Program-made: the position numbers and the translations under genes
Source of the DNA: an uncultured bacterium
GTDB lineage: Bacteria > Cyanobacteriota > Vampirovibrionia > Gastranaerophilales > Gastranaerophilaceae
Length of the DNA: 64,000 nt
Direction of reading: 5' to 3'
NCBI GenBank assembly: GCA_949294395.1
Contig: CASFGU010000047.1
Location: 1-64,000, forward strand
Shown: positions 1 through 64,000 of the stretch, piece after piece
Position numbering within the stretch: position 1 is the first letter of the stretch
Layout: every line of letters starts with the position of its first letter
Notes under the pieces: model-generated
Told to the model about the DNA's origin: nothing
What the model saw: only the letters and a program-made list of their open reading frames with translations
The model's database searches: none

Positions 1-85
1 TCCCCCCTGTCCCTTTTTAAAAAGGGGGTAGTATCAAAGACCTCCCTTCGTAAGGGAGGAGGTGTGAAAGTGCCGGAGGGAAACC
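1..85 (-). repeat. Partial copy of a ~100-bp nested-palindrome repeat (MITE-like)
   Basis: Read on the minus strand, this stretch follows the same order of blocks as the element at 6307-6410: CCTCCGGCACTT, then a CTCCCTTA/GAAGG palindrome, then CCCCCTTTT/AAAAGGG, then GGGGGA. The palindromes are at about 42-60 and 10-27. The outer terminal repeat expected at the left would lie before base 1, so the copy is cut by the window edge. It codes for nothing recognisable; the reading frame through it is probably incidental. Confidence 0.6.
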
Positions 86-1167
86 CCTCACCCGAATTAC
101 TAAATTCACTAAGTTCATTAAGTTCATTAAGTAATTCTACCCTCTCCCTCAAGGGGCGAGGGAGAGTAAAGAATTCCCGCTTCACCTTTTCGTGGCTCTT
201 ATCGCCTTATAGTCCTAACTTCTTTAAAACCCTCTCCTACCCTATCGGGCACCCTCTCCGAGTGGTAGAGGGTAATAGAGAACCCTTCACCCCTCACTCT
301 TCACGCTTCACCCGCCGAAAATCCGTTATCCGGATTATTCGGGGTGTCGGAAAAGCGTGGTTTCCCGACACCTTACGGGCTGGGTTCGCTTTCGCTCACA
401 CGGCGCCCTACCGAAAATCCGGTTTCACATTGGCAGAGATTCTCATTACCCTCGGGATTATCGGCGTGGTTGCTGCGATGACCTTGCCTGCGCTGATGGC
501 TAATCATAAAGCAAAAGAATTGGAGGTTCGATTTAAGAAAGCCCATTCTGTTATTTGGAATATTCATCAGCGTATGATTGCTGATTATGGCAGTGTTTAC
601 GCTACTTTTATACAGAAAGATGTTATTATGAACAATAATGAGAGTGAAAAAGCGCTTCGTTACAAATATATAGACGCATTTATGAAATATGTTAACGGCG
701 GAAAAATTTGCACATGGGGGAATGCAATTTTGTCCTGTATGAATAAAAGTAATCCTGTTGATTACAAAACTTATGACGGAAAATATACGGCACATTTGAC
801 AGCAGATGCAGTTACTGACAGGGTGGTTGTTGCTCCTGACGGTATTACAATTTTCTTTGGCAATACAAGATACAGAAATAACAGAATTTATGTTGATACA
901 AACGGAGCACTGAAAGGCCCGAACAGATTAGGGTTTGATTTATTTGCATTAGATGTTGATGCAAACGATAAAATTATTCCGCCTAAAACCTTTGGAGGCG
1001 GGGGCGACGATCTTGGGACTGATAGTGATGAAACCGGTACTACTGCTGATTGCTCAATTAAACAGACAGGTAACAAGTATAACGGTTTTGGCTGCACTAT
1101 TTATGCAATGAATGACAAGAATCCAGATAATCCGGAAGTTTCTTACTGGAAAAATTTACCGAAATAA
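64..1167 (+). CDS. Type IV prepilin-like protein with an abnormal 5' end
   Basis: The functional part starts near base 415 with a class III prepilin signature: KSG then FTLAEILITLG and a hydrophobic helix (GIIGVVAAMTLPALM). Family knowledge predicts cleavage between G and F by prepilin peptidase and assembly into a pilus or pseudopilus. The C-terminal domain (about 200 residues) has a few Cys and a Gly-rich segment. The odd part is the first ~118 residues, which run through GC-rich palindromic repeats rather than the usual Met-Lys-Lys leader. No ATG lies close to the prepilin motif; the only in-frame starts are GTGs at 64, 70 and 262. The normal start may have been replaced by repeat insertion, so expression is doubtful. 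The start coordinate is a guess. Confidence 0.55.
   Translation: MKVPEGNPSPELLNSLSSLSSLSNSTLSLKGRGRVKNSRFTFSWLLSPYSPNFFKTLSYPIGHPLRVVEGNREPFTPHSSRFTRRKSVIRIIRGVGKAWFPDTLRAGFAFAHTAPYRKSGFTLAEILITLGIIGVVAAMTLPALMANHKAKELEVRFKKAHSVIWNIHQRMIADYGSVYATFIQKDVIMNNNESEKALRYKYIDAFMKYVNGGKICTWGNAILSCMNKSNPVDYKTYDGKYTAHLTADAVTDRVVVAPDGITIFFGNTRYRNNRIYVDTNGALKGPNRLGFDLFALDVDANDKIIPPKTFGGGGDDLGTDSDETGTTADCSIKQTGNKYNGFGCTIYAMNDKNPDNPEVSYWKNLPK
140..372. repeat. Cluster of short GC-rich palindromes
   Basis: There are at least four small inverted repeats. One at 140-166 has arms CCCTCTCCCT / AGGGAGAG; one at 252-272 has arms CCCTCTCC / AGAGGG. A pair at about 313-339 and one at 343-371 (GTGTCGG ... CCGACAC) follow. 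The 140-166 copy is nearly identical to a palindrome inside argS at 12573-12598, and 252-272 is a diverged relative. The cluster directly precedes the pilin coding segment. Confidence 0.6.
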
Positions 1168-1198
1168 GTTGTCATGTTCATGCTAAAATATAAACACG

Positions 1199-2722
1199 AT
1201 GAATTTAGACAGTGCGATAGATAGTTTTTTATCACCGGTAGCCGATAAAATTTCAGGGATAATATTCAGCCACGTGACAATTCATGGAGTGAAGGTTGAA
1301 TTTTTGATTGTCCTTTTGATGTTTGCGGCTGTTTATTTCACTGTACGTACAAGATTCATAGGCGTATGGGGATTTAAGCATGCACTCAAGCTTATTACAA
1401 AAAATTATGAGCATAAAGATATTATCGTGCGAAAGAAAAAGGGGGAAGTTTCCTCTTTCCAAGCTTTAACCGCAACAATTTCAGCCTCTGCCGGAATAGG
1501 TAATGTTGCAGGTTCTGCTGCCGCCGTATCTGTCGGCGGCCCCGGGGTAATTTTCTGGATGATAATTGCAGGATTTTTTTCCATGGCGCTAAAGTTTGCA
1601 GAAGTTCTGCTCGGGTTGAAGTTTCGTAAAGTTAATCCAGACGGGACAGTTGCCGGCGGCCCTATGTATTACATTCAGACAGGTTTGAAAAATCATAAAA
1701 TCCTAGGTAAATTCGCACCTTATTTAGCGAAAATCTATGCAGTCTGCTGTATTTTTGCAATGATTGGCGGGTGGAATTTGTTCCAGATAAATGCCATGAC
1801 TACACAGATTACGGAAGTTACCGGGGGTGAGCACAGCTTCTTTGCTAATCAAAGCTGGCTTCTGGGCTTGATTGTGGCCGTGATTACTTATTTTACGATT
1901 ATCGGCGGAATTAAAGCTATAGGAAAGTTTACCTCAAAAGTTACACCTGTAATGTGTACTTTGTATGTTGCGTCAGCTTTTGTGGTTTGTTTGATGAATA
2001 TTCATCATCTTCCGCATACAATTCATATAATTATAACGGAAGCTTTTAAGCCGAGAGCTATGGAGGGCGGAATGTTTGCCTGCATGCTCTGGGGTTTTCG
2101 TCGTGCTATGTTCGCAAACGAGGCAGGGCTCGGGACGGCTCCGATTGCATTTTCAGCGGTAAAAACAAGCAGACCTGTTGCGCAGGCGTTTATTGCCATG
2201 CTCCAACCGTTTGTTGATACTGTAATTGTCGGTTCTGCAACTGCTTTTGTAATTGTTGTAAGCGGAGTTTATTTACAAAACACAGGGCTTGCAGGTATAG
2301 AGTTAACCTCAAAGGCTTTCGGAACGGTTTGTCCGTTTTTCCCGGTATTATTGACCTTTATGGCAAGCTGTTTTGTTCTATCTACAATGCTTTGCGGTTC
2401 ATACTACGGAATTAAGGGATGGAACTTCCTCTTCGGCGATACAAAATTGACAACGAGGACTTTTCAGGTTATATATTGTATATTCATTGTTATCGGCTCT
2501 GCCATGAACTTTAAAAGTATAATAAATCTTTCAGATGCGTTTACTCTGTTTCTGGCGGTTCCGAATTTGATAGCAGTTTTCATACTTTCGGATGTTGTTA
2601 TGAAGGAATTGAAGCGCTATTGTAAAAAATATAATGTTGGGCTATTTAGAAATAAAATCGAAAAAGAGGAGAGAGAAGAATATGAAGAAAAATTGCCTGG
2701 AGATAGTAAGACAGAAGTGTGA
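1199..2722 (+). CDS. AGCS-family sodium:alanine/glycine symporter
   Basis: An inner-membrane protein of 507 residues with about ten hydrophobic segments. It has AGCS-family signatures: GPGVIFWMIIAGFFSMALK near residue 115, GGPMYYI near residue 155, and ANEAGLGTAPIA near residue 304. Family members import alanine or glycine with Na+. The N-terminal GIGNVAGSAAAVSVGGPG segment is the conserved substrate/cation loop region. The C-terminus is charged (EEREEYEEKL) and its last 41 bases overlap the next gene, so the two are probably cotranscribed. There is no clear ribosome binding site before the ATG; AT-rich -10-like sequence lies within about 10 bases, so the transcript may be nearly leaderless. 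The exact amino acid transported cannot be read from the sequence. Confidence 0.9.
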   Translation: MNLDSAIDSFLSPVADKISGIIFSHVTIHGVKVEFLIVLLMFAAVYFTVRTRFIGVWGFKHALKLITKNYEHKDIIVRKKKGEVSSFQALTATISASAGIGNVAGSAAAVSVGGPGVIFWMIIAGFFSMALKFAEVLLGLKFRKVNPDGTVAGGPMYYIQTGLKNHKILGKFAPYLAKIYAVCCIFAMIGGWNLFQINAMTTQITEVTGGEHSFFANQSWLLGLIVAVITYFTIIGGIKAIGKFTSKVTPVMCTLYVASAFVVCLMNIHHLPHTIHIIITEAFKPRAMEGGMFACMLWGFRRAMFANEAGLGTAPIAFSAVKTSRPVAQAFIAMLQPFVDTVIVGSATAFVIVVSGVYLQNTGLAGIELTSKAFGTVCPFFPVLLTFMASCFVLSTMLCGSYYGIKGWNFLFGDTKLTTRTFQVIYCIFIVIGSAMNFKSIINLSDAFTLFLAVPNLIAVFILSDVVMKELKRYCKKYNVGLFRNKIEKEEREEYEEKLPGDSKTEV

Positions 2723-3314
2723 AAGCTGTCAGGGGTGCACGCTTGCAAAATCACGCAATAATGTGGTTTTTGCTGACGGTAATCCATCGACTGCAAGAAT
2801 TGTTTTAATCGGAGAGGCTCCGGGAGAAATGGAAGATGAATGCGGCAGACCGTTCGTTGGAAGAGCCGGACAGCTTCTTGATGAATTTTTAGCAGAAGCC
2901 GGTATTTCTCGCGATGAAGATGTTTATATGATTAATACTGTAAAATGCAGACCTCCTGAAAACAGAGTTCCTACTGACGAAGAAAAATCGGCATGCCGTA
3001 AATTCCTTGTAGCTCAGATTGATATTATTAAACCTGATGCAATTATCCTGTGCGGTGCTACAGCTTTGAAATCTTTTGTTGAACTTGATAAAAAACAGAC
3101 AATTTCAAAAGTCCGCGGCAAATGGATGACTGTTACTGTTGACGGTGTTGAATATAAAGCAATGACTATTTTCCATCCGTCATACCTTTTGAGAAACCAT
3201 TCTATGGAAGAAGGTTCTCCAAGAAGGCTTATGCAGCAGGATCTTGCTGAAATTAAAAACACTATTCTGCCGGATAAAGTCGTTTCCGATGACAGAGAGT
3301 TAGTGCTGCTATAA
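2682..3314 (+). CDS. Type-4 (Fe-S) uracil-DNA glycosylase
   Basis: Removes uracil from DNA at the start of base-excision repair. The motif GEAPGEMEDECGRPFVGRAG (about residues 45-64) is the family 4 active-site block, and the FHPSYLLRN motif lies near the C-terminus. The N-terminal CESCQGC pair plus two further Cys (in KCRPPENR and SACRKF) fit the 4Fe-4S ligands of thermophile-type UDGs. I chose the ATG at 2682 (MKKNCLEIV) because GAGGAG/GAGAAG lies just upstream; the frame is open further back, but that part overlaps the symporter and is not conserved-looking. The gene overlaps the symporter end by 41 bases. Confidence 0.9.
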   Translation: MKKNCLEIVRQKCESCQGCTLAKSRNNVVFADGNPSTARIVLIGEAPGEMEDECGRPFVGRAGQLLDEFLAEAGISRDEDVYMINTVKCRPPENRVPTDEEKSACRKFLVAQIDIIKPDAIILCGATALKSFVELDKKQTISKVRGKWMTVTVDGVEYKAMTIFHPSYLLRNHSMEEGSPRRLMQQDLAEIKNTILPDKVVSDDRELVLL

Positions 3315-3360
3315 AACAACGTAAGAAGTAGTTCTCTTCCGGATTTGCGCCGGTATTGTA

Positions 3361-3392
3361 AACATTTCATTGTGGGTTATCAATGAAATGTT
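3361..3392 (+). other. Perfect 12-bp hairpin
   Basis: AACATTTCATTG (3361-3372) is exactly complementary to CAATGAAATGTT (3381-3392), with an 8-base loop. No T run follows, so it does not look like a standard intrinsic terminator. It lies in the 3' region after the UDG gene and may stabilise that message. Confidence 0.5.
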
Positions 3393-3430
3393 AGCAGACA
3401 CCGTATTTGGCCGGCTTTATGCTTTGTTTA

Positions 3431-3465
3431 AAAGTCCGTTCTAAGTTATTTAGAGCGGACTTTTT
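3431..3465. terminator. Bidirectional intrinsic terminator
   Basis: AAAGTCCG (3431-3438) and CGGACTTT (3456-3463) form a stem extended by partial pairing of TTCTAA/TTTAGAG, followed by TTTTT on the plus strand and AAAA on the opposite side. It sits between the convergent UDG gene and the small HTH gene and can serve both. Confidence 0.75.
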
Positions 3466-3470
3466 GGTGT

Positions 3471-3686
3471 TTAATCTTTCTTATTTTTAACGGGTACTAG
3501 TCTGTAATCTATAATTTCTAGAATTTGCAGGGTTTCTTTTAGCGTAATACTCTCTCTTATTAGTTTTCCAGAGATTGATTTGACGGTATATGGATACCCT
3601 GTTTTTTCCGAAAGTAATTCTGCCATGCGGGTCAGGGTAACCCCTTCTTTTGCAAGCAGGTATTTTATATCGTTCCTGATGTCCAT
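3471..3686 (-). CDS. Small helix-turn-helix-like protein
   Basis: A 71-residue soluble protein. Its layout (DIRNDIKYLLAKEGVTLTRM, then AELLSEKTGYPYTVKSIS) resembles short XRE/HTH-type DNA-binding proteins that bind operators as dimers; this is a fold-level impression and not a named family. On the minus strand a TATAAT at 3698-3693 ends only six bases before the ATG and there is no Shine-Dalgarno, so the mRNA is probably leaderless. An 18-bp perfect inverted repeat lies in the gap towards the divergent prepilin gene and could be its operator. Confidence 0.65.
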   Translation of the reverse strand: MDIRNDIKYLLAKEGVTLTRMAELLSEKTGYPYTVKSISGKLIRESITLKETLQILEIIDYRLVPVKNKKD

Positions 3687-3692
3687 TTTTAA

Positions 3693-3698
3693 ATTATA
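3693..3698 (-). promoter_or_regulatory. -10 element of the small HTH gene
   Basis: A perfect TATAAT on the minus strand with a six-base gap to the ATG. No good -35 is visible. The spacing puts the transcription start at or within a base or two of the start codon. Confidence 0.5.
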
Positions 3699-3728
3699 AA
3701 GGACTTTACAAATTAATAAAAACAGGTT

Positions 3729-3778
3729 ATAATAATACTAATATTTTAATAATTTTCTTTAAATATTAGTATTATTAT
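3729..3778. promoter_or_regulatory. 18-bp perfect inverted repeat in a divergent promoter region
   Basis: ATAATAATACTAATATTT (3729-3746) is repeated in reverse complement at 3761-3778, with a 14-base centre. It lies between the leaderless HTH gene (minus) and the prepilin (plus) and ends 10 bases before the prepilin ribosome binding site. It may be an operator, or the left arm of a stem-loop in the prepilin leader. All-AT inverted repeats are commoner by chance in such DNA, but 18 matches is long. Confidence 0.5.
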
Positions 3779-3802
3779 CAATTTATAAGGAGATTTGGTA
3801 AA

Positions 3803-4510
3803 ATGAAAAAGCCCGGATTTACGCTTGCTGAAGTTCTTATAACATTAGGGATAATAGGCGTGGTTGCAGCATTGACTATTCCGAACGTTACGTCGCATTA
3901 CCGTAAAAAGGTCGCAGAAACACGTCTTGCGAAATTTTATACTGTTATGAATCAGGCGGTGCAGCTTTCAGAAAAGGACAACGGCCCAAAAGAATACTGG
4001 GAACATCTCGGTGTAAAGGATGAAGAAGAAAACACAGAAAAAGGCAGCATTGCTCCGCCGGTATGGTTTGATAAGTATTTAAAACCTTATCTTAAGTATA
4101 AAACTGTAAAAGTAAATGATGTGACTGGCAGGGTAATGGTCTATTTTCCTGATGGAAGCCTGTGTCTTATCGGTGGGGAGAGCTTTCACTTCTGGCCTGA
4201 TGCAGGCAGTTTTGTCGAATATAATGGTGAAGCTGACACCTCTGCTGGAGAGTCAAGAAATAATTATAAACTTTCCGGTATAAAATATTTTACTTTTGAA
4301 TTTGCACCGTGGAGTGAAAATTTGAAACACCATTATAAAAAAGGTGTTGAGCCATACAAAGCTTATTCATGGGACGGAACTGTTGATATGCTTAAAAATC
4401 ACAGTGCGGTTGGTTGTAAGGAAACAGTATCGAATGAACGTGCCTTTTGTGCTGCATGGATTCAGCTTAACGGCTGGAAGATTCCTGACGATTATCCGCT
4501 GAAGTTTTAA
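3803..4510 (+). CDS. Type IV prepilin-like protein
   Basis: 235 residues starting MKKPGFTLAEVLITLGIIG, a textbook type III signal: short basic leader, cleavage after G5, N-methylated Phe, Glu at +5, then a hydrophobic helix to about residue 28. The globular part has conserved-looking Trp/Tyr/Gly and two distal Cys, one before ETVSNERAF and one after it. An AAGGAG lies about 9 bases before the ATG. The N-terminus is close to that of the pilin at 415-1167, showing a paralogous family. It probably belongs to a pilus or type II-like pseudopilus whose machinery is not in this window. The stop codon directly abuts a repeat element. Confidence 0.85.
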   Translation: MKKPGFTLAEVLITLGIIGVVAALTIPNVTSHYRKKVAETRLAKFYTVMNQAVQLSEKDNGPKEYWEHLGVKDEEENTEKGSIAPPVWFDKYLKPYLKYKTVKVNDVTGRVMVYFPDGSLCLIGGESFHFWPDAGSFVEYNGEADTSAGESRNNYKLSGIKYFTFEFAPWSENLKHHYKKGVEPYKAYSWDGTVDMLKNHSAVGCKETVSNERAFCAAWIQLNGWKIPDDYPLKF

Positions 4511-4708
4511 CCTGCTACCCGCACAATGCAAATAAAAACAAATCCTACCTGTAACTACATTCGCTACCCGTTTGTAATCTGCTCAACTCAAGGCAAGTGA
4601 ACTCACTACGTTCAGACAACACTTGCCTTGCAGCTGTTTCGCAGAACAACGGCTGCTCATTTCGTTGAGGGTGTCTTTATTTTTATTTGCATTGTGCGGG
4701 GTTGCAGG
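4511..4708. mobile_element. 198-bp MITE-like element with long terminal inverted repeats
   Basis: The left end (4511-4538) and right end (4680-4708) are inverted copies that match over about 28 bases with one gap; the inner 19 bases (CGCACAATGCAAATAAAAA) match perfectly. A second inverted pair, AAGGCAAGTG (4590-4599) and CACTTGCCTT (4620-4629), lies inside. There is no reading frame for a transposase. Related sequence is found at 29240-29345 and, more diverged, at about 22655-22790. It begins at the first base after the prepilin stop codon. Confidence 0.65.
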
Positions 4709-4725
4709 CTGGATTATTGAAAACT

Positions 4726-6078
4726 TTACCTTTCAGCTTGCTGTTCCGCATTAAGAATTCCCGGTTCAAGGTCAGAACCGGTAACGAGTTTTCTGAATGC
4801 AAACTGAGCTTTCGGTAGTCCGTATGCCAGAAGGAAACTGCTTAATCCTACATTTGCTAAAATGTTTACGGATTTTACAAACTTTGCGCGCTTTGCAAAT
4901 TTTTCAACCATAGCCGCTCCGCCATCTGACAGTGCATTTTTTGCAAAGGCTTCAATGTCATTCCTGAATTCTGCAAGTTTCTTCATATTTACATAAGCGC
5001 GCGGATCTCTGACGCCCTCTTTAAGCATTGTAATTTTTTCAAACTTATTTGCGTATTTTACAAACAAGCTTTCAGGATTGTTATCTATGAAGTCTAGCAT
5101 GTCCTGCGGTCTTGCGGTTTTTGGAAGTTCAAGTGTACCTTCTTTAATTTGTTTTAGAAACTCTTTATCCGCAAGCATGAGAGGATCAAGTTTTACATCG
5201 AGTTTGAAGGCTTTCATAGTGGCTTTATTAAGGATTTTTTCAATCTGTTTCGGTGCAACGTAGTTCAAGTACATCATACCGGCCATTTTAAATCCAATAT
5301 CAATAGCTTCGTTTCTGTTTCCGTCAGCGCCTTTCCTTGCGGTCAACACTCTGCCTATTGCGTAACCGCCGTCAATGGTTTCCATCTTCTCAAGTGTTGA
5401 AAAGTTTGCAAGGTTTGAGATAAAGCGCCCGCCAAAGCTTACATCCTTTTTCTTTTTCAAAGACATTACGGCAAATGTGTCGCTTTTTAAACCTTCAAAA
5501 GCCATTGTGTTTTGTTGCGAATTTTGCTTCTTGCGCTGCGCTTTCAGTTTTGCAATTTTTGCGGCAGAGGAGGCAAAAATCATCTTCGGAAGAATAAAGC
5601 CTATGAATGCAATTGGTATTGCAGTAGCGGCAACAAATTTTGCAGCAAGCAGTTTTTCGTATACTTTTTTGTTGGAAGCGGCTTTTTTCAGGTCAGCAAG
5701 AACTTTTTCTATAGCTTCACGCGCCTGAGGATTTTTGCTTGCAATATTTTTGAAGCGTGCAATATTTTCATTTACACCCTGAATACCTTTTTCTTCTTTA
5801 AATAGTTTGAGATTAACTTTAGGGTTGTAGCCTAATTTTTTAATAATGTTATTTACAGCCCAATCGATTAGGGGAATTCCTCCGAGCCAGACAGCTGAGG
5901 TTGTGTATTCATCAAGAAAACGTTCCCGTGTGGCAAGTTTTGCAACTGTCGGGTCATCTTCGTTTTGTTTGTATGTCAAATAAACCTTTGACGGAACTTC
6001 TATTCCGCAATCCCTGACCAGAAGGGGATATATACTGCTATTATTGCCGATGGCTGATATTATTCGGGTAAGTGTCAT
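4726..6078 (-). CDS. Uncharacterised membrane-associated protein
   Basis: 450 residues with no family I recognise. The first ~30 residues look like a structured cap (ISAIGNNSSIYPLLVRDCGIEV). A hydrophobic segment lies at about 147-170 (VAATAIPIAFIGFILPKMIF), followed by a basic Lys/Arg/Gln stretch, and another at about 408-425. The middle contains SFGGRFISNLANFSTLEKM, reminiscent of the FG-containing motifs seen in lineage-specific proteins of this group. Helices rich in Ala/Lys/Glu dominate the rest. A GGAG ribosome binding site precedes the ATG. It stands alone between two repeat elements. The function is unknown. Confidence 0.75.
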   Translation of the reverse strand: MTLTRIISAIGNNSSIYPLLVRDCGIEVPSKVYLTYKQNEDDPTVAKLATRERFLDEYTTSAVWLGGIPLIDWAVNNIIKKLGYNPKVNLKLFKEEKGIQGVNENIARFKNIASKNPQAREAIEKVLADLKKAASNKKVYEKLLAAKFVAATAIPIAFIGFILPKMIFASSAAKIAKLKAQRKKQNSQQNTMAFEGLKSDTFAVMSLKKKKDVSFGGRFISNLANFSTLEKMETIDGGYAIGRVLTARKGADGNRNEAIDIGFKMAGMMYLNYVAPKQIEKILNKATMKAFKLDVKLDPLMLADKEFLKQIKEGTLELPKTARPQDMLDFIDNNPESLFVKYANKFEKITMLKEGVRDPRAYVNMKKLAEFRNDIEAFAKNALSDGGAAMVEKFAKRAKFVKSVNILANVGLSSFLLAYGLPKAQFAFRKLVTGSDLEPGILNAEQQAER

Positions 6079-6125
6079 TTTTATTCTCCAATTCTTTTAA
6101 CTAATGTGACCTTTTACGCGGGGTT

Positions 6126-6197
6126 CCTGAAAAGGCCGTTAAAAGAATTGAATTAAAAATTAAAATCGCGCACCATCAATTCTACAGCCTTTTCAGG
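6126..6197. other. Stem-loop upstream of the uncharacterised membrane protein
   Basis: CCTGAAAAGG (6126-6135) pairs perfectly with CCTTTTCAGG (6188-6197), and inside it AGAATTGA (6143-6150) pairs with TCAATTCT (6176-6183). On the minus strand this would lie in the 5' leader of the gene starting at 6078, about 48 bases before its ATG. It could be a regulatory leader structure or a decayed palindromic repeat. Between 6198 and 6306 I see nothing. Confidence 0.4.
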
Positions 6198-6306
6198 TTG
6201 ATATGATGATGCAAATGCAATTTTAAGGTAATTAATGTATTCATAGTTATCATAGTATCAGATAAAAATTTTTATGCAACCCTTTTGTTCGCTGTAACGC
6301 ACATAT

Positions 6307-6410
6307 TCGCATTAAAATCCTCCGGCACTTCGCGTCACCTCCCTTATGAAGGAAGGCAAAAACCTAACCCCCTTTTGTAAAGGGGGAAGCTAAGGGGGAT
6401 TTTAATGCGA
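6307..6410 (+). mobile_element. ~104-bp nested-palindrome MITE-like element
   Basis: It is bounded by 14-bp perfect inverted repeats, TCGCATTAAAATCC (6307-6320) and GGATTTTAATGCGA (6397-6410). Inside lie two further palindromes: CTCCCTTATGAAGGAAG around 6339-6355 and CCCCCTTTTGTAAAGGGGG at 6368-6386. It is far more GC-rich than its surroundings and has no coding capacity. The window's first 85 bases are a second copy in the opposite orientation. From 6411 to 6533 there is only AT-rich upstream DNA with a -10-like TAAAAT at 6522-6527. Confidence 0.65.
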
Positions 6411-6533
6411 GTGTCTGCTGCGAGTTCTATAGCGAGTAATTTAGGTGAAAATTATTAACAAGTAAAATGAATAGTGCATTTTATAAGAATGTTCATTCCA
6501 TTAAGAATAAAATATTTGTGGTAAAATTTAATT

Positions 6534-7544
6534 ATGAAAAAGAGGAAGATTGCAGCGTTAGTAATAACAATTGTATTGCTGGCGGCTATTTTTTATAAGA
6601 TAGACTGGGCGGAGCTTATCCGGACGTTTAAAGATTTTGATTTTAAAAATATTTTGCAGATAGTAATTTTTTATGTGCTGACCCTCTATATCAGGGGTAT
6701 AAGGTGGAAGGCGCTGTTGCTTAATGATGAAAAGTATTCTTGTCTGCATCTTGGGGAAGTTTTTACTGTCGGAAGCATGTTGAATATATTTTTGCCTGCA
6801 CGTGCCGGAGATGTTTACAGAGCATATTATCTGGGTTCAGTTAAAGGTGAGAAGAAAATGAAAGTTTTCGGCTCAATTATTCTGGAAAGAACTCTTGACG
6901 GCATAAGCGTATTTTTTATGCTTCTGATTGCTATACTTTTATACTGCAAACAGCAGTGGATTTTGCATATAGCATACGGTATCGGGGCACTTTTTATCGG
7001 AAGCCTTGCTGTATTTTACGTTGTGTTTAAGTTCGATAAAATTGATGAGGTGTGCGGATGGTTTGCTAAACTTGCGGAAAATTTGCCGGAAAAGGTTTGT
7101 GAGCCATCAAAACTTTTGATTGAAAAAATCTGCTGTTATACAAAATCCTTTATGGAGGGGTTCACAGTGCTTGATTACCCGAAATACTGGACAATTGCAT
7201 GTGTTACAAGTATTCTTGTCTGGGGAATTGAGGCCTATGTAGCCTATCTTATAGTTGACAGTTTTTCTCTCGGGTTAGGTTTTTCAGCAGGTTTGTTCGT
7301 ATTGAGTTTAATATCATTCTCTACAATGATACCTTCTACATCGGTATTCTTAGGGCCTTATCAGGTAGCATACCTTATGGCGCTTGGAATTTTCGGGATA
7401 GAAAAATCGACAGCGCTTGCTGTTTCAACAGTTCATCAGGGGATTTTAATTATAATTCTTTCAATCCTCGGCGGGTATTATCTTTTGAAGTTTAATATCT
7501 CAATGAAGGATATAAAAACATCTGCCGGTGATAGTTTATCTTAA
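6534..7544 (+). CDS. UPF0104 / lysylphosphatidylglycerol-synthase-TM-like membrane protein
   Basis: 336 residues with about eight membrane segments. It matches the LPG_synthase_TM (UPF0104, AglD-like) fold: an N-terminal basic residue plus TM, a loop with DWAELIRTFKDFDF, then ARAGDVYRAYYLG near residue 90, and FLGPYQVAYLMALGIFG near residue 270. Relatives are flippase-like proteins or accessory proteins for lipid-linked glycans. No soluble aminoacyl-transferase domain is present, so lysyl transfer is unlikely. A TAAAAT ends six bases before the ATG and there is no ribosome binding site, suggesting a leaderless mRNA. It may serve envelope glycolipid assembly, but no neighbour proves it. Confidence 0.8.
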   Translation: MKKRKIAALVITIVLLAAIFYKIDWAELIRTFKDFDFKNILQIVIFYVLTLYIRGIRWKALLLNDEKYSCLHLGEVFTVGSMLNIFLPARAGDVYRAYYLGSVKGEKKMKVFGSIILERTLDGISVFFMLLIAILLYCKQQWILHIAYGIGALFIGSLAVFYVVFKFDKIDEVCGWFAKLAENLPEKVCEPSKLLIEKICCYTKSFMEGFTVLDYPKYWTIACVTSILVWGIEAYVAYLIVDSFSLGLGFSAGLFVLSLISFSTMIPSTSVFLGPYQVAYLMALGIFGIEKSTALAVSTVHQGILIIILSILGGYYLLKFNISMKDIKTSAGDSLS

Positions 7545-7610
7545 AAAAGTTTACACTGACGGTGACAAAAGTCCGGTGGAGCCTTGTATTCTGGAAAAAT
7601 TTACCGGAAT

Positions 7611-7638
7611 AAAAAGCGGGATTAAAACCCGCTTTTTT
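7611..7638. terminator. Bidirectional terminator
   Basis: AAAAAGCGGG (7611-7620) and CCCGCTTTTTT (7628-7638) form a GC-rich stem with T runs on both strands, between the convergent UPF0104 gene and proS. Confidence 0.85.
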
Positions 7639-7639
7639 A

Positions 7640-9373
7640 TTATTTAATTTTTTTAACGATTTCTATTAAATGTTCAACGGCGACCTCAGGTTTAACCGTT
7701 TCAACTTCGCCGGTTTCTCTTGTTTTGTATTCAACAAACCCTTCAGTAATTGTTTTTCCGACAGTCACGCGATAAGGAAATCCGATTAAGTCTGCGTCTT
7801 TAAATTTAACCCCCGCACGCTCGTCGCGGTCGTCAAGAACGACTTCAACGCCTGCTTTTTTGAGTTCTTCATACATTTTTTCGGCAGTTTCCATCTGTAA
7901 TTTATCCTGAATATTCACAGGAACAATTACAACGTGGTAAGGCGCAATTGATATAGGCCATTTAATACCGTGTTCATCATAGTGTGCCTCAACTGCAGCC
8001 GCTGCTGTTCTGGAAATTCCTATCCCGTAACAGCCCATAATATAAGGGTGTGACTTGCCGTTCTGGTCAAGATAAACTGCGTTCATCGGTTTTGAATATT
8101 TTGTGCCGAGTTTGAAGATGTTGCCGACTTCAATCCCTTTTGTAACTTTTAACGGTTTGCCGCATTCAGGGCAGAAATCACCGGCTTCTACGAGCCTGAT
8201 GTCGGCATATTGAAGATTTTCAACGCCTAAATCCGAAAGATTTGTCCCGACCTGATGTTTGTCAGTTTGGTTAATTCCGACGACAAAATTTTTCATTTCT
8301 CTAACAGTTTCATCTGCAATAATAGGAATATTTTTCATTCCTTTAGGCCCGATGAACCCCGGAACGGCGTCAAAACCGTGCTCTGTCATCAATTCTGCAA
8401 TTTCGGCAGAGGAGGCAATTCGTATATCATTTCCGCCGGCTGCGTTCATTAACTTGGTTTCTTCAACGGCCCTGTCTGCTCTGATAAGCGCAATAACAGG
8501 CTTTTTATCAACTATATAAACTAACGATTTCAAAATCAGGGTTGACGGAATATTTAAAAATTTGCTTAATTCTTCTATTGAATGGGTGTTTGGAGTGTCA
8601 ATTATTTTCGTTTCTGTAAAGTAATCTTTTCCGTCAACAACAGCTGCCGGTAATTTTGATACTGCATGATTTGAATTCGCAGCATAACCGCATTCACAGT
8701 AGAATACGTCATTTTCACCGGCGTCGGTATCGGTTATTACCATAAATTCATGCGAAACGCTTCCGCCGATTGCGCCTGAATCTGACTGAACCATTTTTGT
8801 ATCAAGCCCGCAGCGGTCGAAAATTCGTTTATACGCCCGCGCCATATTTTGATATTCTTTATCTAAGCCTTCTTCTGACGTATCAAAACTGTAGGCATCT
8901 TTCATTATGAATTCTCTGCCGCGCAGAAGCCCGTATCTCGGGCGGACTTCATCACGGAATTTTGACTGAATCTGGTATAAGTTAACCGGCATTTGTTTAT
9001 AAGATTTCAACCCGTCGCGTGCAATTGCGGTAATAATCTCTTCGTGAGTAGGTCCGAGGCACATAACTCTGTCATGGCGGTCTTTCAACCTCATAAGTTC
9101 CTTTCCGTAAGCATCCCATCTGCCGGATTCTTCCCAGAGTTCTTTCGGCTGGACAAACGGCATTAAAAGTTCCTGCGCACCGGCTGCGTCCATTTCTTCT
9201 CTTACTATATTTTCAATCTTTTTCAAAACTCTCCACATAAGGGGCAAATAGTTGTAAACACCCGAGGTTAATTTTCTTATATATCCGGCTCTTGCAAGCA
9301 TTTTATGTGAAATTACCTCCGCATCAGCCGGAAACTCTCTCAGGGTTTGAACAAATAATTTTGACATTCTCAT
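7640..9373 (-). CDS. proS: Prolyl-tRNA synthetase
   Basis: Charges tRNA-Pro in the cytoplasm. The 577-residue length and architecture are those of the bacterial type: a class II catalytic core with motif 1 near the N-terminus, motif 2 with SKFRDEVRPRYGLLRGREFIMKD (from about residue 135), a YbaK-like editing insertion at about 230-380, and motif 3 in MGCYGIGISRTAAAAVEAHYD (near residue 440), followed by the anticodon-binding domain. The start MRMSKLF is preceded by GAGGA at proper spacing. It is a single-gene unit with its own terminator. Confidence 0.97.
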   Translation of the reverse strand: MRMSKLFVQTLREFPADAEVISHKMLARAGYIRKLTSGVYNYLPLMWRVLKKIENIVREEMDAAGAQELLMPFVQPKELWEESGRWDAYGKELMRLKDRHDRVMCLGPTHEEIITAIARDGLKSYKQMPVNLYQIQSKFRDEVRPRYGLLRGREFIMKDAYSFDTSEEGLDKEYQNMARAYKRIFDRCGLDTKMVQSDSGAIGGSVSHEFMVITDTDAGENDVFYCECGYAANSNHAVSKLPAAVVDGKDYFTETKIIDTPNTHSIEELSKFLNIPSTLILKSLVYIVDKKPVIALIRADRAVEETKLMNAAGGNDIRIASSAEIAELMTEHGFDAVPGFIGPKGMKNIPIIADETVREMKNFVVGINQTDKHQVGTNLSDLGVENLQYADIRLVEAGDFCPECGKPLKVTKGIEVGNIFKLGTKYSKPMNAVYLDQNGKSHPYIMGCYGIGISRTAAAAVEAHYDEHGIKWPISIAPYHVVIVPVNIQDKLQMETAEKMYEELKKAGVEVVLDDRDERAGVKFKDADLIGFPYRVTVGKTITEGFVEYKTRETGEVETVKPEVAVEHLIEIVKKIK

Positions 9374-9519
9374 AATCTTTAATTCCTCATTTGTTTTTCA
9401 GTGCTTTTATTTTACCATGCTGAAAAGTAAATTTAAACAGCGTTCTTCTTGAATTTATATCGCAGTTTACACAAAATATGCCTAATACTGTCATGTAGAA
9501 CTTGTTTGACAAAGCGAAC

Positions 9520-9565
9520 CAAAATTTTTAAGATCCTGAAACAAGTTCAGGATGACAAAAATTTT
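9520..9565. repeat. Palindromic intergenic repeat
   Basis: CAAAATTTTTAAGATCCTGAA (9520-9540) and TTCAGGATGACAAAAATTTTG (9545-9565) form a long imperfect stem around a four-base centre. The core GATCCTGAA...TTCAGGATGAC is a type of palindrome often found repeated in AT-rich bacterial genomes. The rest of the 9374-9657 gap holds nothing I can identify. Confidence 0.55.
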
Positions 9566-9657
9566 GAGTGAGCCTGTCCTTACGAAGTAAACTTATATAT
9601 AAATCCAGTTTTCTGCTGAAAAATTTTAGGCCGTTCAAAGTTTCGGGCACTGCTGTT

Positions 9658-10584
9658 TTAGCCGTTTAACGCCTCAAGTTCTTTCAGTATAATTTTCTCT
9701 GGTGCAGAGAGGGTGTCTTTGTGTTCCAGGGCAAGTTTAAGTCCGTTTTCGTAAGCTTCAAGGTTTCCGAGTTTTTTGTCAATCTGGGCTTCTATATAGA
9801 ACAAATCTCCTGACTGTATTCCGGCAGATGCTGCACGTTCTATAATTCCGGAGGCGTCATCATACAGCCCCTGTTTTGCAAGAATTTTGGCGTAATTGAT
9901 GTATGCCTCCTGATCTTTAGGATTTAATTCAATTGTTTTTTCAAGTTTGATAAGCGCATCGGAAAGGTTACCGTTTTCAAAATCAATAACAGCAAGGTTA
10001 TAATATGCCCAGCTGTAATCCGGTGAAAGTTCCAGCACTTTTTCAAACTCCCCTGCGGCACTTTCAGAATCTCCGAGTTCTTTGAGAATGTTGCCTGTGT
10101 AAAAATGCGCGTAAATATCCTCATCGTTTAAGTCAATTGTGTTTTGAAAGTGATTAAGCGCGTCTGCAAGATTACCTTTCTTTAGCAGGCAAATCCCGAG
10201 GCTGAAGTGGGTGTTTGAGTCGTTATTATCTTTTTCTAGAACTGTTTGAAAACATTTTATCGCATCATCATACTCCTCAACTTCTGTTAAAACAAGCCCG
10301 AGGTTATAATAAGCGTCCGTTTCCTCCGGCGAAAGTTCTATTGCTTTTAAATAAGCTTCTTTGGCTTTTTCAAAGTTTTTGAGCTTTTCGTATGAAATCC
10401 CGAGGTTGTAGAAAATCCCGCTGTCGTTTTCAAAGATTTTTGAAAGATAAAGAAAGTGTTGCAAAGCTTCTTCTGAAAAACCGCTGTCAAGCAATAACAC
10501 GGCAAGCTGTCTGCGCACCTGATAATTCTCGCTGTCCTGCTGCAGAATTTCCTGTAATTCCTGTATTTTTTCAATTTTTGACAT
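9658..10584 (-). CDS. TPR-repeat protein
   Basis: 308 residues made almost entirely of about eight tetratricopeptide repeats, with consensus positions such as GIFYNLGISYEKLKNFEKA, AYYNLGLVLTEVEEYDDA and AHFYTGNILKELGDSESA. There is no signal peptide or membrane segment, so it is probably a cytoplasmic scaffold. The last third becomes irregular (GLYDDASGIIERAASAG). A promoter with TTGCTA and TATTAT places the transcription start near the ATG, and no ribosome binding site is visible. The partner is unknown. Confidence 0.85.
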   Translation of the reverse strand: MSKIEKIQELQEILQQDSENYQVRRQLAVLLLDSGFSEEALQHFLYLSKIFENDSGIFYNLGISYEKLKNFEKAKEAYLKAIELSPEETDAYYNLGLVLTEVEEYDDAIKCFQTVLEKDNNDSNTHFSLGICLLKKGNLADALNHFQNTIDLNDEDIYAHFYTGNILKELGDSESAAGEFEKVLELSPDYSWAYYNLAVIDFENGNLSDALIKLEKTIELNPKDQEAYINYAKILAKQGLYDDASGIIERAASAGIQSGDLFYIEAQIDKKLGNLEAYENGLKLALEHKDTLSAPEKIILKELEALNG

Positions 10585-10590
10585 ATCTTG

Positions 10591-10618
10591 ATAATAACAC
10601 TTTTTTTTGATTTAGCAA
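10591..10618 (-). promoter_or_regulatory. Promoter of the TPR gene
   Basis: On the minus strand: TTGCTA (10618-10613), a 16-base spacer, TATTAT (10596-10591), then six bases to the ATG at 10584. A sigma-70-type promoter at this spacing would yield a leaderless transcript. Confidence 0.5.
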
Positions 10619-10748
10619 CTTTTTAACTTAAAGGTCTTTAAGTTCTTTAATGCTGTGCTTTTGCGCTGTTATATTCTCTGCCGCACCGGATACTTGCATT
10701 TTTTATAAAAATTGCTAGAATAATATGTATTCCAAGGAGGATTTAGAG

Positions 10749-11423
10749 ATGAAATTAAAATTATTTTCAATAATTCTTGTGCTGTTTCTTGCTGTGCAGA
10801 CAGTTCTTGCAGCACCGTTTAATGCAAATGCTAAAACAAAAAGAATTCCGGCAGGAACAAAATTTCAACTGCAGCTTTTGAACACGCTTTCTACAGCGCG
10901 TCAGACCGGTGAACCTTTTTCTGCAATTCTTGTAACAGACCAGACTGCGGATTCTGATGTAATTCTTCCGTCCGGCTCTCTTGTGCGCGGAAGCATTAAA
11001 AAAATTGTGCCTTCAAAAAGAATGTCGAAAGGTGCAATTCTTTATCTGGATTTTGACCATATAGTTACCCCGAACGGCAGACAGCTTCCTCTGACACTCT
11101 CGCTTGTCGGAAGGACTGATATGACTTATGACGGCGGAATTACCACAACACGCGGATATTCTGATGCCGTAAAAAAAAGCTGGGCAAAAACCGTTGATAT
11201 TACAAAAAATTCCATTGAATGGGGAAATGACATAGTAAATGACGGGCCTGCAAAATATGTAACTGTTCCGTTAGCAGCAATAGGCGGCGGAATTGGCGGC
11301 GGAGCATTCTTCATCTATGATGCTATTGCAGATATGATAAGGAAAGGCGAGGATGTAAATCTGAATTCCGGCGAGGTTATAAATGTAATTCTGGTTGATC
11401 CGATTGACGTTCCTGTTATTTAA
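10749..11423 (+). CDS. Secreted protein of unknown function
   Basis: 224 residues from the ATG at 10749, chosen because AAGGAGG lies eight bases upstream; the earlier ATG at 10725 overlaps that site. A signal peptide is clear (MKLKLFSIILVLFLAVQTVLA, cleavage before APFN). The mature part has a beta-rich repeat (IPAGTKFQLQLLNTLSTARQ, then ILPSGSLVRGSIKKIVP), resembling the C-terminal beta domains of VirB10/TrbI-like proteins, but similarity is weak. A Gly-rich hydrophobic segment (IGGGIGGGAFFIYD) is at about 185-200. It is probably periplasmic or membrane-linked; no function can be assigned. Confidence 0.75.
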   Translation: MKLKLFSIILVLFLAVQTVLAAPFNANAKTKRIPAGTKFQLQLLNTLSTARQTGEPFSAILVTDQTADSDVILPSGSLVRGSIKKIVPSKRMSKGAILYLDFDHIVTPNGRQLPLTLSLVGRTDMTYDGGITTTRGYSDAVKKSWAKTVDITKNSIEWGNDIVNDGPAKYVTVPLAAIGGGIGGGAFFIYDAIADMIRKGEDVNLNSGEVINVILVDPIDVPVI

Positions 11424-11438
11424 TAAATAAAACAAATA

Positions 11439-11477
11439 AAAATACCGCCCCCGATTAGTTCTAAGGGCGGTATTTTT
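11439..11477. terminator. Bidirectional terminator
   Basis: AAAATACCGCCC and GGGCGGTATTTT form a 12-bp stem around a 14-base loop, with A/T runs on both flanks, between the convergent secreted-protein gene and argS. Confidence 0.85.
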
Positions 11478-11513
11478 ATTTTAACATTTCTAGCAATCAG
11501 TCAAGTTCAACCT

Positions 11514-13265
11514 TTACATTCTCTCCGGTGCGGTTACTGCAAGAATATCAAGGGCATTGTTTAAAACTTTCTTAACTGCAACAACCAGCGCCAGTCTTGC
11601 TTTCATCATTTCTTTGTCATCTGAAATTACACGGTTTGCATTGTAGAATGAATGAAATTCCGACGCAAGTTCCTGTACGTAACGGCAGATTGTATAAACC
11701 TGTCTTGTTTCCGCTGACATTTTTATCATTGATTTGTATTCCTCAAGTTTTAATATAAGCTTTTTAGCGCTTTCAATTGTCGGCAGGATTGTTTCAGGAT
11801 TGTAACTGTTTATAAGTTCATCAAGTTCTGTCTTAGAGAGCGGTGCAGGTGTTTTTTCTCCTGTTTCGGTGTTAAGTTTTTCTTCTGTTGCGTTGCGTAA
11901 AATCGAGCAGGCTCTTGCGTGTGCGTATTGAACATAAAATACAGGGTTTTCGTCGCTGTTTGTTTTAGCAAGTTCAATATCAAAATCAAGAGTTGTGTCA
12001 ATATTTCTCATTGCCATCCAGAATCTTGTTGCGTCAACGCCTACTTCCTCTATCAAATCATCAAGGGTCACCATATTTTTACGTTTGCCCATGCGGACTT
12101 CGTTTCCGTTAATAACAAGGTTAACAAGCTGTCCTAAGAGAATTTCGAGTTTGTTCGGGTCATAACCGAGTGCTTCAATGGAGGCTTTCACACGGGCTAC
12201 ATAGCCGTGATGGTCTGCTCCCCAGATGTTAATCATTCTGTCAAATCCGCGCTCTAATTTATCTATATGGTATGCAATATCTGCTGTAAGGTATGTGTTG
12301 GAGCCGTCGGCTTTTTTGATTACTCTGTCCTGATCGTCGCCGTAGTCTGATGATTTAAACCAGTCAGCGCCATCTTTCTGGTAAATTTTTCCGCTGTCTT
12401 TGAGCTTTTGAACACATTCCTCAACCTTGCCGGATTTATGAAGAGTTAATTCCGAATAGAAATTATCAAAGTGAACACGGAAGTTTTCAAGGAGTTCTTT
12501 TTGCAGACGTTCCATTTCAGCTTTTGCAAAGTCGGAGAGTCTTTTGGCGTCAAAGTACCCCTCACACTCATTCCCTCTCCCGCAAGTGGCGAGGGAGGTT
12601 AATTTATTAATTTCTATATATTTTTTTGCAACAGGAATTAAGTAATCTCCAGGGTAGAAGTTTTTTCTTTCTGTTTCGTCTGTCGGAAAATCAATGTCTT
12701 CACCAAGCTGCTGACGTACACGTATGGCAAGAGAGTTGCCGAGTTTCGTAATCTGAGAGCCTGCGTCATTAATGTAAAATTCCTGATAAACCTCGTGGCC
12801 GTAAAATTTTAAAAGATTAGCAAGTACCGACCCCATGGCAGCCCAGCGTCCGTGACCGATATGAAAAGGCCCTGTCGGGTTTGCGGAAACGTATTCAAGA
12901 ATTATTTTTTCAGTTTTTACCTTTTCAGGTTTACCGTAATTTTTATCTTTTTTAAATATTTCCGCAACTGTATTTTTCAGGAGAGTTTTTCCGGTCTTAA
13001 AGTTGATAAACCCGCCAATAACCGAGTATTCATTATCTTCAGGAACTATATAAGAAACAATAGTGTTAGCAATCATTGGCGGAGCAATTCTGGCATGTCT
13101 TGCAAGCGACGAAACATTTATCGCGAAATCTCCGAAATCAACATTCTTAGGACGCTCTGTAGAAAGAGTGCCTCTGGTGTATTCTTTCATTTCGCCGAGC
13201 TTACCGTCTTTTATCGCTTTTTCTATTGCTGTTTCAATTTCATTTAAAAAATAATCTTTAATCAT
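11514..13265 (-). CDS. argS: Arginyl-tRNA synthetase with an in-frame palindromic insertion
   Basis: Charges tRNA-Arg. Class I signature ANPTGPFHIGHGRW lies near residue 125 and the KMSKS equivalent is VRMGKRKNMVTLDD. The C-terminal DALR domain follows. I chose the ATG at 13265 (MIKDYF) because AGGAGAG lies just upstream; the frame is open further back with no such site. At about residues 221-235 a GC-rich palindrome (12573-12598) is read in frame as LTSLATCGRGNECEG, just before YFDAKRLSDF; flanking protein sequence looks normal. This looks like a palindromic repeat tolerated in a surface loop. Two tRNA-Arg genes lie 4 kb away. Confidence 0.95.
   Translation of the reverse strand: MIKDYFLNEIETAIEKAIKDGKLGEMKEYTRGTLSTERPKNVDFGDFAINVSSLARHARIAPPMIANTIVSYIVPEDNEYSVIGGFINFKTGKTLLKNTVAEIFKKDKNYGKPEKVKTEKIILEYVSANPTGPFHIGHGRWAAMGSVLANLLKFYGHEVYQEFYINDAGSQITKLGNSLAIRVRQQLGEDIDFPTDETERKNFYPGDYLIPVAKKYIEINKLTSLATCGRGNECEGYFDAKRLSDFAKAEMERLQKELLENFRVHFDNFYSELTLHKSGKVEECVQKLKDSGKIYQKDGADWFKSSDYGDDQDRVIKKADGSNTYLTADIAYHIDKLERGFDRMINIWGADHHGYVARVKASIEALGYDPNKLEILLGQLVNLVINGNEVRMGKRKNMVTLDDLIEEVGVDATRFWMAMRNIDTTLDFDIELAKTNSDENPVFYVQYAHARACSILRNATEEKLNTETGEKTPAPLSKTELDELINSYNPETILPTIESAKKLILKLEEYKSMIKMSAETRQVYTICRYVQELASEFHSFYNANRVISDDKEMMKARLALVVAVKKVLNNALDILAVTAPERM
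12573..12598. repeat. Short palindrome inserted in argS
   Basis: CCCTCTCCCG / GGCGAGGGAGG around a CAAGT centre. It matches the intergenic copy at 140-166 at about 23 of 26 positions. It is much more GC-rich than argS around it. Upstream ACCCCTCAC also resembles the flank of the 140-166 cluster (ACCCCTCAC near 291). Confidence 0.7.
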
Positions 13266-13426
13266 CTTTTTCTCTCCTGTAGTTTTAATATTAACATAAA
13301 CAAATAAGAGTAGAAACAACAAATATGACAGGCCGGAGAGTGACGCTTTCAGCTTGCTGCTGTCTGCCGCTGCCTTTAATGAATTTGAGTATTGCTGTTA
13401 TTATTTTTCATATTTTCTGTTTGTAA

Positions 13427-13432
13427 TATAAT
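13427..13432 (+). promoter_or_regulatory. -10 element of mgtE
   Basis: TATAAT six bases before the ATG at 13439, with no ribosome binding site between. A leaderless transcript is likely. The -35 is weak (TTTTCA at 13405-13410). Confidence 0.45.
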
Positions 13433-13438
13433 GTTTAT

Positions 13439-14806
13439 ATGATGAATATTGAAAACATTACGGAGCGCATCCGCGAAATATTAGAAGATGAAACCTCCGG
13501 TCAGCTTAAGGATGAGCTGAACGGGTATCATGTTGCGGATCTGGCGGATATTTTTCAGGAATTGAAGCCCGAGGAGCGCCTTACATGTTTTAAACTTCTT
13601 GATGTTGATAAGGCGGCGGACTTGATGGAATATCTGCCCGCACAGACTCAGGTTGAACTCTTAAGCGATATTGACGAAGAATTAGCCTCAAAAATTCTTA
13701 CACGACTGCCGCACGATGCGGCTGCTGACGTTCTCGGGGATATGGAAGAAGATGAGAGTGAAACTTATCTCGATAAACTTCCGCATAAATTTTCAGAAGA
13801 AGTCAGAGAACTTTTGACATACAACGAGGATACAGCAGGCGGGATTATGAACCCTGTTGTTCTTACCGTTAATTCTGATATGAGTGTTCAGGATGTGTTG
13901 AATTATATAAGGATTAAGGCCGAGCAGGATAATATGGAGCTTTATTACGTCTATGTGACAGACAAGCAAAACCATCTGCTCGGAGTTGTTTCACTGCGCA
14001 AGCTTCTTACTTCTCCTATTAATCAAAAAGTAGAAGATATTATGATTTCTGATATAGTGAAACTGCATGTTGACGATTACAGTGATTATATCATTGACGA
14101 ATTTATGAAATATCAGTACAACGCGCTTCCTGTTGTCGATTTGTACAACCGGCTTAAGGGAATGATTACGTGGGATGATGTTCATGATTTGTTTGAAGAA
14201 GAAACTACTGAAGAAATCTACCAGTCATCAGGTATTTCAACCGAGATGGTCGATGAAGATGAAATTCTTTCAGGTAATATTTTAAATGCAATTAGAGCAA
14301 GAACCCCGTGGCTTTTTATAACACTTCTGGGCGAGTTTGTTGCGGTAAATGTTGCAAACCACTTTGATCATACACTTGCGGCACTGCCAATTATAGCAAT
14401 ATTTATGCCGCTTCTTGCAGGATTAGGCGGAAATATTGGAACGCAAAGTATTACGCTTATGGTACGCGGGCTTTCTACAGGTCAGGTAACATTAAGTTCC
14501 GCTTTTCACCATATTTTGAGGGAAGCTTTTATAGGGCTGATTATCGGCGGATTTTTCGGGGTACTGGTTACTCTTGCAACATGGGGATGGCAGCATAATG
14601 CAGAATTGGGCGTTGTTGTCGGTGCTGCCATGGTTGTTAATATGACTATGGCTACAATAATCGGCACTTTTACTCCGTTTGCTTTAAAATCAATGAATGT
14701 TGATCCTGCAGTGGCCTCGGGGCCGGTTATTGCTACAACTATTGATGTTGTCGGGCTTGCCGTTTACTTTACACTGGTATCAATTTTTCTTGTACACGTA
14801 ATGTGA
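13439..14806 (+). CDS. mgtE: Magnesium transporter MgtE
   Basis: A 455-residue Mg2+ channel. Domains in order: N-terminal superhelical MgtE_N (about 1-130, with ADLADIFQELKPEERL), two CBS domains (about 135-255, starting TAGGIMNPVVLTVNSDMSV), a plug helix, and the C-terminal membrane domain of five helices with GLGGNIGTQSITLMVRGLSTG and PVASGPVIATTIDVVGLAVYF. Asp in the TTIDVVG motif forms the Mg2+ pore site in known structures. CBS and N domains close the pore when Mg2+ is plentiful. ATGs lie at 13439 and 13442; either could serve. Confidence 0.96.
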   Translation: MMNIENITERIREILEDETSGQLKDELNGYHVADLADIFQELKPEERLTCFKLLDVDKAADLMEYLPAQTQVELLSDIDEELASKILTRLPHDAAADVLGDMEEDESETYLDKLPHKFSEEVRELLTYNEDTAGGIMNPVVLTVNSDMSVQDVLNYIRIKAEQDNMELYYVYVTDKQNHLLGVVSLRKLLTSPINQKVEDIMISDIVKLHVDDYSDYIIDEFMKYQYNALPVVDLYNRLKGMITWDDVHDLFEEETTEEIYQSSGISTEMVDEDEILSGNILNAIRARTPWLFITLLGEFVAVNVANHFDHTLAALPIIAIFMPLLAGLGGNIGTQSITLMVRGLSTGQVTLSSAFHHILREAFIGLIIGGFFGVLVTLATWGWQHNAELGVVVGAAMVVNMTMATIIGTFTPFALKSMNVDPAVASGPVIATTIDVVGLAVYFTLVSIFLVHVM

Positions 14807-14902
14807 TTTTGATAAAATCCGCAGTTTACTGTATATTTTTTATTATGGTTTATAATAAAATATTTTTGTATTAAATCTTAAACTAAATAGGTATTGAAAG
14901 TT

Positions 14903-16261
14903 ATGACAAACGAAACAAACAGAAGAATAAGACCGAGAGCCGAACAAAATCAGGAAAATGCAAGACAGAACGAATATTTAAAACAGATGAAAAAAGAACA
15001 GGAAGCGCAGTCGAGATTTGTGCGCGGGGTTTTTATTTTTCTGGCAATTGTCGTATGTGTGTTCGCAGGTATTTGTCTGCTTGCAGGAAATCAGAAGCTT
15101 GTTAATGACATTTTCGGTGAAGATTCTGCTGCCGCAAAAATGTTTGCAAAAATTGCAAAAGATAACGATTACAAAGAAAAAGCCGAGTTTGTTCTGCCTT
15201 TTGGTCCCAGAAAGCAAAATATTCTGCTTCTCGGTGTCGATGCCAGCGAAAATAAAGACGATTTATGGACAGGAACAAGAACCGATACGATTATACTTGT
15301 GAATATTGATCCCCGTTCAAAGTCTGTTAATGCAATTTCAATACCGCGTGACAGCAAGGTTTATTTACCGGATAACCACGGTATTCAAAAGATTAATGCG
15401 GCCCATGCAATCGGCGGCGTCGGGATGACTATACGCACTGTTGAAGATACTTTAGGGGTTAAGGTTGACAGATATATTATGGTTCATGATAATGCAGTCA
15501 GAGCAATTGTAGAGGCACTCGGCGGGGTTGATGTTTATGTTGAAAAACCTATGAGGTACCACGATTACTCCGGAAAGCTTCATATAGATCTTTCTAAGGG
15601 CGAACACAGGCTTACTCCGGATGAAGCTGTCGGTTATTTAAGATTCCGTCATGACGCGCTCGGTGATATTGGACGTACTCAGCGCCAGCAGTGGTTTTTA
15701 AGAGGTCTTTTAAATGAGCTTCAAAAACCGGAAACAATTGCTAAAATACCTGAAATTATATCTGTGGTTCAAAAATATGTTAAGACAAATATGTCGCTGT
15801 ACGAACTGTCACAGTATGCTGCTATGACAAAACATATTGATATGGATAAAATTGAAATAGCAACGCTTCCCGGGGCTCCTAATAAAAAAGGGTATATAAG
15901 CTACTGGATTCTCGATCCTGAAAAAACTCAGGAAGTTGTTAACAGGTTAATCTACAGAGAAAAAGTTCATCCTGATGATGCCGTACAATTTAAAGCAAGT
16001 GTTATGTACACAACAGGTAACGAGGACAGGGCAAATATTGTAAAATCAGAGCTTGAAACTGCAGGCGTAAATGTTTCCTGCACAGGACATCTTTCAAGAA
16101 CTCATACCCAGTTTATTGCACATTCCAAAAATGTTACAAATGAGTATTTTAACTGGTTAAAGAAGAAAACCCCGTCAATTTCAGGTTACCAGTTTGTCTA
16201 TGAACCTGTAAATTACTACTGCGGCGAAACTGATTTTACTATAGTTGTTGCCGGAAATTAA
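14903..16261 (+). CDS. LytR-CpsA-Psr (LCP) family cell-wall glycopolymer ligase
   Basis: 452 residues with a cytoplasmic basic N-terminus, one membrane helix (about 40-63), an LCP domain (about 100-280) and a C-terminal LytR_C domain (about 360-452). LCP hallmarks are visible: ILLLGVDASENKDD, RTDTIILVNIDP, SIPRDSKVYLPD, and FRHDALGDIGRTQRQQ with the catalytic/pyrophosphate-binding Arg. Family members transfer polyprenyl-linked glycopolymers to peptidoglycan. In this genome it could attach the product of the 33-55 kb polysaccharide locus to the wall; that link is inference. The ATG at 14903 is preferred over the TTG at 14894. Confidence 0.9.
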   Translation: MTNETNRRIRPRAEQNQENARQNEYLKQMKKEQEAQSRFVRGVFIFLAIVVCVFAGICLLAGNQKLVNDIFGEDSAAAKMFAKIAKDNDYKEKAEFVLPFGPRKQNILLLGVDASENKDDLWTGTRTDTIILVNIDPRSKSVNAISIPRDSKVYLPDNHGIQKINAAHAIGGVGMTIRTVEDTLGVKVDRYIMVHDNAVRAIVEALGGVDVYVEKPMRYHDYSGKLHIDLSKGEHRLTPDEAVGYLRFRHDALGDIGRTQRQQWFLRGLLNELQKPETIAKIPEIISVVQKYVKTNMSLYELSQYAAMTKHIDMDKIEIATLPGAPNKKGYISYWILDPEKTQEVVNRLIYREKVHPDDAVQFKASVMYTTGNEDRANIVKSELETAGVNVSCTGHLSRTHTQFIAHSKNVTNEYFNWLKKKTPSISGYQFVYEPVNYYCGETDFTIVVAGN

Positions 16262-16349
16262 TTGTGCTGTGTGTATTTTTACTTACAGGTATAGACAGAA
16301 TTTAAAAAATATGCTATTTTATGTACGTATTAAAAAGTGAGGTTATGTT

Positions 16350-16940
16350 ATGGAAAAAATGTTTGTGAGCGGCAGCATGCCTGTTATTATAATAGCGGTT
16401 GTTGTTCTGGCTATCCTTTACGGGATTTACTATTCGTTAATTCAAAAGAAAAACAAGGCGAAAGAAGCTTTTTCAAGTATTGATGTTCAGTTGAAAAAAA
16501 GGTATGACCTTATACCGAATGTTCTGTTTATTGCAAATAAATTCATGGAGCATGAAAGAGGGCTTCTGGAGGATATTACAAAACTCAGAGCGCAGGCTGC
16601 AAAAATACCTGCTGATTTAAATAATGCTGCACAGAAGCTTGATCTTGACGCTAATATAGCAGGAAAGATGGGGCAGCTTATGGTTGCTGTTGAAAATTAT
16701 CCGCAGTTAAAATCCGATCAAACAATGATTCAGGCAATGCAGACTTACAATGAACAGGAAGAACATATTGCTGCAGCAAGAAGATTTTACAACTCTGCTG
16801 TACTTGAACTTAACAACGCTGTAGAAATATTTCCGAGTTCAATGGTTGCGGCTATGCTGAATATTAAACAGCTTCCATTCTTTGAAGTTAAAAACGAGCA
16901 GGAACGCGAAGCAATTGATGCAAGTAAATATTTTAAGTAA
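16350..16940 (+). CDS. LemA family protein
   Basis: 196 residues: an N-terminal membrane helix (about 10-30) followed by a long helical-bundle domain. The segment KEAFSSIDVQLKKRYDLIPNV is the LemA family signature. The C-terminal FPSSMVAAMLNIKQLPFFE is also conserved in the family. LemA proteins are inner-membrane anchored with cytosolic or external helices and their function is poorly known. A GAGG site precedes the ATG, and an intrinsic terminator follows. Confidence 0.9.
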   Translation: MEKMFVSGSMPVIIIAVVVLAILYGIYYSLIQKKNKAKEAFSSIDVQLKKRYDLIPNVLFIANKFMEHERGLLEDITKLRAQAAKIPADLNNAAQKLDLDANIAGKMGQLMVAVENYPQLKSDQTMIQAMQTYNEQEEHIAAARRFYNSAVLELNNAVEIFPSSMVAAMLNIKQLPFFEVKNEQEREAIDASKYFK

Positions 16941-16967
16941 GAAATTAAATAATTAAAAATTCTATGA

Positions 16968-16996
16968 CGGCGGTTTTGATAAAAACCGCCGTTTTT
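16968..16996 (+). terminator. Intrinsic terminator after lemA-like gene
   Basis: CGGCGGTTTT and AAAACCGCCG form a 10-bp stem (about 16968-16991) followed by TTTTT. Confidence 0.85.
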
Positions 16997-17022
16997 GTAG
17001 TATAATATTTTTGAAATTATGT

Positions 17023-17096
17023 GTGCCTGTAGCTCAGATGAATAGAGCGTCGCTCTCCGAAGGCGAAGGCCGCGGGTTTGACTCCCGCCAGGCACA
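17023..17096 (+). tRNA. tRNA-Arg (CCG)
   Basis: Acceptor stem GTGCCTG/CAGGCAC, a D-arm with AGCTCAGATGAATAGAGC, anticodon stem TCGCT/GGCGA with loop CTCCGAA (anticodon CCG, reads CGG), and T-arm GCGGGTTTGACTCCCGC. The discriminator is A. CCA is not encoded. A TATAAT lies at 17001-17006, 16 bases upstream. Confidence 0.9.
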
Positions 17097-17188
17097 ATGT
17101 TATAATAATACCGGTTGACAGCCGGTTTCTCTGAAACCATAAGGGGGATAGGAGTTTAAAAAAAATCTTTCTCCCTTTATAAATAAAT

Positions 17189-17262
17189 GGCTTCGTAGCT
17201 CAGCAGGATAGAGCAGCGGTTTCCTAAACCGAAGATCGCGCGTTCGAATCGCGCCGGGGCCA
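17189..17262 (+). tRNA. tRNA-Arg (CCT)
   Basis: Acceptor GGCTTCG pairs with CGGGGCC (with two G-T pairs), the D-arm is AGCTCAGCAGGATAGAGC, the anticodon loop TTCCTAA gives CCT (reads AGG), and the T-arm is GCGCGTTCGAATCGCGC. The discriminator is A and CCA is not encoded. A T run follows at 17264-17270. Two rare-codon arginine tRNAs in a row could be cotranscribed. Confidence 0.9.
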
Positions 17263-17296
17263 GTTTTTTTGACCGGATTATCACTAAGGAGGATAT

Positions 17297-18937
17297 ATGA
17301 AAGTTTTAATTACAGGCGGCGGAGCATGCGGTGCAAGTACTGCCGCAAGATTGAGAAGGCTTGATGACAGTGCTGAAATTATAATACTTGAACAGACTGA
17401 TGAAATTTCCATTGCAAATTGCGGTTTGCCTTACTACTGTTCAGATGTAATAGATAGTGAAGATAAAATGCACGTTTCAAGCGTTGAAAAATTTAAAAAT
17501 CTGCTTAATGTTGATATTAAATTAGGTGCAATGGTAACCTCTATTGACAGGGCGAATAAGACTGTTACGGTAAACGGTTCTGAAAAGTTGAATTACGATA
17601 AACTGGTGCTTGCAACCGGCGCAGCCCCGTTTAAGCCGCAGATTAAAGGCATTGATAATAAGAAAATTTTTACTGTGAGAACTTTGCGTGACGCAAACAG
17701 AATTAAGTCTTACATAAGAAATTCAATGGTGAAATCAGCGGTTGTTATCGGCGGCGGTTTTATCGGTGTTGAGATGGCTGAAAATATTTCGGAAATTGAC
17801 GGAGTTAAAACTACTTTAGTTGAACAGGCTTCTCATATTCTGCCTCCTGTTGATGCTGAAACTGCAGCATTTGCTCAGAATGAGATTAGAAAACACGGGG
17901 TTGAACTTATTCTCTCTGACGGCGTAAAAGAGTTTGGTGAAAATGACATAATACTGCAGTCAGGCAGAAAAATTCCTTATGATATTGCTGTTCTTGCAAT
18001 TGGAGTAAAACCTGAAACCCAGCTTGCCACAAGCTGCGGGCTTTTGTTAGGCAAATCAGGCGGGGTTAAGGTAAATGAATTTATGCAGACCTCTGATGAG
18101 AATATTTACGCAGGCGGAGATAGTGTTGAGGTCGTGGATTTTGTTACAGGAAAGGATGTTATTATTCCTCTTGCAGGCCCGGCAAACCGTCAGGGAAGAA
18201 TTATTGCTGATAATATTGCCGGCTATAAGTCAACTTACAAGAAAACGCTCGGCTCGGCTGTTGTGAAAGTTTTTGATTTAACAGTAGCTAATGCAGGCTG
18301 CAGCGAGGAAAGACTTAAAAAACTTGAAATCCCTTATCTTAAAACTTTCACATTCAGTTTTTCACATGCAAACTATTATCCTGGCGCAACAAGAACTATG
18401 TATAAACTCCTGTTTAATAAAGATGGCGAAATACTCGGAATTCAGGCTGCGGGTTATGAAGGCGTTGAAAAACGGGTTGACGTTATTGCCTCTGCTATGC
18501 GCTCAGGCTTGAAGGTTTGGGACTTAATTGATATGGAACTCTGCTACGCTCCGCCGTATTCGTCCGCAAAAGATGCTGTCAATATTCTCGGTATGCACTC
18601 TGATAATATTTTGAAAGATCTTGTAAAACCCGCATTTTATGAAGATATTAATGGGGCATATCTTGTTGATGTTCGTTCAAAAGCAGAGTTCTCCGCAGAT
18701 CCAATTCCGGGTGCCGTGAATATTTTTACTCCTGAATTGCGGACAAGATACGGCGAATTGCCGCGCGATAAGAAAATTATCCTGTTCTGTAATACGGGTT
18801 TCCAGAGCTATGTGGCTTCAAGAATTCTTATGCAGCTCGGCTTTGATAACGTTTACAGCCTCGCAGGCGGTATAACATTATACAAAGAGTTGAGAAATGA
18901 TAAACTTTCCGGTGTAGAACACGTTTTAATGCAGTAG
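17297..18937 (+). CDS. CoA-disulfide reductase fused to a rhodanese domain
   Basis: 546 residues. The FAD/NAD-dependent disulfide reductase part (about 1-450) has GGGACGASTAARLRR for FAD and a single redox Cys at residue 42 in NCGLPYY, as in CoA-disulfide reductases and not the CxxxxC of lipoamide dehydrogenases. A second nucleotide-binding motif VVIGGGFIGVEMAE follows. The C-terminal rhodanese domain (about 450-540) has its active Cys at about 498 in LFCNTGFQSY. Such fusions reduce CoA persulfides/polysulfides using NAD(P)H. AAGGAGG lies upstream of the ATG. Single gene, convergent with the GH13 enzyme. Confidence 0.9.
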   Translation: MKVLITGGGACGASTAARLRRLDDSAEIIILEQTDEISIANCGLPYYCSDVIDSEDKMHVSSVEKFKNLLNVDIKLGAMVTSIDRANKTVTVNGSEKLNYDKLVLATGAAPFKPQIKGIDNKKIFTVRTLRDANRIKSYIRNSMVKSAVVIGGGFIGVEMAENISEIDGVKTTLVEQASHILPPVDAETAAFAQNEIRKHGVELILSDGVKEFGENDIILQSGRKIPYDIAVLAIGVKPETQLATSCGLLLGKSGGVKVNEFMQTSDENIYAGGDSVEVVDFVTGKDVIIPLAGPANRQGRIIADNIAGYKSTYKKTLGSAVVKVFDLTVANAGCSEERLKKLEIPYLKTFTFSFSHANYYPGATRTMYKLLFNKDGEILGIQAAGYEGVEKRVDVIASAMRSGLKVWDLIDMELCYAPPYSSAKDAVNILGMHSDNILKDLVKPAFYEDINGAYLVDVRSKAEFSADPIPGAVNIFTPELRTRYGELPRDKKIILFCNTGFQSYVASRILMQLGFDNVYSLAGGITLYKELRNDKLSGVEHVLMQ

Positions 18938-18939
18938 GT

Positions 18940-21012
18940 TTATTCTGCAGTCTTAGTTTCAAGTTTTAACCATAAGGTGTCATAAGGTTTCAGCCTTAGT
19001 GACACCTTTTTATTGGTTATTGAAACATTGACTTTTATTTTCTTATTTGAAAGCAAATCTTCAAGGTAAACCTCTTTATCAGCTTTCCATAGAGGCATTG
19101 TTGGAAGATCAATCTCTGAATATACTCTGTTATTTGAAAGATTATTTATGACTAGAACCTTTTCATCTCCGAGAGTTCTTGTGTATGAGAAAACATCCTT
19201 ATTTTTAGTCTTTAGCGGGGAAAAATCGCCGCGGCTCAAGACAGGGTTTTGTTTTCTTACTCTTATGAGTTTTTGAACTTTTTTGAAGATTCTGTTGTCT
19301 TTTGATGCGGTATAAAGAGCACGCTTACTGACCGCTCCGCGGTTTATATCTCTGCTGTCAAAGTATGAAAGCATTTTTGCCTTATTTTTAGAGCTGTTTT
19401 TTTGTTTTGCTTCTCTCAATCTAGCAAATTTTCTTGCATTGTAGAAATTGTTTTGTATTCCTATTTCGTCACCGTAATAAATTATCGGGATTCCCGGCAT
19501 GGACATTAATATAGAAAACGCCATTCCTATCCTGTCGGGGTTGTTGTCTAAAAAGTTTGCAAGTCTGCCGCTTACGCCAAATCCTTTTCTGAATTCAGCC
19601 CCTTTGGGTTCAAGGTTTTCGTAAATAATTTCCCTGATTTTTTTGTTGCACATCTCGAGGGTAAGTTCGTCATGAACTCTCAGAAATATTGCCCATGAAG
19701 CACTGTCCGGAATTTCCGGAGTTTGTTTGTGTGCCTGCCAGAAATATCTGTTATCTTCGGTAATCAGTGATGCCCAGATTGCCGGCATATACGGAAAATG
19801 ATATGCAATCTGCACTTCACTTGTTCTTTTAATCTCTTTTTCTTTGCCGAGAATTTCTTCTTTGTAAGTTCTTTCTTTTCCGAAGTATGGCAAAATTTTA
19901 TTAGGCATCTGGCATGCTTCCGCCTGAATAACAGAACGCGGTGCTGTTGCCTGCAAAAAGTCACTCAAAATTGTTATAATGCTGTGGGTTTTGGGCTGGT
20001 TTTCCGCATTTGTGCCCTTATCTTTTATCAAATAAGGGATTGCGTCCATTCTGAATATATCGATACCCAGATTTGCCCAGTAGGCAATTGTTTCAAGATT
20101 GTAGTAAAGAACTTCCGGATTTTCCCAGTTTATATCGAGCTGGAACGGGTAAAATGTGTGGTACAGGTAGTAATCCTTATTATTTATGGTAACTTTTCTG
20201 TAATGAGAATCTGTCTGCTCCGGAAAAATTAGTCTTCTTTTGGAAATTTCGCCTGTCGGTTCTTTGTATTCAACAACAGTACCTAGCTTTTCATCCTGAT
20301 ATTTTGTGAACTCAGGCATTTCCTCTCTTGTTACAAAATAATCAAGTTTTGAGGTATCTCCTTTCAGAGCCTGCTGAAACCAGACGTGCTGGTCGGAAAA
20401 GTGGTTCAGGACTAAATCTGCTTTAATTTTAAACCCTTTATTTCTTGCTGCTGTTATAAATTCCTTAAATTCTTTCATGCCGCCTAAATCGCTGCGGACA
20501 TTGCGCGGATCTTTAACGTCAAATCCCGCATCAGACATAGGCGAATCTGCAAAAGGCAGTATATATAAAGTGGTTACGCCAAGCGTTTTCAGGTAATCCA
20601 GCATTGAAATTGTGTCTTTAAAGGTATTTGCTTTTCCTGATGTGTACACCCCGAACTGGTCTGCATAAAACATATAGATTATTTCATCTTTGTACCAGTC
20701 GTAGTTTCTGTTAAGGTCATCTCTTTTTAATGTTTCAGGACGTTCTTTTTTTGCATTTAATGCTATCCGAAAAATGTGTGCGTATATTTCATCAACCCTT
20801 TCTGAACCGTAAACATTTTTGATTTCTTCTTTTAATTCCTTTTCTATCTGCGGTGGAATTATTTCTTCGGATAGAGGCAGCCGGCGTGTTACAGTGGCGT
20901 TTTGCGGAGTCTTTTTGTCAGCTGCTGGTGTTTCAGCGCCTTTAACCGGAAGTAATGCTGCATTGAGAAGCATTGCAAGTGCTAAAAAAGTCGCTAAATA
21001 TTTATTTGACAT
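18940..21012 (-). CDS. Exported GH13 alpha-amylase-family enzyme
   Basis: 690 residues with a signal peptide (residues 1-25, cleavage after KGA). The GH13 TIM barrel shows its four regions: region I DLVLNH, region II FRMDAIPY (nucleophile Asp), region III IQAEACQM (acid Glu), and region IV LRVHDEL (transition-state His-Asp). The layout with MIYYGDEIGIQNNF and a C-terminal all-beta domain resembles trehalose synthase/amylosucrase-like subfamilies more than endo-amylases, and the exact substrate is uncertain. Export suggests use of dietary or host alpha-glucans in the periplasm. It is divergent from the pectate lyase gene, 121 bp away. Confidence 0.85.
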   Translation of the reverse strand: MSNKYLATFLALAMLLNAALLPVKGAETPAADKKTPQNATVTRRLPLSEEIIPPQIEKELKEEIKNVYGSERVDEIYAHIFRIALNAKKERPETLKRDDLNRNYDWYKDEIIYMFYADQFGVYTSGKANTFKDTISMLDYLKTLGVTTLYILPFADSPMSDAGFDVKDPRNVRSDLGGMKEFKEFITAARNKGFKIKADLVLNHFSDQHVWFQQALKGDTSKLDYFVTREEMPEFTKYQDEKLGTVVEYKEPTGEISKRRLIFPEQTDSHYRKVTINNKDYYLYHTFYPFQLDINWENPEVLYYNLETIAYWANLGIDIFRMDAIPYLIKDKGTNAENQPKTHSIITILSDFLQATAPRSVIQAEACQMPNKILPYFGKERTYKEEILGKEKEIKRTSEVQIAYHFPYMPAIWASLITEDNRYFWQAHKQTPEIPDSASWAIFLRVHDELTLEMCNKKIREIIYENLEPKGAEFRKGFGVSGRLANFLDNNPDRIGMAFSILMSMPGIPIIYYGDEIGIQNNFYNARKFARLREAKQKNSSKNKAKMLSYFDSRDINRGAVSKRALYTASKDNRIFKKVQKLIRVRKQNPVLSRGDFSPLKTKNKDVFSYTRTLGDEKVLVINNLSNNRVYSEIDLPTMPLWKADKEVYLEDLLSNKKIKVNVSITNKKVSLRLKPYDTLWLKLETKTAE

Positions 21013-21133
21013 GATTACATTTCCCCTTATAACATATCCTGCTACTATTATAATACAAACATGAGCTATAATATAATTCTTTATAATGTTGCCCGAATGT
21101 ATAAAATAGTGTAAAATATAATATAAATACGTT

Positions 21134-22639
21134 ATGAGGCATCAGAGAATTAAGAAAAAAGTAATATCAAAAAAGAATTTAGTTATACTGCTTATTATTG
21201 GTCTATTCTTGCTGGGTATAACGCTTTTTCTTGTTGCAATGGTAAATTTTCTGCCGAAAACGCGGTTTGCTTTTCCGGGGGCTGAAGGCTTCGGCGGCTA
21301 TATAAGCGGAGGCAGAGGCGGGGAAGTTTACCATGTTACAACTCTTGCCGATACAAACAGACCGGGCTCTCTAAGGTATGCAATAAACCAGAAAGGGGTA
21401 CGGACTATTGTATTTGATGTATCAGGGCTTATTTCTTTAAAATCTCCGCTCGTTATAAAGCATGGTGATGTTACTATTGCTGGCCAATCCTCACCAGGTA
21501 CCGGTATTTGTATAAGGAATTATCCGCTTGTAATAAACGCTGATAACGTAATTATCAGATATATGCGCTTTAGATTGGGAGATGTTTCAAATAATTACGC
21601 AATTTCGGCAGAAAATCGCAAAGGAATAATGATTGACCACTGTTCCATAAGCTGGGCAACCCGTCAAAATGTGAATTTTACCGGTAATCTTATGATGACG
21701 ATGCAGTGGTGTATCATAAGTGAGGCTCTTAACTCGACTAAATACGGCGTTAACGGCGGTGCAGCAAGATTAGGCGGACTTTCTGCAACCTTTCATCACA
21801 ATCTGTTTGTTAGTAATGCAAGGAAAAATCCGGCTTTTATTCAATATTCTATCAAAAGTAAATCCGCGTTTCAGTTTGTGGATTTCCGAAATAACGTTAT
21901 TGTTAACTGGCAGGATAATTCTTCGGAAGGCTATATCCGCGGGGCTTTTAATATTGTTAATAACTACTATAAATACGGGCCGGCTACAACTATTGCAACA
22001 AAAAGCCAGATTTTAAGAACTTTTCCGGAGGGACATAAACTTAATCCGCCTGCAAAGCGTCCGTTTATTTTTGTTGACGGTAATTACGTTTTTAATAATC
22101 CTCTTAATACTAATGACAACTGGATGGGTGTTTATCCGAGCAATGATTATATAAAAGAGGGTAAAAATCCGATGCTTTCGTGGCGTTCTTTTTTCCATGC
22201 TCCGGTGACGCTTCATACTGCAGAGCGTGCTTATATAAATGTTCTAAAGTATGCGGGAGCTTCAAAACGCAGGGATGATGTGGATAAAAGGCTTGTCAGC
22301 AGTATTATTAACGGTAAATACACCTACAGTAACGGTATAATAAATTCGCCATCGCAAGGCGGCGGTTACAAATACGGAGCATATAAAGGTTTAAAAGATA
22401 CAGACGGCGACGGAATCCCTGATTACTGGGAGCGTTCAAGAGGATTGAATCCTAAAAAACGTGTTGACGGCCAGATGAGGAGCAAGATTGATCCGGAATA
22501 CACTAACCTTGAGATATATCTTAACAGCACAGTTGAAGAAATTACAAAGAAACAAAATTCAGTGCCGAGAATATCCAGAGATTTATTCTGGCTTACCATG
22601 CTTAAATTTGTTAATTATGTAAAACGAGATGAACAATAG
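21134..22639 (+). CDS. Membrane-anchored pectate-lyase-like beta-helix protein
   Basis: 501 residues. A single N-terminal membrane helix (about 18-40) follows a basic stretch, so it is an anchored or exported protein. The mature part starts with FAFPGAEGFGGYISGGRGG and continues GSLRYAINQKGVRTIVFDVSG, typical of PL1-type pectate lyases, with right-handed beta-helix turns such as NVIIRYMRFRLGD and SISWATRQNV. At the C-terminus DTDGDGIPDYWE is a calcium-binding thrombospondin-type-3 motif. It probably cleaves pectate from diet. A near-leaderless promoter (TAAAAT at 21112-21117) is visible. Confidence 0.85.
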   Translation: MRHQRIKKKVISKKNLVILLIIGLFLLGITLFLVAMVNFLPKTRFAFPGAEGFGGYISGGRGGEVYHVTTLADTNRPGSLRYAINQKGVRTIVFDVSGLISLKSPLVIKHGDVTIAGQSSPGTGICIRNYPLVINADNVIIRYMRFRLGDVSNNYAISAENRKGIMIDHCSISWATRQNVNFTGNLMMTMQWCIISEALNSTKYGVNGGAARLGGLSATFHHNLFVSNARKNPAFIQYSIKSKSAFQFVDFRNNVIVNWQDNSSEGYIRGAFNIVNNYYKYGPATTIATKSQILRTFPEGHKLNPPAKRPFIFVDGNYVFNNPLNTNDNWMGVYPSNDYIKEGKNPMLSWRSFFHAPVTLHTAERAYINVLKYAGASKRRDDVDKRLVSSIINGKYTYSNGIINSPSQGGGYKYGAYKGLKDTDGDGIPDYWERSRGLNPKKRVDGQMRSKIDPEYTNLEIYLNSTVEEITKKQNSVPRISRDLFWLTMLKFVNYVKRDEQ

Positions 22640-22654
22640 CTAGGTTCGTATTTT

Positions 22655-22790
22655 AACGGTTTAAACGGTGGAGAAAAAGCCTTCGTCAGAAGAACTTTGG
22701 AATGATACAGCTTTTCCGCTGCTCACCTGTTCGGTAGCAGAGTAACGTAGGTTTTGTGTAATCACACATTGCGGGGGCGGGGAGGCTTAA
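22655..22790 (-). repeat. Diverged intergenic repeat related to 4511-4708
   Basis: Read on the minus strand, blocks resembling CCCGCAAATG, ACAAAACCTAC, CTGCTACC and GAGCAGC follow in the same order as in the left half of the element at 4511-4708. Inverted repeats survive only partly (GCTGCTCACC/GGTAGCAG). It fills the gap between the pectate lyase and thyX; nothing else is visible there. Confidence 0.35.
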
Positions 22791-22854
22791 TTATAACAAT
22801 ATAAGCTTGCACTAAGAATACAGATTTTATTATTCTTCAGGTGCTGATACCACT

Positions 22855-23550
22855 CTATTTAATCTGCTGTGGCATTCTTCCGCATGATTTATCCTCATCG
22901 CAGAAGCCGAGACGTTCACATTTCGGAACAAGGTACGGTTTCAGCCACGGTTCTTCTTTAATCAGTTCATCGCACATCATTTTTACAAGTGTTCTTATTT
23001 CATACTGCGCCCTTGTGCAAAGCCTCAAATTCGCAAGGTGAATCATTTCTCTCAGGTTTAAACTTGCAACAAGTGAGCTTGCTGCGGCATTCGGAAGAAC
23101 AAAACGGGCATCTTCTGCCGGTATCCCTGCTTCTACAAATTCCTGATACTGTTCTGAAATTTTGCCCATAAATGCTGTGAATTTTTCTTTTAATTCAGGA
23201 TCACGCTCAATTGTCGGCGGAATTATGTAATCAAATTGTCCCTTTTCTTTAACATACCGTTGTGATTTCTGGGAAAATGACATGTGTCTGTGGCGTACAA
23301 GCTGATGTGTGCAGGCTCTTGAAACATTTGATATGGCAAAACTTACCTGTATATGCTCTATTGTTGAGTAATGACCTGATGATATTACTCTTTCAATCAG
23401 TTTAAGCATTTTATCCCTGTCGTCGGTGCTGTTGTAGATATTAATAGGATAATCTGCACTGTAGCAGGTTCTGCACGCTGTGTAGACTGTTTTTAACATG
23501 TTTTCCGGTTTTGATATTAAACTGACTGACGGCTTGTTGTTTCCTTCCAT
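22855..23550 (-). CDS. thyX: Flavin-dependent thymidylate synthase
   Basis: 231 residues. Makes dTMP from dUMP with methylene-tetrahydrofolate and FAD/NADPH. The signature RHRHMSFSQKSQR (about residues 87-99) matches the RHRxxSxxxxSxR motif, and a second conserved block is RTLVKMMCDELIKEEPWLKPY near the C-terminus. GGGGAG lies six bases before the ATG. ThyX rather than ThyA fits cyanobacterial relatives. It is independent of neighbours. Confidence 0.97.
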   Translation of the reverse strand: MEGNNKPSVSLISKPENMLKTVYTACRTCYSADYPINIYNSTDDRDKMLKLIERVISSGHYSTIEHIQVSFAISNVSRACTHQLVRHRHMSFSQKSQRYVKEKGQFDYIIPPTIERDPELKEKFTAFMGKISEQYQEFVEAGIPAEDARFVLPNAAASSLVASLNLREMIHLANLRLCTRAQYEIRTLVKMMCDELIKEEPWLKPYLVPKCERLGFCDEDKSCGRMPQQIK

Positions 23551-23621
23551 AGTATTCTCCCCGTAAACTTTTTACTAAAATGATTATATCATTATAAAAA
23601 ATTTTTACAAAGTATATTACA

Positions 23622-23653
23622 AAAAAATACCGCACAATTTGTGCGGTATTTTT
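23622..23653 (-). terminator. Terminator of rpmE
   Basis: AAAATACCGCACAA and TTGTGCGGTATTTT form a 13-14-bp near-perfect stem. On the minus strand it is followed by a T run, just after the rpmE stop. Confidence 0.85.
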
Positions 23654-23668
23654 GATAAATTAAATTTT

Positions 23669-23869
23669 TTATTTGTTGCCGTAACGTTTGTTGAATCTTT
23701 CAACTCTGCCTTCAGAGTCAAGAATTTTCTGCTGACCGGTGTAGAATGGATGGCATTTGTTGCAGATTTCAACTGTAATATTATCAACTACTGAACCTGT
23801 TTCAATCTCATTGCCGCAGACGCATTTGATAACTGTTTTCTTATAGTCAGGATGTATTCCGTTTTTCAT
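23669..23869 (-). CDS. rpmE: 50S ribosomal protein L31
   Basis: 66 residues. MKNGIHPDY at the start and the zinc-ligand Cys pairs CVC (residues 16-18) and CNKC (about 36-39) identify the zinc-binding (C+) form. An AGAGG site precedes the ATG and a strong terminator follows. It is a monocistronic unit. Confidence 0.97.
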
Positions 23870-24003
23870 TTTTTACCTCTTTCTTTTTCTCAAGATTCCA
23901 AACTTGATATTATTTTACCATTTCGACTACTTATATAGTATAACATAAAAAATAAAGTGCAATAGCGCTATTGTTAATTTATATAAATTACTTTAGTAAA
24001 ATT

Positions 24004-24036
24004 AAACAGGGTGCAATGAATAATTACACCCTGTTT
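24004..24036 (-). terminator. Terminator-like hairpin
   Basis: AAACAGGGTG (24004-24013) pairs with CACCCTGTTT (24027-24036). It lies just beyond the 3' end of the 166-residue protein gene on the minus strand and is followed by a T-rich stretch on that strand. Confidence 0.6.
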
Positions 24037-24054
24037 TATATAATTTAAAAAATG

Positions 24055-24555
24055 CTAGGCATAGAGGTCTTTAAGCCTGTTTGCAGTATCCTGTAGGCTT
24101 TCGGTTGTTCTGGTGCCGGAGTTGTCAAGTTGTTCACCGATTTCTTTCGCTATTTTAAGCTGTCTTTCAGGGGCTGATAAACGCTCAAAATCAGGAATAT
24201 CTTCTTTGTTTTTGTATAATTTTACATGATATCCTGTATCATTTTCAAGCCCGATAGATTTTGTATAAAAGCGTGCAGAAAACATATCCTTGAAAGTCTT
24301 GATTTCCGGAGCTTTGTCCAGAACTTCAATTGCGCTTGCATGATGTGGATCCTGAATAATTACGCTCCTGCCGTCATAGATAATTTCACTTTTCAATTTT
24401 TCTAGAGGTTTAATGTAATCTTTAGCAAAATGTGCTTCTGCGATTTTCGGATCGCTAAAGCCGTGAAATTTGCCTGCTAAACTAGATGCACCTGTGCCTT
24501 TGAGGCGAAAAGACATACCAAAATTAGGGGTGCTGTTGACTCCATTTACTTGCAT
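24055..24555 (-). CDS. Hypothetical protein with N-terminal NFGMSF motif
   Basis: 166 residues, no membrane segment or signal peptide. The start ATG at 24555 follows AAAGGAG at five bases; the ATG 15 bases earlier has no site. The N-terminus NGVNSTPNFGMSFRLKG is a pattern I associate, from memory, with a large lineage-specific protein set in Gastranaerophilales. The middle (KSEIIYDGRSVIIQDPHHAS) looks like a mixed alpha/beta fold. Function unknown. Confidence 0.7.
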   Translation of the reverse strand: MQVNGVNSTPNFGMSFRLKGTGASSLAGKFHGFSDPKIAEAHFAKDYIKPLEKLKSEIIYDGRSVIIQDPHHASAIEVLDKAPEIKTFKDMFSARFYTKSIGLENDTGYHVKLYKNKEDIPDFERLSAPERQLKIAKEIGEQLDNSGTRTTESLQDTANRLKDLYA

Positions 24556-24653
24556 ATAAACTCCTTTCACTTATATCCAAAAGATATTATAAATCTGAAA
24601 AATTTTCAGTAAACAGCTTCTTAACAAAAATTTACAAACTTGCATAAAAAATA

Positions 24654-24726
24654 TGCCGCGTCTCGGAATCGAACCAAGGACACAGGGATTTTCAGTCCCT
24701 TGCTCTACCAACTGAGCTAACGCGGC
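24654..24726 (-). tRNA. tRNA-Phe (GAA)
   Basis: Acceptor GCCGCGT/ACGCGGC, D-arm AGCTCAGTTGGTAGAGC, anticodon stem AGGGA/TCCCT with loop CTGAAAA (anticodon GAA), and T-arm CTTGGTTCGATTCCGAG. The discriminator is A and CCA is not encoded. Its first 13 bases and 5' flank are copied in the tandem repeat upstream. Confidence 0.93.
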
Positions 24727-24903
24727 ATGTATTTATTTAATTGTTATGGAGTTGGTAGAGCAAGCTCTACAGATTATTAACTCCGTTCCGTTTCACTCCA
24801 CTTGGGAGCTAACGCGGCATGTATTTATTTAATTGTTATGGAGTTGGTAGAGCAAGCTCTACAGATTATTAACTCCGTTCCGTTTCACTCCACTCTGGAA
24901 GCT
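24714..24903. repeat. Tandem duplication of the 5' end and flank of tRNA-Phe
   Basis: A 92-bp unit beginning with GAGCTAACGCGGCATG (the first tRNA bases plus flank) is repeated at 24806 almost exactly; a third, decayed start (AGCTAACG) follows at about 24901. Each unit also contains AGTTGGTAGAGCAAG on the plus strand (24750-24764), an exact inverse copy of the tRNA D-arm (24699-24713). From 24904 to 25027 I see nothing. Confidence 0.75.
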
Positions 24904-25027
24904 AACGTTAGATATGTTTATTTAATTATTAATGGGTAACTGTAAAGTCTGCTTATTATTTCCTTTATCGCAGCCTGTTCAGCCACATTTCTTATTATAT
25001 ATGCTGAATATCTTAAGTCAAGAAGTT

Positions 25028-25564
25028 TTATTGCGGACCAAGATATAAAGTGACATTTCTGCCTTCAAGCATAGGTTTTTTCTCTATTACAAGAGGTTCG
25101 TCTTTCAAATCTTCCACAAAACGGTTAGCAAGATCAAATGCAAGATTGGAATGCTGCATTTCGCGGCCTCTCATCATTATAACTATTTTTACCTTGTTCC
25201 CCTGTGCGATAAATTTTTGAATACTTTTAATTCTTACCTGATAGTCATGGGTATCTATCTTGTATCTAATCTTAACTTCTTTAACATCAACGGTATGCTG
25301 TTTTTTCTTTGCTTCTTTGGCTTTCTTTTCCAATTCATACTTGTATTTGCCGTAATTTAAAATCTTAGCTACCGGCGGTTCTTGATTGGGGCTTATCAAA
25401 ACTAAATCTAAATCCGCATCATAAGCCATTTTTAGGGCTTTAGAAGTTTCCATAATGCCGTGATTTTTGCCTGTTTCATCAATTAATCTTACCTCTTTAG
25501 AACGAATACGTTCGTTCATTATCGCTTTATCTTTATTGTCCCTTGTTCTGTTATCGTTAGCTAT
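25028..25564 (-). CDS. infC: Translation initiation factor IF-3, probable AUA start
   Basis: 178 residues when read from the ATA at 25564. The N-domain (IRSKEVRLIDETGKNHGI) and C-domain (IKYKIDTHDYQVRIKS-like, KIVIMMRGREM) are those of IF-3, which guards start-codon choice on the 30S subunit. The first ATG, at 25519, has no ribosome binding site and would drop the usual N-terminal tail. In contrast GGAG (25576-25573) lies eight bases before ATA GCT AAC, in frame. IF-3 genes commonly use rare starts (AUU in E. coli) for autoregulation, so AUA is plausible here. The extra 15 residues (NDNRTRDNKDK) fit the basic IF-3 leader. Confidence 0.9.
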   Translation of the reverse strand: MANDNRTRDNKDKAIMNERIRSKEVRLIDETGKNHGIMETSKALKMAYDADLDLVLISPNQEPPVAKILNYGKYKYELEKKAKEAKKKQHTVDVKEVKIRYKIDTHDYQVRIKSIQKFIAQGNKVKIVIMMRGREMQHSNLAFDLANRFVEDLKDEPLVIEKKPMLEGRNVTLYLGPQ

Positions 25565-25796
25565 TGTTGTGTCTCCTTTATTATTTTACAAATTGATATT
25601 AGCACAACCATACGAATTTCGCTATATACCTGAAATTTTTTTTGTAACAAAATGTTAAAATTGATTTTATAGACTTCAAGTGCCCTCAAAATAAGCGTTT
25701 CTGGCAAAATTTGACTTGCTGTCCTGTTAAAGTTTTTTCCATGACCTGCCGATATATAAAAATGTAAGACGGAAAAACTAAATAGGAGTATTACTT

Positions 25797-25961
25797 ATGA
25801 AAACACAAGCCCCGCAGGAAGAGAAGATCGGAATGAACGTTCTGGAAGCTTTGAAAAACGAAATGAATCTGGAGGAACGTCAGCCAATTTCAATGGAAAT
25901 TCCGATACAGCAGATGTTCGATGAGTTTTTGGTCTTTGTATCAAAGTCGGACTTTGAATAG
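25797..25961 (+). CDS. Small 54-residue protein
   Basis: An ORF too short for common cut-offs. AGGAG (25784-25788) lies eight bases before the ATG, and an intrinsic terminator follows 20 bases after the TAG. The protein starts MKTQAPQEEKIGMNVLEAL, is acidic, helical and without a membrane segment. It ends VFVSKSDFE. The complete transcription unit supports a real gene; the function is unknown. Confidence 0.65.
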   Translation: MKTQAPQEEKIGMNVLEALKNEMNLEERQPISMEIPIQQMFDEFLVFVSKSDFE

Positions 25962-25981
25962 CTTAGAAAAAAGTTTTACAC

Positions 25982-26013
25982 AAAGGGTTAACTATAAAAG
26001 TTAGCCCTTTTTT
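25982..26013 (+). terminator. Intrinsic terminator
   Basis: AAAGGGTTAAC pairs with GTTAGCCCTTT around a seven-base loop and is followed by TTTT. It ends the small gene at 25797-25961. Confidence 0.8.
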
Positions 26014-26117
26014 ATTAGTTACAAATTATTAAATTGTAAAACTGTTTAGTACAATGCTGATATACAATGAGTTATTATTGTATTAAGATTAAATGGGTGA
26101 TAATTGAGGGCTCAGAC

Positions 26118-28235
26118 ATGATAAAAAAATCAGCAATTGTATTAATAAGTATTCTTGCACTTTCGCAGCCGGTACTTGCAGATTTTAAGGAACATTTTGA
26201 TCTCGGGCAGCAGTATCTGGCAAATTACCAGTACTCCGGTGCCGTTACCGAATTTAAAAATGCGCTAAGGATCAACTATCTTGATAACTCGGCAAGGATA
26301 GGACTGATAAATTCTTATCTGGCGCGGGGAGCGCACTATGCTAATACGGAAAAAAACTGGGAAAAAGCTGCGGATGATTACAGGAGCGCTCTTTTTTACA
26401 TGCTTTACTACCCGACTGCAGAGGCTGCCAGAAATTCAACACAGGGCGTTGTTCCGGTACAAAACAACCTTAATACCTGTCTTTCCATATTAAAATTTAA
26501 CACTAGTCCGTCCTCACGGTTTGCAAAAGCGAAAGAACTCCGTGCAGAGGGAAACTTTGCAGCAGCCGCTTATGAATTTAACCAGTCGCTTGGTGATAAA
26601 AATTACATCAAAGACAGCTATACGCAGGTAGGAGATATTATGAAACTCCTCGGGAATGAACCTAAGGCCGCTGAATATTATAGAAAGGCTCTTTCTGTAT
26701 CCCCGACGGATATTTCTCTAAGGCTGGCTTATGCAAAACTTCTTGATAAACTCGGGCAGGAAGAACCTGCTGTTGAAGAGTACAATTACATTTTAACAAA
26801 GAGTACAGATAACCGTGAAGTACTCTATTCGTTAGAGAGAATTTATAAGAAAAAACTGGAGCAGGATCCTTCAGATGCAGATTTAACCTCAAATATAGGT
26901 GCTATTTTACAAAAACAAAACAAGCTTGATGAGGCGCTTGCTTACTACAAGAAGGCCGAACAGCTGGATCCTTCAAATATAAATACAAGAATTAACGTAG
27001 GAACACTATACCAGCAAAAAGGCGACTATAAAACTGCAATAGTGGCTTACGATTCAGTTCTGATACTTTATCCTGACAATGTGAATGCAAATCTTTATAA
27101 AGCACAGTGTCAGGCAGCCCTCGGACAGGATAAGGAGGCGCAGCAAACTTATAGAAAAATTCTTGCGATGGATCCTGCAAATACTACAGCCCAGAAAGAA
27201 CTCTTTAACAGTGCCAAAAACACAATGACAACAGCTCAGTTTATAGATTATGTCAAGAAAAATTCTAACGGCGCTGATACAACAGGCATGTTATACGACT
27301 ATGCTCTGAAATTACATAAAGAGGGGAAGCTTGCTGACGCAATTCTTTTATATAAAGAAGTCTTAGGGAAGGACACCACCGGTGAAATTTATACCAACCT
27401 TGCTATAGCTCAAGGGCAAATGAAAGATTATAACACCGCTATAGCCACCTTAAACAGTGCAAAAAACAAGTTTCCTGATAATTCTGAAATTCTTACAGCT
27501 ATGAAATCGATAAAAGATGAAGCTGTCGGCAGCCAGCTTGATAAAGCAGCAGATTACTTTAACAATAAAGATTACAAAAACGCAATTGCTGAATACCTGA
27601 AAATTCAGCCGGCAACAGTAGATTCAATGCTCGGTGCCGCTTCTGCTTACCAGAACATGGATGATTATCCGCATGCAATCGAGTATTATAAGAAGGCTCT
27701 GGACTTGAAACCTACAGATACGGATATTGCATACTATATCGGTGCGCTTTATGCCGATATGGAAAATTACCGGGATGCTGAAATTTATCTTAACAAAGCG
27801 CTTGCTCTTAATAAAAATAACGAAGATGCCCAAAATCTTCTATCATCTATAAAAGAACAACAAAACAGCAATGCACTGAATGAGGCAATCAGCCTTTATG
27901 ACCGGCAAAAATACGATGAAAGTCTGGAACTTTTAAATAAGGTGCTTTCTTTCAATAATCAAAATGCTTATGCACTCTACTATAGAGGTATGATATATGA
28001 CGCACAGAAAAAGCCGCAGGAAGCTATAAATGACTTTAAGCAGGCGTTATCATTGAATTCTTCTGAATTTACAATTTTGAATTATATGATAGCAGCGGAT
28101 TTTGATACACTGGAAAACTACAAAGAAGCCTACGCTTATTATACTGCCTACGCAGCCTCAAATGCGCCGGATGACGAGTATAAGCAGTACGCAAAAGCCA
28201 GAGCCGAAGAATTAAAACAATATGCAGGAAAGTAA
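26118..28235 (+). CDS. Exported TPR-repeat protein
   Basis: 705 residues from the ATG at 26118 (GAGGG seven bases upstream; the longer frame back to 26067 lacks a site). A signal peptide (MIKKSAIVLISILALSQPVLA) is followed by about a dozen tetratricopeptide repeats, for example AAEYYRKALSVSPTD, ALAYYKKAEQLDPSN and AIEYYKKALDLKPTD, nearly to the C-terminus. Such periplasmic TPR proteins often scaffold envelope or polysaccharide machinery. It overlaps the following dus gene by 14 bases, so the two are cotranscribed, though a functional link is not obvious. Confidence 0.85.
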   Translation: MIKKSAIVLISILALSQPVLADFKEHFDLGQQYLANYQYSGAVTEFKNALRINYLDNSARIGLINSYLARGAHYANTEKNWEKAADDYRSALFYMLYYPTAEAARNSTQGVVPVQNNLNTCLSILKFNTSPSSRFAKAKELRAEGNFAAAAYEFNQSLGDKNYIKDSYTQVGDIMKLLGNEPKAAEYYRKALSVSPTDISLRLAYAKLLDKLGQEEPAVEEYNYILTKSTDNREVLYSLERIYKKKLEQDPSDADLTSNIGAILQKQNKLDEALAYYKKAEQLDPSNINTRINVGTLYQQKGDYKTAIVAYDSVLILYPDNVNANLYKAQCQAALGQDKEAQQTYRKILAMDPANTTAQKELFNSAKNTMTTAQFIDYVKKNSNGADTTGMLYDYALKLHKEGKLADAILLYKEVLGKDTTGEIYTNLAIAQGQMKDYNTAIATLNSAKNKFPDNSEILTAMKSIKDEAVGSQLDKAADYFNNKDYKNAIAEYLKIQPATVDSMLGAASAYQNMDDYPHAIEYYKKALDLKPTDTDIAYYIGALYADMENYRDAEIYLNKALALNKNNEDAQNLLSSIKEQQNSNALNEAISLYDRQKYDESLELLNKVLSFNNQNAYALYYRGMIYDAQKKPQEAINDFKQALSLNSSEFTILNYMIAADFDTLENYKEAYAYYTAYAASNAPDDEYKQYAKARAEELKQYAGK

Positions 28236-29202
28236 AGAAAAAGTAAAACATCTGATACAAAGCAGGGTGTCGCTTGCTCCGATGGCAGGAATTACCGATT
28301 ATGTTTTGAGAAGCCTTGTGAGAAGATACTCAAAAAGTGCGCTTCTCACAACAGAGATGATAAGTTCTGAGTTTCTTGCGCAGGTAAAGGGCGGTGATAT
28401 AATAAAACGTAATCCTGACCACTCGCCTGTTTCATACCAGATAAGCGGTCATAAACCTTATCTGATGCGTGCAGCGGCAGAATATTTGACACCTCTGGCA
28501 GATATGATTGACATAAATATGGGCTGTCCGGTTAATAAAGTTGTAAAAGGTCAGGACGGCTGTGCGCTTATGAGAAATCCTGACCTTGCTGCAGATATTG
28601 TAATGGCTGTTAAAGATGGAACGGAAAAGCCTGTTAGTGTGAAGTTCAGGCTCGGATACACATTTGATGAACTTAATTTTGTGGAATTCGGACAAAAAAT
28701 GCAGGAAGCGGGAGCCGACTTTATAACAATACACGCCAGAACCCGCTCGCAGCTTTATTCGGGGAATGCTGACTGGAAAATGATTAGAAAGTTAAAGGAA
28801 AATGTTGATGTTCCTGTATTTGCCAACGGGGATGTAACCTCAATTGATACAGCCATTCAATGTTTTGAACAATCAGGTGCTGACGGTGTCGCTGTCGGGC
28901 GGGCTTCGATGGGTGATCCAACGCTTATAGGAAGAATAGAGCACTATTTTGCAAAGGGTGAAAAGCTTCCGGAACCTTCAGTAGAAGAAAAGATACAGAT
29001 GCTTAAAGACCATTTAGACGGGGAAATTGCACTTCGCGGAGAAAAAGTCGGGATTAAGTTTTTCAGAAAATTTTATCCTTATTATATTGCAGGAATCCAA
29101 AACGCTGCTAAAATCCGTTCTGTGCTGGTCAGAGAAGAAAATTACGAAAATATTTTAAGAACGCTTAAGGAAATAAAACAGTGTTCAAGTGCTACAAAGT
29201 AA
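28222..29202 (+). CDS. tRNA-dihydrouridine synthase
   Basis: 326 residues. An FMN-binding TIM barrel reduces uridine to dihydrouridine in tRNA. Family signatures: SLAPMAGITDYVLRSLVRRY at the N-terminus, MGCPVNKVVKGQDGCALM with the catalytic Cys at about residue 97, and FANGDVTSIDTA near residue 200. It resembles DusB, but the exact subfamily needs a tree. The start overlaps the TPR gene end, with coupled translation likely. Confidence 0.93.
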   Translation: MQESKEKVKHLIQSRVSLAPMAGITDYVLRSLVRRYSKSALLTTEMISSEFLAQVKGGDIIKRNPDHSPVSYQISGHKPYLMRAAAEYLTPLADMIDINMGCPVNKVVKGQDGCALMRNPDLAADIVMAVKDGTEKPVSVKFRLGYTFDELNFVEFGQKMQEAGADFITIHARTRSQLYSGNADWKMIRKLKENVDVPVFANGDVTSIDTAIQCFEQSGADGVAVGRASMGDPTLIGRIEHYFAKGEKLPEPSVEEKIQMLKDHLDGEIALRGEKVGIKFFRKFYPYYIAGIQNAAKIRSVLVREENYENILRTLKEIKQCSSATK

Positions 29203-29239
29203 ACTTAGAATAAAATATAAAATATCACCATGAACTAAC

Positions 29240-29345
29240 TGCAATCACCGGCCGGATGTAAAAGCTCAACCCGAAGCAGGTGAATTCGCTGCGCTCAGAC
29301 AACACCTTCTTTTGAAAAAGTTTCGCTTAATACCGGCTGTTCTTT
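29240..29345 (+). repeat. Second copy of the 4511-4708 repeat family
   Basis: From GCTCAAC through GGTGAATTCGCTGCGCTCAG, ACAACACCTTC and GTTTCGC to GGCTGTTC this follows the inner part of the 4511-4708 element block by block, at roughly two-thirds identity. The long outer terminal repeats are not present here. Between it and the GGDEF gene (29346-29424) nothing else is seen. Confidence 0.5.
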
Positions 29346-29424
29346 CCGTTAGGGTAAAATTGTATATTTCCATCTAAGGTTGCTAGCCTCGTGACTCTTG
29401 CGCATAGTTTCGCGGGCAGTGTCA

Positions 29425-31209
29425 TCACTTCCCGACCTGATTTCTTCCGTTGTTTTTAGCGTTATAAAGACGTTTATCAGCCGCTTCAATAAGTTCGGAA
29501 GCACTATCTCCATCGTATGGATACGTTGAAACTCCAAGGCTTATCGTAACAGTAACTTCTTTATCGCCGATAAGTCTAAATTTGTTATCGGAAACACGCT
29601 TACAGATTTTTTCAGCAGTTGAATGGGCAACATCTTTCCCTGTGTTAGGAAGAATAATACTCATCTCCTCACCGCCGTATCTGCATACAATATCAGTTGC
29701 GCGGACATTTCGTTTAAGTGTTTGCGCAACCTGCCTTAACACTGCATCGCCTGCCTGATGCCCGAATGTATCGTTGAACTTTTTAAAAAAGTCAATATCA
29801 AGAATTATCAAAGAAAATTCAGTTTCATAACGCTTTGAGTTTTCAATCTGCATGCGCATCTGCTCCTGAAAATACCTATGGTTGTAAAGTTCTGTAAGTC
29901 CGTCTGTGGTTGCGAGTTTATACTGCTGCTCAAAATCCCTTGATTTTATAAAGTATTTCACAATAAACGCCGAAATAAATGCAATAACAGCAAGCATTAG
30001 CGGATAAATCATCTCAAGCCACAGATTACTGAATTTCATTGCATAATAGCCGGCAAGTATATAAATTACGTAAACTGAAAGTGAGGCAAGGGATGCCACA
30101 AATGCAGAATTAATGCTCATAACGATAAATCCTGTGATAACGGCAAGTATAATACCGGCTAAGATTGTATAACTTTTATCCATTTTACGGATAAAGTTGT
30201 TATCCAGAATGTTATTCACGTAAGTCGCCTGAACTTCAACTCCCGGATATGTTCTGCTCACAGGAACGGTTTTTATGTCAAACAGGCTTGAGGCTGTTGT
30301 TCCGAAAAATACAATTTTGTTATGAAAATCGATACTGTCGTCTTTAAGCTCTCCGTTGGCAATTTTTATAAGTTTATAGAGCGGAATATGCTGATACGTT
30401 GCTGTTGAACCGTACCAGTTAAGGATTGCCCCTCCTTTTTCATCAAGATAAATCTTTCTATCCCCGAGGAGAAGGTTTGATTTTCCGTCAATTATGAATT
30501 TATCAGGCGAATAACCTTCAACAGTTTTCAGATAATCCAGCGCAACTTTCAAACCAAGCTGCGGGTAGTATTTGTCATAATATTTTACAAATAGAGGCAT
30601 TGTTCTTAATATTCCGTCATCCGCGCGTGAAACGTTAATCATGCCAACATTAGACGTAGTGCTCAAAATTCCCTCAAGAATTGCGCGGCAGTTTGTAAAT
30701 GTAAGGCTTGAAAAATCAATGTTTTTAGAATAATTTTTTACATCAACGCTTAATTTTTCCGGCAGTACCGGCGGAATTCTCAAATCAGCCGGTTGATTGT
30801 CAAGATTCATTGCGGTATAAACGTTATTATACCTGGAAAAAGTCTTGATTAGAGCTTCATCAGCTTCCGGCTTACTCTTAAATGATTTAACAAACATTAA
30901 ATCGAATGCAATGCTGCGCGGCTTCTGTGTTTCAATGTAGCCGGTGAGTTTTGCATAAACATCTCTCGGCAGAGGCCATTCCCCGTAATTATCAAGAATA
31001 TATTCATAACTGGCCTCATCAATCGCAACAATCACAATATCCCTGTTTGCAGACTTTGAGGCTGTATTAATCATAACATTCTGCCTTAAGTCAAAAGTCC
31101 GGTTTTCAATAACATTGATGAACGCATTAAAATTAGTGCTTTTGGCAGTTGCAAATATAACTATACAAAATAACAGCAGCCACAACGTATATAATATTTT
31201 TTTTAGCAT
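29425..31209 (-). CDS. CHASE2-GGDEF diguanylate cyclase
   Basis: 594 residues. An N-terminal TM (about 5-22), an extracytoplasmic CHASE2 sensor (about 30-330, with VIVAIDEASYEYI and PRSIAFDLMFV), three closely spaced TMs (about 345-420), then a GGDEF domain (about 430-590). The active site reads YGGEEMSIILP, a GGEEF variant in which Phe is Met; catalytic GGEE is intact, and DIDFFKKFNDTFGHQAGD carries the metal and substrate residues. It should make cyclic di-GMP in response to an external cue. A 57-residue ORF ends six bases upstream, suggesting coupled translation. Confidence 0.9.
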   Translation of the reverse strand: MLKKILYTLWLLLFCIVIFATAKSTNFNAFINVIENRTFDLRQNVMINTASKSANRDIVIVAIDEASYEYILDNYGEWPLPRDVYAKLTGYIETQKPRSIAFDLMFVKSFKSKPEADEALIKTFSRYNNVYTAMNLDNQPADLRIPPVLPEKLSVDVKNYSKNIDFSSLTFTNCRAILEGILSTTSNVGMINVSRADDGILRTMPLFVKYYDKYYPQLGLKVALDYLKTVEGYSPDKFIIDGKSNLLLGDRKIYLDEKGGAILNWYGSTATYQHIPLYKLIKIANGELKDDSIDFHNKIVFFGTTASSLFDIKTVPVSRTYPGVEVQATYVNNILDNNFIRKMDKSYTILAGIILAVITGFIVMSINSAFVASLASLSVYVIYILAGYYAMKFSNLWLEMIYPLMLAVIAFISAFIVKYFIKSRDFEQQYKLATTDGLTELYNHRYFQEQMRMQIENSKRYETEFSLIILDIDFFKKFNDTFGHQAGDAVLRQVAQTLKRNVRATDIVCRYGGEEMSIILPNTGKDVAHSTAEKICKRVSDNKFRLIGDKEVTVTISLGVSTYPYDGDSASELIEAADKRLYNAKNNGRNQVGK

Positions 31210-31215
31210 AACAAA

Positions 31216-31389
31216 TTATCCCAAATCTACATTATCAGTATAATTGATACTGGAAGATTTGGCAACAAAATTTTTCACAATAAAACGCTTCTCAAGAATG
31301 AAGTTGTTAAGTTTTAATATTTCGGTTGAATAAGAAAGCTCATCAGGATTTTTAAGATAACGGAGCAAACATTGTTCGTGTAAATTCAT
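31216..31389 (-). CDS. Small 57-residue protein upstream of the diguanylate cyclase
   Basis: The frame starts at an ATG (31389) with AGGTGG nine bases before it and ends six bases before the cyclase ATG. The product MNLHEQCLLRYLKNPDELSY... contains one Cys, many Lys/Asn and no membrane segment. The ribosome would terminate next to the cyclase start, so it could be a leader ORF. From 31390 to 31560 only AT-rich, apparently noncoding DNA is seen. Confidence 0.55.
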   Translation of the reverse strand: MNLHEQCLLRYLKNPDELSYSTEILKLNNFILEKRFIVKNFVAKSSSINYTDNVDLG

Positions 31390-31576
31390 TTATTTAAACC
31401 ACCTGTAAAATATACGCTAAACAGCTACAATTTTATTATTACAAAATCTTTATATTATAACATCAACCTTTTATATAATTTAAATACTTTTTCTAATATA
31501 AATGTACGAATACCAAAGTTGTATGTATTTGAGATTTTTGTGTTAATATAAACATATCTAATTTGGAGGGGATATA

Positions 31577-31888
31577 ATGAATAAAGTTTCAATATTTGAT
31601 GCAAATATAAGCCATTTTAGAAAAGGTTTTTCAAATGCTGCAAAGAAGGATATATGGGTGGCAGAAAAAATGGTTTTTGAACACGGACTGCGTGGAGATG
31701 TAGATAATAAATTTGTGAGAAAAATTTTGCCGGATCATTTTGACAAACAGGGAAATCTGACCGGAAAAGGGAAAGAAAATATTCGAGCTGCTCTTTCCGT
31801 AAATATAAACAGGGCAGCCTGCAGTGTAAAAGAATTTTTTAAAAACTATTATTTTGTTGCAATGAAATTTGCAAATAAACAAAAGTAA
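31577..31888 (+). CDS. Hypothetical 103-residue protein
   Basis: A basic, soluble helical protein with GGAGGGG just before the ATG. It contains DVDNKFVRKILPDHFDKQGN and ends MKFANKQK. No domain recognised. It is transcribed away from the diguanylate cyclase and flanked by its own AT-rich promoter region. The gap after it (31889-32031) has an imperfect inverted repeat with GGGCGGCAG and CTGCCGCTC but no gene. Confidence 0.6.
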   Translation: MNKVSIFDANISHFRKGFSNAAKKDIWVAEKMVFEHGLRGDVDNKFVRKILPDHFDKQGNLTGKGKENIRAALSVNINRAACSVKEFFKNYYFVAMKFANKQK

Positions 31889-32031
31889 TCAAGTCTATTT
31901 TGAATTATTATTTTTCAAACCGGTTCGGTCAGTCAAAAGCTTTTTGGGCGGCAGCCTGTTTTTCGCAAAATTTTTTACTTTCTTATTTGCAGTCAGAGCC
32001 TGCCGCTCAAGCATTTTTTGCTAGTTAACAT

Positions 32032-32712
32032 TTAAGCTTTTGTATATTTAATATCTAAATAATCACCGTAAGGATTAACAGGAGTTTTTCTTAAGTAAGG
32101 CCCGTTGAGCGGTGAAATCCCTTTTTCATATCCGATTCTGCCGTTATGTACTGCGCCGCCCGGAAATTTAAAATTATTCAGTTCAAAATATGTTCTTACA
32201 TTGTCAAATTTGCCGTCAATGTAGCTTTCTGTAACTTTTGTAATTGTAGGGCGTTCGTGAGCAACGTAACTCCAGTGTTTGTCGCCTAATAATGAATAAC
32301 GGGTTTTTGCATCAATAAAGTCATAATGTTGCGGATTAAGTGTATTGTATTCTGCTCTGGTATGTCTTTTAACCCTTTGACCGCCTGAAAATCCTCTGTT
32401 AAGCCAGCTGGTATTTTGTTTTAGCGTTGTAAGTTCACTGTCAATCATAATAGTTTTGTTGGTGTCATGGTTTTTGACAGTTGTTTTATGACCTGTAATT
32501 TGTTCGTGTGCGTTTGAACGGCTAAAATTAGCTTTAGTAATTTCTTTATGAATAGACCCGTTTTTGTTGAATGAAGTAATGATTTTTTCACCGTTTTTTC
32601 CGGATTTACTGTAAACTTTGATACCGTTATTAGCTGTACCTATAAGTTTGCCGTATCCTGCTTTTTTACCCGCAAAGCTTAATAATCTGCCTGCAATACT
32701 GAAAATCCCCAT
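32032..32712 (-). CDS. Hypothetical basic protein
   Basis: 226 residues from the ATG at 32712, chosen because AAGGAG lies seven bases upstream. It is rich in Gly, Lys, Asn and Thr, starts with a short hydrophobic segment (MGIFSIAGRLLSFAG) and has repeated Tyr/Lys patterns. It has no signal peptide of usual length and no recognised domain. It sits at the left edge of the polysaccharide locus. Confidence 0.6.
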   Translation of the reverse strand: MGIFSIAGRLLSFAGKKAGYGKLIGTANNGIKVYSKSGKNGEKIITSFNKNGSIHKEITKANFSRSNAHEQITGHKTTVKNHDTNKTIMIDSELTTLKQNTSWLNRGFSGGQRVKRHTRAEYNTLNPQHYDFIDAKTRYSLLGDKHWSYVAHERPTITKVTESYIDGKFDNVRTYFELNNFKFPGGAVHNGRIGYEKGISPLNGPYLRKTPVNPYGDYLDIKYTKA

Positions 32713-32855
32713 AGTTTTTCTCCTTAATTTTAAATATTTTCCCCTATGTATATTATAAAACATGAGAATATAAAAAATTGCTAAAATTATTGAAATTAGT
32801 CTGGTTTTATGTTATCAAAATTTATGATATGTATAATTCTTATCGTGGAGGTTTT

Positions 32856-33635
32856 GTGATAATTGTTAATGACGATAATGTTACTTCAATTATAAATGCG
32901 GAGAGACCAGGTGATATAAAGTTTGAACGTATTTATTGTCCTGACGGGTTAGAAAATCCTGTTTTGCAGTTCGCTCTGGTTATTAATTTGGAGCAGGAGT
33001 TGGAAATTATATTTGATTCATTTCATAAAAAAACAAGATATAAAATTCGTCGCTGTATAAATGGTGATAAACCTGTTGTAAATTTTGATTTTTCTCCTTC
33101 AAAATACTCTATTGAAAATTTTATTGAATATTATAAAGATTTTGTTAGAGATAAGAATTCAGAAGTTTTAAGTGGAACAACCGGTGAATTGTTGAATAAT
33201 CTATTAAAGTTTCAAAGTTTGGATTGTTTGGCTATTTCATCAGCGTATTCTAAAGATTATCCAGATGATAAAGTTTTTCATGTCTATATATTAGATAAGC
33301 ATGTAAAAAATGTTCGTTTGCTCTGTTCGATTTCATCCTTTAGAAATTTAGATTCCGCAGTAAAAGCTGTGATTGGACGTCTAAACAGATTGCTTCACTA
33401 CCGGGATATAGAGGAATTTAAAAATTCAGGTTATTTAATTTATGATTTAGGCGGTGTTGATTTGAATGCACATTCTGAAGAAACCTCGAATGTTGCAAAT
33501 TTTAAATTGCAATTATGTGATAAAGTAATGAAGTATTATTATGCTGAAAATCGCGCCCTGACGCCAAAACGGGGGGGGGGGCTCCTCTATTCAAGCTGCA
33601 TAAACTTTTTAGATCGGTTGCAAACAAACGATTAA
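32856..33635 (+). CDS. FemAB/GNAT-like N-terminal half of a phase-variable fusion, OFF in this assembly
   Basis: The most likely start is GTG at 32856 with GGAGG four bases upstream; a longer frame begins at a TTG at 32778. The protein resembles FemAB/BioF2-type acyltransferases: LVINLEQELEIIFDSF, KKTRYKIRRC, and YLIYDLGGVD near the end. In the run of eleven G (33571-33581) the frame reads R-G-G-G, then LLYSSCINF and stops at 33635. With 9 or 12 G the frame would instead continue without a stop to 34237, joining a glycosyltransferase half. So the pair is one gene of about 460 residues in its ON form. Codon use is more AT-rich than in core genes. Confidence 0.65.
   Translation: MIIVNDDNVTSIINAERPGDIKFERIYCPDGLENPVLQFALVINLEQELEIIFDSFHKKTRYKIRRCINGDKPVVNFDFSPSKYSIENFIEYYKDFVRDKNSEVLSGTTGELLNNLLKFQSLDCLAISSAYSKDYPDDKVFHVYILDKHVKNVRLLCSISSFRNLDSAVKAVIGRLNRLLHYRDIEEFKNSGYLIYDLGGVDLNAHSEETSNVANFKLQLCDKVMKYYYAENRALTPKRGGGLLYSSCINFLDRLQTND
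33571..33581 (+). repeat. G11 homopolymer tract (contingency tract 1)
   Basis: Eleven consecutive G on the coding strand within an AT-rich gene. The downstream frame (codons beginning at 33581: GCT CCT CTA TTC) is open to 34237. In-frame joining needs 9 or 12 G; with 10 it stops within eight codons, and with 11 at 33635. Confidence 0.9.
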
Positions 33636-33766
33636 TTGCTATTATTTATGATGACTTAACACGTGAAATAGCAATAGAAATAGTTAATCAACTAGCCTCC
33701 GAATTCAGTTTTTACTTATATTCAATAAATCAGTATTCGAGAAAATATAGAAAATCTTTTGATTTT

Positions 33767-34237
33767 GTGCATGATTTGACAGAAAGTTATGAAAAATGTG
33801 TATATTATAAAGAGCCGGCAATAGTACCATACAAATATTTTTATGCACAAAAACGATCCGGTAATATAAAAATTTGTAATCAGCTAGATAAAGATTTATT
33901 TTCCAAAAATATCGAAAATATAAATTTATGTAAATATTTAAATAACTATGATATATATGTGGCTTCTGGTACGGATAACTCTTTGGTAGCACTGGCATGC
34001 GGATGTTTCTGTATTGCTTTAAAAAATGATGCATCAGAAAAGCTAATAAAAGATAAAATTAACGGATATATAATAAATTCTGTGGACGATTTGCCTGTTG
34101 CAATAGAATGGTGCAAAAAAAATCTAAAAAAGATACGAGAGAATGCGAGATTGAATGCTAGAGATATAGAGCAGCAATATTCGTATTTTGTTGTTGCTGA
34201 TAAGTATCGTAATTTTTATAATTCAGTAAAAATTTAG
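33767..34237 (+). CDS. Glycosyltransferase C-terminal half, separated by the G11 tract
   Basis: The open frame actually begins at 33581, directly after the G tract, so this ATG is only the first Met in it. The segment has the C-terminal layout of a GT-B fold glycosyltransferase: NYDIYVASGTDNSLVALACGC, then DKINGYIINSVDDLPVAIEW. On its own it lacks an N-domain and probably does not fold as an enzyme. With a corrected tract length it becomes the C-terminal half of the FemAB-like protein. The next gene starts 13 bases after its stop. Confidence 0.6.
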   Translation: MHDLTESYEKCVYYKEPAIVPYKYFYAQKRSGNIKICNQLDKDLFSKNIENINLCKYLNNYDIYVASGTDNSLVALACGCFCIALKNDASEKLIKDKINGYIINSVDDLPVAIEWCKKNLKKIRENARLNARDIEQQYSYFVVADKYRNFYNSVKI

Positions 34238-34249
34238 GAGCTATAACGT

Positions 34250-35461
34250 ATGATTACTTCATGTGAAAAAGAAAATTTAAAGCATAATATTGATATTATT
34301 AAGCATTCGATTAAAAAGTATACTACTTTACAAGTTAAAAATATTGTTGAAATTTCAGATATTGATGATATTTGTTTAGAATATTTGGCGGATGGATTTT
34401 TTGTAAAAAATGAGGATACATTATATTTGAGTACCAGCGAACTTGGCAGAATTTCAGTTATTCCTAATAGATTCTCTACGCTTGATTTGTTGAAGATTGA
34501 TTCCTCTGAAAAGACTTGGGAAATTCTTAATTTATTGGGTGATTATTTGGATAATGTTCGTTCTATCCATGTTAAATGTTCTCATGATGTCAGTGAGACT
34601 GAAAAAATTTTTGAAGATGTTGAAGAATTTTTAAAAATAAAAGGGTTTATTATTCTTGATATTGCAAGGTATAGAGGGTATTCTTATTCAATGTGGATAA
34701 AGTCAGAATATCTTAAAAATGACAAAAAATCAAGATTCACTGCAAATATTAGTATTATTTCCTCCTTATGTCAATTGTGGCTTAACTCAGGTAATTTAAG
34801 CAGAAAATTTATAGAAAACTATTTAGTAAAACTTTTTAAAAAGAAGTATCGAAATAAATTTTTAGATTATATAAATCAGTTTAAATCAATAAAATGTGAA
34901 AATGGTGACGAAGAAAAATTCTTGTTGATTGCATCCCGTGATGATATGCACAGTGGTCAGTTTGAAAATATAGGTCTGGCTCCTTCCCCTCATTTATTAA
35001 AACAAGCCTTTTGTGATATACAAATTGATAAATCGTGGGTTTTGTTAGATGCTGGATGTGGTACAGGTTATGTTTTGTATAAGCTGCATAATCAATTTAA
35101 AAGGGTATACGGTTATGAAATAAATTCTGAACTTTGCAAAATTGCACGAAGAAATCTAAAGCAGGCAGGAGTTAAAAATTTTGAGATTTTTAACAAAAAT
35201 ATTAATGAAATTGATATTGAATTTTTAACCAACATAAATGTTTTTTATTTGTATAATCCATTTATTGGTGAAACTTTTAAAAATTTCATAAAAAAGATTG
35301 TTGAATCTATAGCATTAAAGGATAGACCTGTTTATATTGTATACGCAAACTCAACTTACCGTAATACAGTATTACGGTATAACAAGATTTTCAATCTTGT
35401 TAAAACTTCTGAACAGCTTAATTACAGCATTGATGTATTTTTTCACAATTTAAATAAGTAG
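34250..35461 (+). CDS. SAM methyltransferase with an FkbM-like N-terminal remnant
   Basis: 403 residues, AGGAG upstream. The C-terminal half (about 235-400) is a class I methyltransferase: LLDAGCGTGYVLYKL (SAM loop), YGYEINSELCKIARRN, and VFYLYNPFIGETFKNF. The N-terminal half matches the last third of the FkbM methyltransferase encoded at 40698-41423 in pattern: LDLLKIDSSEKTWEILNLLG against FLKLDVEGYTYEVLEGFG, then VEEFLKIKGF against IEKFLNNKGF and MWIKSEYL against LWVKNEYW. The N-half lacks the FkbM SAM-binding loop, so it is a remnant or an accessory domain. It probably modifies surface glycan. Confidence 0.75.
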   Translation: MITSCEKENLKHNIDIIKHSIKKYTTLQVKNIVEISDIDDICLEYLADGFFVKNEDTLYLSTSELGRISVIPNRFSTLDLLKIDSSEKTWEILNLLGDYLDNVRSIHVKCSHDVSETEKIFEDVEEFLKIKGFIILDIARYRGYSYSMWIKSEYLKNDKKSRFTANISIISSLCQLWLNSGNLSRKFIENYLVKLFKKKYRNKFLDYINQFKSIKCENGDEEKFLLIASRDDMHSGQFENIGLAPSPHLLKQAFCDIQIDKSWVLLDAGCGTGYVLYKLHNQFKRVYGYEINSELCKIARRNLKQAGVKNFEIFNKNINEIDIEFLTNINVFYLYNPFIGETFKNFIKKIVESIALKDRPVYIVYANSTYRNTVLRYNKIFNLVKTSEQLNYSIDVFFHNLNK

Positions 35462-35471
35462 TAATAAAATA

Positions 35472-35909
35472 CTATTTGGTAGTCCCTTCTCTTAATCTTT
35501 TTAAGGTTTCATTGATTAAGGTTGAACTTGTTCCTTTTGTGTATGGGAAATAGATAATTCTGACTCCTACTTTATTAAATTTATCTTCCATTTCTTGCCA
35601 GCTTGGTGTGTTATACCAGTCGTCTCCGACAAAAAGTACGTCAAATTTTAATTTTTCCCACATTTTAAATTTATCAAGTTCTTCTTGAGGTATGGCTGCA
35701 TCTACGTATTTTATATTTCTGACAATCTCAATTCTTTCCTCAAAAGGTATTACAGCATGTTTGTTTTTATACTCTACAAGTTTATCCACGCTAACTCCAA
35801 CTATAAGTTTGTCGCACAAACCTTTTGCATTTTTTAATAAGTTGAGATGTCCGATATGAAATAAATCATAAACACCGCTTGTATAACCTATAATTGTTTT
35901 ATTACTCAT
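35472..35909 (-). CDS. Glycerol-3-phosphate cytidylyltransferase-like (TagD type)
   Basis: 145 residues. Nucleotidyltransferase fold with GVYDLFHIGHLNLL (HIGH signature) and TKGTSSTLINETL (the RTEGISTT-like motif), and GDDWYN in the middle. Produces CDP-glycerol from CTP and glycerol-3-phosphate in close relatives. Paired with the CDP-glycerol glycerophosphotransferase-like gene in this operon, it suggests phosphoglycerol decoration of the polysaccharide. AGGAG lies five bases before the ATG. Confidence 0.85.
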   Translation of the reverse strand: MSNKTIIGYTSGVYDLFHIGHLNLLKNAKGLCDKLIVGVSVDKLVEYKNKHAVIPFEERIEIVRNIKYVDAAIPQEELDKFKMWEKLKFDVLFVGDDWYNTPSWQEMEDKFNKVGVRIIYFPYTKGTSSTLINETLKRLREGTTK

Positions 35910-35920
35910 ATTGTCTCCTG

Positions 35921-36961
35921 TTATTTATCATATTTGTCAAGAAATTTTTCAAGACACCACAATAGCCATTTTTGGTCACCGGAGAACAAGCCCACCCCCT
36001 TTTTGATGAATTCTTCTCTTGACGGGCCTTTCCAGTCTTTTAACCATTGTGTGGTAGCTCTTGGCATTGGAATTTTATCAGGAATTGCTATGTCAGGATA
36101 TCTTCTGGCAAACAGTTCCCTGACTAGATATTTCGGTTCTCCGTTTCTAATTCTTTTTAAATCTAATGGCTCAGTCATTTTCATAAATGAATATGGATCT
36201 AAATAGTCAATGTCTTCTTTATTAAAAGCATGCATGTATGAAGTTGATGATTCAATAGCAAATATTTCATCCATAAATTTAAGAAAATCTATTTTATCGT
36301 TTGGCAGACGATATTTTTCATAAACGTCTCTTACACTGATATAATCTTTTAATATATCTTCTGGATTTATAAAATTATATCTTTCTTCAAAATCATTGAA
36401 ATTCCAGTCTTTTGAAAGTAGTTTATCCATTCCCCCAAATATCAGATCAGCACTTTCTCCTATGATAATTCGATTTATTCCTTGAGATTTTGCATGTTTT
36501 GCAGCTTTTACTAATTGTACCTCAATGGAGTGAAAAGGAACTCCGTCATATTCTAAAATTTCAGGCGTTAATTCTTCAAAATCACTCCAGTGCATCTCTA
36601 TAATTTCTTGTTTTAAACCGTAAGCGTCACAATATTTTTTTGCTTGCGCTGTTTCATCTATGGCTCCATCTGCAATACATCTGAATGTATAGGCTATGGT
36701 ATCCTTAGGCAGGTATGAAGCTAATATTGCACTGTCCATCCCTCCAGAAAGCAAAATCGCAGTTTTATTCTTAACGTAAAAATTTTTAATTTTTTCTTTT
36801 ATAATACATTCAATATCATCAATATTTTTTACTGGTAAAAGTTCATTTTCCGGTTTTGATTTGTATACTTTATGAGATAAATTTTTAAAGAAGTTTATCT
36901 TTTCATTTTTAATAAATCTAAAAGCTAAATAGTGGCTCATACAATAATTTTTATTTATCAT
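35921..36961 (-). CDS. Asparagine-synthase-like ATP-pyrophosphatase domain protein
   Basis: 346 residues. The synthetase domain is clear: LLSGGMDSAILASYLP is the PP-loop, followed by TFRCIADGAIDETAQAKKYC and GESADLIFGG. The usual N-terminal glutaminase domain with its catalytic Cys2 is missing, so ammonia must come from elsewhere or the substrate differs. In polysaccharide loci such enzymes amidate sugar carboxylates or transfer amines. AGGAGG lies inside the previous gene end, with an overlap of 11 bases, so translation is coupled. Confidence 0.75.
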   Translation of the reverse strand: MINKNYCMSHYLAFRFIKNEKINFFKNLSHKVYKSKPENELLPVKNIDDIECIIKEKIKNFYVKNKTAILLSGGMDSAILASYLPKDTIAYTFRCIADGAIDETAQAKKYCDAYGLKQEIIEMHWSDFEELTPEILEYDGVPFHSIEVQLVKAAKHAKSQGINRIIIGESADLIFGGMDKLLSKDWNFNDFEERYNFINPEDILKDYISVRDVYEKYRLPNDKIDFLKFMDEIFAIESSTSYMHAFNKEDIDYLDPYSFMKMTEPLDLKRIRNGEPKYLVRELFARRYPDIAIPDKIPMPRATTQWLKDWKGPSREEFIKKGVGLFSGDQKWLLWCLEKFLDKYDK

Positions 36962-38291
36962 TATCTTCCTCCTTTATAATATTATTTTTTAAATAATTCA
37001 TAACATTTTTCGTCGCATTTGGATAATATTCCTTTAAAATATTATTTGTGAACGAAGCTCTCTTCTCTTTCTTAGTGTCAATACCTTCTATTACGACTTT
37101 TTCTATAAATTGTATAACATCATTTTCATTGAATGCTTGATAATAATTTTCAAGACATGCTTTTCCAAACTCATTAAAATAATGGTTAATAGTTTCTGTA
37201 TTTTTTAGTGTATAACAGCATGGATTACCTGTGTATAAATATTCAGGTAAAAACGAGCCGCAATCATGAATGATGCCGTCTGAGTTTATAAATGTTTGAT
37301 AATATTCAGAACTTGTATCATATTTTAGGTTTGGAAATGATGTTATTTTTTGAAAATATTGATTTGTTTTTTCTTCTCCCCAGAATTCAGGTGAATTTAA
37401 TGTATTCCGTAATAATGGGTGTGGTCTAAATATAAAATCAATATTTGGATACATTTCTGGCAATCGTAAGAACAATTCAGCGTATTGAAGAAATCTTGAA
37501 CACAATCCATTTTCGTGAATTGAGTGGTGCGGTGCAATAATAATCATTTTTCTACCGGATTTGTGTTTTTGTAATTCATAAAAACAGTCAGATTTTACAT
37601 AACCGGTAATAACAGTATTTTTTGCTTTTACGGGTTGTTTATCAGATAAATATTTTTTATTCATCTTATTTTCTATAAAATACTTCCAAACGAGATTCTC
37701 TGTATCACTAAAACAGGCATCACTATTCACTATTTGGAAACTATAACTAATATAGCAGCATAATATCTTATTCCTGATAAAATTATAAATTCTGTATGGC
37801 TTTGGTAAGATCCGTTCATCGTTAGTTGGAGTGAAGATAATATCGAATTCTTTTGTATAATCTATAACTTGACTGGATTTCTCATCATAGGCTTCTAATA
37901 TCCTAATTTTATCTTTATATTTTTGTTTTATATATTGAAGGGTTTCTTTATATACTTGTATTGATTTTTCATTTGAAAAAACTAGTTCAGAAGGAACAAT
38001 GATAATCGATGGTTCAAAATGCTCATCATCAACCATTTTTTGCATAATATTTTCTGCAGAAAATGCGCATGTCATAAACACGATAAATCCGACATTAACT
38101 TTATTATGTAAAGATTTTTTTCTCAGAACTTTTACCCATTTTTCGTATTCCTTATTCCAATACATGTAGTCAGAAATATTTAATTTTACATATTTTGGTC
38201 TGTTTATTATTTTTTCAATTCGTTGACTTGGTGTAAGAAAACTATATATAAAATTATAGAATTTTGATTTAAAAATACTCTTTTTCCCCAT
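36951..38291 (-). CDS. CDP-glycerol glycerophosphotransferase-like protein (TagB/TagF family)
   Basis: 446 residues. The C-terminal half shows the Glyphos_transf pattern: IIIAPHHSIHENG, DFIFRPHPLLRN (two His-containing motifs), and a late DCGSFLPEYLY. These relatives transfer glycerol-phosphate from CDP-glycerol to a lipid- or glycan-linked acceptor at the cytoplasmic face. The N-terminal part (about 1-200) is diverged. Coding is AT-rich with long Asn/Lys runs. Together with the TagD-like gene it implies a phosphoglycerol substituent or polymer. Confidence 0.75.
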   Translation of the reverse strand: MGKKSIFKSKFYNFIYSFLTPSQRIEKIINRPKYVKLNISDYMYWNKEYEKWVKVLRKKSLHNKVNVGFIVFMTCAFSAENIMQKMVDDEHFEPSIIIVPSELVFSNEKSIQVYKETLQYIKQKYKDKIRILEAYDEKSSQVIDYTKEFDIIFTPTNDERILPKPYRIYNFIRNKILCCYISYSFQIVNSDACFSDTENLVWKYFIENKMNKKYLSDKQPVKAKNTVITGYVKSDCFYELQKHKSGRKMIIIAPHHSIHENGLCSRFLQYAELFLRLPEMYPNIDFIFRPHPLLRNTLNSPEFWGEEKTNQYFQKITSFPNLKYDTSSEYYQTFINSDGIIHDCGSFLPEYLYTGNPCCYTLKNTETINHYFNEFGKACLENYYQAFNENDVIQFIEKVVIEGIDTKKEKRASFTNNILKEYYPNATKNVMNYLKNNIIKEEDNDK

Positions 38292-38303
38292 ATTTTATTT
38301 TCC

Positions 38304-39023
38304 TTATTTTGTTGATTTTTGTAATACCGCTGTTACTAATACCGGATAATTGGGAGAATAATTATTGTAATAGTCAACAGAGTTGCTTCTTTTTATATTT
38401 AACATATATCTGAGTGCAGCATTTAAGTTGCCATAAGTTTTAATAGAAATTAAACGGTGTTTATCAACAAGATTGTCGCAAGCGTATTTTAGTCCGGTTT
38501 CCGTTATATATGTTAAAAATGGTGCTTCCGGTAAATTTTTTGAAAACATATCCGAACATATTAAAATCACGCCTTCCGGCTTGAGCATTGTAACAACATT
38601 TGATAATATCTGAACCGGATTTAAAAAATACGGCAGGCACTGTGTAAATATAATACAGTCGAATTTTTCTTCAGGATACGTTGAAATATCCTCAAGCTCA
38701 AAAAAATAATTTATATCTTTAAATTTTTTATATTCATTATAGTATTTCAAACCAGCACAGTATCTTATTTGATTTATATTATTTATGTATTTATGAGCAT
38801 AATTTTCAGTTCCTTTAAACTCAAGAACTGTACCTCTTATATAATGTTTATTTTCATCAATAAATTTTTCTATATAAACTCTGTTTATAGAGCTTATAAC
38901 ATCACCGACCCCATTGTAATTAGCAATTTTAATTAATTTATGAATTTGCTTATCAATATATTTTTCATACCAATTCGGATTTTGCCATAAAAATTTACTT
39001 CTTAATTTTTTTATAATACCCAT
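38304..39023 (-). CDS. SAM-dependent methyltransferase-like protein
   Basis: 239 residues. Class I methyltransferase topology: GTVLEFKGTENYAHKY in place of the usual E/DxGxGxG, then FDCIIFTQCLPYFLNPVQIL (post-motif II) and LKPEGVILICSDMFS. The SAM-binding loop is divergent. Its start overlaps the end of the upstream GT8-PIG-L gene by 29 bases. It probably caps or modifies glycan; the substrate is unknown. Confidence 0.7.
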   Translation of the reverse strand: MGIIKKLRSKFLWQNPNWYEKYIDKQIHKLIKIANYNGVGDVISSINRVYIEKFIDENKHYIRGTVLEFKGTENYAHKYINNINQIRYCAGLKYYNEYKKFKDINYFFELEDISTYPEEKFDCIIFTQCLPYFLNPVQILSNVVTMLKPEGVILICSDMFSKNLPEAPFLTYITETGLKYACDNLVDKHRLISIKTYGNLNAALRYMLNIKRSNSVDYYNNYSPNYPVLVTAVLQKSTK

Positions 39024-40698
39024 ACTCTCCTCTTAAATAATCCTTTAATGAACATATATAATAAGCTTCTGCATATTTAGCAGGTGGCATGCTCATGCTC
39101 CTGTATGTATTTAACCCCTTAACCCATCTAGGATAATTCCAGATTTCATCAATTTGTGATGAATACATTTTTAATATTTGGAGTTTTTTCTCCATATAAT
39201 CATCTATGTTAAGATAATAATTGGGTTCAGATATTGACTGCCATACTTCATAAAAAACTACTTTTGTTGTAGGTTTTGGTTTAGAGTATAGCATTAGTCT
39301 TTTTATCAAATTGTTTGTAATATACCTGTGCTCAGGATGACTGTCTTTCGGTTGAGGCAAAAATATATAATCATATTTACTAAAATCAATTACTTTTAGA
39401 TAATCTTTCAAATGGTTATCAATTTGATTTATAAATGGCGGCTGCTCTCCGAATGTTTCAAATATCCAGTAATTTTTTACATTTAACGCTTCCATTACTG
39501 AATAAAATTCTTTTATTCTAATATCAGACCTTTCTTTAGCACTTTGACCATTGTATTTAACTCCAGAACTTGATAGGCACGCTACATCAAGTTTACCGGA
39601 ATACTTAATTAATAAGCCCCCGGCACCAATGATTTCATCGTCAGGATGCGGACATACCAGAATCCCCCCCCCCCTCAGCGAATTTAGCTCAATACTTGGG
39701 TTTGGAAGAATTTTTATTTTTTGCTTAATAATTTTATCAAAGATTTTAATTTGTTTTATTTTATAACCGTCCATGCAGAATACATCTTTCCTAATAATAA
39801 ACTTAAATAATTTTTTTATAAGAAATTTAAGTGCTATGTTTTGAAAAGATGTTAACTTTGCATATTTATAAAATTTTAACACTGTTTTTAAATTGCTTTC
39901 TCTGCTGTTTGGTTTGGCGCCGCCTGCAAGTTGCCAGATTACAGGTTTATAAAATGCCTCTTTAATCTCCTCATTACTATAAATACCATTGTATATTTTA
40001 AAGTATGTCTGTAGATTATAAGTAAGAGGTTCATGATTAAACAGAGGATTAATAGAAAATTTGGGTTTTAGTTTTTTATAATTATTTATTTGAAAGATTA
40101 AATTTAATAAATCCATGTCCGGCCAGTAAAAGCCTTTTTCCTCGTTAATAGAAATTGCACAAGCCTTTTCATAGTAATGGTTTTCAATGTATTTCTTCGT
40201 ATCAAAAAGAAGCAAACCTGAATAGAAGTAATTGTGTTTTTTATTAAGAGCTAATTCATTAAAGTGATTTAGTTCTTCATCTGTTATTGGAGAGGCAACT
40301 GCTCCGATTGCATATTTATCCAGCGACGTGTTATAAAGTTCAGTTAAAGATTTGTGAACGATTATATCTGCATCCAGATAAAGAAGTCTTTCGTATTTAA
40401 AACCTAAATTTGAAAGAATTAACGGAACTTTAATTCTTAAATAACAAAGTTTTGATGTCCAAATATCTGTTGTTTTAAAATCCGGAAGTTCTTTTTCTAA
40501 ATCTACATCAATATAAGTAATTTTAAAATTTTTAATCTTTTGTAAATTTTCTATATTATTTTTTGCATTATTACTTATCCCTTCAGAAAAAATTATAAAA
40601 TTAAATTCATCATTAGAAGCTGCATTTGCAAGAATTGAGGCAATAGCAGTTTCTAAAAATATTAAATAATTTTCTGATATACAAAAGACTATATTCAT
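38995..40698 (-). CDS. GT8 glycosyltransferase fused to a PIG-L deacetylase, phase-variable and ON
   Basis: 567 residues. The N-terminal half (1 to about 290) is a GT8 enzyme, with NIVFCISENYLIFLETAIAS and the metal-binding DAD in LLYLDADIIVHKSL. The C-terminal part (about 346-567) is a PIG-L/LmbE deacetylase, with CPHPDDEIIGAGG carrying the zinc ligands and a late PQPKDSHPEHRYI. The two are joined by Arg-Gly-Gly-Gly, encoded by eleven G (39674-39664). With 10 or 12 G the frame stops within about 22 codons, leaving the GT8 part alone. In this assembly the frame is open. A sugar could thus be added with or without N-deacetylation. Confidence 0.85.
   Translation of the reverse strand: MNIVFCISENYLIFLETAIASILANAASNDEFNFIIFSEGISNNAKNNIENLQKIKNFKITYIDVDLEKELPDFKTTDIWTSKLCYLRIKVPLILSNLGFKYERLLYLDADIIVHKSLTELYNTSLDKYAIGAVASPITDEELNHFNELALNKKHNYFYSGLLLFDTKKYIENHYYEKACAISINEEKGFYWPDMDLLNLIFQINNYKKLKPKFSINPLFNHEPLTYNLQTYFKIYNGIYSNEEIKEAFYKPVIWQLAGGAKPNSRESNLKTVLKFYKYAKLTSFQNIALKFLIKKLFKFIIRKDVFCMDGYKIKQIKIFDKIIKQKIKILPNPSIELNSLRGGGILVCPHPDDEIIGAGGLLIKYSGKLDVACLSSSGVKYNGQSAKERSDIRIKEFYSVMEALNVKNYWIFETFGEQPPFINQIDNHLKDYLKVIDFSKYDYIFLPQPKDSHPEHRYITNNLIKRLMLYSKPKPTTKVVFYEVWQSISEPNYYLNIDDYMEKKLQILKMYSSQIDEIWNYPRWVKGLNTYRSMSMPPAKYAEAYYICSLKDYLRGEYGYYKKIKK
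39664..39674 (-). repeat. G11 homopolymer tract (contingency tract 2)
   Basis: Eleven C on the plus strand, eleven G on the coding strand, two codons before the first strand of the PIG-L domain. In frame as found. Both one-base changes give an early stop. Confidence 0.9.
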
Positions 40699-41423
40699 TA
40701 TGATTTAAAATCCTCCGGATTGCTTTTCCAGTATTCATTTTTTACCCATAATGAATCTGACTGGTTTGCCATCCTATCAAATTGTACCATAATAAACCCT
40801 TTGTTGTTCAAAAATTTTTCTATATCCACAAATAGATATTTAGCTATACCATTATTAGAATGTTCTGCTTCAAGATGAATTGCCTTAATATCACCAATTC
40901 TATCTCCAAAACCTTCTAATACTTCGTATGTATAACCTTCTACATCAAGTTTTAAAAAATCAATGCCTCTAATTTCATTTTCGTATAAAAATTTATCCAT
41001 TCTTATTGCTTTTACTGTAACCGGTTTTGTTTCTACACCAGGTAATTTACTGATTGAAGATATTCCAGTATTTTTATAGCTTGTATCAACAATGTTAAAT
41101 GTGATATCTTTATTTTCATTAAAAACAGCGTAGTTATAACATTTAAAAGGTTGAATTCTTTGCATTTCCTTGAAAATAACAGGATGAGCTTCAAAAGCAT
41201 ATATATTTTTTGGCTGCAGATTAAATATTTGCATTAAAATGTCTGCATCCTGACCAAAATTTGCACCAATTTCAAAAACAATTTCAGGCTTGATTTTTGT
41301 CCAGTTTTTAATATGATTAGCGACGTTATACATTGCTTCGCCATAATTGGGTAAATTTAACCCATCATATTTAGATTTTTTCTTAGTTTTTTTATTTCTT
41401 TTAAATATTTTTAATAATTTCAT
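40698..41423 (-). CDS. FkbM-family methyltransferase
   Basis: 241 residues. FkbM signatures: VFEIGANFGQDADILM (SAM loop), YAFEAHPVIFKEMQ, IDFLKLDVEGYTYEVLEGFG, and IKAIHLEAEHSN. These enzymes O-methylate sugars or small molecules, often capping surface glycans. The stop codon shares one base with the GT8-PIG-L start (TAATG), and its own start overlaps the upstream glycosyltransferase stop (ATGA). AAGGAG lies just upstream. Confidence 0.85.
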   Translation of the reverse strand: MKLLKIFKRNKKTKKKSKYDGLNLPNYGEAMYNVANHIKNWTKIKPEIVFEIGANFGQDADILMQIFNLQPKNIYAFEAHPVIFKEMQRIQPFKCYNYAVFNENKDITFNIVDTSYKNTGISSISKLPGVETKPVTVKAIRMDKFLYENEIRGIDFLKLDVEGYTYEVLEGFGDRIGDIKAIHLEAEHSNNGIAKYLFVDIEKFLNNKGFIMVQFDRMANQSDSLWVKNEYWKSNPEDFKS

Positions 41424-42682
41424 AATTGCTCCTTAATTTGATATGCTGCATTAGAAAATGAGTATTCTCTAAGCGTGTCATAATTATAAGAATTATCCTT
41501 AGAATTTAATGTTTCAATTATTACGTCTGCAAGTCTTTGCGGGCTAATATATGGTTCAACATTAATACAAAATTTTTCAAGTCCGTTTGTTACAAAGCCT
41601 TTAGTTGTTATTATTTTCTGTCTCATCCCCAAAAGTTCGGAAATACAACCAGAGGTTTCCCCTTGATTATTTGGCCGAAGCTGTATTGCTGTATCAACAG
41701 CTTTCATTAAAGATAAAAATTTTGCAGATGATGGTTTTTCATAAACTATAATATTCTCTTTATTAATTTCAAGTGTATTTAAATATGTATTTATGTCATA
41801 TCCTGCTAATAGCAATTTAATTTTTATTCCTTTATTATTTAACAAATTTACAGCTTCAATAATATCGTCTGTCGATTTTTGAGCCTGCGGCAGACCAAAT
41901 GAACCGACAAGTTTGTAATCTCTTGAGTGATACGATAATTCCCGTATTGGGATTATGTTAGTTAAATCTTCAACTGGAGGTTTTATTGTAATGATTTCTA
42001 TTTCGTTGAGTTCTTCCTGCGAGAATTCATTATTGAATAGTTCTTTGGCGTTTTCATTAAATACTATAAATTTATTAATTCCTGTCAACTCTTTTATTAT
42101 TTTAAGACCTGAAATTTTATTTTTTACCCAGAAAATATTTATATCTTCATCAAATGTGACATTTAATTTTTTATTGTAATATTTAAGGATTACTTTCTCC
42201 ATAGCATCTTTTTTCCATGCCTTCAGATAATTAAGGGCCGGAGTTATAAGAAGATTTTCTCCAAGATATAAATATCTGTCTGTTTCCCCCTTGGAAAGGA
42301 CAGCTTTTCTAAATGTTTCATCGTGATGAGAAGAGTTTCCAATCACAAAAATCTTTTTATCAACTGTGAATTTCTTAATTAATTGTCTGTCAAAGCTAAT
42401 ATCAAATATATTTGAATTAAATTGTTTTTCGTAAAAAATGGCATATAAATATTCAAAAAAATTATTAAATTTATTAATGATTAAAAATTTATTTTTCAGC
42501 TTATTGAAAATTTTCAAAGCAAAAGAGGCCATTCCTGTTGTAGCTGGAGGCATAACAGAATAAATTAAAATTTTGCCGGAATGTTTTTTTTGAAAATTTG
42601 ATAATAAGAGGCTTAGCAGCCAATTTATTGGTTGAAGAAAAATTTTATATATACCTATTTTAATAATATCTTTTACTTTCAT
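41420..42682 (-). CDS. GT4-like glycosyltransferase
   Basis: 420 residues. GT-B fold: GKILIYSVMPPATTGMASF in the N-domain, then VGSFGLPQAQKSTDDIIEAV, KIKLLLAGYDI and QLRPNNQGETSGCISELLG in the C-domain, the last with the family's conserved Glu. A TATAAT lies 10 bases upstream with no ribosome binding site, so a nearly leaderless internal promoter may start here. It is very AT-rich, unlike the Gmd/Fcl genes. Sugar specificity is unknown. Confidence 0.8.
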   Translation of the reverse strand: MKVKDIIKIGIYKIFLQPINWLLSLLLSNFQKKHSGKILIYSVMPPATTGMASFALKIFNKLKNKFLIINKFNNFFEYLYAIFYEKQFNSNIFDISFDRQLIKKFTVDKKIFVIGNSSHHDETFRKAVLSKGETDRYLYLGENLLITPALNYLKAWKKDAMEKVILKYYNKKLNVTFDEDINIFWVKNKISGLKIIKELTGINKFIVFNENAKELFNNEFSQEELNEIEIITIKPPVEDLTNIIPIRELSYHSRDYKLVGSFGLPQAQKSTDDIIEAVNLLNNKGIKIKLLLAGYDINTYLNTLEINKENIIVYEKPSSAKFLSLMKAVDTAIQLRPNNQGETSGCISELLGMRQKIITTKGFVTNGLEKFCINVEPYISPQRLADVIIETLNSKDNSYNYDTLREYSFSNAAYQIKEQL

Positions 42683-42725
42683 GTTTAAATTAATTATACA
42701 ATAAAATATTCAATATTAAATGTAT

Positions 42726-43031
42726 TTATATATATTCTTTATCCCAACCTCGAAATTCACGTGCTCTATCATCAATAAATATTGAAGCTTGTGGTTTTCC
42801 CATAAGAATTTGATGATACAAAAAGCCGTGATCCTTCAACCATTTTTCTGTAATTTTGTATTGCTCCCACCCTCTGGCAGTCCAGAAAATAATCGTATTC
42901 CCGGCGTTGTACATTGCATTTATTTTTTCTTTTGCTCCAGGTATAGGTTTTGCAAGACTGCGCTCAAAAGTCCGTTCTTCTGTGCATATAGTTCCATCTA
43001 TATCTATAAATATTGTTTTAGGTGTATTCAT
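42726..43031 (-). CDS. Small HAD-family phosphatase-like protein
   Basis: 101 residues. FIDIDGTICTEERTF is the HAD DxDGT motif I, IIFWTARGWEQYK motif II (T), and ASIFIDDRARE motif IV. Such minimal HAD proteins in capsule loci act on sugar phosphates or polyprenyl phosphates. The protein lacks a cap domain. The gene lies between glycosyltransferase and methyltransferase genes in the same operon, AAGGA upstream. Confidence 0.75.
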   Translation of the reverse strand: MNTPKTIFIDIDGTICTEERTFERSLAKPIPGAKEKINAMYNAGNTIIFWTARGWEQYKITEKWLKDHGFLYHQILMGKPQASIFIDDRAREFRGWDKEYI

Positions 43032-43045
43032 ATAATAATTCCTTT

Positions 43046-43609
43046 TTATTTTTTTATTCCAATTAGGGTATAATCTATGGGTTTACGGTTATCTACCCCC
43101 CCCCCCCCAGCTCTAAGTGGCTTATAGCAAGCATTTATTGAGATATTAAACTTATCAGCAAATAGTAATTTTAAACCATCTTCCGAGATTCTCCAATAGT
43201 CTGGAAACGGGGCATGTCTATAAAAATAGTAAGGTACACTGAGAAAAATTTTCCCACCAGGTTTTAATATATTATAAAATATTTCAGGTAATTCCCAAAT
43301 TCTTGATGTGTGTTCTAAAACTTCTAGTGCTATAATTGTTCCAATTGATTCTTTTTTTAAATGTTTTTCTAAATTAAGAACATCATCTATTATATCACAA
43401 TTTGATTCAGGATATACATCACAACTGATATATTTCATATTCTTTTCTGTAAAATACTGCTTCGTGTTAACAAAATATTTTTTTATGGGTGTAAATTCTT
43501 CACACATTGGACCAATTTCTAAAACTGGTTGTTCCGTAGTTTCTTTTAATATCTCATTTTTAAGAAAATTATAAACATTTTTTCTTAAATACTTAACTTC
43601 CTCTCTCAT
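43046..43609 (-). CDS. SAM methyltransferase with a G13 tract near its C-terminus
   Basis: 187 residues. A class I methyltransferase: PVLEIGPMCEEFTPIKKYF (SAM loop), IIALEVLEHTSRIWELPE, and LKPGGKIFLSVPYYFYRHAPFPD. AAGGAG precedes the ATG. Thirteen G (43108-43096) encode AGGGG, 15 residues before the end, and the last strand (PIDYTLIGIKK) follows. With 12 G the next codon is TAG; with 14 the frame ends after GR. Loss of the last beta-strand would probably unfold or weaken the enzyme, so this may be a switch, though less decisive than the others. Confidence 0.75.
   Translation of the reverse strand: MREEVKYLRKNVYNFLKNEILKETTEQPVLEIGPMCEEFTPIKKYFVNTKQYFTEKNMKYISCDVYPESNCDIIDDVLNLEKHLKKESIGTIIALEVLEHTSRIWELPEIFYNILKPGGKIFLSVPYYFYRHAPFPDYWRISEDGLKLLFADKFNISINACYKPLRAGGGGVDNRKPIDYTLIGIKK
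43096..43108 (-). repeat. G13 homopolymer tract (contingency tract 3)
   Basis: Thirteen C on the plus strand. In frame in this assembly; either one-base slip stops translation within three codons of the tract. Confidence 0.9.
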
Positions 43610-43624
43610 AGAATTTCTCCTTGT

Positions 43625-45178
43625 TTAAATGTTTAAATAAAAATCTCTTCTGGCTCTTACCATTTTAATTTTTTTTAGATTAGGTTTTGGATATTCTAAT
43701 CCAAGATAATCTGATAAAATGTATAAAGGCATATTCAATCCGCATTCTATTGCACAAGTCGCTCCACCGCCAAATCTCGGGTTTATTTCAATAACGTAAA
43801 TATTTTGTTCATTTTTTATGTATTGTAATGTTATACACCCCTGCCAACCTGAAATACTGCAAATTTGTTCTATTAATTCTTGCTCATGTCTATCAGGGAT
43901 ACGGGTTGTGCACTCCATTACTTCCCCATCAGAAACAGTTTCTCTATCTCGTAATACATATCCTATAACAGCTCGTTTTTTATTAATATATATATCAACA
44001 CTTGTTTCTTGACCTTCTATAAAATCTTGTATTATATAATCGGAAATTGAAATTCTCTTTTTTAATATAGAAAAGTCTTTGGCGTTATCTACTTTATATT
44101 GTTTTTTTGAACCAAATCCATTTTTATGTTTTATTATTTTAGGAAAAATATTTTCTGTATTTTTAAATGTTGGTATTTTATAATAATTAAAAAATTTTTC
44201 AGCAAGTAGTTTATCATTCATATTTGTGCATAAATCATAACTGCTTACTACACACCAACAAGTTTCTATATTGTGTCTTTCTTTAAAATAAGACAATGCC
44301 ACTGTTGCGGCATCCATGTTGGGAATTACAATATTTATACCGTAATAATTAATAGTATCTAAAAGCCAATTAGCAAACTCATTACTCTTAAATGAAGGGC
44401 CTTTTAAAATTTTTGCTAAATGTGATATAGGACAAAATTTTTCACTAATTTCGCATGAAAATAATTCAAGATGTATATTTAATTTATTAGCATCGTAAAT
44501 AAATTTTTCAAGTAATGAAGTTCTTTTTGAGGCGCCTAAAAATAAAATTTTTAATGTACGTTGTTGGTTATAATACTGGCAGCTTTGCATGGTATCCCGA
44601 GAAACAAGCCCCCCCCCCCCTGACTGAATTTCTTTTGCCACAAGGCTTTTTGCCCCTATTGTAACATCAGAACAAATATTAATACGCGGTAAAATCGTCG
44701 TATCTGCGCCTATAAATGTGTTTGCTCCAACCTTTGCTTTTCCGCATAATGTTGAATTTGGACCAATAAAAACACATTTTTCAAGCTTACATTCATGCTC
44801 TACTATTGCTCCGGTGTTTACTACTGAAAAATCTCCAATTTCAGAAAAAATTCCTACATAAGCATTGTGTGCAATAAAAACACCTTTTCCAATTTTTACA
44901 CCTTTTCCAATGTATGCAGTTTTTGATATTACAGAAGTTAAATTGTTATAGTATTTTTCAGATAATTTTCTTCTTTTGAGATTATCACCAATGCCTATTA
45001 TAACTTTTTCATCTTTGATGTTATAGTCTTTTACAACAGGACAATTTAAAATTTTTTCGTTTTCTTTAGCATTTTTATCAAGAAAAACTACATCGGCAGC
45101 AGGTTCATTAAATAGGATTACATCCAGTATACTTTTAGCGTGGCCACCGCAGCCAATAATTACATATTTATTTCCCAT
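43625..45178 (-). CDS. NeuD/PerB-like acetyltransferase fused to an ATP-grasp domain, phase-variable and ON
   Basis: 517 residues. Residues 1 to about 185 form a PglD/NeuD/PerB-type N-acetyltransferase: YVIIGCGGHAKSILDVIL and then left-handed beta-helix hexapeptides (IGKGVFIAHNAYVG, IGPNSTLCGKAKVGANTFIG). Residues about 208-517 are an ATP-grasp enzyme with LKILFLGASKR, IIQDFIEGQETSVDIYI and EINPRFGGGATCAIE. Between them twelve G (44620-44609) encode SGGGG. With 11 or 13 G translation stops within about 20 codons, leaving the acetyltransferase alone. Next to the perosamine-type aminotransferase, it may acetylate GDP-perosamine; the ATP-grasp half could attach an amino acid or another acid. Confidence 0.85.
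   Translation of the reverse strand: MGNKYVIIGCGGHAKSILDVILFNEPAADVVFLDKNAKENEKILNCPVVKDYNIKDEKVIIGIGDNLKRRKLSEKYYNNLTSVISKTAYIGKGVKIGKGVFIAHNAYVGIFSEIGDFSVVNTGAIVEHECKLEKCVFIGPNSTLCGKAKVGANTFIGADTTILPRINICSDVTIGAKSLVAKEIQSGGGGLVSRDTMQSCQYYNQQRTLKILFLGASKRTSLLEKFIYDANKLNIHLELFSCEISEKFCPISHLAKILKGPSFKSNEFANWLLDTINYYGINIVIPNMDAATVALSYFKERHNIETCWCVVSSYDLCTNMNDKLLAEKFFNYYKIPTFKNTENIFPKIIKHKNGFGSKKQYKVDNAKDFSILKKRISISDYIIQDFIEGQETSVDIYINKKRAVIGYVLRDRETVSDGEVMECTTRIPDRHEQELIEQICSISGWQGCITLQYIKNEQNIYVIEINPRFGGGATCAIECGLNMPLYILSDYLGLEYPKPNLKKIKMVRARRDFYLNI
44609..44620 (-). repeat. G12 homopolymer tract (contingency tract 4)
   Basis: Twelve C on the plus strand, at the junction between the hexapeptide domain and the ATP-grasp domain. 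In frame here; both neighbouring lengths truncate. Confidence 0.9.
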
Positions 45179-46262
45179 AAAATTCCCCTATCACATTGCA
45201 TATAAATTTTATATCTTCTTCTGTTAAATTAGGATAGCTTGGTAAATTAATACCTCTGCTGGCTAAATCTTCTGCGATATGGTGTTTTGCATATTTAGAA
45301 GAGTACATTGGCATTGTGTGGATAGGATAAAATGCTGGTCGGGTTTCTATACCTTTTTCTTTCATAAAATCCCGCAGTTTATCCCTTATTTCCGCTTTTT
45401 CTACAAGAATTGAACACATCCAGTAAGTATGAAAAACATCTTTAGTCTGTTTATGAAATTTTACCGGTAGTCCGTTTAAATGTTTTTGGTACCATTTTGC
45501 AACCTGTTGTTTTTTGTCGATAAATTTCTGTACCTGTTCTAATTGTGCTAACCCTATTGCAGCCTGTATATTTGTCATTCTATAGTTAAAGCCTGCAATA
45601 TCGTGCCAGTATTCTCTATATTTGGCAAGTCCCTGTCCCTTATATCTTACAAGTCTGTCATGAAGTGTTGCATCATTTGTGACTACCATTCCGCCTTCAC
45701 CACATGTTATTGTTTTATTACCAAAAAATGAAAAACATCCTATGTCACCAAATGAACCTACTTTTTTACCTTTGTATTCTGACCCTATTGCTTCTGCGCA
45801 ATCTTCTATTACAAACAAATCATGTTCTTTTGCTATTTTCATAATTTCACCCATATTACACGGGTGTCCGTAGAGATGAACTACCATTATCGCTTTTGTT
45901 TTTTCTGTAATTTTAGCTTTAATATCATCAGGATCCATCTGCCAGGTATCTTCCAGACTATCAACAAAAACCGGAACAGCTCCAACCTGAGCAATCGGAT
46001 TTGCTGAGGCTATGTATGTAAATGTCGGAACTATAACTTCGTCACCCTGACCTATGCCAAGTGCAACAACAGCAAGATGAATTGCTACGGTTCCGTTTGA
46101 AACTGCTGTGGCATAATCTGTTCCTATATATTCAGCAAATTTCCCTTCAAAGTCACTAACAAAATGTCCTTTACTTGAAATCCAGCTTGTATCAAGACAT
46201 TCATTAACATACTTTTTTTCATTGCCTTCCAATGCAGGTTGATATACTGGATATTTAATCAT
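45168..46262 (-). CDS. PLP-dependent sugar aminotransferase (GDP-perosamine synthase-like)
   Basis: 364 residues. DegT/DnrJ/EryC1/StrS family: SNGTVAIHLAVVALGIGQGDEV, CFSFFGNKTITCGEGGMVV with the PLP-binding Lys, and a late YWMCSILVEK. WISSKGHFVSDFE at the N-terminus is typical of the perosamine/4-aminosugar branch. Given Gmd in the same locus, a natural substrate is GDP-4-keto-6-deoxymannose, giving GDP-perosamine. It overlaps the NeuD-ATP-grasp gene (11 bases), which would then acetylate the amine. Confidence 0.88.
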   Translation of the reverse strand: MIKYPVYQPALEGNEKKYVNECLDTSWISSKGHFVSDFEGKFAEYIGTDYATAVSNGTVAIHLAVVALGIGQGDEVIVPTFTYIASANPIAQVGAVPVFVDSLEDTWQMDPDDIKAKITEKTKAIMVVHLYGHPCNMGEIMKIAKEHDLFVIEDCAEAIGSEYKGKKVGSFGDIGCFSFFGNKTITCGEGGMVVTNDATLHDRLVRYKGQGLAKYREYWHDIAGFNYRMTNIQAAIGLAQLEQVQKFIDKKQQVAKWYQKHLNGLPVKFHKQTKDVFHTYWMCSILVEKAEIRDKLRDFMKEKGIETRPAFYPIHTMPMYSSKYAKHHIAEDLASRGINLPSYPNLTEEDIKFICNVIGEFYGK

Positions 46263-47553
46263 TTGTCATCTCCTTGCCAATCTCCTTAGTCATCAAATCC
46301 ACACATTTTTCCCATGAAAAGTCTTTGGCTCTTGTTAATCCTTTTTCACTGTTTTGAGTTCGGAGTTGCGGGTTAAAATAATAGTTCTCATAAGCTTTTA
46401 TATGCTGTTCATCACTATCCCAGTCAATCATAATTCCGGCATCACCGACAACTTCCGGCAGAGATGAATTATTTGATGTTATAACCGGACATCCGCAGCT
46501 CATGGCTTCCAGCGGCGGAAGCCCGAAACCTTCATACTCAGAGGTATAAACAAACCATTCCGCTCCTGAATAAAGCGGAGCTAAATCCTCATCATCAATG
46601 TATCCCGCTTTAATGATTTTATCTCTGTATTTGTCAAAATCAGGCACTTCCCGCTCAAGCTGTTCAATAAATCCTTTCCAGCTTCCGCCGCCCAGTATAA
46701 AAACTAAATCGTCAATGTTGTTTTTGTTTAAGAATTCAATAAAACATTTTACGGCTCTGATAAGATTTTTTCTGGGCTCAAGAGTACAAAGGCTGAAAAT
46801 ATATTTTTTATCTTGCGGAAGATTATATTTTTTCAATGCAGCCGCGGTTTTGTCAGGACTTGCAGGCTTAAAGGTTTCAGCACAGGCAAGCAGTGTTGTT
46901 GTGATGTGTTCCGGGTTAATTGATGGTACATATTTTATAAAATCACGCTTGGTGCTTTCGGAATTTGTAAAATAGTAATCTTCTTTGTTAATTGTATCAA
47001 CTAATTTTAAATACCACGAATTGCCTTTCTGCACATCTGCAAAGTATTGCGGAAGAATTAACGGTATTGTGTCGTGCAGAAGTGTATATTTTTTTATGTG
47101 TTTTAACCCCCTGATTTCTTCAGGAATTCTGTAGCAAGGGGAGAAAAACGCATTAACTTCACTATATTTTGATAAGTCCGGTTTGTTTTTGCCTGTAAGT
47201 TTTAACTTAAGCGAAAACAGAAGCATTTTTATTGCCATAAGATTTTTCTGAAAATTCTTTTTTGCCTGTCTGTATTCATTTCGTTTAGATTTAAGTGTTA
47301 CGTATGTCCAGTCATCTTCTGTCATATCGTCGTAATTTATAACAGGGCAGTTATATTTTTTGAGAATATCAGTTTCTTTAATAGCAGGAATAAGTTTTTT
47401 ATCACAATAGAATGACAGATTAAACTCCGGATGCTTGTAAAATTCGTCTAGAATATTTGCAGCAGTAAAATAAATACCCGAGCGGCAGCCGTCTTTTTTT
47501 CTGTTAACTACAAGTATGGTAATATCAAATACCAGATTTAATTTTCCCTGCAT
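46255..47553 (-). CDS. GT4 glycosyltransferase
   Basis: 432 residues. C-domain signatures [31 protein letters not shown] and [22 protein letters not shown] (EX7E motif) are those of GT4 mannosyltransferase-like enzymes using GDP or UDP sugars. The N-domain starts with [19 protein letters not shown]. The gene overlaps the aminotransferase gene by 8 bases; GAGGAG precedes its ATG. Codon use is closer to the core genome than the 33-45 kb genes. Confidence 0.88.
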
Positions 47554-47567
47554 TATTACTCCTCTGT

Positions 47568-48515
47568 TTACACTCTGATTGTTTTGCTGTTTAAGAAATC
47601 CTGATAGACGATTTTTATTCCGGTTTCGAGGTCTGTTTCCGCTTCCCAGCCAAGCTGGTTTATTCTTGAAACATCCATTAACTTTCTCATTGTACCATCC
47701 GGTTTTGTTTTGTCAAAAACAAGTTCTCCTTCATAGCCTACAATTCTTTTAATCATGTTTGCAAGTTCAAGGATTGTAACTTCTTTTCCGGTGCCAACAT
47801 TGATAAATTCTCCGATTTCTTTTGCGGATTTATTTTCAAGAAGGAATACCACGGCTTTTGCAAGATCTCCGGCGTACATAAATTCCCTGAGCGGGGTGCC
47901 GGTTCCCCAGACAACAACTTCGTTCACGCCGGCTTCCTTCGCTTCGTGAAATCGTCTTACAAGCATAGGTAGAACATGAGCATTTTCTTTGTCGTAATTA
48001 TCATTTAAGCCGTAAAGGTTGCAAGGCATAACTGAAATATAGTCTGTGCCGTATTCTATGTTATATGAAGCACAGAGCTTTAATCCTGAAATTTTTGCAA
48101 GTGCATACATCTCGTTTGTTTTTTCCAGTTCTGACGAAAGGAGATATTCTTCTTTCATAGGCTGGGGTGCATTTTTAGGGTATATACAGCTGGAGCCTAA
48201 GAATAAAAGTTTTTTGACATTATTTTTAAATGAATTTTCAATAACATTAAGCTGAATTTTCATGTTTTCAGTAAAAAATTCAACAGGGTAAGTGTTATTA
48301 CCCTGAATCCCTCCTACTTTCGCCGCTGAAAGTATTACGTATTCAGGTTTATTTTTCTCAAAAAATGTTTTTACAGCGGAGGTATCTGTCAAATCCAGTT
48401 CTTGATGGGTTCTTGTTAAAAGATTTGTATAGCCTCTATCTTCTAATTCTTTCTTTATCGCGCTCCCGACTAATCCCCTGTGACCGGCAACGAATATTTT
48501 TGAATTTTTCTCCAT
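47568..48515 (-). CDS. fcl: GDP-L-fucose synthase
   Basis: 315 residues of the SDR fold. GHRGLVGSAIKKELEDRGY binds NADP, and YALAKISGLKLC is the catalytic YxxxK; SSCIYPKNAPQPMKEE is the typical Fcl block. It converts GDP-4-keto-6-deoxymannose to GDP-L-fucose by epimerisation and reduction. Gmd (51507-52595) supplies its substrate. The start is near-leaderless: TATTAT at 48530-48525 on the minus strand, nine bases before the ATG, with no ribosome binding site. Confidence 0.93.
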   Translation of the reverse strand: MEKNSKIFVAGHRGLVGSAIKKELEDRGYTNLLTRTHQELDLTDTSAVKTFFEKNKPEYVILSAAKVGGIQGNNTYPVEFFTENMKIQLNVIENSFKNNVKKLLFLGSSCIYPKNAPQPMKEEYLLSSELEKTNEMYALAKISGLKLCASYNIEYGTDYISVMPCNLYGLNDNYDKENAHVLPMLVRRFHEAKEAGVNEVVVWGTGTPLREFMYAGDLAKAVVFLLENKSAKEIGEFINVGTGKEVTILELANMIKRIVGYEGELVFDKTKPDGTMRKLMDVSRINQLGWEAETDLETGIKIVYQDFLNSKTIRV

Positions 48516-48606
48516 AACATTTTTATAATATCCTGAAAAAGGTTATTATAAAAGTTTATGTGAATGTTTGTAACGTAATTATTTTTGTAGTAAATTTATA
48601 CTTGTT
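48516..48606. promoter_or_regulatory. Divergent promoter region of fcl and the GT2 gene
   Basis: Two -10-like hexamers point outward: TATTAT on the minus strand (48530-48525) for fcl, and TATACT on the plus strand (48597-48602) four bases before the GT2 ATG at 48607. Neither gene has a Shine-Dalgarno. Both transcripts would start within a few bases of the start codon. Confidence 0.45.
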
Positions 48607-49500
48607 ATGAAGCCTTTAGTCACCGTAATTACAATTACATACAACTGCCTGACAGCCGGCCGCAGAGAATGGCTTATTCAGTGTATTGAAAGCGTGCATG
48701 CCCAGTCGTACGAGAACATTGAGCATATAATTATAGACGGTGCGTCGACTGACGGAACTCTTGAGTTATTAAAAAGTTTTGAGTGGTTAAAAATTTATTC
48801 TGAACCGGATAAAGGTGTTTTTGACGCTTTCAATAAAGGGGTTATGAAGGCTGACGGAAAGTATGTTATTTTTATGAATTCAGATGACTATTTTCAAAAT
48901 CCGGATGCCGTAAAAACTTCTGTTGAAGCGCTGGAAAAATCGGGAGCCGATTATTCATACGGAGATACCTGGCTTTTGCATGAAGAAAACCCTAAAAAAT
49001 CAGCGATGAAACAGCTTGTGATTTATAAGTCGTTTTTAAAAATGCCTTTCTGTCATCAGTCAATGTTTTGCAGAACAGAGGCGTTAAAAGAAATCGGCTT
49101 GTTTGATATTAATAATAAGATTGTTTCGGACTATGAGGTTTACCTGAAGCTGCTGCTCGGAGGGTTCAAAGGGGTAAATGCACATGCTCTTATTGCCTGC
49201 TACAGGTGCGGCGGTATATCCAGTGATGATAAACAATTTACAAAAGAGGCTGTAGCTCTTTATAAAAAGACATATTCAAAGTTTTATAATTTGACTGATG
49301 AGGAGGCTTTTTTAATCAGAAAAGCTGCCTCAATGCCGCTACCTCTGGTATTTAAGCTTGCGGGATATTTGCCGCTGCCGGACAGAATAAAGTTTATACT
49401 TATGCAGCTCGAGCATTTTATTTTTCAAGTCAGAACTTCTAAGAAAAATTTCATGCTCAAAATATTCGGATTTTATATTGTTAAGCCGAAGCGTGCTTAG
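48607..49500 (+). CDS. GT2 family glycosyltransferase
   Basis: 297 residues. VTVITITYNCLTAGRREWLIQ opens the fold, followed by YENIEHIIIDGASTDGTLELL and MNSDDYFQNPDA (DxD-like). It is the only plus-strand gene within the locus core, with its own promoter. GT2 enzymes add sugars to a growing chain; the donor is unknown. Its last 20 bases overlap the convergent GT8 gene. Confidence 0.88.
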   Translation: MKPLVTVITITYNCLTAGRREWLIQCIESVHAQSYENIEHIIIDGASTDGTLELLKSFEWLKIYSEPDKGVFDAFNKGVMKADGKYVIFMNSDDYFQNPDAVKTSVEALEKSGADYSYGDTWLLHEENPKKSAMKQLVIYKSFLKMPFCHQSMFCRTEALKEIGLFDINNKIVSDYEVYLKLLLGGFKGVNAHALIACYRCGGISSDDKQFTKEAVALYKKTYSKFYNLTDEEAFLIRKAASMPLPLVFKLAGYLPLPDRIKFILMQLEHFIFQVRTSKKNFMLKIFGFYIVKPKRA

Positions 49501-50434
49501 TTCTGTCTATTGAAAATTTTAAGCCTAAAATGCGGATAATTTTTTTGTTTGTTCCTCGCTCGTTTGTAACGCTGAACATTATCTGTGCAAATTTTTTCAA
49601 TAGTGAAATCGGAACAATCAGGGTGTAATATTTTAACAAAAAGCCTTTAAATGGTGTGAGGCGTAAATATTTTAGATATTCTGAAGTGAATTTGTCGCCG
49701 TTATAATATTTCCATGGCTTTTTCTTGTCAATAAAATGCAGGATATTTGCATTTTCCCAGCTTTCTCTCATCCAGTCAAGGGGTTTGGTGATAACCTGAG
49801 CATTCCATTTGCTATCAAGTTCACAAATATGATTTTCAAGTACGGCGCTTATTGCATCCTGATCATCATATTTAATTTTCTCGATGTTATTTTCAATCCA
49901 GGCTTTTATTTGTGCTGTTATGTTATTTGATGTCCATTTTTGTGTATCAAATACAATAACTCCTGAATTATAATAATGATTTATGTTTAATCTTTTTTTA
50001 TGCTTTTGGGAAGAAATATCATCCGCCATAGCTGCATACTTTTCGCATAAATCAGTACAGAATAGTTCTTTCAGGCTTGATTTTACAATTATATCGCAGT
50101 CCAGATAGATTATTTTCCCCCATTGAGGCTTTAAATCAGATATTAAAAGTCTGTAGTATGCTGTTAATGTTCTGTGTGAGTTTTTTAAATGTTTACAAGA
50201 AGCAAATTCAGAGCTGTCTATTTCTATAAAATCAATATCGAAGTCCCCGATACTTGAGAGGCTTCTGATTTTTTCTTTGTTGAGGTGAGATATTCCGCCG
50301 TCAAGGATACAAAACCTGATTAAGTCCTCAGGAGCTTTGTTTTTTAATATTGATGCCATAGTAACTGCAAGATGCTGGACATATTTGTCATCACAGCAAA
50401 GGCAGATATTTATAATTCTATCTTGTACGGGCAT
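49481..50434 (-). CDS. GT8 family glycosyltransferase
   Basis: 317 residues. GT8: INICLCCDDKYVQHLAVTMAS, IYLDCDIIVKSSLKELF (DxD as DCD) and NHYYNSGVIVFD. Related to LgtC/RfaI-type galactosyl- or glucosyltransferases of LPS outer core. AGGAG precedes the ATG and the start overlaps the preceding GT4 gene. Domain layout resembles the N-half of the GT8-PIG-L fusion, without the deacetylase. Confidence 0.87.
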   Translation of the reverse strand: MPVQDRIINICLCCDDKYVQHLAVTMASILKNKAPEDLIRFCILDGGISHLNKEKIRSLSSIGDFDIDFIEIDSSEFASCKHLKNSHRTLTAYYRLLISDLKPQWGKIIYLDCDIIVKSSLKELFCTDLCEKYAAMADDISSQKHKKRLNINHYYNSGVIVFDTQKWTSNNITAQIKAWIENNIEKIKYDDQDAISAVLENHICELDSKWNAQVITKPLDWMRESWENANILHFIDKKKPWKYYNGDKFTSEYLKYLRLTPFKGFLLKYYTLIVPISLLKKFAQIMFSVTNERGTNKKIIRILGLKFSIDRTKHASA

Positions 50435-51491
50435 TCCTGCTCCTTTTGATTGTTATAGGGATTATATTAAAAATTTTGTATGTGGTTGTATTTGTTGTTG
50501 TGTATATTTTACCGCAAAAAGTTTTTTCCGGATTTTTTATGAGAAGTTTTTCATCCATCAAGGCTTTGTCTGTATTTACTTCCGGAGGCGTTTCAATCCA
50601 TTTGAGTATTTCAAATTTTTTGGTTTCCCATATTTTTCGGCCTTCTGAAATATATTTTCTTGCAGCTGTTTGAATTTTATGTATATTATTCAACTTTATT
50701 TTCTGCGGAGTTTTGAAATTGTATAAATATCCGGTTTCGCCGTTTTTAATATATTCGTTCATTGTCGGGTTATCGGGTGCAATGACGCATCTTCCTGCCG
50801 CCATTGCTTCAAGAAAACTCATGCCGATACCTTCAAACTCCCGCGGGGCAAAGTATAATGCTGATTTTTGGATGTAATTTTTCATCTCTTCTTTTGTAGC
50901 AAACCAGTTTGAATTTATGATTTTATCTTTCCAGATGCGGGATGGTTCAGGAAGCTTGCTGCCGCTATCCGGTGCGCTGTGAAGATAAAGAGTCTTTATT
51001 TTTTTTGTATCAAGAACTTTCTCAATCGTGCGGGTACTGATTTTTCTATTTCTCTGCCAGAAAAACAGCGCATCTTCATTACCTTCATCTGTTATTTCAA
51101 CTTCTTCCGGAAAATACTGGATATAGTAGGAGGACAACCCGAGCGATCTGCATTTTTCATGAAGGGTTGAGGAAAAATTTATTATATTGCAATCTCTGTA
51201 CTCATACCAGATGCCGCGGTTAAAAAAATGCGTTGCATCATACATCGGGAAAAACGCAATATGTTTATATTTTACGTTTTCTTTTATAAGAGACATCGGA
51301 GGCATTATCTGAAACAGCACGACTGTATCAAATTCTCTACCCTCAAGCTCCTTAAACCTTTCCATACTGTCGTTGTCATTGTCAAAATCAAAAAATTCTA
51401 TTTCGTAATTAGTTTTCAGAATTTGCTGCAAAAAATCATTTGATTTTGTTTTATTGTGGAATGTGTGTTTGACGTATAATAATTTTTTCAT
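50418..51491 (-). CDS. GT4-like glycosyltransferase
   Basis: 357 residues. The C-domain has YFAPREFEGIGMSFLEAMAAGRC, with the EX7E-type Glu pair, and APDNPTMNEYIKNGETGYLY. The N-domain is short and diverged. The extreme C-terminus (TTTNTTTYKIFNIIPITIKR) is unusual and basic. It probably adds one sugar of the repeat unit. The ribosome binding site is weak (GGGT). Confidence 0.8.
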   Translation of the reverse strand: MKKLLYVKHTFHNKTKSNDFLQQILKTNYEIEFFDFDNDNDSMERFKELEGREFDTVVLFQIMPPMSLIKENVKYKHIAFFPMYDATHFFNRGIWYEYRDCNIINFSSTLHEKCRSLGLSSYYIQYFPEEVEITDEGNEDALFFWQRNRKISTRTIEKVLDTKKIKTLYLHSAPDSGSKLPEPSRIWKDKIINSNWFATKEEMKNYIQKSALYFAPREFEGIGMSFLEAMAAGRCVIAPDNPTMNEYIKNGETGYLYNFKTPQKIKLNNIHKIQTAARKYISEGRKIWETKKFEILKWIETPPEVNTDKALMDEKLLIKNPEKTFCGKIYTTTNTTTYKIFNIIPITIKRSRNARTR

Positions 51492-51506
51492 TGTACCCGA
51501 GCCGGT

Positions 51507-52595
51507 TTAAGCCTCCTGCGGTATAAGTATTTCAAAGCCTTCTTTCTTTAAAAACTTTTCTTTTTCGGCTTCTTTCATATCTTCCGCAATCATTTCTTTG
51601 ACAAGTGACGGCAAATCATATTGAGGTTCCCAGCCGAGTTCCCGCCGTGCCTTTGATGAATCCCCGAGTAGAAGGTCGACTTCTGTCGGTCTGAAATACG
51701 CCGGATCAACTTCTATAATGACTTTGCCTGTATTTTTGTCAATTCCGCACTCATCAACGCCTTCGCCTATGAATTCAAGGTCAATTCCGGCTTCTTTAAA
51801 TGCCATAAGGCAGAAATCTCTGATAGTGGTTGTAACTCCTGTTGCCAGAACGTAATCTTTAGGAGTATCCTGCTGCAGAATTCTCCACATGCCTTCTACG
51901 TAATCTTTTGCGTGCCCCCAGTCGCGTTTTGAAGAAAGATTACCAAGATACAGCTTATCTTCAAGCCCTAATTTTATTCTGACCGCGGCGCGTGTTATTT
52001 TTCTTGTAACGAAGGTTTCGCCTCTGCGCGGTGATTCGTGATTAAAAAGAATTCCGTTTGACGCATAGATGCCGTAGGCTTCTCTGTAGTTTACGGTAAT
52101 CCAGTATGCGTAAAGTTTTGCGCAGGCATAAGGCGAGCGCGGGTAAAACGGTGTTGTTTCTTTTTGCGGAGTTTCCTGAACAAGCCCGTAGAGTTCTGAA
52201 GTTGATGCCTGATAAAACTTGGTTTTAGTTTCAAGTCCGAGGATTCTTATAGCTTCTAAAATTCGTAAAGTTCCGAGCCCGTCAGCGTTTGCGGTATACT
52301 CGGGACAGTCAAAAGAAACTTTTACATGAGACTGGGCTGCAAGGTTGTATATTTCATCCGGCTGGATTTCCTGAATTAATCTTATTAAGTTGGTGCTGTC
52401 TGTCAAATCTCCGTAATGAAGTTTAAATCTGGCACTTTTATTGTGTATATCCTGATAAATATGATCGATTCTTGTTGTGTTAAAAGAGGATGCACGCCTT
52501 TTCATTCCGTGAACTTCATAGCCCTTTTCCAGCAGAAGTTCTGCAAGATAGGAGCCGTCCTGTCCTGTAATTCCGGTAATTAAAGCTTTTTTCAT
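51507..52595 (-). CDS. gmd: GDP-mannose 4,6-dehydratase
   Basis: 362 residues. NADP-dependent [22 protein letters not shown] at the N-terminus, [19 protein letters not shown] with the catalytic Thr, and the YxxxK in [12 protein letters not shown]. It converts GDP-mannose to GDP-4-keto-6-deoxymannose. Two enzymes in this locus (Fcl and the perosamine-type aminotransferase) can use the product, so it is a branch point. Codon use is like core genes, and a GAGGG site lies upstream. Confidence 0.97.
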
Positions 52596-52672
52596 AATTC
52601 ATCCCTCTTTTATTTTTAATCAATAAAAGCTTATTACAAAAAGAGCTGCTTGTCATCTTATTGTTAAGATTT

Positions 52673-53536
52673 TTAGAGATAGACTATAAATATCATATAA
52701 ATCATCCAGAAGATTACTGTTAATATTATGAATTTATCTTTATAAAGAATTTCTGTAGGGGAGGCTGTTATTTTGTTTACAAATGTAAGCTGGAAATATC
52801 TTAAAAATCCTATAATTACTATAAATGAACTTAAATACAGATATGCGGAATTGAATTGTTGTATTACCTGAGGAGTAAGTGTATATAAAATATAAGCTAC
52901 AATATTAACAGCAGCAAGGACTGACATTGATATAAGTATAAATTCTTTATTGTAGCCTTGAATGTTTTTTCTGGCTTGAGTTCCGTTTTCGTAAAGAATA
53001 ACATCATCATATCTTTTGGCAAATGCTATAAACATTGAGATTAAAAATGTCATAAGAATAAGGTATTCAGAAGGTTTTATTGATGACAAAACTGCACCGC
53101 ACAGTATCCTTATTAAAAAACCGGTAGAAATTATTGAAATATCTATTATTGGAATATGTTTTAGCCGTATTGAGTAAAGAAAATTTATAACCAGATAAGT
53201 AAACATCAGTACAGCAAATAATTTGTTTAAGATATAAGCTCCGGTAAGACTTAGGATTAAAAGCATTACGCTGATAATGCAGCCGTTTTTGATGCTGATT
53301 TCTCCCGAGGCAATCGGGCGAAGGCATTTTTGCGGATGTTTTTTGTCCTCATTAACATCATTTATGTCATTAATTATATATACAGCACTGCTCGCAAGTG
53401 AAAAAAGAACCGCGCCGGCTGTGGTTTTCATAAGAATGTCAGCATTGAAGAGTGCCCCTCCGAATATTAGCGGAAGAAAGAAAAATATGTTTTTGATGTA
53501 TTGTTTTATTCTGAGAAGTTTTAGATATTTTATCAT
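52673..53536 (-). CDS. UbiA-family decaprenyl-phosphate phosphoribosyltransferase-like protein
   Basis: 287 residues, about eight or nine membrane helices. NDINDVNEDKKHPQKCLRPIASG carries the first Asp-rich prenyltransferase motif in the form typical of Rv3806c-type DPPR synthases. These attach phosphoribose to polyprenyl phosphate on the way to arabinofuranose donors. Such enzymes are known in several surface polysaccharide loci. The start overlaps the stop of the membrane glycosyltransferase (ATGA), so they are coupled. Confidence 0.85.
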   Translation of the reverse strand: MIKYLKLLRIKQYIKNIFFFLPLIFGGALFNADILMKTTAGAVLFSLASSAVYIINDINDVNEDKKHPQKCLRPIASGEISIKNGCIISVMLLILSLTGAYILNKLFAVLMFTYLVINFLYSIRLKHIPIIDISIISTGFLIRILCGAVLSSIKPSEYLILMTFLISMFIAFAKRYDDVILYENGTQARKNIQGYNKEFILISMSVLAAVNIVAYILYTLTPQVIQQFNSAYLYLSSFIVIIGFLRYFQLTFVNKITASPTEILYKDKFIILTVIFWMIYMIFIVYL

Positions 53537-54780
53537 TTATTTTTTCTTCTTTTTTCTTTTGTAATTCCGTTTATTCCTATGTAGTATATGTAATTTTTAT
53601 GACGTATTTTTATTTTGATTTCGGATAAGGATGCAGGAGCAGAGTTTATATATAAATATTTCTTATTTTCAGCGTCATAAAATATTGTTTTTAGAATTTT
53701 TCTTCCGTTATTGTATGAGCAGCTTTCGGGTGGTTTGTTCATTGCAAATTCATTACCGGTGCAGCGTTCGATAAAAACTTCTTCCTGCGGATTGTACAGC
53801 TGAGGGAATGTATTAAGAGCTATCTGCGCAAGAGGTTGAAATTTTGTAGAATGTTTCGCTGATACTGTTGAACTGTAGAAAAGCCATGGCGTGATTGTTA
53901 TTATTGTTAACAGCAGGAGTACAAATTTTGATTTAAGAGATATTTTTTGAAAATAATCAAAACATCCGAATATCAATACGGGTATCATCCAGTATGAATA
54001 TCTGTGTATGAGCATAATCCCCGGATTCCAGTTTAGCTGGGCTGCATCTATAGCAGCAAACAAAAATACTGTTATTGCTGCTAAAATGGCGTATTTATCT
54101 CTTTTGAAAATTCTGTAAAGCACCAGAACACACAATACAGGTACATATATTGCCAGCCCGAAGTTTAAATCCGTAAACAGGCTTGCAATTTTAGCAAAGC
54201 TTATCGTATGCAAATCTGTGGAGTATTCTCCGATAAGACTGAATTTTCCGAAATAGTAGTAATAAAATATGTACGGAATAAAAACTGTTGTCGAAAGTAT
54301 TGTTAATAATGCAAACTCTTTAAGTCTTTTTATTGAATAATCCTTAATTAATAAATATATTTCATATAGCATCATAAAAAAAGGAACTACTGCTGCTGCA
54401 GGATTTTGCAGAGAAGAAACAGCTGTTAAAAATACTGCAGAATATTTGCGTTTATTGTAGTATTCAAGAAGTCCTATGTATAAAAGTACAAATGTAAAAA
54501 CTTCCGGATGTGTCCACGGGTAATAAAACCATAAAGGACTGAATAGAGTTATTCCGGCTAAAAATAAGCGGGTCTTTTCAGACATTGCTTTATTATTGAA
54601 TAAAATCCACCAGAAAAGCAGCAGAATTAAGAGCATATTGGTAATTGTAAAGGTCATTACCGGATTAAGGTGTAAAAACTTTAAAATTATATAAACAGGT
54701 GTGCAAATTAGCGGATAAGCCCAGAAATGCCAGCAAAATCCCCCCCCCCCCCCTATCAGAAAGTGCAGTAAAATAGGCAT
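53533..54780 (-). CDS. GT-C-like membrane glycosyltransferase, main part, OFF in this assembly
   Basis: The true gene runs from 54991 to 53533 across fourteen G (54753-54740). In the present length the upstream frame ends in NFKVFTP, and this frame picks up with a spurious ATG at 54780. From FCWHFWAYPLICTPVYI on it is the continuous membrane part: about ten TM helices and a periplasmic C-terminal domain (about 120 residues). Aromatic HFWAYP and WTHPEVFTFVLLY resemble GT39/GT87-like polyprenyl-sugar-dependent enzymes. With 13 (or 10, 16) G the joined product is about 485 residues. It would act outside the membrane, fitting its DPPR-synthase-like neighbour. Confidence 0.75.
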   Translation of the reverse strand: MPILLHFLIGGGGGFCWHFWAYPLICTPVYIILKFLHLNPVMTFTITNMLLILLLFWWILFNNKAMSEKTRLFLAGITLFSPLWFYYPWTHPEVFTFVLLYIGLLEYYNKRKYSAVFLTAVSSLQNPAAAVVPFFMMLYEIYLLIKDYSIKRLKEFALLTILSTTVFIPYIFYYYYFGKFSLIGEYSTDLHTISFAKIASLFTDLNFGLAIYVPVLCVLVLYRIFKRDKYAILAAITVFLFAAIDAAQLNWNPGIMLIHRYSYWMIPVLIFGCFDYFQKISLKSKFVLLLLTIITITPWLFYSSTVSAKHSTKFQPLAQIALNTFPQLYNPQEEVFIERCTGNEFAMNKPPESCSYNNGRKILKTIFYDAENKKYLYINSAPASLSEIKIKIRHKNYIYYIGINGITKEKRRKNK

Positions 54781-54991
54781 TTAAGGGGATGCCACAACCC
54801 GGAAAATTCGCAATATATTCCAGTTTATCTTCAAGGCGTAAATCCGGAGAAAAATGATTTTTGAGAGAAATAATCATCTGAAAGTATTCACTACCATCTC
54901 CATACAGTTGATAGTTAGTATTATTCAACAAAATTGCTGCTAATAAAATAATTAGTAAAAAGGTTAATCTCGGAATATTTAAGTTTTGCAT
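54665..54991 (-). CDS. N-terminal fragment of the GT-C-like gene
   Basis: 108 residues: first TM (LTFLLIILLAAILL), then LYGDGSEYFQMIISL with the acidic loop residue typical of GT-C enzymes, and IPLNAYFTALSDR just before the G tract. After the tract the frame reads ILLAFLGLSANLHTC and stops. By itself it lacks the rest of the membrane domain and should be inactive. Confidence 0.75.
   Translation of the reverse strand: MQNLNIPRLTFLLIILLAAILLNNTNYQLYGDGSEYFQMIISLKNHFSPDLRLEDKLEYIANFPGCGIPLNAYFTALSDRGGGGILLAFLGLSANLHTCLYNFKVFTP
54740..54753 (-). repeat. G14 homopolymer tract (contingency tract 5)
   Basis: Fourteen C on the plus strand, in the loop after the first TM helix of the GT-C-like protein. 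Fourteen gives a frameshift; 13 restores the full frame; 15 stops within 11 codons. Confidence 0.9.
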
Positions 54992-55028
54992 GCCTAAATA
55001 TTATCAAAAATGTAGCAGCATGTAAACA

Positions 55029-55268
55029 TTACACTTCAATAAACAATCTCTGACCTACAATGTTTTGTTTGCCGTTATAGTAACCGGCGAAATATCCCCC
55101 GCGTACCGGTGTGTTTTTTGCGTAAGTACTGCTGTTGTAAGTGTAACCGTTATAGTTAACAAAAGGATTATTACTGAACGGGTTTGTCGATTTCGGCGCA
55201 ACCGGTGCTGCTGTCTGCGTTTGTACCGGTGTAAATACCTGTGATAATAAACTTACTATGTTTGCCAT
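55029..55268 (-). CDS. Hypothetical 79-residue protein
   Basis: A low-complexity Asn/Tyr/Thr/Pro-rich protein with GAGG upstream. Sequence such as PVQTQTAAPVAPKSTNPFSN and NGYTYNSSTYAKNTP. No signal peptide or membrane helix. It lies between the polysaccharide locus and the PurD-like gene. Function unknown. Confidence 0.55.
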   Translation of the reverse strand: MANIVSLLSQVFTPVQTQTAAPVAPKSTNPFSNNPFVNYNGYTYNSSTYAKNTPVRGGYFAGYYNGKQNIVGQRLFIEV

Positions 55269-55351
55269 TTACATACCTCACTTACTACAGTCTTATTTTT
55301 AATGAAAAATAAAATTCTGTCATATTTTATTTTATTAAATATTAAAATATC

Positions 55352-55381
55352 TTAACATTCATCCTCTTTTTGTGGTATTAT
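55352..55381 (+). promoter_or_regulatory. Promoter of the PurD-like gene
   Basis: TTAACA (55352-55357), an 18-base spacer and TATTAT (55376-55381). The ATG follows after six bases and no ribosome binding site is seen, consistent with a leaderless transcript. Confidence 0.5.
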
Positions 55382-55387
55382 CTTTAT

Positions 55388-56632
55388 ATGAGTAAAGTTG
55401 CTAAGAAAAATATATTAATAGTTGGAAGTTCTGCTGCGGAGTATGCGCTCGCGGCTAAGTTTTCTTCCTGCGACATGGTTGATAAGGTTTTTGCGGCTCC
55501 GGGTAATAAAATGATTGCAGAATATGCCGAATGTGTTGATATACGTGAGGACAGCCCGCAGGAGCTCCTTGAATTTGCGTTGAAAAATAGGATTTATTTG
55601 ACGGTTGCATCGTCTGTTAATGCTATTAAAGCAGATATTGGAGGATTTTTTCAGGCGAACGACCAGTTGATTTTTGCACCGTCTGCTTCCGGAGCGCAGT
55701 TTGCAACAGGAAGGGCTTCCGGTAAAAAGTTTATGTACAGGCTGCATATCCCGACGCCTAAATTTGGTGTATTTGAAAAAGAACAGCCTGCGACGGATTA
55801 TATCAAAAATTCACCAATGCCTGTTGTCATAGGCCCTGATGAAGTTAATGAAAATTCTGTTCAGGCTGCCTGTACAACTGTTAACCTCGCGAAAACTTGT
55901 ATTTCAGATTTGTTTTTAAGAAATGAACTGCGGGTTGTTATAGAGGAATTTTCAGGAGGCACTGAATTTACCCTGTATGTAATTACTGACGGCTATCATG
56001 TTCTTCCTTTGCTGCCGGTAAGGGATTATAAGTTTCTGGAGGACGGCAACGCAGGACTTTTAACTTGCGGTATGGGGGCGTTTGCACCTGATTATAAGGT
56101 TTCTGATTTTGTTGTTAACTGTGTTATGAACAATGTCCGTAATTTGCTTTCCTCTCTTGAGAAAAGACAAACCCCGTATATGGGAATTCTCGGTATTGAC
56201 TGTGTTTTGACAGCTGAGGACAGGTTTGTTACATTAGGGTTTACTCCGTTTTTAAAAGATCACCATGCCCCGCTTGTTCTGGATTTACTTGACGAAAACC
56301 TGTTTACTCTTTTAGAAGCGTGTGCGGTAGGATCTTTTGCTGATGACTACGAGGGGATAAAGCTTAACGGGCTCAGCGGAATTTCCGCTGTATTATATTC
56401 AAGGACTGCCGGAAATATTATAACCGGTACTGAACTCCTTGAGGATGAAACAGACCTGACGCCTTTTAATATTTCTAAAAATGAGTATCTTGAATATGTC
56501 ACAATTAAAGGGCGTAATTTAATTCTTACCCGTACGGCCTCAACCTTAACCAGAGCAAAAGAGCTTTTGTACGATGATATAGATGCGGTAAATTTTGACG
56601 GCAAAAAATTCAGGTCTGATATTTGTAATTAA
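55388..56632 (+). CDS. Degenerate PurD (GAR synthetase)-like protein
   Basis: 414 residues from ATG 55388. The fold order follows GAR synthetase: an N-domain (LIVGSSAAEYALAAKFSS, then KVFAAPGN), an ATP-grasp part (FAPSASGAQFATGRASGKKFMYRL, RDYKFLEDGNAGLLTCGMGAF), and a C-domain. However, the Mg2+/ATP motif that normally reads EFNxRFGDPE is replaced by TLGFTPFLKDHH after GILGIDCVLTAEDRF, so both metal ligands are lost. The glycine/PRA-binding N-terminus is altered too. It may be a regulatory paralogue or bind other nucleotides; a true PurD is expected elsewhere. It leads a likely operon with the DnaJ-like gene and queE. Confidence 0.7.
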   Translation: MSKVAKKNILIVGSSAAEYALAAKFSSCDMVDKVFAAPGNKMIAEYAECVDIREDSPQELLEFALKNRIYLTVASSVNAIKADIGGFFQANDQLIFAPSASGAQFATGRASGKKFMYRLHIPTPKFGVFEKEQPATDYIKNSPMPVVIGPDEVNENSVQAACTTVNLAKTCISDLFLRNELRVVIEEFSGGTEFTLYVITDGYHVLPLLPVRDYKFLEDGNAGLLTCGMGAFAPDYKVSDFVVNCVMNNVRNLLSSLEKRQTPYMGILGIDCVLTAEDRFVTLGFTPFLKDHHAPLVLDLLDENLFTLLEACAVGSFADDYEGIKLNGLSGISAVLYSRTAGNIITGTELLEDETDLTPFNISKNEYLEYVTIKGRNLILTRTASTLTRAKELLYDDIDAVNFDGKKFRSDICN

Positions 56633-56678
56633 CCGTGTTATATGTTGATTTTTTTAATAACATCATTAATAAAAGGGT

Positions 56679-57776
56679 ATGGTATTAAAATCCCGTAAAA
56701 ATTACTATGACGTACTTGGAGTTACACCGGACAGCACAGCGGCAGAGGTAAAATCTGCTTACAGAAAGCTTGCGCGTAAATTCCATCCTGATGTTAATAA
56801 GTCGCCAGAAAGTATTCAATTATTTAAAGAAGTATCAGAGGCTTATGAAGTTCTGTCGGATGAGAAAAAACGTCATCAATATGATATGCTGAACGGTTTT
56901 TACAGAAAACCGCGTAACGAGAATTTTAAAAACGATGATTCTTTCCAGAAATCAACAGCCGGAGATAAAAAATTCTATTCTCAAAACCCGGACCCTGAAA
57001 CTAAACGGAATAGCAAAAAAAAGTCTGATGCTGATTTTAGACGTGAAAATTTTGACTATTACAGATCGGACAAAATAATAAAAGATGTGTTAAATGACAT
57101 AATAGACGGCATAAAGACAAAGAAGTCCGCTGCCAGAAATCCCAAAAAAGAACCTAAAAACGGTGATGATATTTTTGTGGATGTGAGTATTTCGCTTGCG
57201 GAAGCCGTAAAAGGTACATCGCGCACGATAAATGTGCTTCACTCAGGCCTATGTCCTGATTGCGAGGGACGTAAATTTATCAACGGGGCAAAGTGTTCCT
57301 CATGCGGCGGAAGCGGCGAGTACAGGCAGCAGAAAAAGATTACTGTCAAAATACCTGCCGGAATAAAAGATTGTGCAAAATTGCGGGTTGCCGGAGAAGG
57401 TAATCCGGGTTTTGCTGGGGGAAATGCGGGAAATTTATTTGTTAAAGTGAAGATTGAGCCGGATTCAAACATTAAGGTTGAGGGCAGCGATATTTTATAC
57501 AGACTGCCTCTCAGCCCGTTTGAAGCAGTTCTCGGCGGGAAAGTTAGACTTCCGCTTTTTGACGGAGCAGTAAACCTTATTATTCCACCGTTAACTAAAT
57601 CGGGACAAAAATTCAGACTTGCAAAGCAGGGAATTAAGACAAACGGAAAATTTGGTGATATGATTGTTACTGTGGAAATTCAAATTCCGAAAAATCTTTC
57701 GGAAGATGAAATTAAATTGTACGAAAAGCTTAAAAAGCTTTCCCGCAGCAGCGTAAGAGAACATATCAATGGATAA
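56679..57776 (+). CDS. DnaJ-family co-chaperone with a half zinc finger
   Basis: 365 residues. J-domain at 7-70 with HPD at 36-38 ([10 protein letters not shown]). A charged, Lys/Asp/Arg-rich linker (about 75-150) lacks the usual Gly/Phe region. The zinc part has only two CxxC (CPDC and CSSC near 190-210) in place of four, so one zinc site at most. C-terminal substrate domains with [20 protein letters not shown] and [21 protein letters not shown] are normal. It would stimulate DnaK, perhaps with restricted clients. The end overlaps queE by 8 bases. Confidence 0.85.
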
Positions 57777-58446
57777 CAAAGCAAAAATCAGAGAAATATT
57801 TACATCTATTCAGGGTGAAGGCCCTTACGTCGGAACAAAACAATTATTTATACGGTTTTGCGGATGTAATCTTAAATGCGATTACTGCGATACGGATTTT
57901 GAAGCTTCAAAATCGAAGGATTATACAGTCGAGAAGCTTGTAAATCTTGTGAATGCGGCCGGTGAAGCTTATACAATATCCTTAACAGGCGGCGAACCTT
58001 TATGTTCCGTGAATTTTTTAAAGGAATTTTTGCCTGAAATAAGAAAATACGGACACAAAATATATCTTGAAACCAATGCAACCTTACCGGATGCGCTTTT
58101 GCAGGTAATAGATTCTGTTGATATTGTGTCTGCTGATATTAAACTTAAATCTTCAACAGGCATGGATATTGAGCATGAGGTGTATGAAAAATTCTTTGCG
58201 GAAGCGGTTAAAAAAGAATGTTTTGCAAAGGTTGTATTTGATGACAGGATTACCAATGAGGAAATCAGCTTTTGTACGGAGATTGCCGGCAAATATGATT
58301 TTGAACTTATTCTCCAGCCGAAAATGAACGGAATGCAGTTTTCTGTAACTCCGGAATTTTGCGAAACGATATTTGATAAATTTTATGCAAAGTATAAAAA
58401 AGTCCGGCTTATTCCGCAGGTGCATAAATTTATTAATTTGAGATAA
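57769..58446 (+). CDS. queE: 7-carboxy-7-deazaguanine synthase-like radical SAM enzyme
   Basis: 225 residues. N-terminal [19 protein letters not shown] and the cluster motif CNLKCDYC (Cys 33, 37, 40; C-x3-C-x2-C) identify QueE-type radical SAM enzymes. SLTGGEPL is the SAM-binding GGE. It makes the deazaguanine core of queuosine. The other que genes are not in this window. It overlaps the DnaJ-like gene, so it is translated from the same message. Confidence 0.88.
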
Positions 58447-58447
58447 T

Positions 58448-58475
58448 TTGCAAAACACTGTAGTTATTGTATAAT
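58448..58475 (+). promoter_or_regulatory. Promoter upstream of def
   Basis: TTGCAA (58448-58453), a 16-base spacer and TATAAT (58470-58475). A short leader of about 12 bases then contains GAGG before the def ATG. Confidence 0.55.
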
Positions 58476-58493
58476 ATTTTTATTGAGGTAGTT

Positions 58494-59057
58494 ATGTCAG
58501 TAAAAAAAGTTTTAACTTACGGAGAAAAATTGTTAAGAGAGCCTTCTAAAGAGGTTTATAAAGTTTCGAAAAAAATTAAAGACCTTGTACAGGATTTGTT
58601 TGATACCATGTACACTAAAAATGGTGTCGGGCTTGCAGCCCCGCAGATTGGAGTTAATTACAGAGTCTTTGTAATCGATGCTTCAACAGAAAAAGAGCCT
58701 CTGCCTCCGATGGTGTTTATAAATCCGAAAATTATTAAAAAATCCGGTGCCGTAATAGCACAGGAGGGATGTTTAAGCTTTCCGGAAGCATTTACAGACG
58801 TTAAGCGGTACAAAAATGTGACTGTTAAAGCATTGGATATTCACGGCAAATCTTTTGTAATGGAAGCTGTTGACGGCTCTTTGCTTGCAATAGCTATACA
58901 GCATGAATTTGACCATCTTGAGGGAATTTTGTTCATAGACCGCTGCGTAAACAGGTTTGATGCAGATAATGTACTTCAAAAGCACCACCTGCCGCCGGTT
59001 GAAGCTGACAGAATTATTGAGGATCCCATTTTAGAGGCAGAATTGAATAATGATTAA
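58494..59057 (+). CDS. def: Peptide deformylase
   Basis: 187 residues from the ATG at 58494 (GAGG five bases upstream; the longer frame has no site). The three motifs are present: GVGLAAPQIG, EGCLSFP (metal Cys) and QHEFDHLEG (HExxH). It removes the formyl group from new proteins. It overlaps fmt by 8 bases, the usual def-fmt operon. The C-terminal tail (KHHLPPVEADRIIEDP) is slightly longer than in E. coli. Confidence 0.96.
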   Translation: MSVKKVLTYGEKLLREPSKEVYKVSKKIKDLVQDLFDTMYTKNGVGLAAPQIGVNYRVFVIDASTEKEPLPPMVFINPKIIKKSGAVIAQEGCLSFPEAFTDVKRYKNVTVKALDIHGKSFVMEAVDGSLLAIAIQHEFDHLEGILFIDRCVNRFDADNVLQKHHLPPVEADRIIEDPILEAELNND

Positions 59058-59967
59058 AATTGTATTTTTCGGAACACCTGAAATAGCTTTAAAATCGCTG
59101 GAGTATCTTTATAATTCGGATAAAGTTGAGGTTCTGGCTGTTGTAACCCAGCCTGATAAACCGGCTGGACGCGGACATAAAATTACAATGTCACCCGTTA
59201 AAAAATTTGCTCTTGAGCATAACCTTCCGGTTTTTCAGCCAAAATCAATAAGAAAAGAACAGGATATTCAGATTGAATTAAAAAAACTGCAGCCTGATTT
59301 CTTTGTAACGTTTGCATTTGGTCAGATTTTGTCACAGGAAGTGCTTGATATTCCGAAATATGAAACAATTAACCTCCACGCCTCTTTATTGCCGAAATAC
59401 AGGGGCGCAAACCCTATTCAGCGTGCAATTATTAACGGTGATAAAGAAACAGGTGTCTGTACGATGATTACCGAACTCGGGCTTGATTGCGGCGATGTTT
59501 GTTTAAAGCAGGTTATTCCTATACCTGATGATATGAACTGTGAGGAATTATTTTCTGAAATAAGTTCTGTTTCGCCTTCATTGCTGGAAAAAACTTTGAC
59601 AGGACTTGTCGACGGTACTATAAAGCCGGTGAAACAGTGTGAAACCGGTGTTTGTATGGCAAATAAGCTTACAAAAGAAGAAACTGCTATCGACTGGACA
59701 AAATCAGCGTCTGAAATTCATAATCTGGTACGAGGAATTTACAGGTTCCCGTCCGCGCATTTTCTGTATAACGGAAAATTGATTAAGGTTATGAACACCA
59801 GACCCGTAGAGGGTTCCGGCAAGCCCGGCGAGTTTTTAGGGGTTACAAAAGAAGGAGTTAAGGTTGCCTGCGGAAGCGGATGTATTCTTCTGGAAAGGGT
59901 TAAGCCGGAAGGTAAAGGCGAAATGCCTGCACGCGACTGGTACAACGGTTTAAAAAAACAGGGTTAA
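59050..59967 (+). CDS. fmt: Methionyl-tRNA formyltransferase
   Basis: 305 residues. FFGTPEIALKSLEYL opens the fold and SLLPKYRGANPIQRAIING holds the catalytic loop (with the preceding NLHAS His). The C-terminal OB-like domain begins near KTKEETAIDWTKSA-type sequence (LTKEETAIDW). It formylates initiator Met-tRNA using 10-formyl-THF. Tightly coupled to def, with aroH following after two bases. Confidence 0.95.
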   Translation: MIKIVFFGTPEIALKSLEYLYNSDKVEVLAVVTQPDKPAGRGHKITMSPVKKFALEHNLPVFQPKSIRKEQDIQIELKKLQPDFFVTFAFGQILSQEVLDIPKYETINLHASLLPKYRGANPIQRAIINGDKETGVCTMITELGLDCGDVCLKQVIPIPDDMNCEELFSEISSVSPSLLEKTLTGLVDGTIKPVKQCETGVCMANKLTKEETAIDWTKSASEIHNLVRGIYRFPSAHFLYNGKLIKVMNTRPVEGSGKPGEFLGVTKEGVKVACGSGCILLERVKPEGKGEMPARDWYNGLKKQG

Positions 59968-59969
59968 TT

Positions 59970-60320
59970 ATGACTGTAAAAGGTATAAGAGGGGCAATTA
60001 CTGTTGAAGAAAATACTGTTGAAGCTTTAAAAGCGGCAACACTTGAACTTTTAGGCGAAATGACCGCAAAAAATCATATTATTCCCGAAAAAATATCACA
60101 TGTAATTTTTACGCTCACAGATGATTTGAATGCAGCATTCCCTGCAAAGTTTGCAAGAATAGATATGGGATGGTCTGGCGTTGCAATGATGTGCTTTCAT
60201 GAACTTGACGTGCCGGACTCATTAAAAATGTGTCTGCGTGTACTTATTGTTCTTAACTGCGATGAAAACTTTGTTCCGGAGTTTGTTTATCTTAAAGGGG
60301 CTGCAAATCTCAGGCGCTAA
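59970..60320 (+). CDS. aroH: Chorismate mutase, AroH type
   Basis: 116 residues. VKGIRGAITVEENTVEAL at the start is characteristic of the monofunctional AroH class (trimeric, alpha/beta barrel-like). Conserved Arg (IRGA and KMCLRVLIVLNC) match the active-site arginines. It converts chorismate to prephenate for Phe/Tyr. It follows fmt with two bases between. Its stop overlaps the convergent gene stop. Confidence 0.88.
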   Translation: MTVKGIRGAITVEENTVEALKAATLELLGEMTAKNHIIPEKISHVIFTLTDDLNAAFPAKFARIDMGWSGVAMMCFHELDVPDSLKMCLRVLIVLNCDENFVPEFVYLKGAANLRR

Positions 60321-62791
60321 GCTTTTGAAAGCTCGGAAATTGCCGGATCAAGAAGCCTTCTGCCAACGTTAACAAAGTTTATCGAGCAGAGAGTTTTGTT
60401 GCCGTATTTAATCATTTTTTCAACGACGCCCTCGCCGTATTTCGGGTGTTTAACCCTGTCACCCTGCGCAAATACCGGAACTTCACCTACAGGTATCATA
60501 TCGTCTACAGGATAGACCGGTACAACTGGATGTTTGTCCTCCTCAACATTATTTATATCTTCAATGAAATTCAAATCATCTTCGGTGAGGTCGGCTTCCG
60601 GCGGAGGTGCTTCCTCCTGAAAGTCATTTTCTTCAAGCGGTTCCAGCGGTGGAAATTCTTCTTTACCCTGTGAGAACAAAATTTCATCAACATCTTTTGC
60701 CACTTTATCAACGGTAGTTGTATCTTCTACGATTTCAGGTTCATCGAGAATCTGGAGGCTGTTGTCGTTGTATTCAAGTACAGGAATATCAACAGGCTCA
60801 TCGCTTATAGGCGGTATGCCCGATAAATCCTCGTTAAAATCTTCCGCGAGAGGTTCTAACCCTGTAATTGTTTCAACATCAGGTTCGGGAATGTCTAATG
60901 CTTCCGGAAATCCTTCTTCTTCCTCATTTTCTTCTGGTGTATTTTCAGAAGCCGGCTCAGGCTGTATACCTGTTTCTTCTACGATTTCCGGTTCCTGATG
61001 CTGTTCTGAGGTTACTGTTTCAACAATTTCAGTTCCGGAAAAATCCGGAGATTCAATTATTTCCTGTATTTCCGTACTTTCGTCTGAAATTTCGGGAATT
61101 TCAGGTAACGCATCCGGCTCTACTATTTCCGGTGACGGTTCATTTTCGGACTGAACTTCTTCGGTGGCAGGCTCCTGTTCTTTTTCAGCATCCGGTTCGG
61201 AAATCTCGGGTTCGGTTGCTGCTTCCTCCTGAATTTCAGCATCAATCATGTCGCTTATCTGTTCAGGAGCGGCTATAATAACTTCCGGCTTAGGCTCAGG
61301 TTCTTGTTCGTTATCTTCAAGTATATTGCCTGCACTCGGAATTATATTAGAGGATTGCTCCGGTTCTTCCTGTTGTTCGACATCAGCTGTATTCTGAGTT
61401 TCAGGTTCCGGCTCTGTTTCCGGCTGGTGAATCGCGGTATCTTCCAGAAGTGTTTCATAAGAGTATGAATTTGATTCATCTGAAAAGTCATCCGGCTTTT
61501 CTTCTTCAGGTTCAGTCTGTTCCTGTTGTTCTTGAGTTTCAGGGTTCTCCTCTGAGGTTTCGTCCGATGTTTGTTCCTGAGTTTCTGCTGTTTCAGTTTC
61601 TATTTCAGCGAGTTCAACTATGAGCGGAATGTTCTGGGTTGCTTTACCGTAAATAACAAACTCGTCAGGGTTAAGCTTATTTAAGAACGTATTATATGCG
61701 GCAAAGTCGTGCTGCAGCACCTGAGGCGCAAACAGAATATAATTATTTGCCCGTTCTTTAAGTTCGTACAGGTATTTGAAATTATGGCTGCAAATTATTG
61801 TTGTGTAAATTTTGTCTTTTGTAATAAGGTGGCGTATAAGCTTTTTGTCTGCATTGTCATTTGTGAACTGAACAAACGAATAAACAAACAAATCAAGTTC
61901 ATCAACCGCGTCATAAACATAAGACATAATTTCATTCTGAAGCTGCCCTTCAGCTGTTGATATGTCAAGAACATTTGTCAGGTTGGCTCTGATTGCGCCT
62001 CTTAGGCACTGAAAATCTTTTGCATCCAGCGCAAAAACATTCTGTTCTTTGTATTTTAAAAGTTTATTTTTTAAAAGTACAAGTTCCGGTATTCCTGTTG
62101 CCCTGTACTGCTGGTCAACAACATTAATAAATGTATCGAACGGAATAAATTTATCGAGAACTGTTTTAGAGTATTCCTGAACTTCAAGAAAGATGTCCTG
62201 AATGATTGCTTTGCTGACCGGTTCCACATCGTTCAGGTCGTGCTCGTAGATGTAATTTATCGTGTCATAGTTTAAAGGAAGTTTAAAATCCTCTCCGAAT
62301 TTCAATTTTGTACCTGGAAAACTCCCGTCAATGTCAAATACCAGAGATTTGTCATTATTGTTTTCAAGCTGGAGCAGAAAGTTTCCGGTAAGAATATTGC
62401 TGTTTTCCTGATTTTCAGAGCATACAAGAAGATTTTTTTCAAGAATGGAACTGTCAACTTTTAATAGTTCTTTCTGCTGTGCAAGTTCGCCTATTTCAAG
62501 CGGAGTGTTGACAGGCAGAATATCAAGAAGTTCATCTGATGAAAGTTTTGTGATAGAGGCGTCCAGAGAAGGAATTGTACCGTCGTAATTTTTTACAATC
62601 CCTTCTGTATTAAAGGTAAACAGCAGTCTGACAATTGCATAATTCGTACCGTTATCGGCCTTAAGACTGAAAACCTGTGCTACATAAGGTGTTTGTTCAT
62701 CTTCAATTATGACGAACCCGCCCAGAAACAGGTTATCTTCCGGTGCAAACGAAATCTTTACCAAATTGTTTTTTATCTCTAATACTTTCAT
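60317..62791 (-). CDS. Large acidic-repeat protein with a UvrD/PcrA-tail-like C-terminus
   Basis: 824 residues, no membrane segment. Residues 1 to about 400 are a structured region with no family I know (starts MKVLEIKNNLVKISFAPEDN). From about 405 to 750 comes an intrinsically disordered, Glu/Pro/Thr/Ser-rich tract (EETEQ/PEPE-type repeats) of very strong negative charge. The last ~55 residues (GDRVKHPKYGEGVVEKMIKYG) match the small Tudor-like C-terminal domain of PcrA/UvrD helicases that contacts RNA polymerase. It may dock to RNA polymerase or nucleic acid through this tail. A GGAAG site precedes the ATG. Confidence 0.75.
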   Translation of the reverse strand: MKVLEIKNNLVKISFAPEDNLFLGGFVIIEDEQTPYVAQVFSLKADNGTNYAIVRLLFTFNTEGIVKNYDGTIPSLDASITKLSSDELLDILPVNTPLEIGELAQQKELLKVDSSILEKNLLVCSENQENSNILTGNFLLQLENNNDKSLVFDIDGSFPGTKLKFGEDFKLPLNYDTINYIYEHDLNDVEPVSKAIIQDIFLEVQEYSKTVLDKFIPFDTFINVVDQQYRATGIPELVLLKNKLLKYKEQNVFALDAKDFQCLRGAIRANLTNVLDISTAEGQLQNEIMSYVYDAVDELDLFVYSFVQFTNDNADKKLIRHLITKDKIYTTIICSHNFKYLYELKERANNYILFAPQVLQHDFAAYNTFLNKLNPDEFVIYGKATQNIPLIVELAEIETETAETQEQTSDETSEENPETQEQQEQTEPEEEKPDDFSDESNSYSYETLLEDTAIHQPETEPEPETQNTADVEQQEEPEQSSNIIPSAGNILEDNEQEPEPKPEVIIAAPEQISDMIDAEIQEEAATEPEISEPDAEKEQEPATEEVQSENEPSPEIVEPDALPEIPEISDESTEIQEIIESPDFSGTEIVETVTSEQHQEPEIVEETGIQPEPASENTPEENEEEEGFPEALDIPEPDVETITGLEPLAEDFNEDLSGIPPISDEPVDIPVLEYNDNSLQILDEPEIVEDTTTVDKVAKDVDEILFSQGKEEFPPLEPLEENDFQEEAPPPEADLTEDDLNFIEDINNVEEDKHPVVPVYPVDDMIPVGEVPVFAQGDRVKHPKYGEGVVEKMIKYGNKTLCSINFVNVGRRLLDPAISELSKA

Positions 62792-62853
62792 TAATACTTC
62801 CTTCTTCTACCGTCATAATTCTACCATGAACATGACTTTTTCGTGTCAAATAC

Positions 62854-63447
62854 TTAACCAACTGAAACATTATCTTCTAGTTTATTATATATTTCAATTG
62901 TCAAAAGACATATCTTCAAGTCCCGTTTTACAAGACTTTTGATAGTTTCTTTGTAACATTTTAAAAGCGCTTTATTAAGTCCGTTTTCTTCTGAAAGGTA
63001 ACTTCTTATCACTGCTGAATGCTCTTTATCACGCGTGTTCGGTTCAATTTTGTCAGCAAGAAATATTATTTTTTCAAAGTCTGTCATCTCAAGTCTGCCC
63101 AGAGTGTGCCACCTGATTGCAGATAAAATTTCTTTATCCTGCACACCAAAGTATTTTTCTGCGTAATACGCACTCACAGGTGCGTGAAGCGTTTTGTAAT
63201 TAAGCATTTCAGCTTCTTCTACCTGCAGATTATCCTTTATAATCTCAAGAAGTTTTTCGTTAGCAAAGCATTTTGCGCAATCGTGAAGAAGCCCTGCGGT
63301 ATAAGCTTTTTCTTTATCAAGCCCGAATTGTCCAGCCAGTTCTTTTGCACATTCGGCTGTTCCAAGCGAATGGCTGTATCTTTCTGCGTTTAAGTTTTCT
63401 TTCAGCCAGTTTTTTATCTCTGTTTCATTAAGTTTTGTATAATTCAT
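62854..63447 (-). CDS. yqeK: YqeK-type HD-domain phosphohydrolase
   Basis: 197 residues. HD motif in YTAGLLHDCAKCF and an upstream HSLGTAECAKEL, with DIEPNT-like ADKIEPNTRDKE further on, as in YqeK Ap4A (symmetrical) hydrolases. It is cotranscribed with nadD, whose end it overlaps by 20 bases, the usual pairing. It likely clears dinucleoside polyphosphates. Confidence 0.9.
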   Translation of the reverse strand: MNYTKLNETEIKNWLKENLNAERYSHSLGTAECAKELAGQFGLDKEKAYTAGLLHDCAKCFANEKLLEIIKDNLQVEEAEMLNYKTLHAPVSAYYAEKYFGVQDKEILSAIRWHTLGRLEMTDFEKIIFLADKIEPNTRDKEHSAVIRSYLSEENGLNKALLKCYKETIKSLVKRDLKICLLTIEIYNKLEDNVSVG

Positions 63448-64000
63448 TTTTTTCGATATATTCCTCTACTTCAGGCGGTATCAACCCTTTTACAGATTTC
63501 CCGCTTTTTATTCTCTCTCTTACTTCCGTTGAAGATATGTCCTCAAAGTCAAGGGGCATAAGTTCAAAGCTGTAACCTTTATCCCTCAGATTATCAAATT
63601 CTTTCGGGTCAAAATCATTTTCTCTGATAAAAACAATAAAATCAACAAGCTTTTTTAAGTCGTCAGTTTTGTACCAGCTTTCAATATTCTTAAATGCGTC
63701 AGTGCCGATTATGAATCTTATTTTTCCTTCAATGTCGTATTGTTTGTAAAGTTCACAAACAGTCAGGTACGTATAAGATTTAGTCTGTCTTTGAAATTCA
63801 ATATCCGATACTGAAAAGTTCGGATGGGCTCTGACTGCGAGTTTTACCATATTAAGTCTGTGGAGGGAGTATTTTTCATCGTAATCCTTGTGCGGCGGCT
63901 TAAAAGCCGGGATAAACAGAATTTTGTCATAGTGAAGTTTCTCTATAATATATTCTGCGGCGCGGATATGCGCATTATGTATAGGATTAAACGTTCCCTG
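63428..64000 (-). CDS. nadD: Nicotinate-mononucleotide adenylyltransferase, 5' end beyond window
   Basis: The frame runs past base 64000 on the minus strand and starts upstream of it; the first codons seen read QGTFNPIHNAHIRAAEY, which is the (T/H)xGH-type nucleotidyltransferase motif after a missing Gly-rich start. The segment FPxAFKPPHKDYDEKY (here FIPAFKPPHKDYDEKY) and SSTEVRERIKSGKSV near the end are NadD signatures. It makes deamido-NAD from nicotinate mononucleotide. Only the start is lost to the window edge. Confidence 0.92.
   Translation of the reverse strand, partial: QGTFNPIHNAHIRAAEYIIEKLHYDKILFIPAFKPPHKDYDEKYSLHRLNMVKLAVRAHPNFSVSDIEFQRQTKSYTYLTVCELYKQYDIEGKIRFIIGTDAFKNIESWYKTDDLKKLVDFIVFIRENDFDPKEFDNLRDKGYSFELMPLDFEDISSTEVRERIKSGKSVKGLIPPEVEEYIEKNELYKT

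Follow-up and report, generated by a model that had tools for sequence, protein, structure and literature searches.

A G11 tract at a module junction as a probable phase-variable switch of a candidate surface-glycan enzyme in a Gastranaerophilales-like genome

A run of 11 G residues separates two long open frames in the stretch of DNA analysed here (64,000 nucleotides; hereafter the window), and we consider it probable that this tract lies in the linker of a surface-glycan enzyme with two modules and acts there as a phase-variable switch through slipped-strand mispairing, toggling the C-terminal module and leaving the N-terminal module constant. This reading draws on the tract itself, the arrangement of the frames, a C-terminal half without a start, homology in frame, an excess of tracts and two in-frame junctions in neighbouring genes; against it stand a fused protein that had no relatives in 383 family genomes and a GTDB scan, and a C-terminal half that lacks the GT4 glutamates and whose codon usage alone is not significant. 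The features of the locus, as read from the sequence, are as follows.

32847..32851, plus strand: Shine-Dalgarno-like GGAGG ahead of the likely GTG start at 32856
32856..33569, plus strand: N-terminal module, 238 codons; a sequence orphan with a FemAB/GNAT-like motif at residues 41-69
33571-33581, plus strand: G11 tract, the proposed slippage site, which would encode a glycine linker
33582..33635, plus strand: out-of-frame tail appended to the N module at G11; stop TAA at 33633-33635
33582..34237, plus strand: C-terminal module, 217 codons; GT4/GT-B-like, without the E-x7-E glutamates; stop TAG at 34235-34237
34250..35461, plus strand: next gene, with a methyltransferase domain in its C-terminal half and its own AGGAG and ATG

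Inspection of the sequence showed a C at 33570, the 11 G residues that the earlier note had reported and then CTCCTC to 33587, the tract length being that of one assembly and possibly off by one. The upstream frame, whose codon starts are divisible by 3, ends at its TAA, and the downstream frame, which reads GCT at 33581, is open from 33548, 5' of the tract, to its TAG; both ends agreed with those first described (33635 and 34237). The N and C frames are out of register in the assembly, and the assembled G11, for which a one-base assembly error is possible, is the OFF state, as had been proposed. Frame arithmetic showed that a length change of a single unit at G11 alters the predicted product: 9 or 12 G residues give a single protein of ~459 aa from the GTG at 32856, close to the 460 residues first estimated for these lengths, and 10 or 11 give a stop 6-17 codons past the tract. 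In the mechanism that we propose, replication slippage (slipped-strand mispairing) in the G run would shift the downstream frame with the gain or loss of a single G; at G9 or G12 a short glycine linker would join both modules in a single protein, and at G10 or G11 the N-terminal module would carry a short tail and no C module. Such a switch would act on the GT4-like C module only, the N module being produced in every state. Variation in the length of G11, stability of the two products and their effect on a cell-surface glycan are what we infer. The gene at 34250 starts 12 bases past the C-module stop, and it likely forms one transcription unit with the split gene.

The tract and the downstream frame were both compared with chance. 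In this AT-rich window, G8 was matched 26 times versus 0.25 expected; all 26 matches derive from five tracts of 11-14 residues, located at 33.5-55 kb, and the window contains no further run of at least 7 G or C. G11 is thus above the chance expectation, and it is long enough to slip. For the 217 open codons downstream, the probability was about 1e-9 at 9.1% stops per codon, and none of 5000 shuffles stayed open, so that the original argument against random decay, based on the clean frames on both sides, was upheld. The GC content by codon position was close in the two halves (0.37/0.27/0.20 in the C half and 0.42/0.28/0.21 in the N half), and the codon scores change frame at the tract; by codon usage, the C half scored best of the six frames but not significantly on its own (z 1.2), and the N half reached z 3.1. 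The downstream frame is not a product of chance, and since the codon score of the C half is weak, its strongest support is the in-frame homology to GT4 glycosyltransferases.

The homologous region is the final domain of a GT4 protein of 616 residues from the same family, which Pfam classes as Glycos_transf_1 (34% over 107 aa, E 2.6e-14). The Pfam Glycos_transf_1 model gave 14.9 bits on the C half itself, under the curated cut-off of 26.4; the module is shortened, and both catalytic E-x7-E glutamates of GT4 are absent (in the motif region, SGTDNS-----LVALACGC in the C half versus PSVGETLGMVYLEAMASGC in the relatives). A structure model of the C half had GT4 proteins as its top Foldseek matches (E 6.5e-4), which is partly circular because the model was built with GT4 relatives. 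The claim that the C half is a glycosyltransferase therefore holds for its homology in that frame and falls short for its profile score, length and catalytic residues. The C half is possibly a glycosyltransferase module that has been altered or has no catalytic activity; with both catalytic glutamates lost, it could also be decaying.

The N half proved to be an orphan. No relatives were detected in 59 near genomes, 383 family genomes, a GTDB scan or 289 class genomes, nor in phages and plasmids, and the locus had no phage DNA match. Matches at E 0.02 to 0.09 in the class genomes were peptidase-, MATE- and DnaE-like on reading and look unrelated. The FemAB-like identity given to this half in the earlier note was not supported as stated: Pfam FemAB or GNAT models gave no match even at E 10, and hhalign against 20 acyltransferase candidates (proteins from PF13480 loci in the same bacterial family, among which the frame of L316 was possibly mispicked) returned a single match over 29 columns (residues 41-69, probability 5%), which falls on a basic K-x-R-Y-x-I-R-R motif (KxRYxIRR). 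The single-sequence structure model of the N half (pLDDT 37.5) was too poor for a fold search to be meaningful. FemAB-like identity remains a lead.

If the two halves form one gene, relatives with an uninterrupted protein of about 460-490 residues might be expected, as had been suggested; no relative of the fused protein, of any length, was found in the 59 near genomes, the 383 family genomes or the GTDB scan. It had also been suggested that separate genes in all relatives would speak against the fusion; there is no fused-gene relative by which to judge this at the G11 locus, and at the neighbouring tracts the C-terminal modules are separate genes in relatives. This lack of relatives and the loss of the GT4 glutamates are what would be seen if the gene were simply broken; homopolymers are moreover error-prone in assembly, and contigs of the source genome often end at G tracts, as would fit a one-base mis-assembly, the tract in either case being no switch. 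However, a broken gene would hardly keep 217 codons open past the frameshift with no decay, and 71 other tracts occur in the genome, several of them in frame within intact two-domain genes. A mis-assembled tract of true length 12 would mean that the gene is ON, which is still compatible with a switch. Thus, we regard breakage or mis-assembly as unlikely, and a phase-variable switch remains the preferred reading.

The source genome (2.1 Mb, Gastranaerophilales-like) carries 72 tracts of at least G9. The number is 3 to 116 in twelve other genomes of the same genus and 0 to 115 in the other genera of the family; beyond the family, most genomes have 0 to 6, with a maximum of 22. Tract lengths vary between tracts from 9 to 17. 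Both states occur among coding tracts outside pilin genes, with about ten tracts in frame versus about five that are not, and many of these genes resemble, by eye, glycosyltransferase, acyltransferase, FkbM or SGNH genes. Prepilin-leader tracts, which lie 9-11 codons past an ATG with a ribosome-binding site, make up most tracts in two sister genomes (G010 and G011) and many in the source genome. Among the 71 that could be scored, 52 shared one out-of-frame step, 13 had the other step and 6 were in frame, versus the roughly one third in frame expected from free slippage; these copies are related and their lengths are assembly consensus, and the count is not a clean statistic.

Several further observations were made on these tracts. 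The type IV prepilin leader reads M-K-T-I-x-M-T-G-F, then G11, then FTLAEVLITLGIIG, and recurs in dozens of genes with G9-G17 (L047-L105 in the source genome, G000, for example L061, L085 and L094; L157-L224 in sister genomes). In prepilin loci from named public genomes (L227-L306), 27 of 80 had a tract of G8 or longer within 700 bases upstream, mostly out of frame and in several genomes. Among L047-L105, the sequence around many tracts is near-identical and falls into two repeat contexts (with MENAGIARIY and MQNTVIASKLR as leaders), which often stand at the ends of contigs; some copies read A1G12, A2G11 or A3G10, with the same total of 13, and the pilin ORFs in these contexts have 20-200 residues of repeat-like sequence ahead of the prepilin motif. 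In one protein family a natural Gly-Gly seems to be the site at which the tract expanded (AVHMGGATQLLFGIKG; L148 in G011, where two tandem copies have G11 and G10, and L070 in the source genome). A Stealth-like protein of G011, recognised by eye (DLVYLWVDGNEP; L201), has an in-frame G12 about 24 codons in.

The shared register of the prepilin leaders bears on a second alternative, namely recoding, in which RNA polymerase or ribosomes slip on G11 and yield a fixed fraction of fused protein from unchanged DNA. Free DNA slippage alone would not leave most prepilin-leader tracts of the genus in one out-of-frame register, and homopolymers are known slippage sites of both polymerases and ribosomes, as discussed mostly for A/T runs (PMC3711429). 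However, no stable RNA structure that could stimulate frameshifting was found near the tract (z -0.27), lengths differ among the tracts, and both registers occur among the non-pilin genes; we therefore hold recoding to be improbable. Flanking repeats able to mediate recombination were limited to one 12-nt inverted pair.

Slipped-strand switching at G11 was further considered beside the other four tracts of the window. In all five the G run is on the coding strand, and each is located within a glycan-biosynthesis cluster or at its edge. The cluster occupies the minus strand at ~38-48.5 kb (GT8, PIG-L, FkbM methyltransferase, HAD phosphatase, ATP-grasp, NeuD-type acetyltransferase, DegT aminotransferase, GT4 and epimerase genes) and is followed by a GT2 gene on the plus strand. 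The GT4-like C half has glycosyltransferase, NeuD, DegT and epimerase genes nearby, and the split gene may have a surface role. The genes with the other tracts are given below.

38995..40704, minus strand: GT8::PIG-L fusion; G11 at 39664-39674 (residues 344-347), PIG-L from residue 349; in frame
43046..43624, minus strand: methyltransferase gene; G13 at 43096-43108 near the gene end, HAD phosphatase gene next
43625..45187, minus strand: NeuD-type acetyltransferase::ATP-grasp fusion; G12 at 44609-44620 (residues 190-193); in frame
53533..55000, minus strand: membrane-protein gene; G14 at 54740-54753 divides it into 82 and 401 codons, out of frame

In the two fusions the tract lies a few residues from a domain boundary (in the second protein, NeuD spans residues 8-190 and ATP-grasp begins at 213). 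In-frame reading of the G13 tract lengthens the methyltransferase by just 15 codons, which run into the beginning of the HAD phosphatase gene, and the split membrane protein had no family match. Elsewhere in the family, a gene of its own encodes the ATP-grasp (58% identity), the PIG-L is separate or joined to an Acetyltransf_6 module with no tract, and the GT8 is found in a protein with a different C-terminal part. Seamless Acetyltransf_6::PIG-L proteins of 563-564 aa occur in two family genomes, and such two-module fusions are normal in the family. A conserved switch at the neighbouring junctions was rejected, as no run of G8 or longer was found near the homologous PIG-L, ATP-grasp or GT8 modules in relatives. 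Because relatives have these modules separate or otherwise partnered, and with no tract, the modules are recombined in the family, with G tracts sitting at the seams in the source genome. The relatives of their C-terminal modules being separate genes, the GT8::PIG-L and NeuD::ATP-grasp fusions would be derived in the source genome, and this does not make the tract meaningless.

A third alternative, that the locus holds two separate, translationally coupled genes with an incidental tract, could draw on the separate PIG-L and ATP-grasp genes of relatives and on an ATT codon that overlaps the upstream stop, and yet we give it very little credence, because the C frame is already open upstream of the tract and shows no ATG, GTG or TTG before the GTG at 33767, which has no Shine-Dalgarno sequence or other ribosome-binding site and as a start would remove about 62 residues of the C half. 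Returning to slipped-strand switching, we tentatively propose that the G tracts of this Gastranaerophilales family might form a genome-wide contingency system, in which junction tracts fuse or separate glycan-enzyme modules and prepilin leaders are held out of frame, few being in frame at once.

Pathogens have supplied the best-known slippage switches. In the present case, slippage-type tracts occur at high density in a common, little-studied gut lineage of non-photosynthetic cyanobacterial relatives. If junction tracts vary, one activity of a two-module enzyme would be switched and the other kept, which is finer than turning a gene on or off, and the pilin leaders, almost uniformly in the OFF register, would amount to a testable silent surface repertoire in a commensal. 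In the open-licence literature, we found no relevant paper dealing with phase variation in Gastranaerophilales, Melainabacteria or Vampirovibrionia, and none in which a poly-G switch connects two enzyme modules. We rated the proposed mechanism as known, and the lineage and the placement at module seams as new.

Within the family, the closest likeness is to the Acetyltransf_6::PIG-L proteins (L313, L114), which also combine an acyltransferase-like module with a second sugar-modifying module; those proteins are seamless and have no G tract, and the N half here is not recognisably Acetyltransf_6. Slipped-strand phase variation at poly-G tracts has been described for glycan genes such as Neisseria pglG (PMC6959607) and for capsule and LOS genes of Campylobacter jejuni, for example cj1426 (PMC8437040). 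As in those bacteria, the G tract lies within a glycan-enzyme gene, its frame sets the product, and several such genes are present per genome; however, the cited cases switch a whole gene on or off, whereas G11 sits at a module junction and the C module alone should switch, in a different phylum and with length variation as a prediction. In Bifidobacterium breve, sortase pilus genes contain a G tract within the coding sequence, which the reference strain carries at an out-of-frame length; pili become possible when slippage brings the tract to an in-frame length, and that length is enriched in vivo (PMC9187656). This G-tract switch of a gut commensal resembles the pilin leaders of the present genus, which are mostly OFF, although two loci encoding sortase pili were studied there and no two-module enzyme was involved, in contrast to the dozens of tracts here. 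By this comparison, the proposed mechanism would match the contingency genes of Neisseria and Campylobacter, and its ecology would be closest to the pilus switch of B. breve.

Follow-up and report, generated by a model that had tools for sequence, protein, structure and literature searches.

A G11 tract between the transferase and deacetylase halves of a GT8–PIG-L gene as a candidate phase-variation switch in a Gastranaerophilaceae genome

The 64,000-nt stretch of DNA analysed here (the window) carries a run of 11 guanines inside a gene encoding a glycosyltransferase joined to a putative deacetylase. The question raised by this locus is whether the run acts as a switch that adds or removes the deacetylase while the transferase is kept. 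The proline-tRNA ligase encoded in the window shares 95% identity with its counterpart in Candidatus Scatousia excrementipullorum and 92–94% with those of Gastranaerophilales MAGs; by sequence, the source genome is placed in the Gastranaerophilaceae, near Ca. Scatousia.

The run reads as C11 on the plus strand at 39664–39674. It lies in a 567-aa minus-strand ORF, where it is read as G11, and the ATG start codon of this ORF is preceded by GGAGG. The gene and its surroundings are as follows.

38995–40698, minus strand: GT8-PIG-L fusion ORF, 567 aa (ORF and Pfam).
39709–40698, minus strand: GT8 (LgtC-like) transferase region, residues 1–330.
39664–39674, minus strand: G11 tract, codons 342–345, in frame as found.
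38998–39663, minus strand: PIG-L/LmbE deacetylase domain, residues 346–567.
38304–39023, minus strand: methyltransferase, sharing 29 nt with the end of the fusion gene; a possible polar target of off states.

The tract is preceded by 341 codons and is spelled AGG GGG GGG GGG (R342-G343-G344-G345). Recomputing the ORF confirmed the position and frame given in an earlier sequence-only reading and gave proteins of 567 aa with G11, 362 aa with G10 and 352 aa with G12, matching the stops predicted there about 22 codons on at G10 and about 11 at G12. All three phases thus yield different C-termini, one of them the fusion. The first in-frame start codon 3′ of the tract is at residue 402, past the HPDDE motif; therefore, off-frame lengths should keep the GT8 region and lose the entire deacetylase, and a one-base slip at G11 would probably cut off the PIG-L half with the GT8 half retained. 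The label "ON state" used in that reading holds for the frame of the assembly consensus and does not denote measured expression.

G runs of this kind in the window are not due to chance, since G11 was absent from all 100 dinucleotide-preserving shuffles of the window, which in reality has five runs of 11–14, and since spelling R-G-G-G exclusively with AGG and GGG has p ~6e-4 under local codon usage.

The GT8 half matched Pfam PF01501 over residues 2–221 with 104 bits (cut-off 24.3), has a DxD motif in the form DAD at residues 109–111, and is closest among solved sequences to LgtC (1ss9). Its counterpart of the C-terminal HxxGxxKPW-like motif aligns as QLAGGAKPN, with KPN where KPW is usual and thus divergent. 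An AlphaFold model of this half, built on a thin alignment, was too poor for use.

The PIG-L half matched Pfam PF02585 over residues 347–462 with 52 bits (curated cut-off 28.2), so that the domain begins two residues past the tract, as had been proposed. Both metal/catalytic motifs, HxDDE and HxxH, are there (HPDDE at 351 and HPEHR at 454). The H/D/D/E residues and both histidines are invariant between the fusion and stand-alone homologues, and the acidic residue of the second motif (HPEH) is E here and D in the homologues. The nearest solved sequences are archaeal diacetylchitobiose deacetylases (8bgn), with the match starting at residue 346–347. The AlphaFold model showed a confident PIG-L fold from about residue 341, with the first strand at 345–349, and its fold matches included 4xm1 (E 1e-13) and 2ixd (E 1.5e-9). 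One match within the PIG-L superfamily is a hydratase (GalB, 5cgz); deacetylation of an N-acetyl sugar by this half is therefore assigned from the family and the best matches, and is presumed below.

The point of fusion can be placed after the GT8 region, which ends at about residue 290–330, and before the tract, because the similarity of two stand-alone PIG-L relatives from the order (L035 and L036) reaches back to residue ~294 and many PIG-L homologues on viral contigs begin only 3–16 residues ahead of the equivalent of residue 346. Some of the order's PIG-L homologues that stand alone have an N-terminal segment (e.g., ..ELNSNNKCLLLAPHPDDE in L036) aligning just before the tract, so the tract may sit slightly within what was once a separate PIG-L gene and not precisely at the joint.

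We consider it likely that G11 is a contingency (phase-variation) tract within a bifunctional glycan-modifying gene, toggling its PIG-L half with the GT8 half kept. In the proposed mechanism, slipped-strand mispairing would alter the tract length. With 8, 11 or 14 Gs the GT8-PIG-L fusion would be produced, and with any other length translation would stop soon after the tract, leaving GT8 with a short tail and without the deacetylase. Since the deacetylase alone would be lost at off lengths, the switch would alter glycan chemistry (transfer with or without deacetylation) rather than silence the gene. The deacetylase switch of the sequence-only reading stood in its anatomy and context: the tract is length-sensitive, the PIG-L motifs are present, and the GT8 region is complete upstream.

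Off states may also reduce translation of the overlapping downstream methyltransferase. The fusion gene shares 1 nt with the FkbM gene upstream of it and 29 nt with the methyltransferase gene downstream, and the off-state stops fall 588–620 nt ahead of the next start, so some methyltransferase loss is possible. The same arrangement would suit a plain on/off switch, in which the truncated GT8 is unstable or inactive and the off state loses both activities together with, by polarity, the methyltransferase. With its divergent C-terminal motif and poor model, the truncated form might be inactive; against this, the GT8 profile and tail are complete ahead of the tract, and GT8 homologues of ~300 aa stand alone. 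We infer that the truncated GT8 is active and regard plain on/off switching as unlikely.

The fusion gene is part of a region at about 33–55 kb with five G tracts, each situated where a change of length joins or separates reading frames; at 39664, 341 and 222 aa are joined as found. The other four tracts and two associated genes are listed below.

33571–33581, plus strand: G11 tract; as found, a 264-aa ORF upstream runs on for 17 codons to a stop, whereas with G12 it would continue into a 217-aa C-terminal piece resembling glycosyltransferase 1 (Pfam match weak, E 0.02).
43096–43108, minus strand: G13 tract near a methyltransferase C-terminus (167 + 16 aa), in frame as found.
43625–45178, minus strand: PglD-like/ATP-grasp fusion ORF, 517 aa (Pfam), seen only in the source genome and in none of the others among 59 relatives.
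44609–44620, minus strand: G12 tract, in frame as found, between a PglD/perosamine N-acetyltransferase-like domain (186 aa) and the ATP-grasp domain (327 aa) that it joins.
45168–46262, minus strand: DegT aminotransferase, whose closest solved relative is perosamine synthetase (3bn1).
54740–54753, minus strand: G14 tract, out of frame; G13 would join 79 upstream codons to a 402-aa hydrophobic ORF.

The G12 tract within the PglD-like/ATP-grasp gene shows the same domain-toggle layout as the GT8-PIG-L gene. In a related genome (L272:7876, G025), the C-terminal region of an asparagine-synthase-like gene contains a G11 insertion that is missing from its relative in the window, at 35921–36961 (IPMPRATTQWLKDW...).

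The closest solved relative of the PglD-type domain is perosamine N-acetyltransferase (4ea7), and the region also encodes a GDP-mannose 4,6-dehydratase, an NAD-dependent epimerase that by family resembles GDP-fucose synthase and may function as such, and several glycosyltransferases and methyltransferases. As a lead only, an N-acetylperosamine-like sugar is a possible product of the locus and hence a possible substrate of the deacetylase. The earlier suggestion that the deacetylase acts on the newly transferred sugar, or on one beside it, is speculative, as are a change in surface charge and resistance to cationic peptides.

Poly-G tracts are abundant in the source genome, which has 76 tracts of at least 8 Gs, mostly 11–12 long. 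Tracts of at least 9 Gs number from 0 to 116 per genome within the family and from 0 to 6 in other families of the order. Among paralogue pairs of the source genome with at least 85% flank identity, 25 of 85 had unequal tract lengths, all differing by frame-changing amounts. Two copies lying near contig ends, on C31 (G12) and C33 (G11), have identical 40 + 40 nt flanks and unequal tracts. Such tracts therefore change length in the source genome, as observed at these other copies and not at the GT8-PIG-L gene; it is to this extent that the length switching earlier proposed was borne out, and variation of the tract at 39664–39674 itself is presumed by analogy.

Many contigs (C4, C8, C10, C15, C16, C28, C33, C42 and C71) end in or just past an ATTTAC-G11-CAAGTAGTT repeat. 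With so many ends at this repeat, the assembly is probably interrupted by this multi-copy poly-G leader, which would then have more copies than are counted. A second multi-copy poly-G leader, MQKxxIDRI-G11-GYQLTV..ISDLDLR, was seen in a relative (G012, L347–L352), where it precedes only short ORFs of about 20–37 codons.

Tract contexts were taken from the stretches around the tracts in the source genome and four relatives (G033, G025, G002 and G012). Most of the sampled tracts lie about 9–11 codons past a ribosome-binding site and ATG, before the prepilin motif FTLAEVLITLG. Out of frame with the ATG were 80 of 92 prepilin tracts (binomial against 1/3, p 1e-5) and 5 of 16 mid-gene tracts; because those of G002 and G012 were picked partly by the base preceding the tract, the proportions should not be read as estimates for whole genomes. 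Each genome has dozens of prepilin-like genes with a G10–G12 tract, in the source genome outside the window (e.g., L074, L080 and L099), in G033 (L220–L258) and in G002 and G012 (L313–L350). A very large, mostly silent phase-variable pilin repertoire is possible.

Long G runs can slip during RNA synthesis, and slippage in transcription or translation would give every cell a fixed mixture of GT8-only and fusion proteins at constant DNA length. The preponderance of out-of-frame prepilin tracts in the family would be tolerable under constant slippage; nevertheless, near-identical copies in the genome differ in the DNA itself, and we find this explanation distinctly improbable. Less credible again is a fixed fusion in which the run, without appreciable variation, merely encodes a flexible R-G-G-G linker. 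The run is in frame, at the edge of the PIG-L domain and beside a low-confidence stretch of the model, as a linker would be, but its exclusive AGG/GGG spelling and the presence of four comparable tracts at 33–55 kb, of which two are out of frame, make this very unlikely. Finally, a spurious or miscalled tract deserves next to no credence: short-read assembly copes badly with G runs, and tracts of this kind mark the ends of many contigs in this genome, but the one here lies well inside a 64-kb contig and is flanked to left and right by coherent coding sequence, and a uniform error in tract length was set aside since mid-gene tracts are mostly in frame (11/16) and prepilin tracts mostly not (12/92 in frame; Fisher p 9e-6).

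No GT8-PIG-L fusion was detected elsewhere by a peptide-pattern scan of named genomes, nor among 59 relatives, in which GT8 and PIG-L matches occurred only separately. Within the 13 genomes of the genus, PIG-L was found in the source genome and in none of the 12 others, and of 383 family genomes only 1, the source genome, had a G8 no more than 30 nt away from codons fitting the HxDDE pattern. Since the fusion was found nowhere else searched and PIG-L is absent from the 12 congeners, the GT8-PIG-L module is probably a recent acquisition. Scans of IMG/VR for a phage origin gave only distant relatives (PIG-L 21–44%, GT8 25–30%), and this origin was rejected.

Phase variation at the C-terminus is known from Helicobacter canadensis, with poly-G tracts of at least 10 late in the reading frame (PMC2823697). 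As in that species, tract length here would set the C-terminus without silencing the gene, and the tracts are concentrated in a surface-glycan-type cluster. In H. canadensis, however, it is the tail that changes, whereas here a whole catalytic domain would be gained or lost; variation there was shown at read level (PMC2823697), whereas the present fusion is known from assembled sequence. In Neisseria, fusion of kdtA with NMB0013 is set by tract length (PMC5953494), and PMC5320596 cites phase-variable fusions of NGK_1211/1212 and of pglB2 with a downstream phosphoglycosyltransferase gene. Here too, one tract length fuses two coding sequences, which in some of the Neisseria cases are glycan enzymes. 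The enzymes and the phylum differ, and the GT8-PIG-L pair is not among the fusions found in these papers. LgtC, the Neisseria GT8 galactosyltransferase to which the GT8 half is closest among solved relatives (1ss9), is itself encoded with a varying G tract (PMC5320596); unlike in lgtC, the tract here follows the transferase region and the protein has a second enzyme. The PIG-L half shares its fold and its HxDDE and HxxH motifs with the archaeal diacetylchitobiose deacetylases of the PIG-L/LmbE family (8bgn, 3wl4, 4xm1), from which it differs in sequence (~25% identity) and in being fused to GT8. By its sequence features, namely a homopolymer far longer than chance would give, placed late in a coding region or between two, with three phases of which one gives a fusion, the GT8-PIG-L tract would work like known C-terminal and fusion phase variation.

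A literature search found no phase-variable PIG-L gene, and in a search missing most subscription journals no report of phase variation in Gastranaerophilales was found. This type of switch is known in other bacteria and seems unreported in this order. If the tract varies, single cells would differ in glycan deacetylation with the transferase staying on. Chemically, such a switch would be cleaner than that of the usual glycosyltransferase genes, which turn on or off, and phase variation would be extended to Gastranaerophilales, the host being a common, mostly uncultured gut relative of cyanobacteria. For the family as a whole we suggest, tentatively and short of calling it probable, that poly-G contingency loci may be exceptionally widely used by Gastranaerophilaceae, with as many as 116 tracts of at least 9 Gs in a genome of 2 Mb. 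Most of them would switch prepilins; those in glycan loci would act as domain joints through which entire enzyme domains are gained or lost, and glycan chemistry, beyond mere expression, would be switched.
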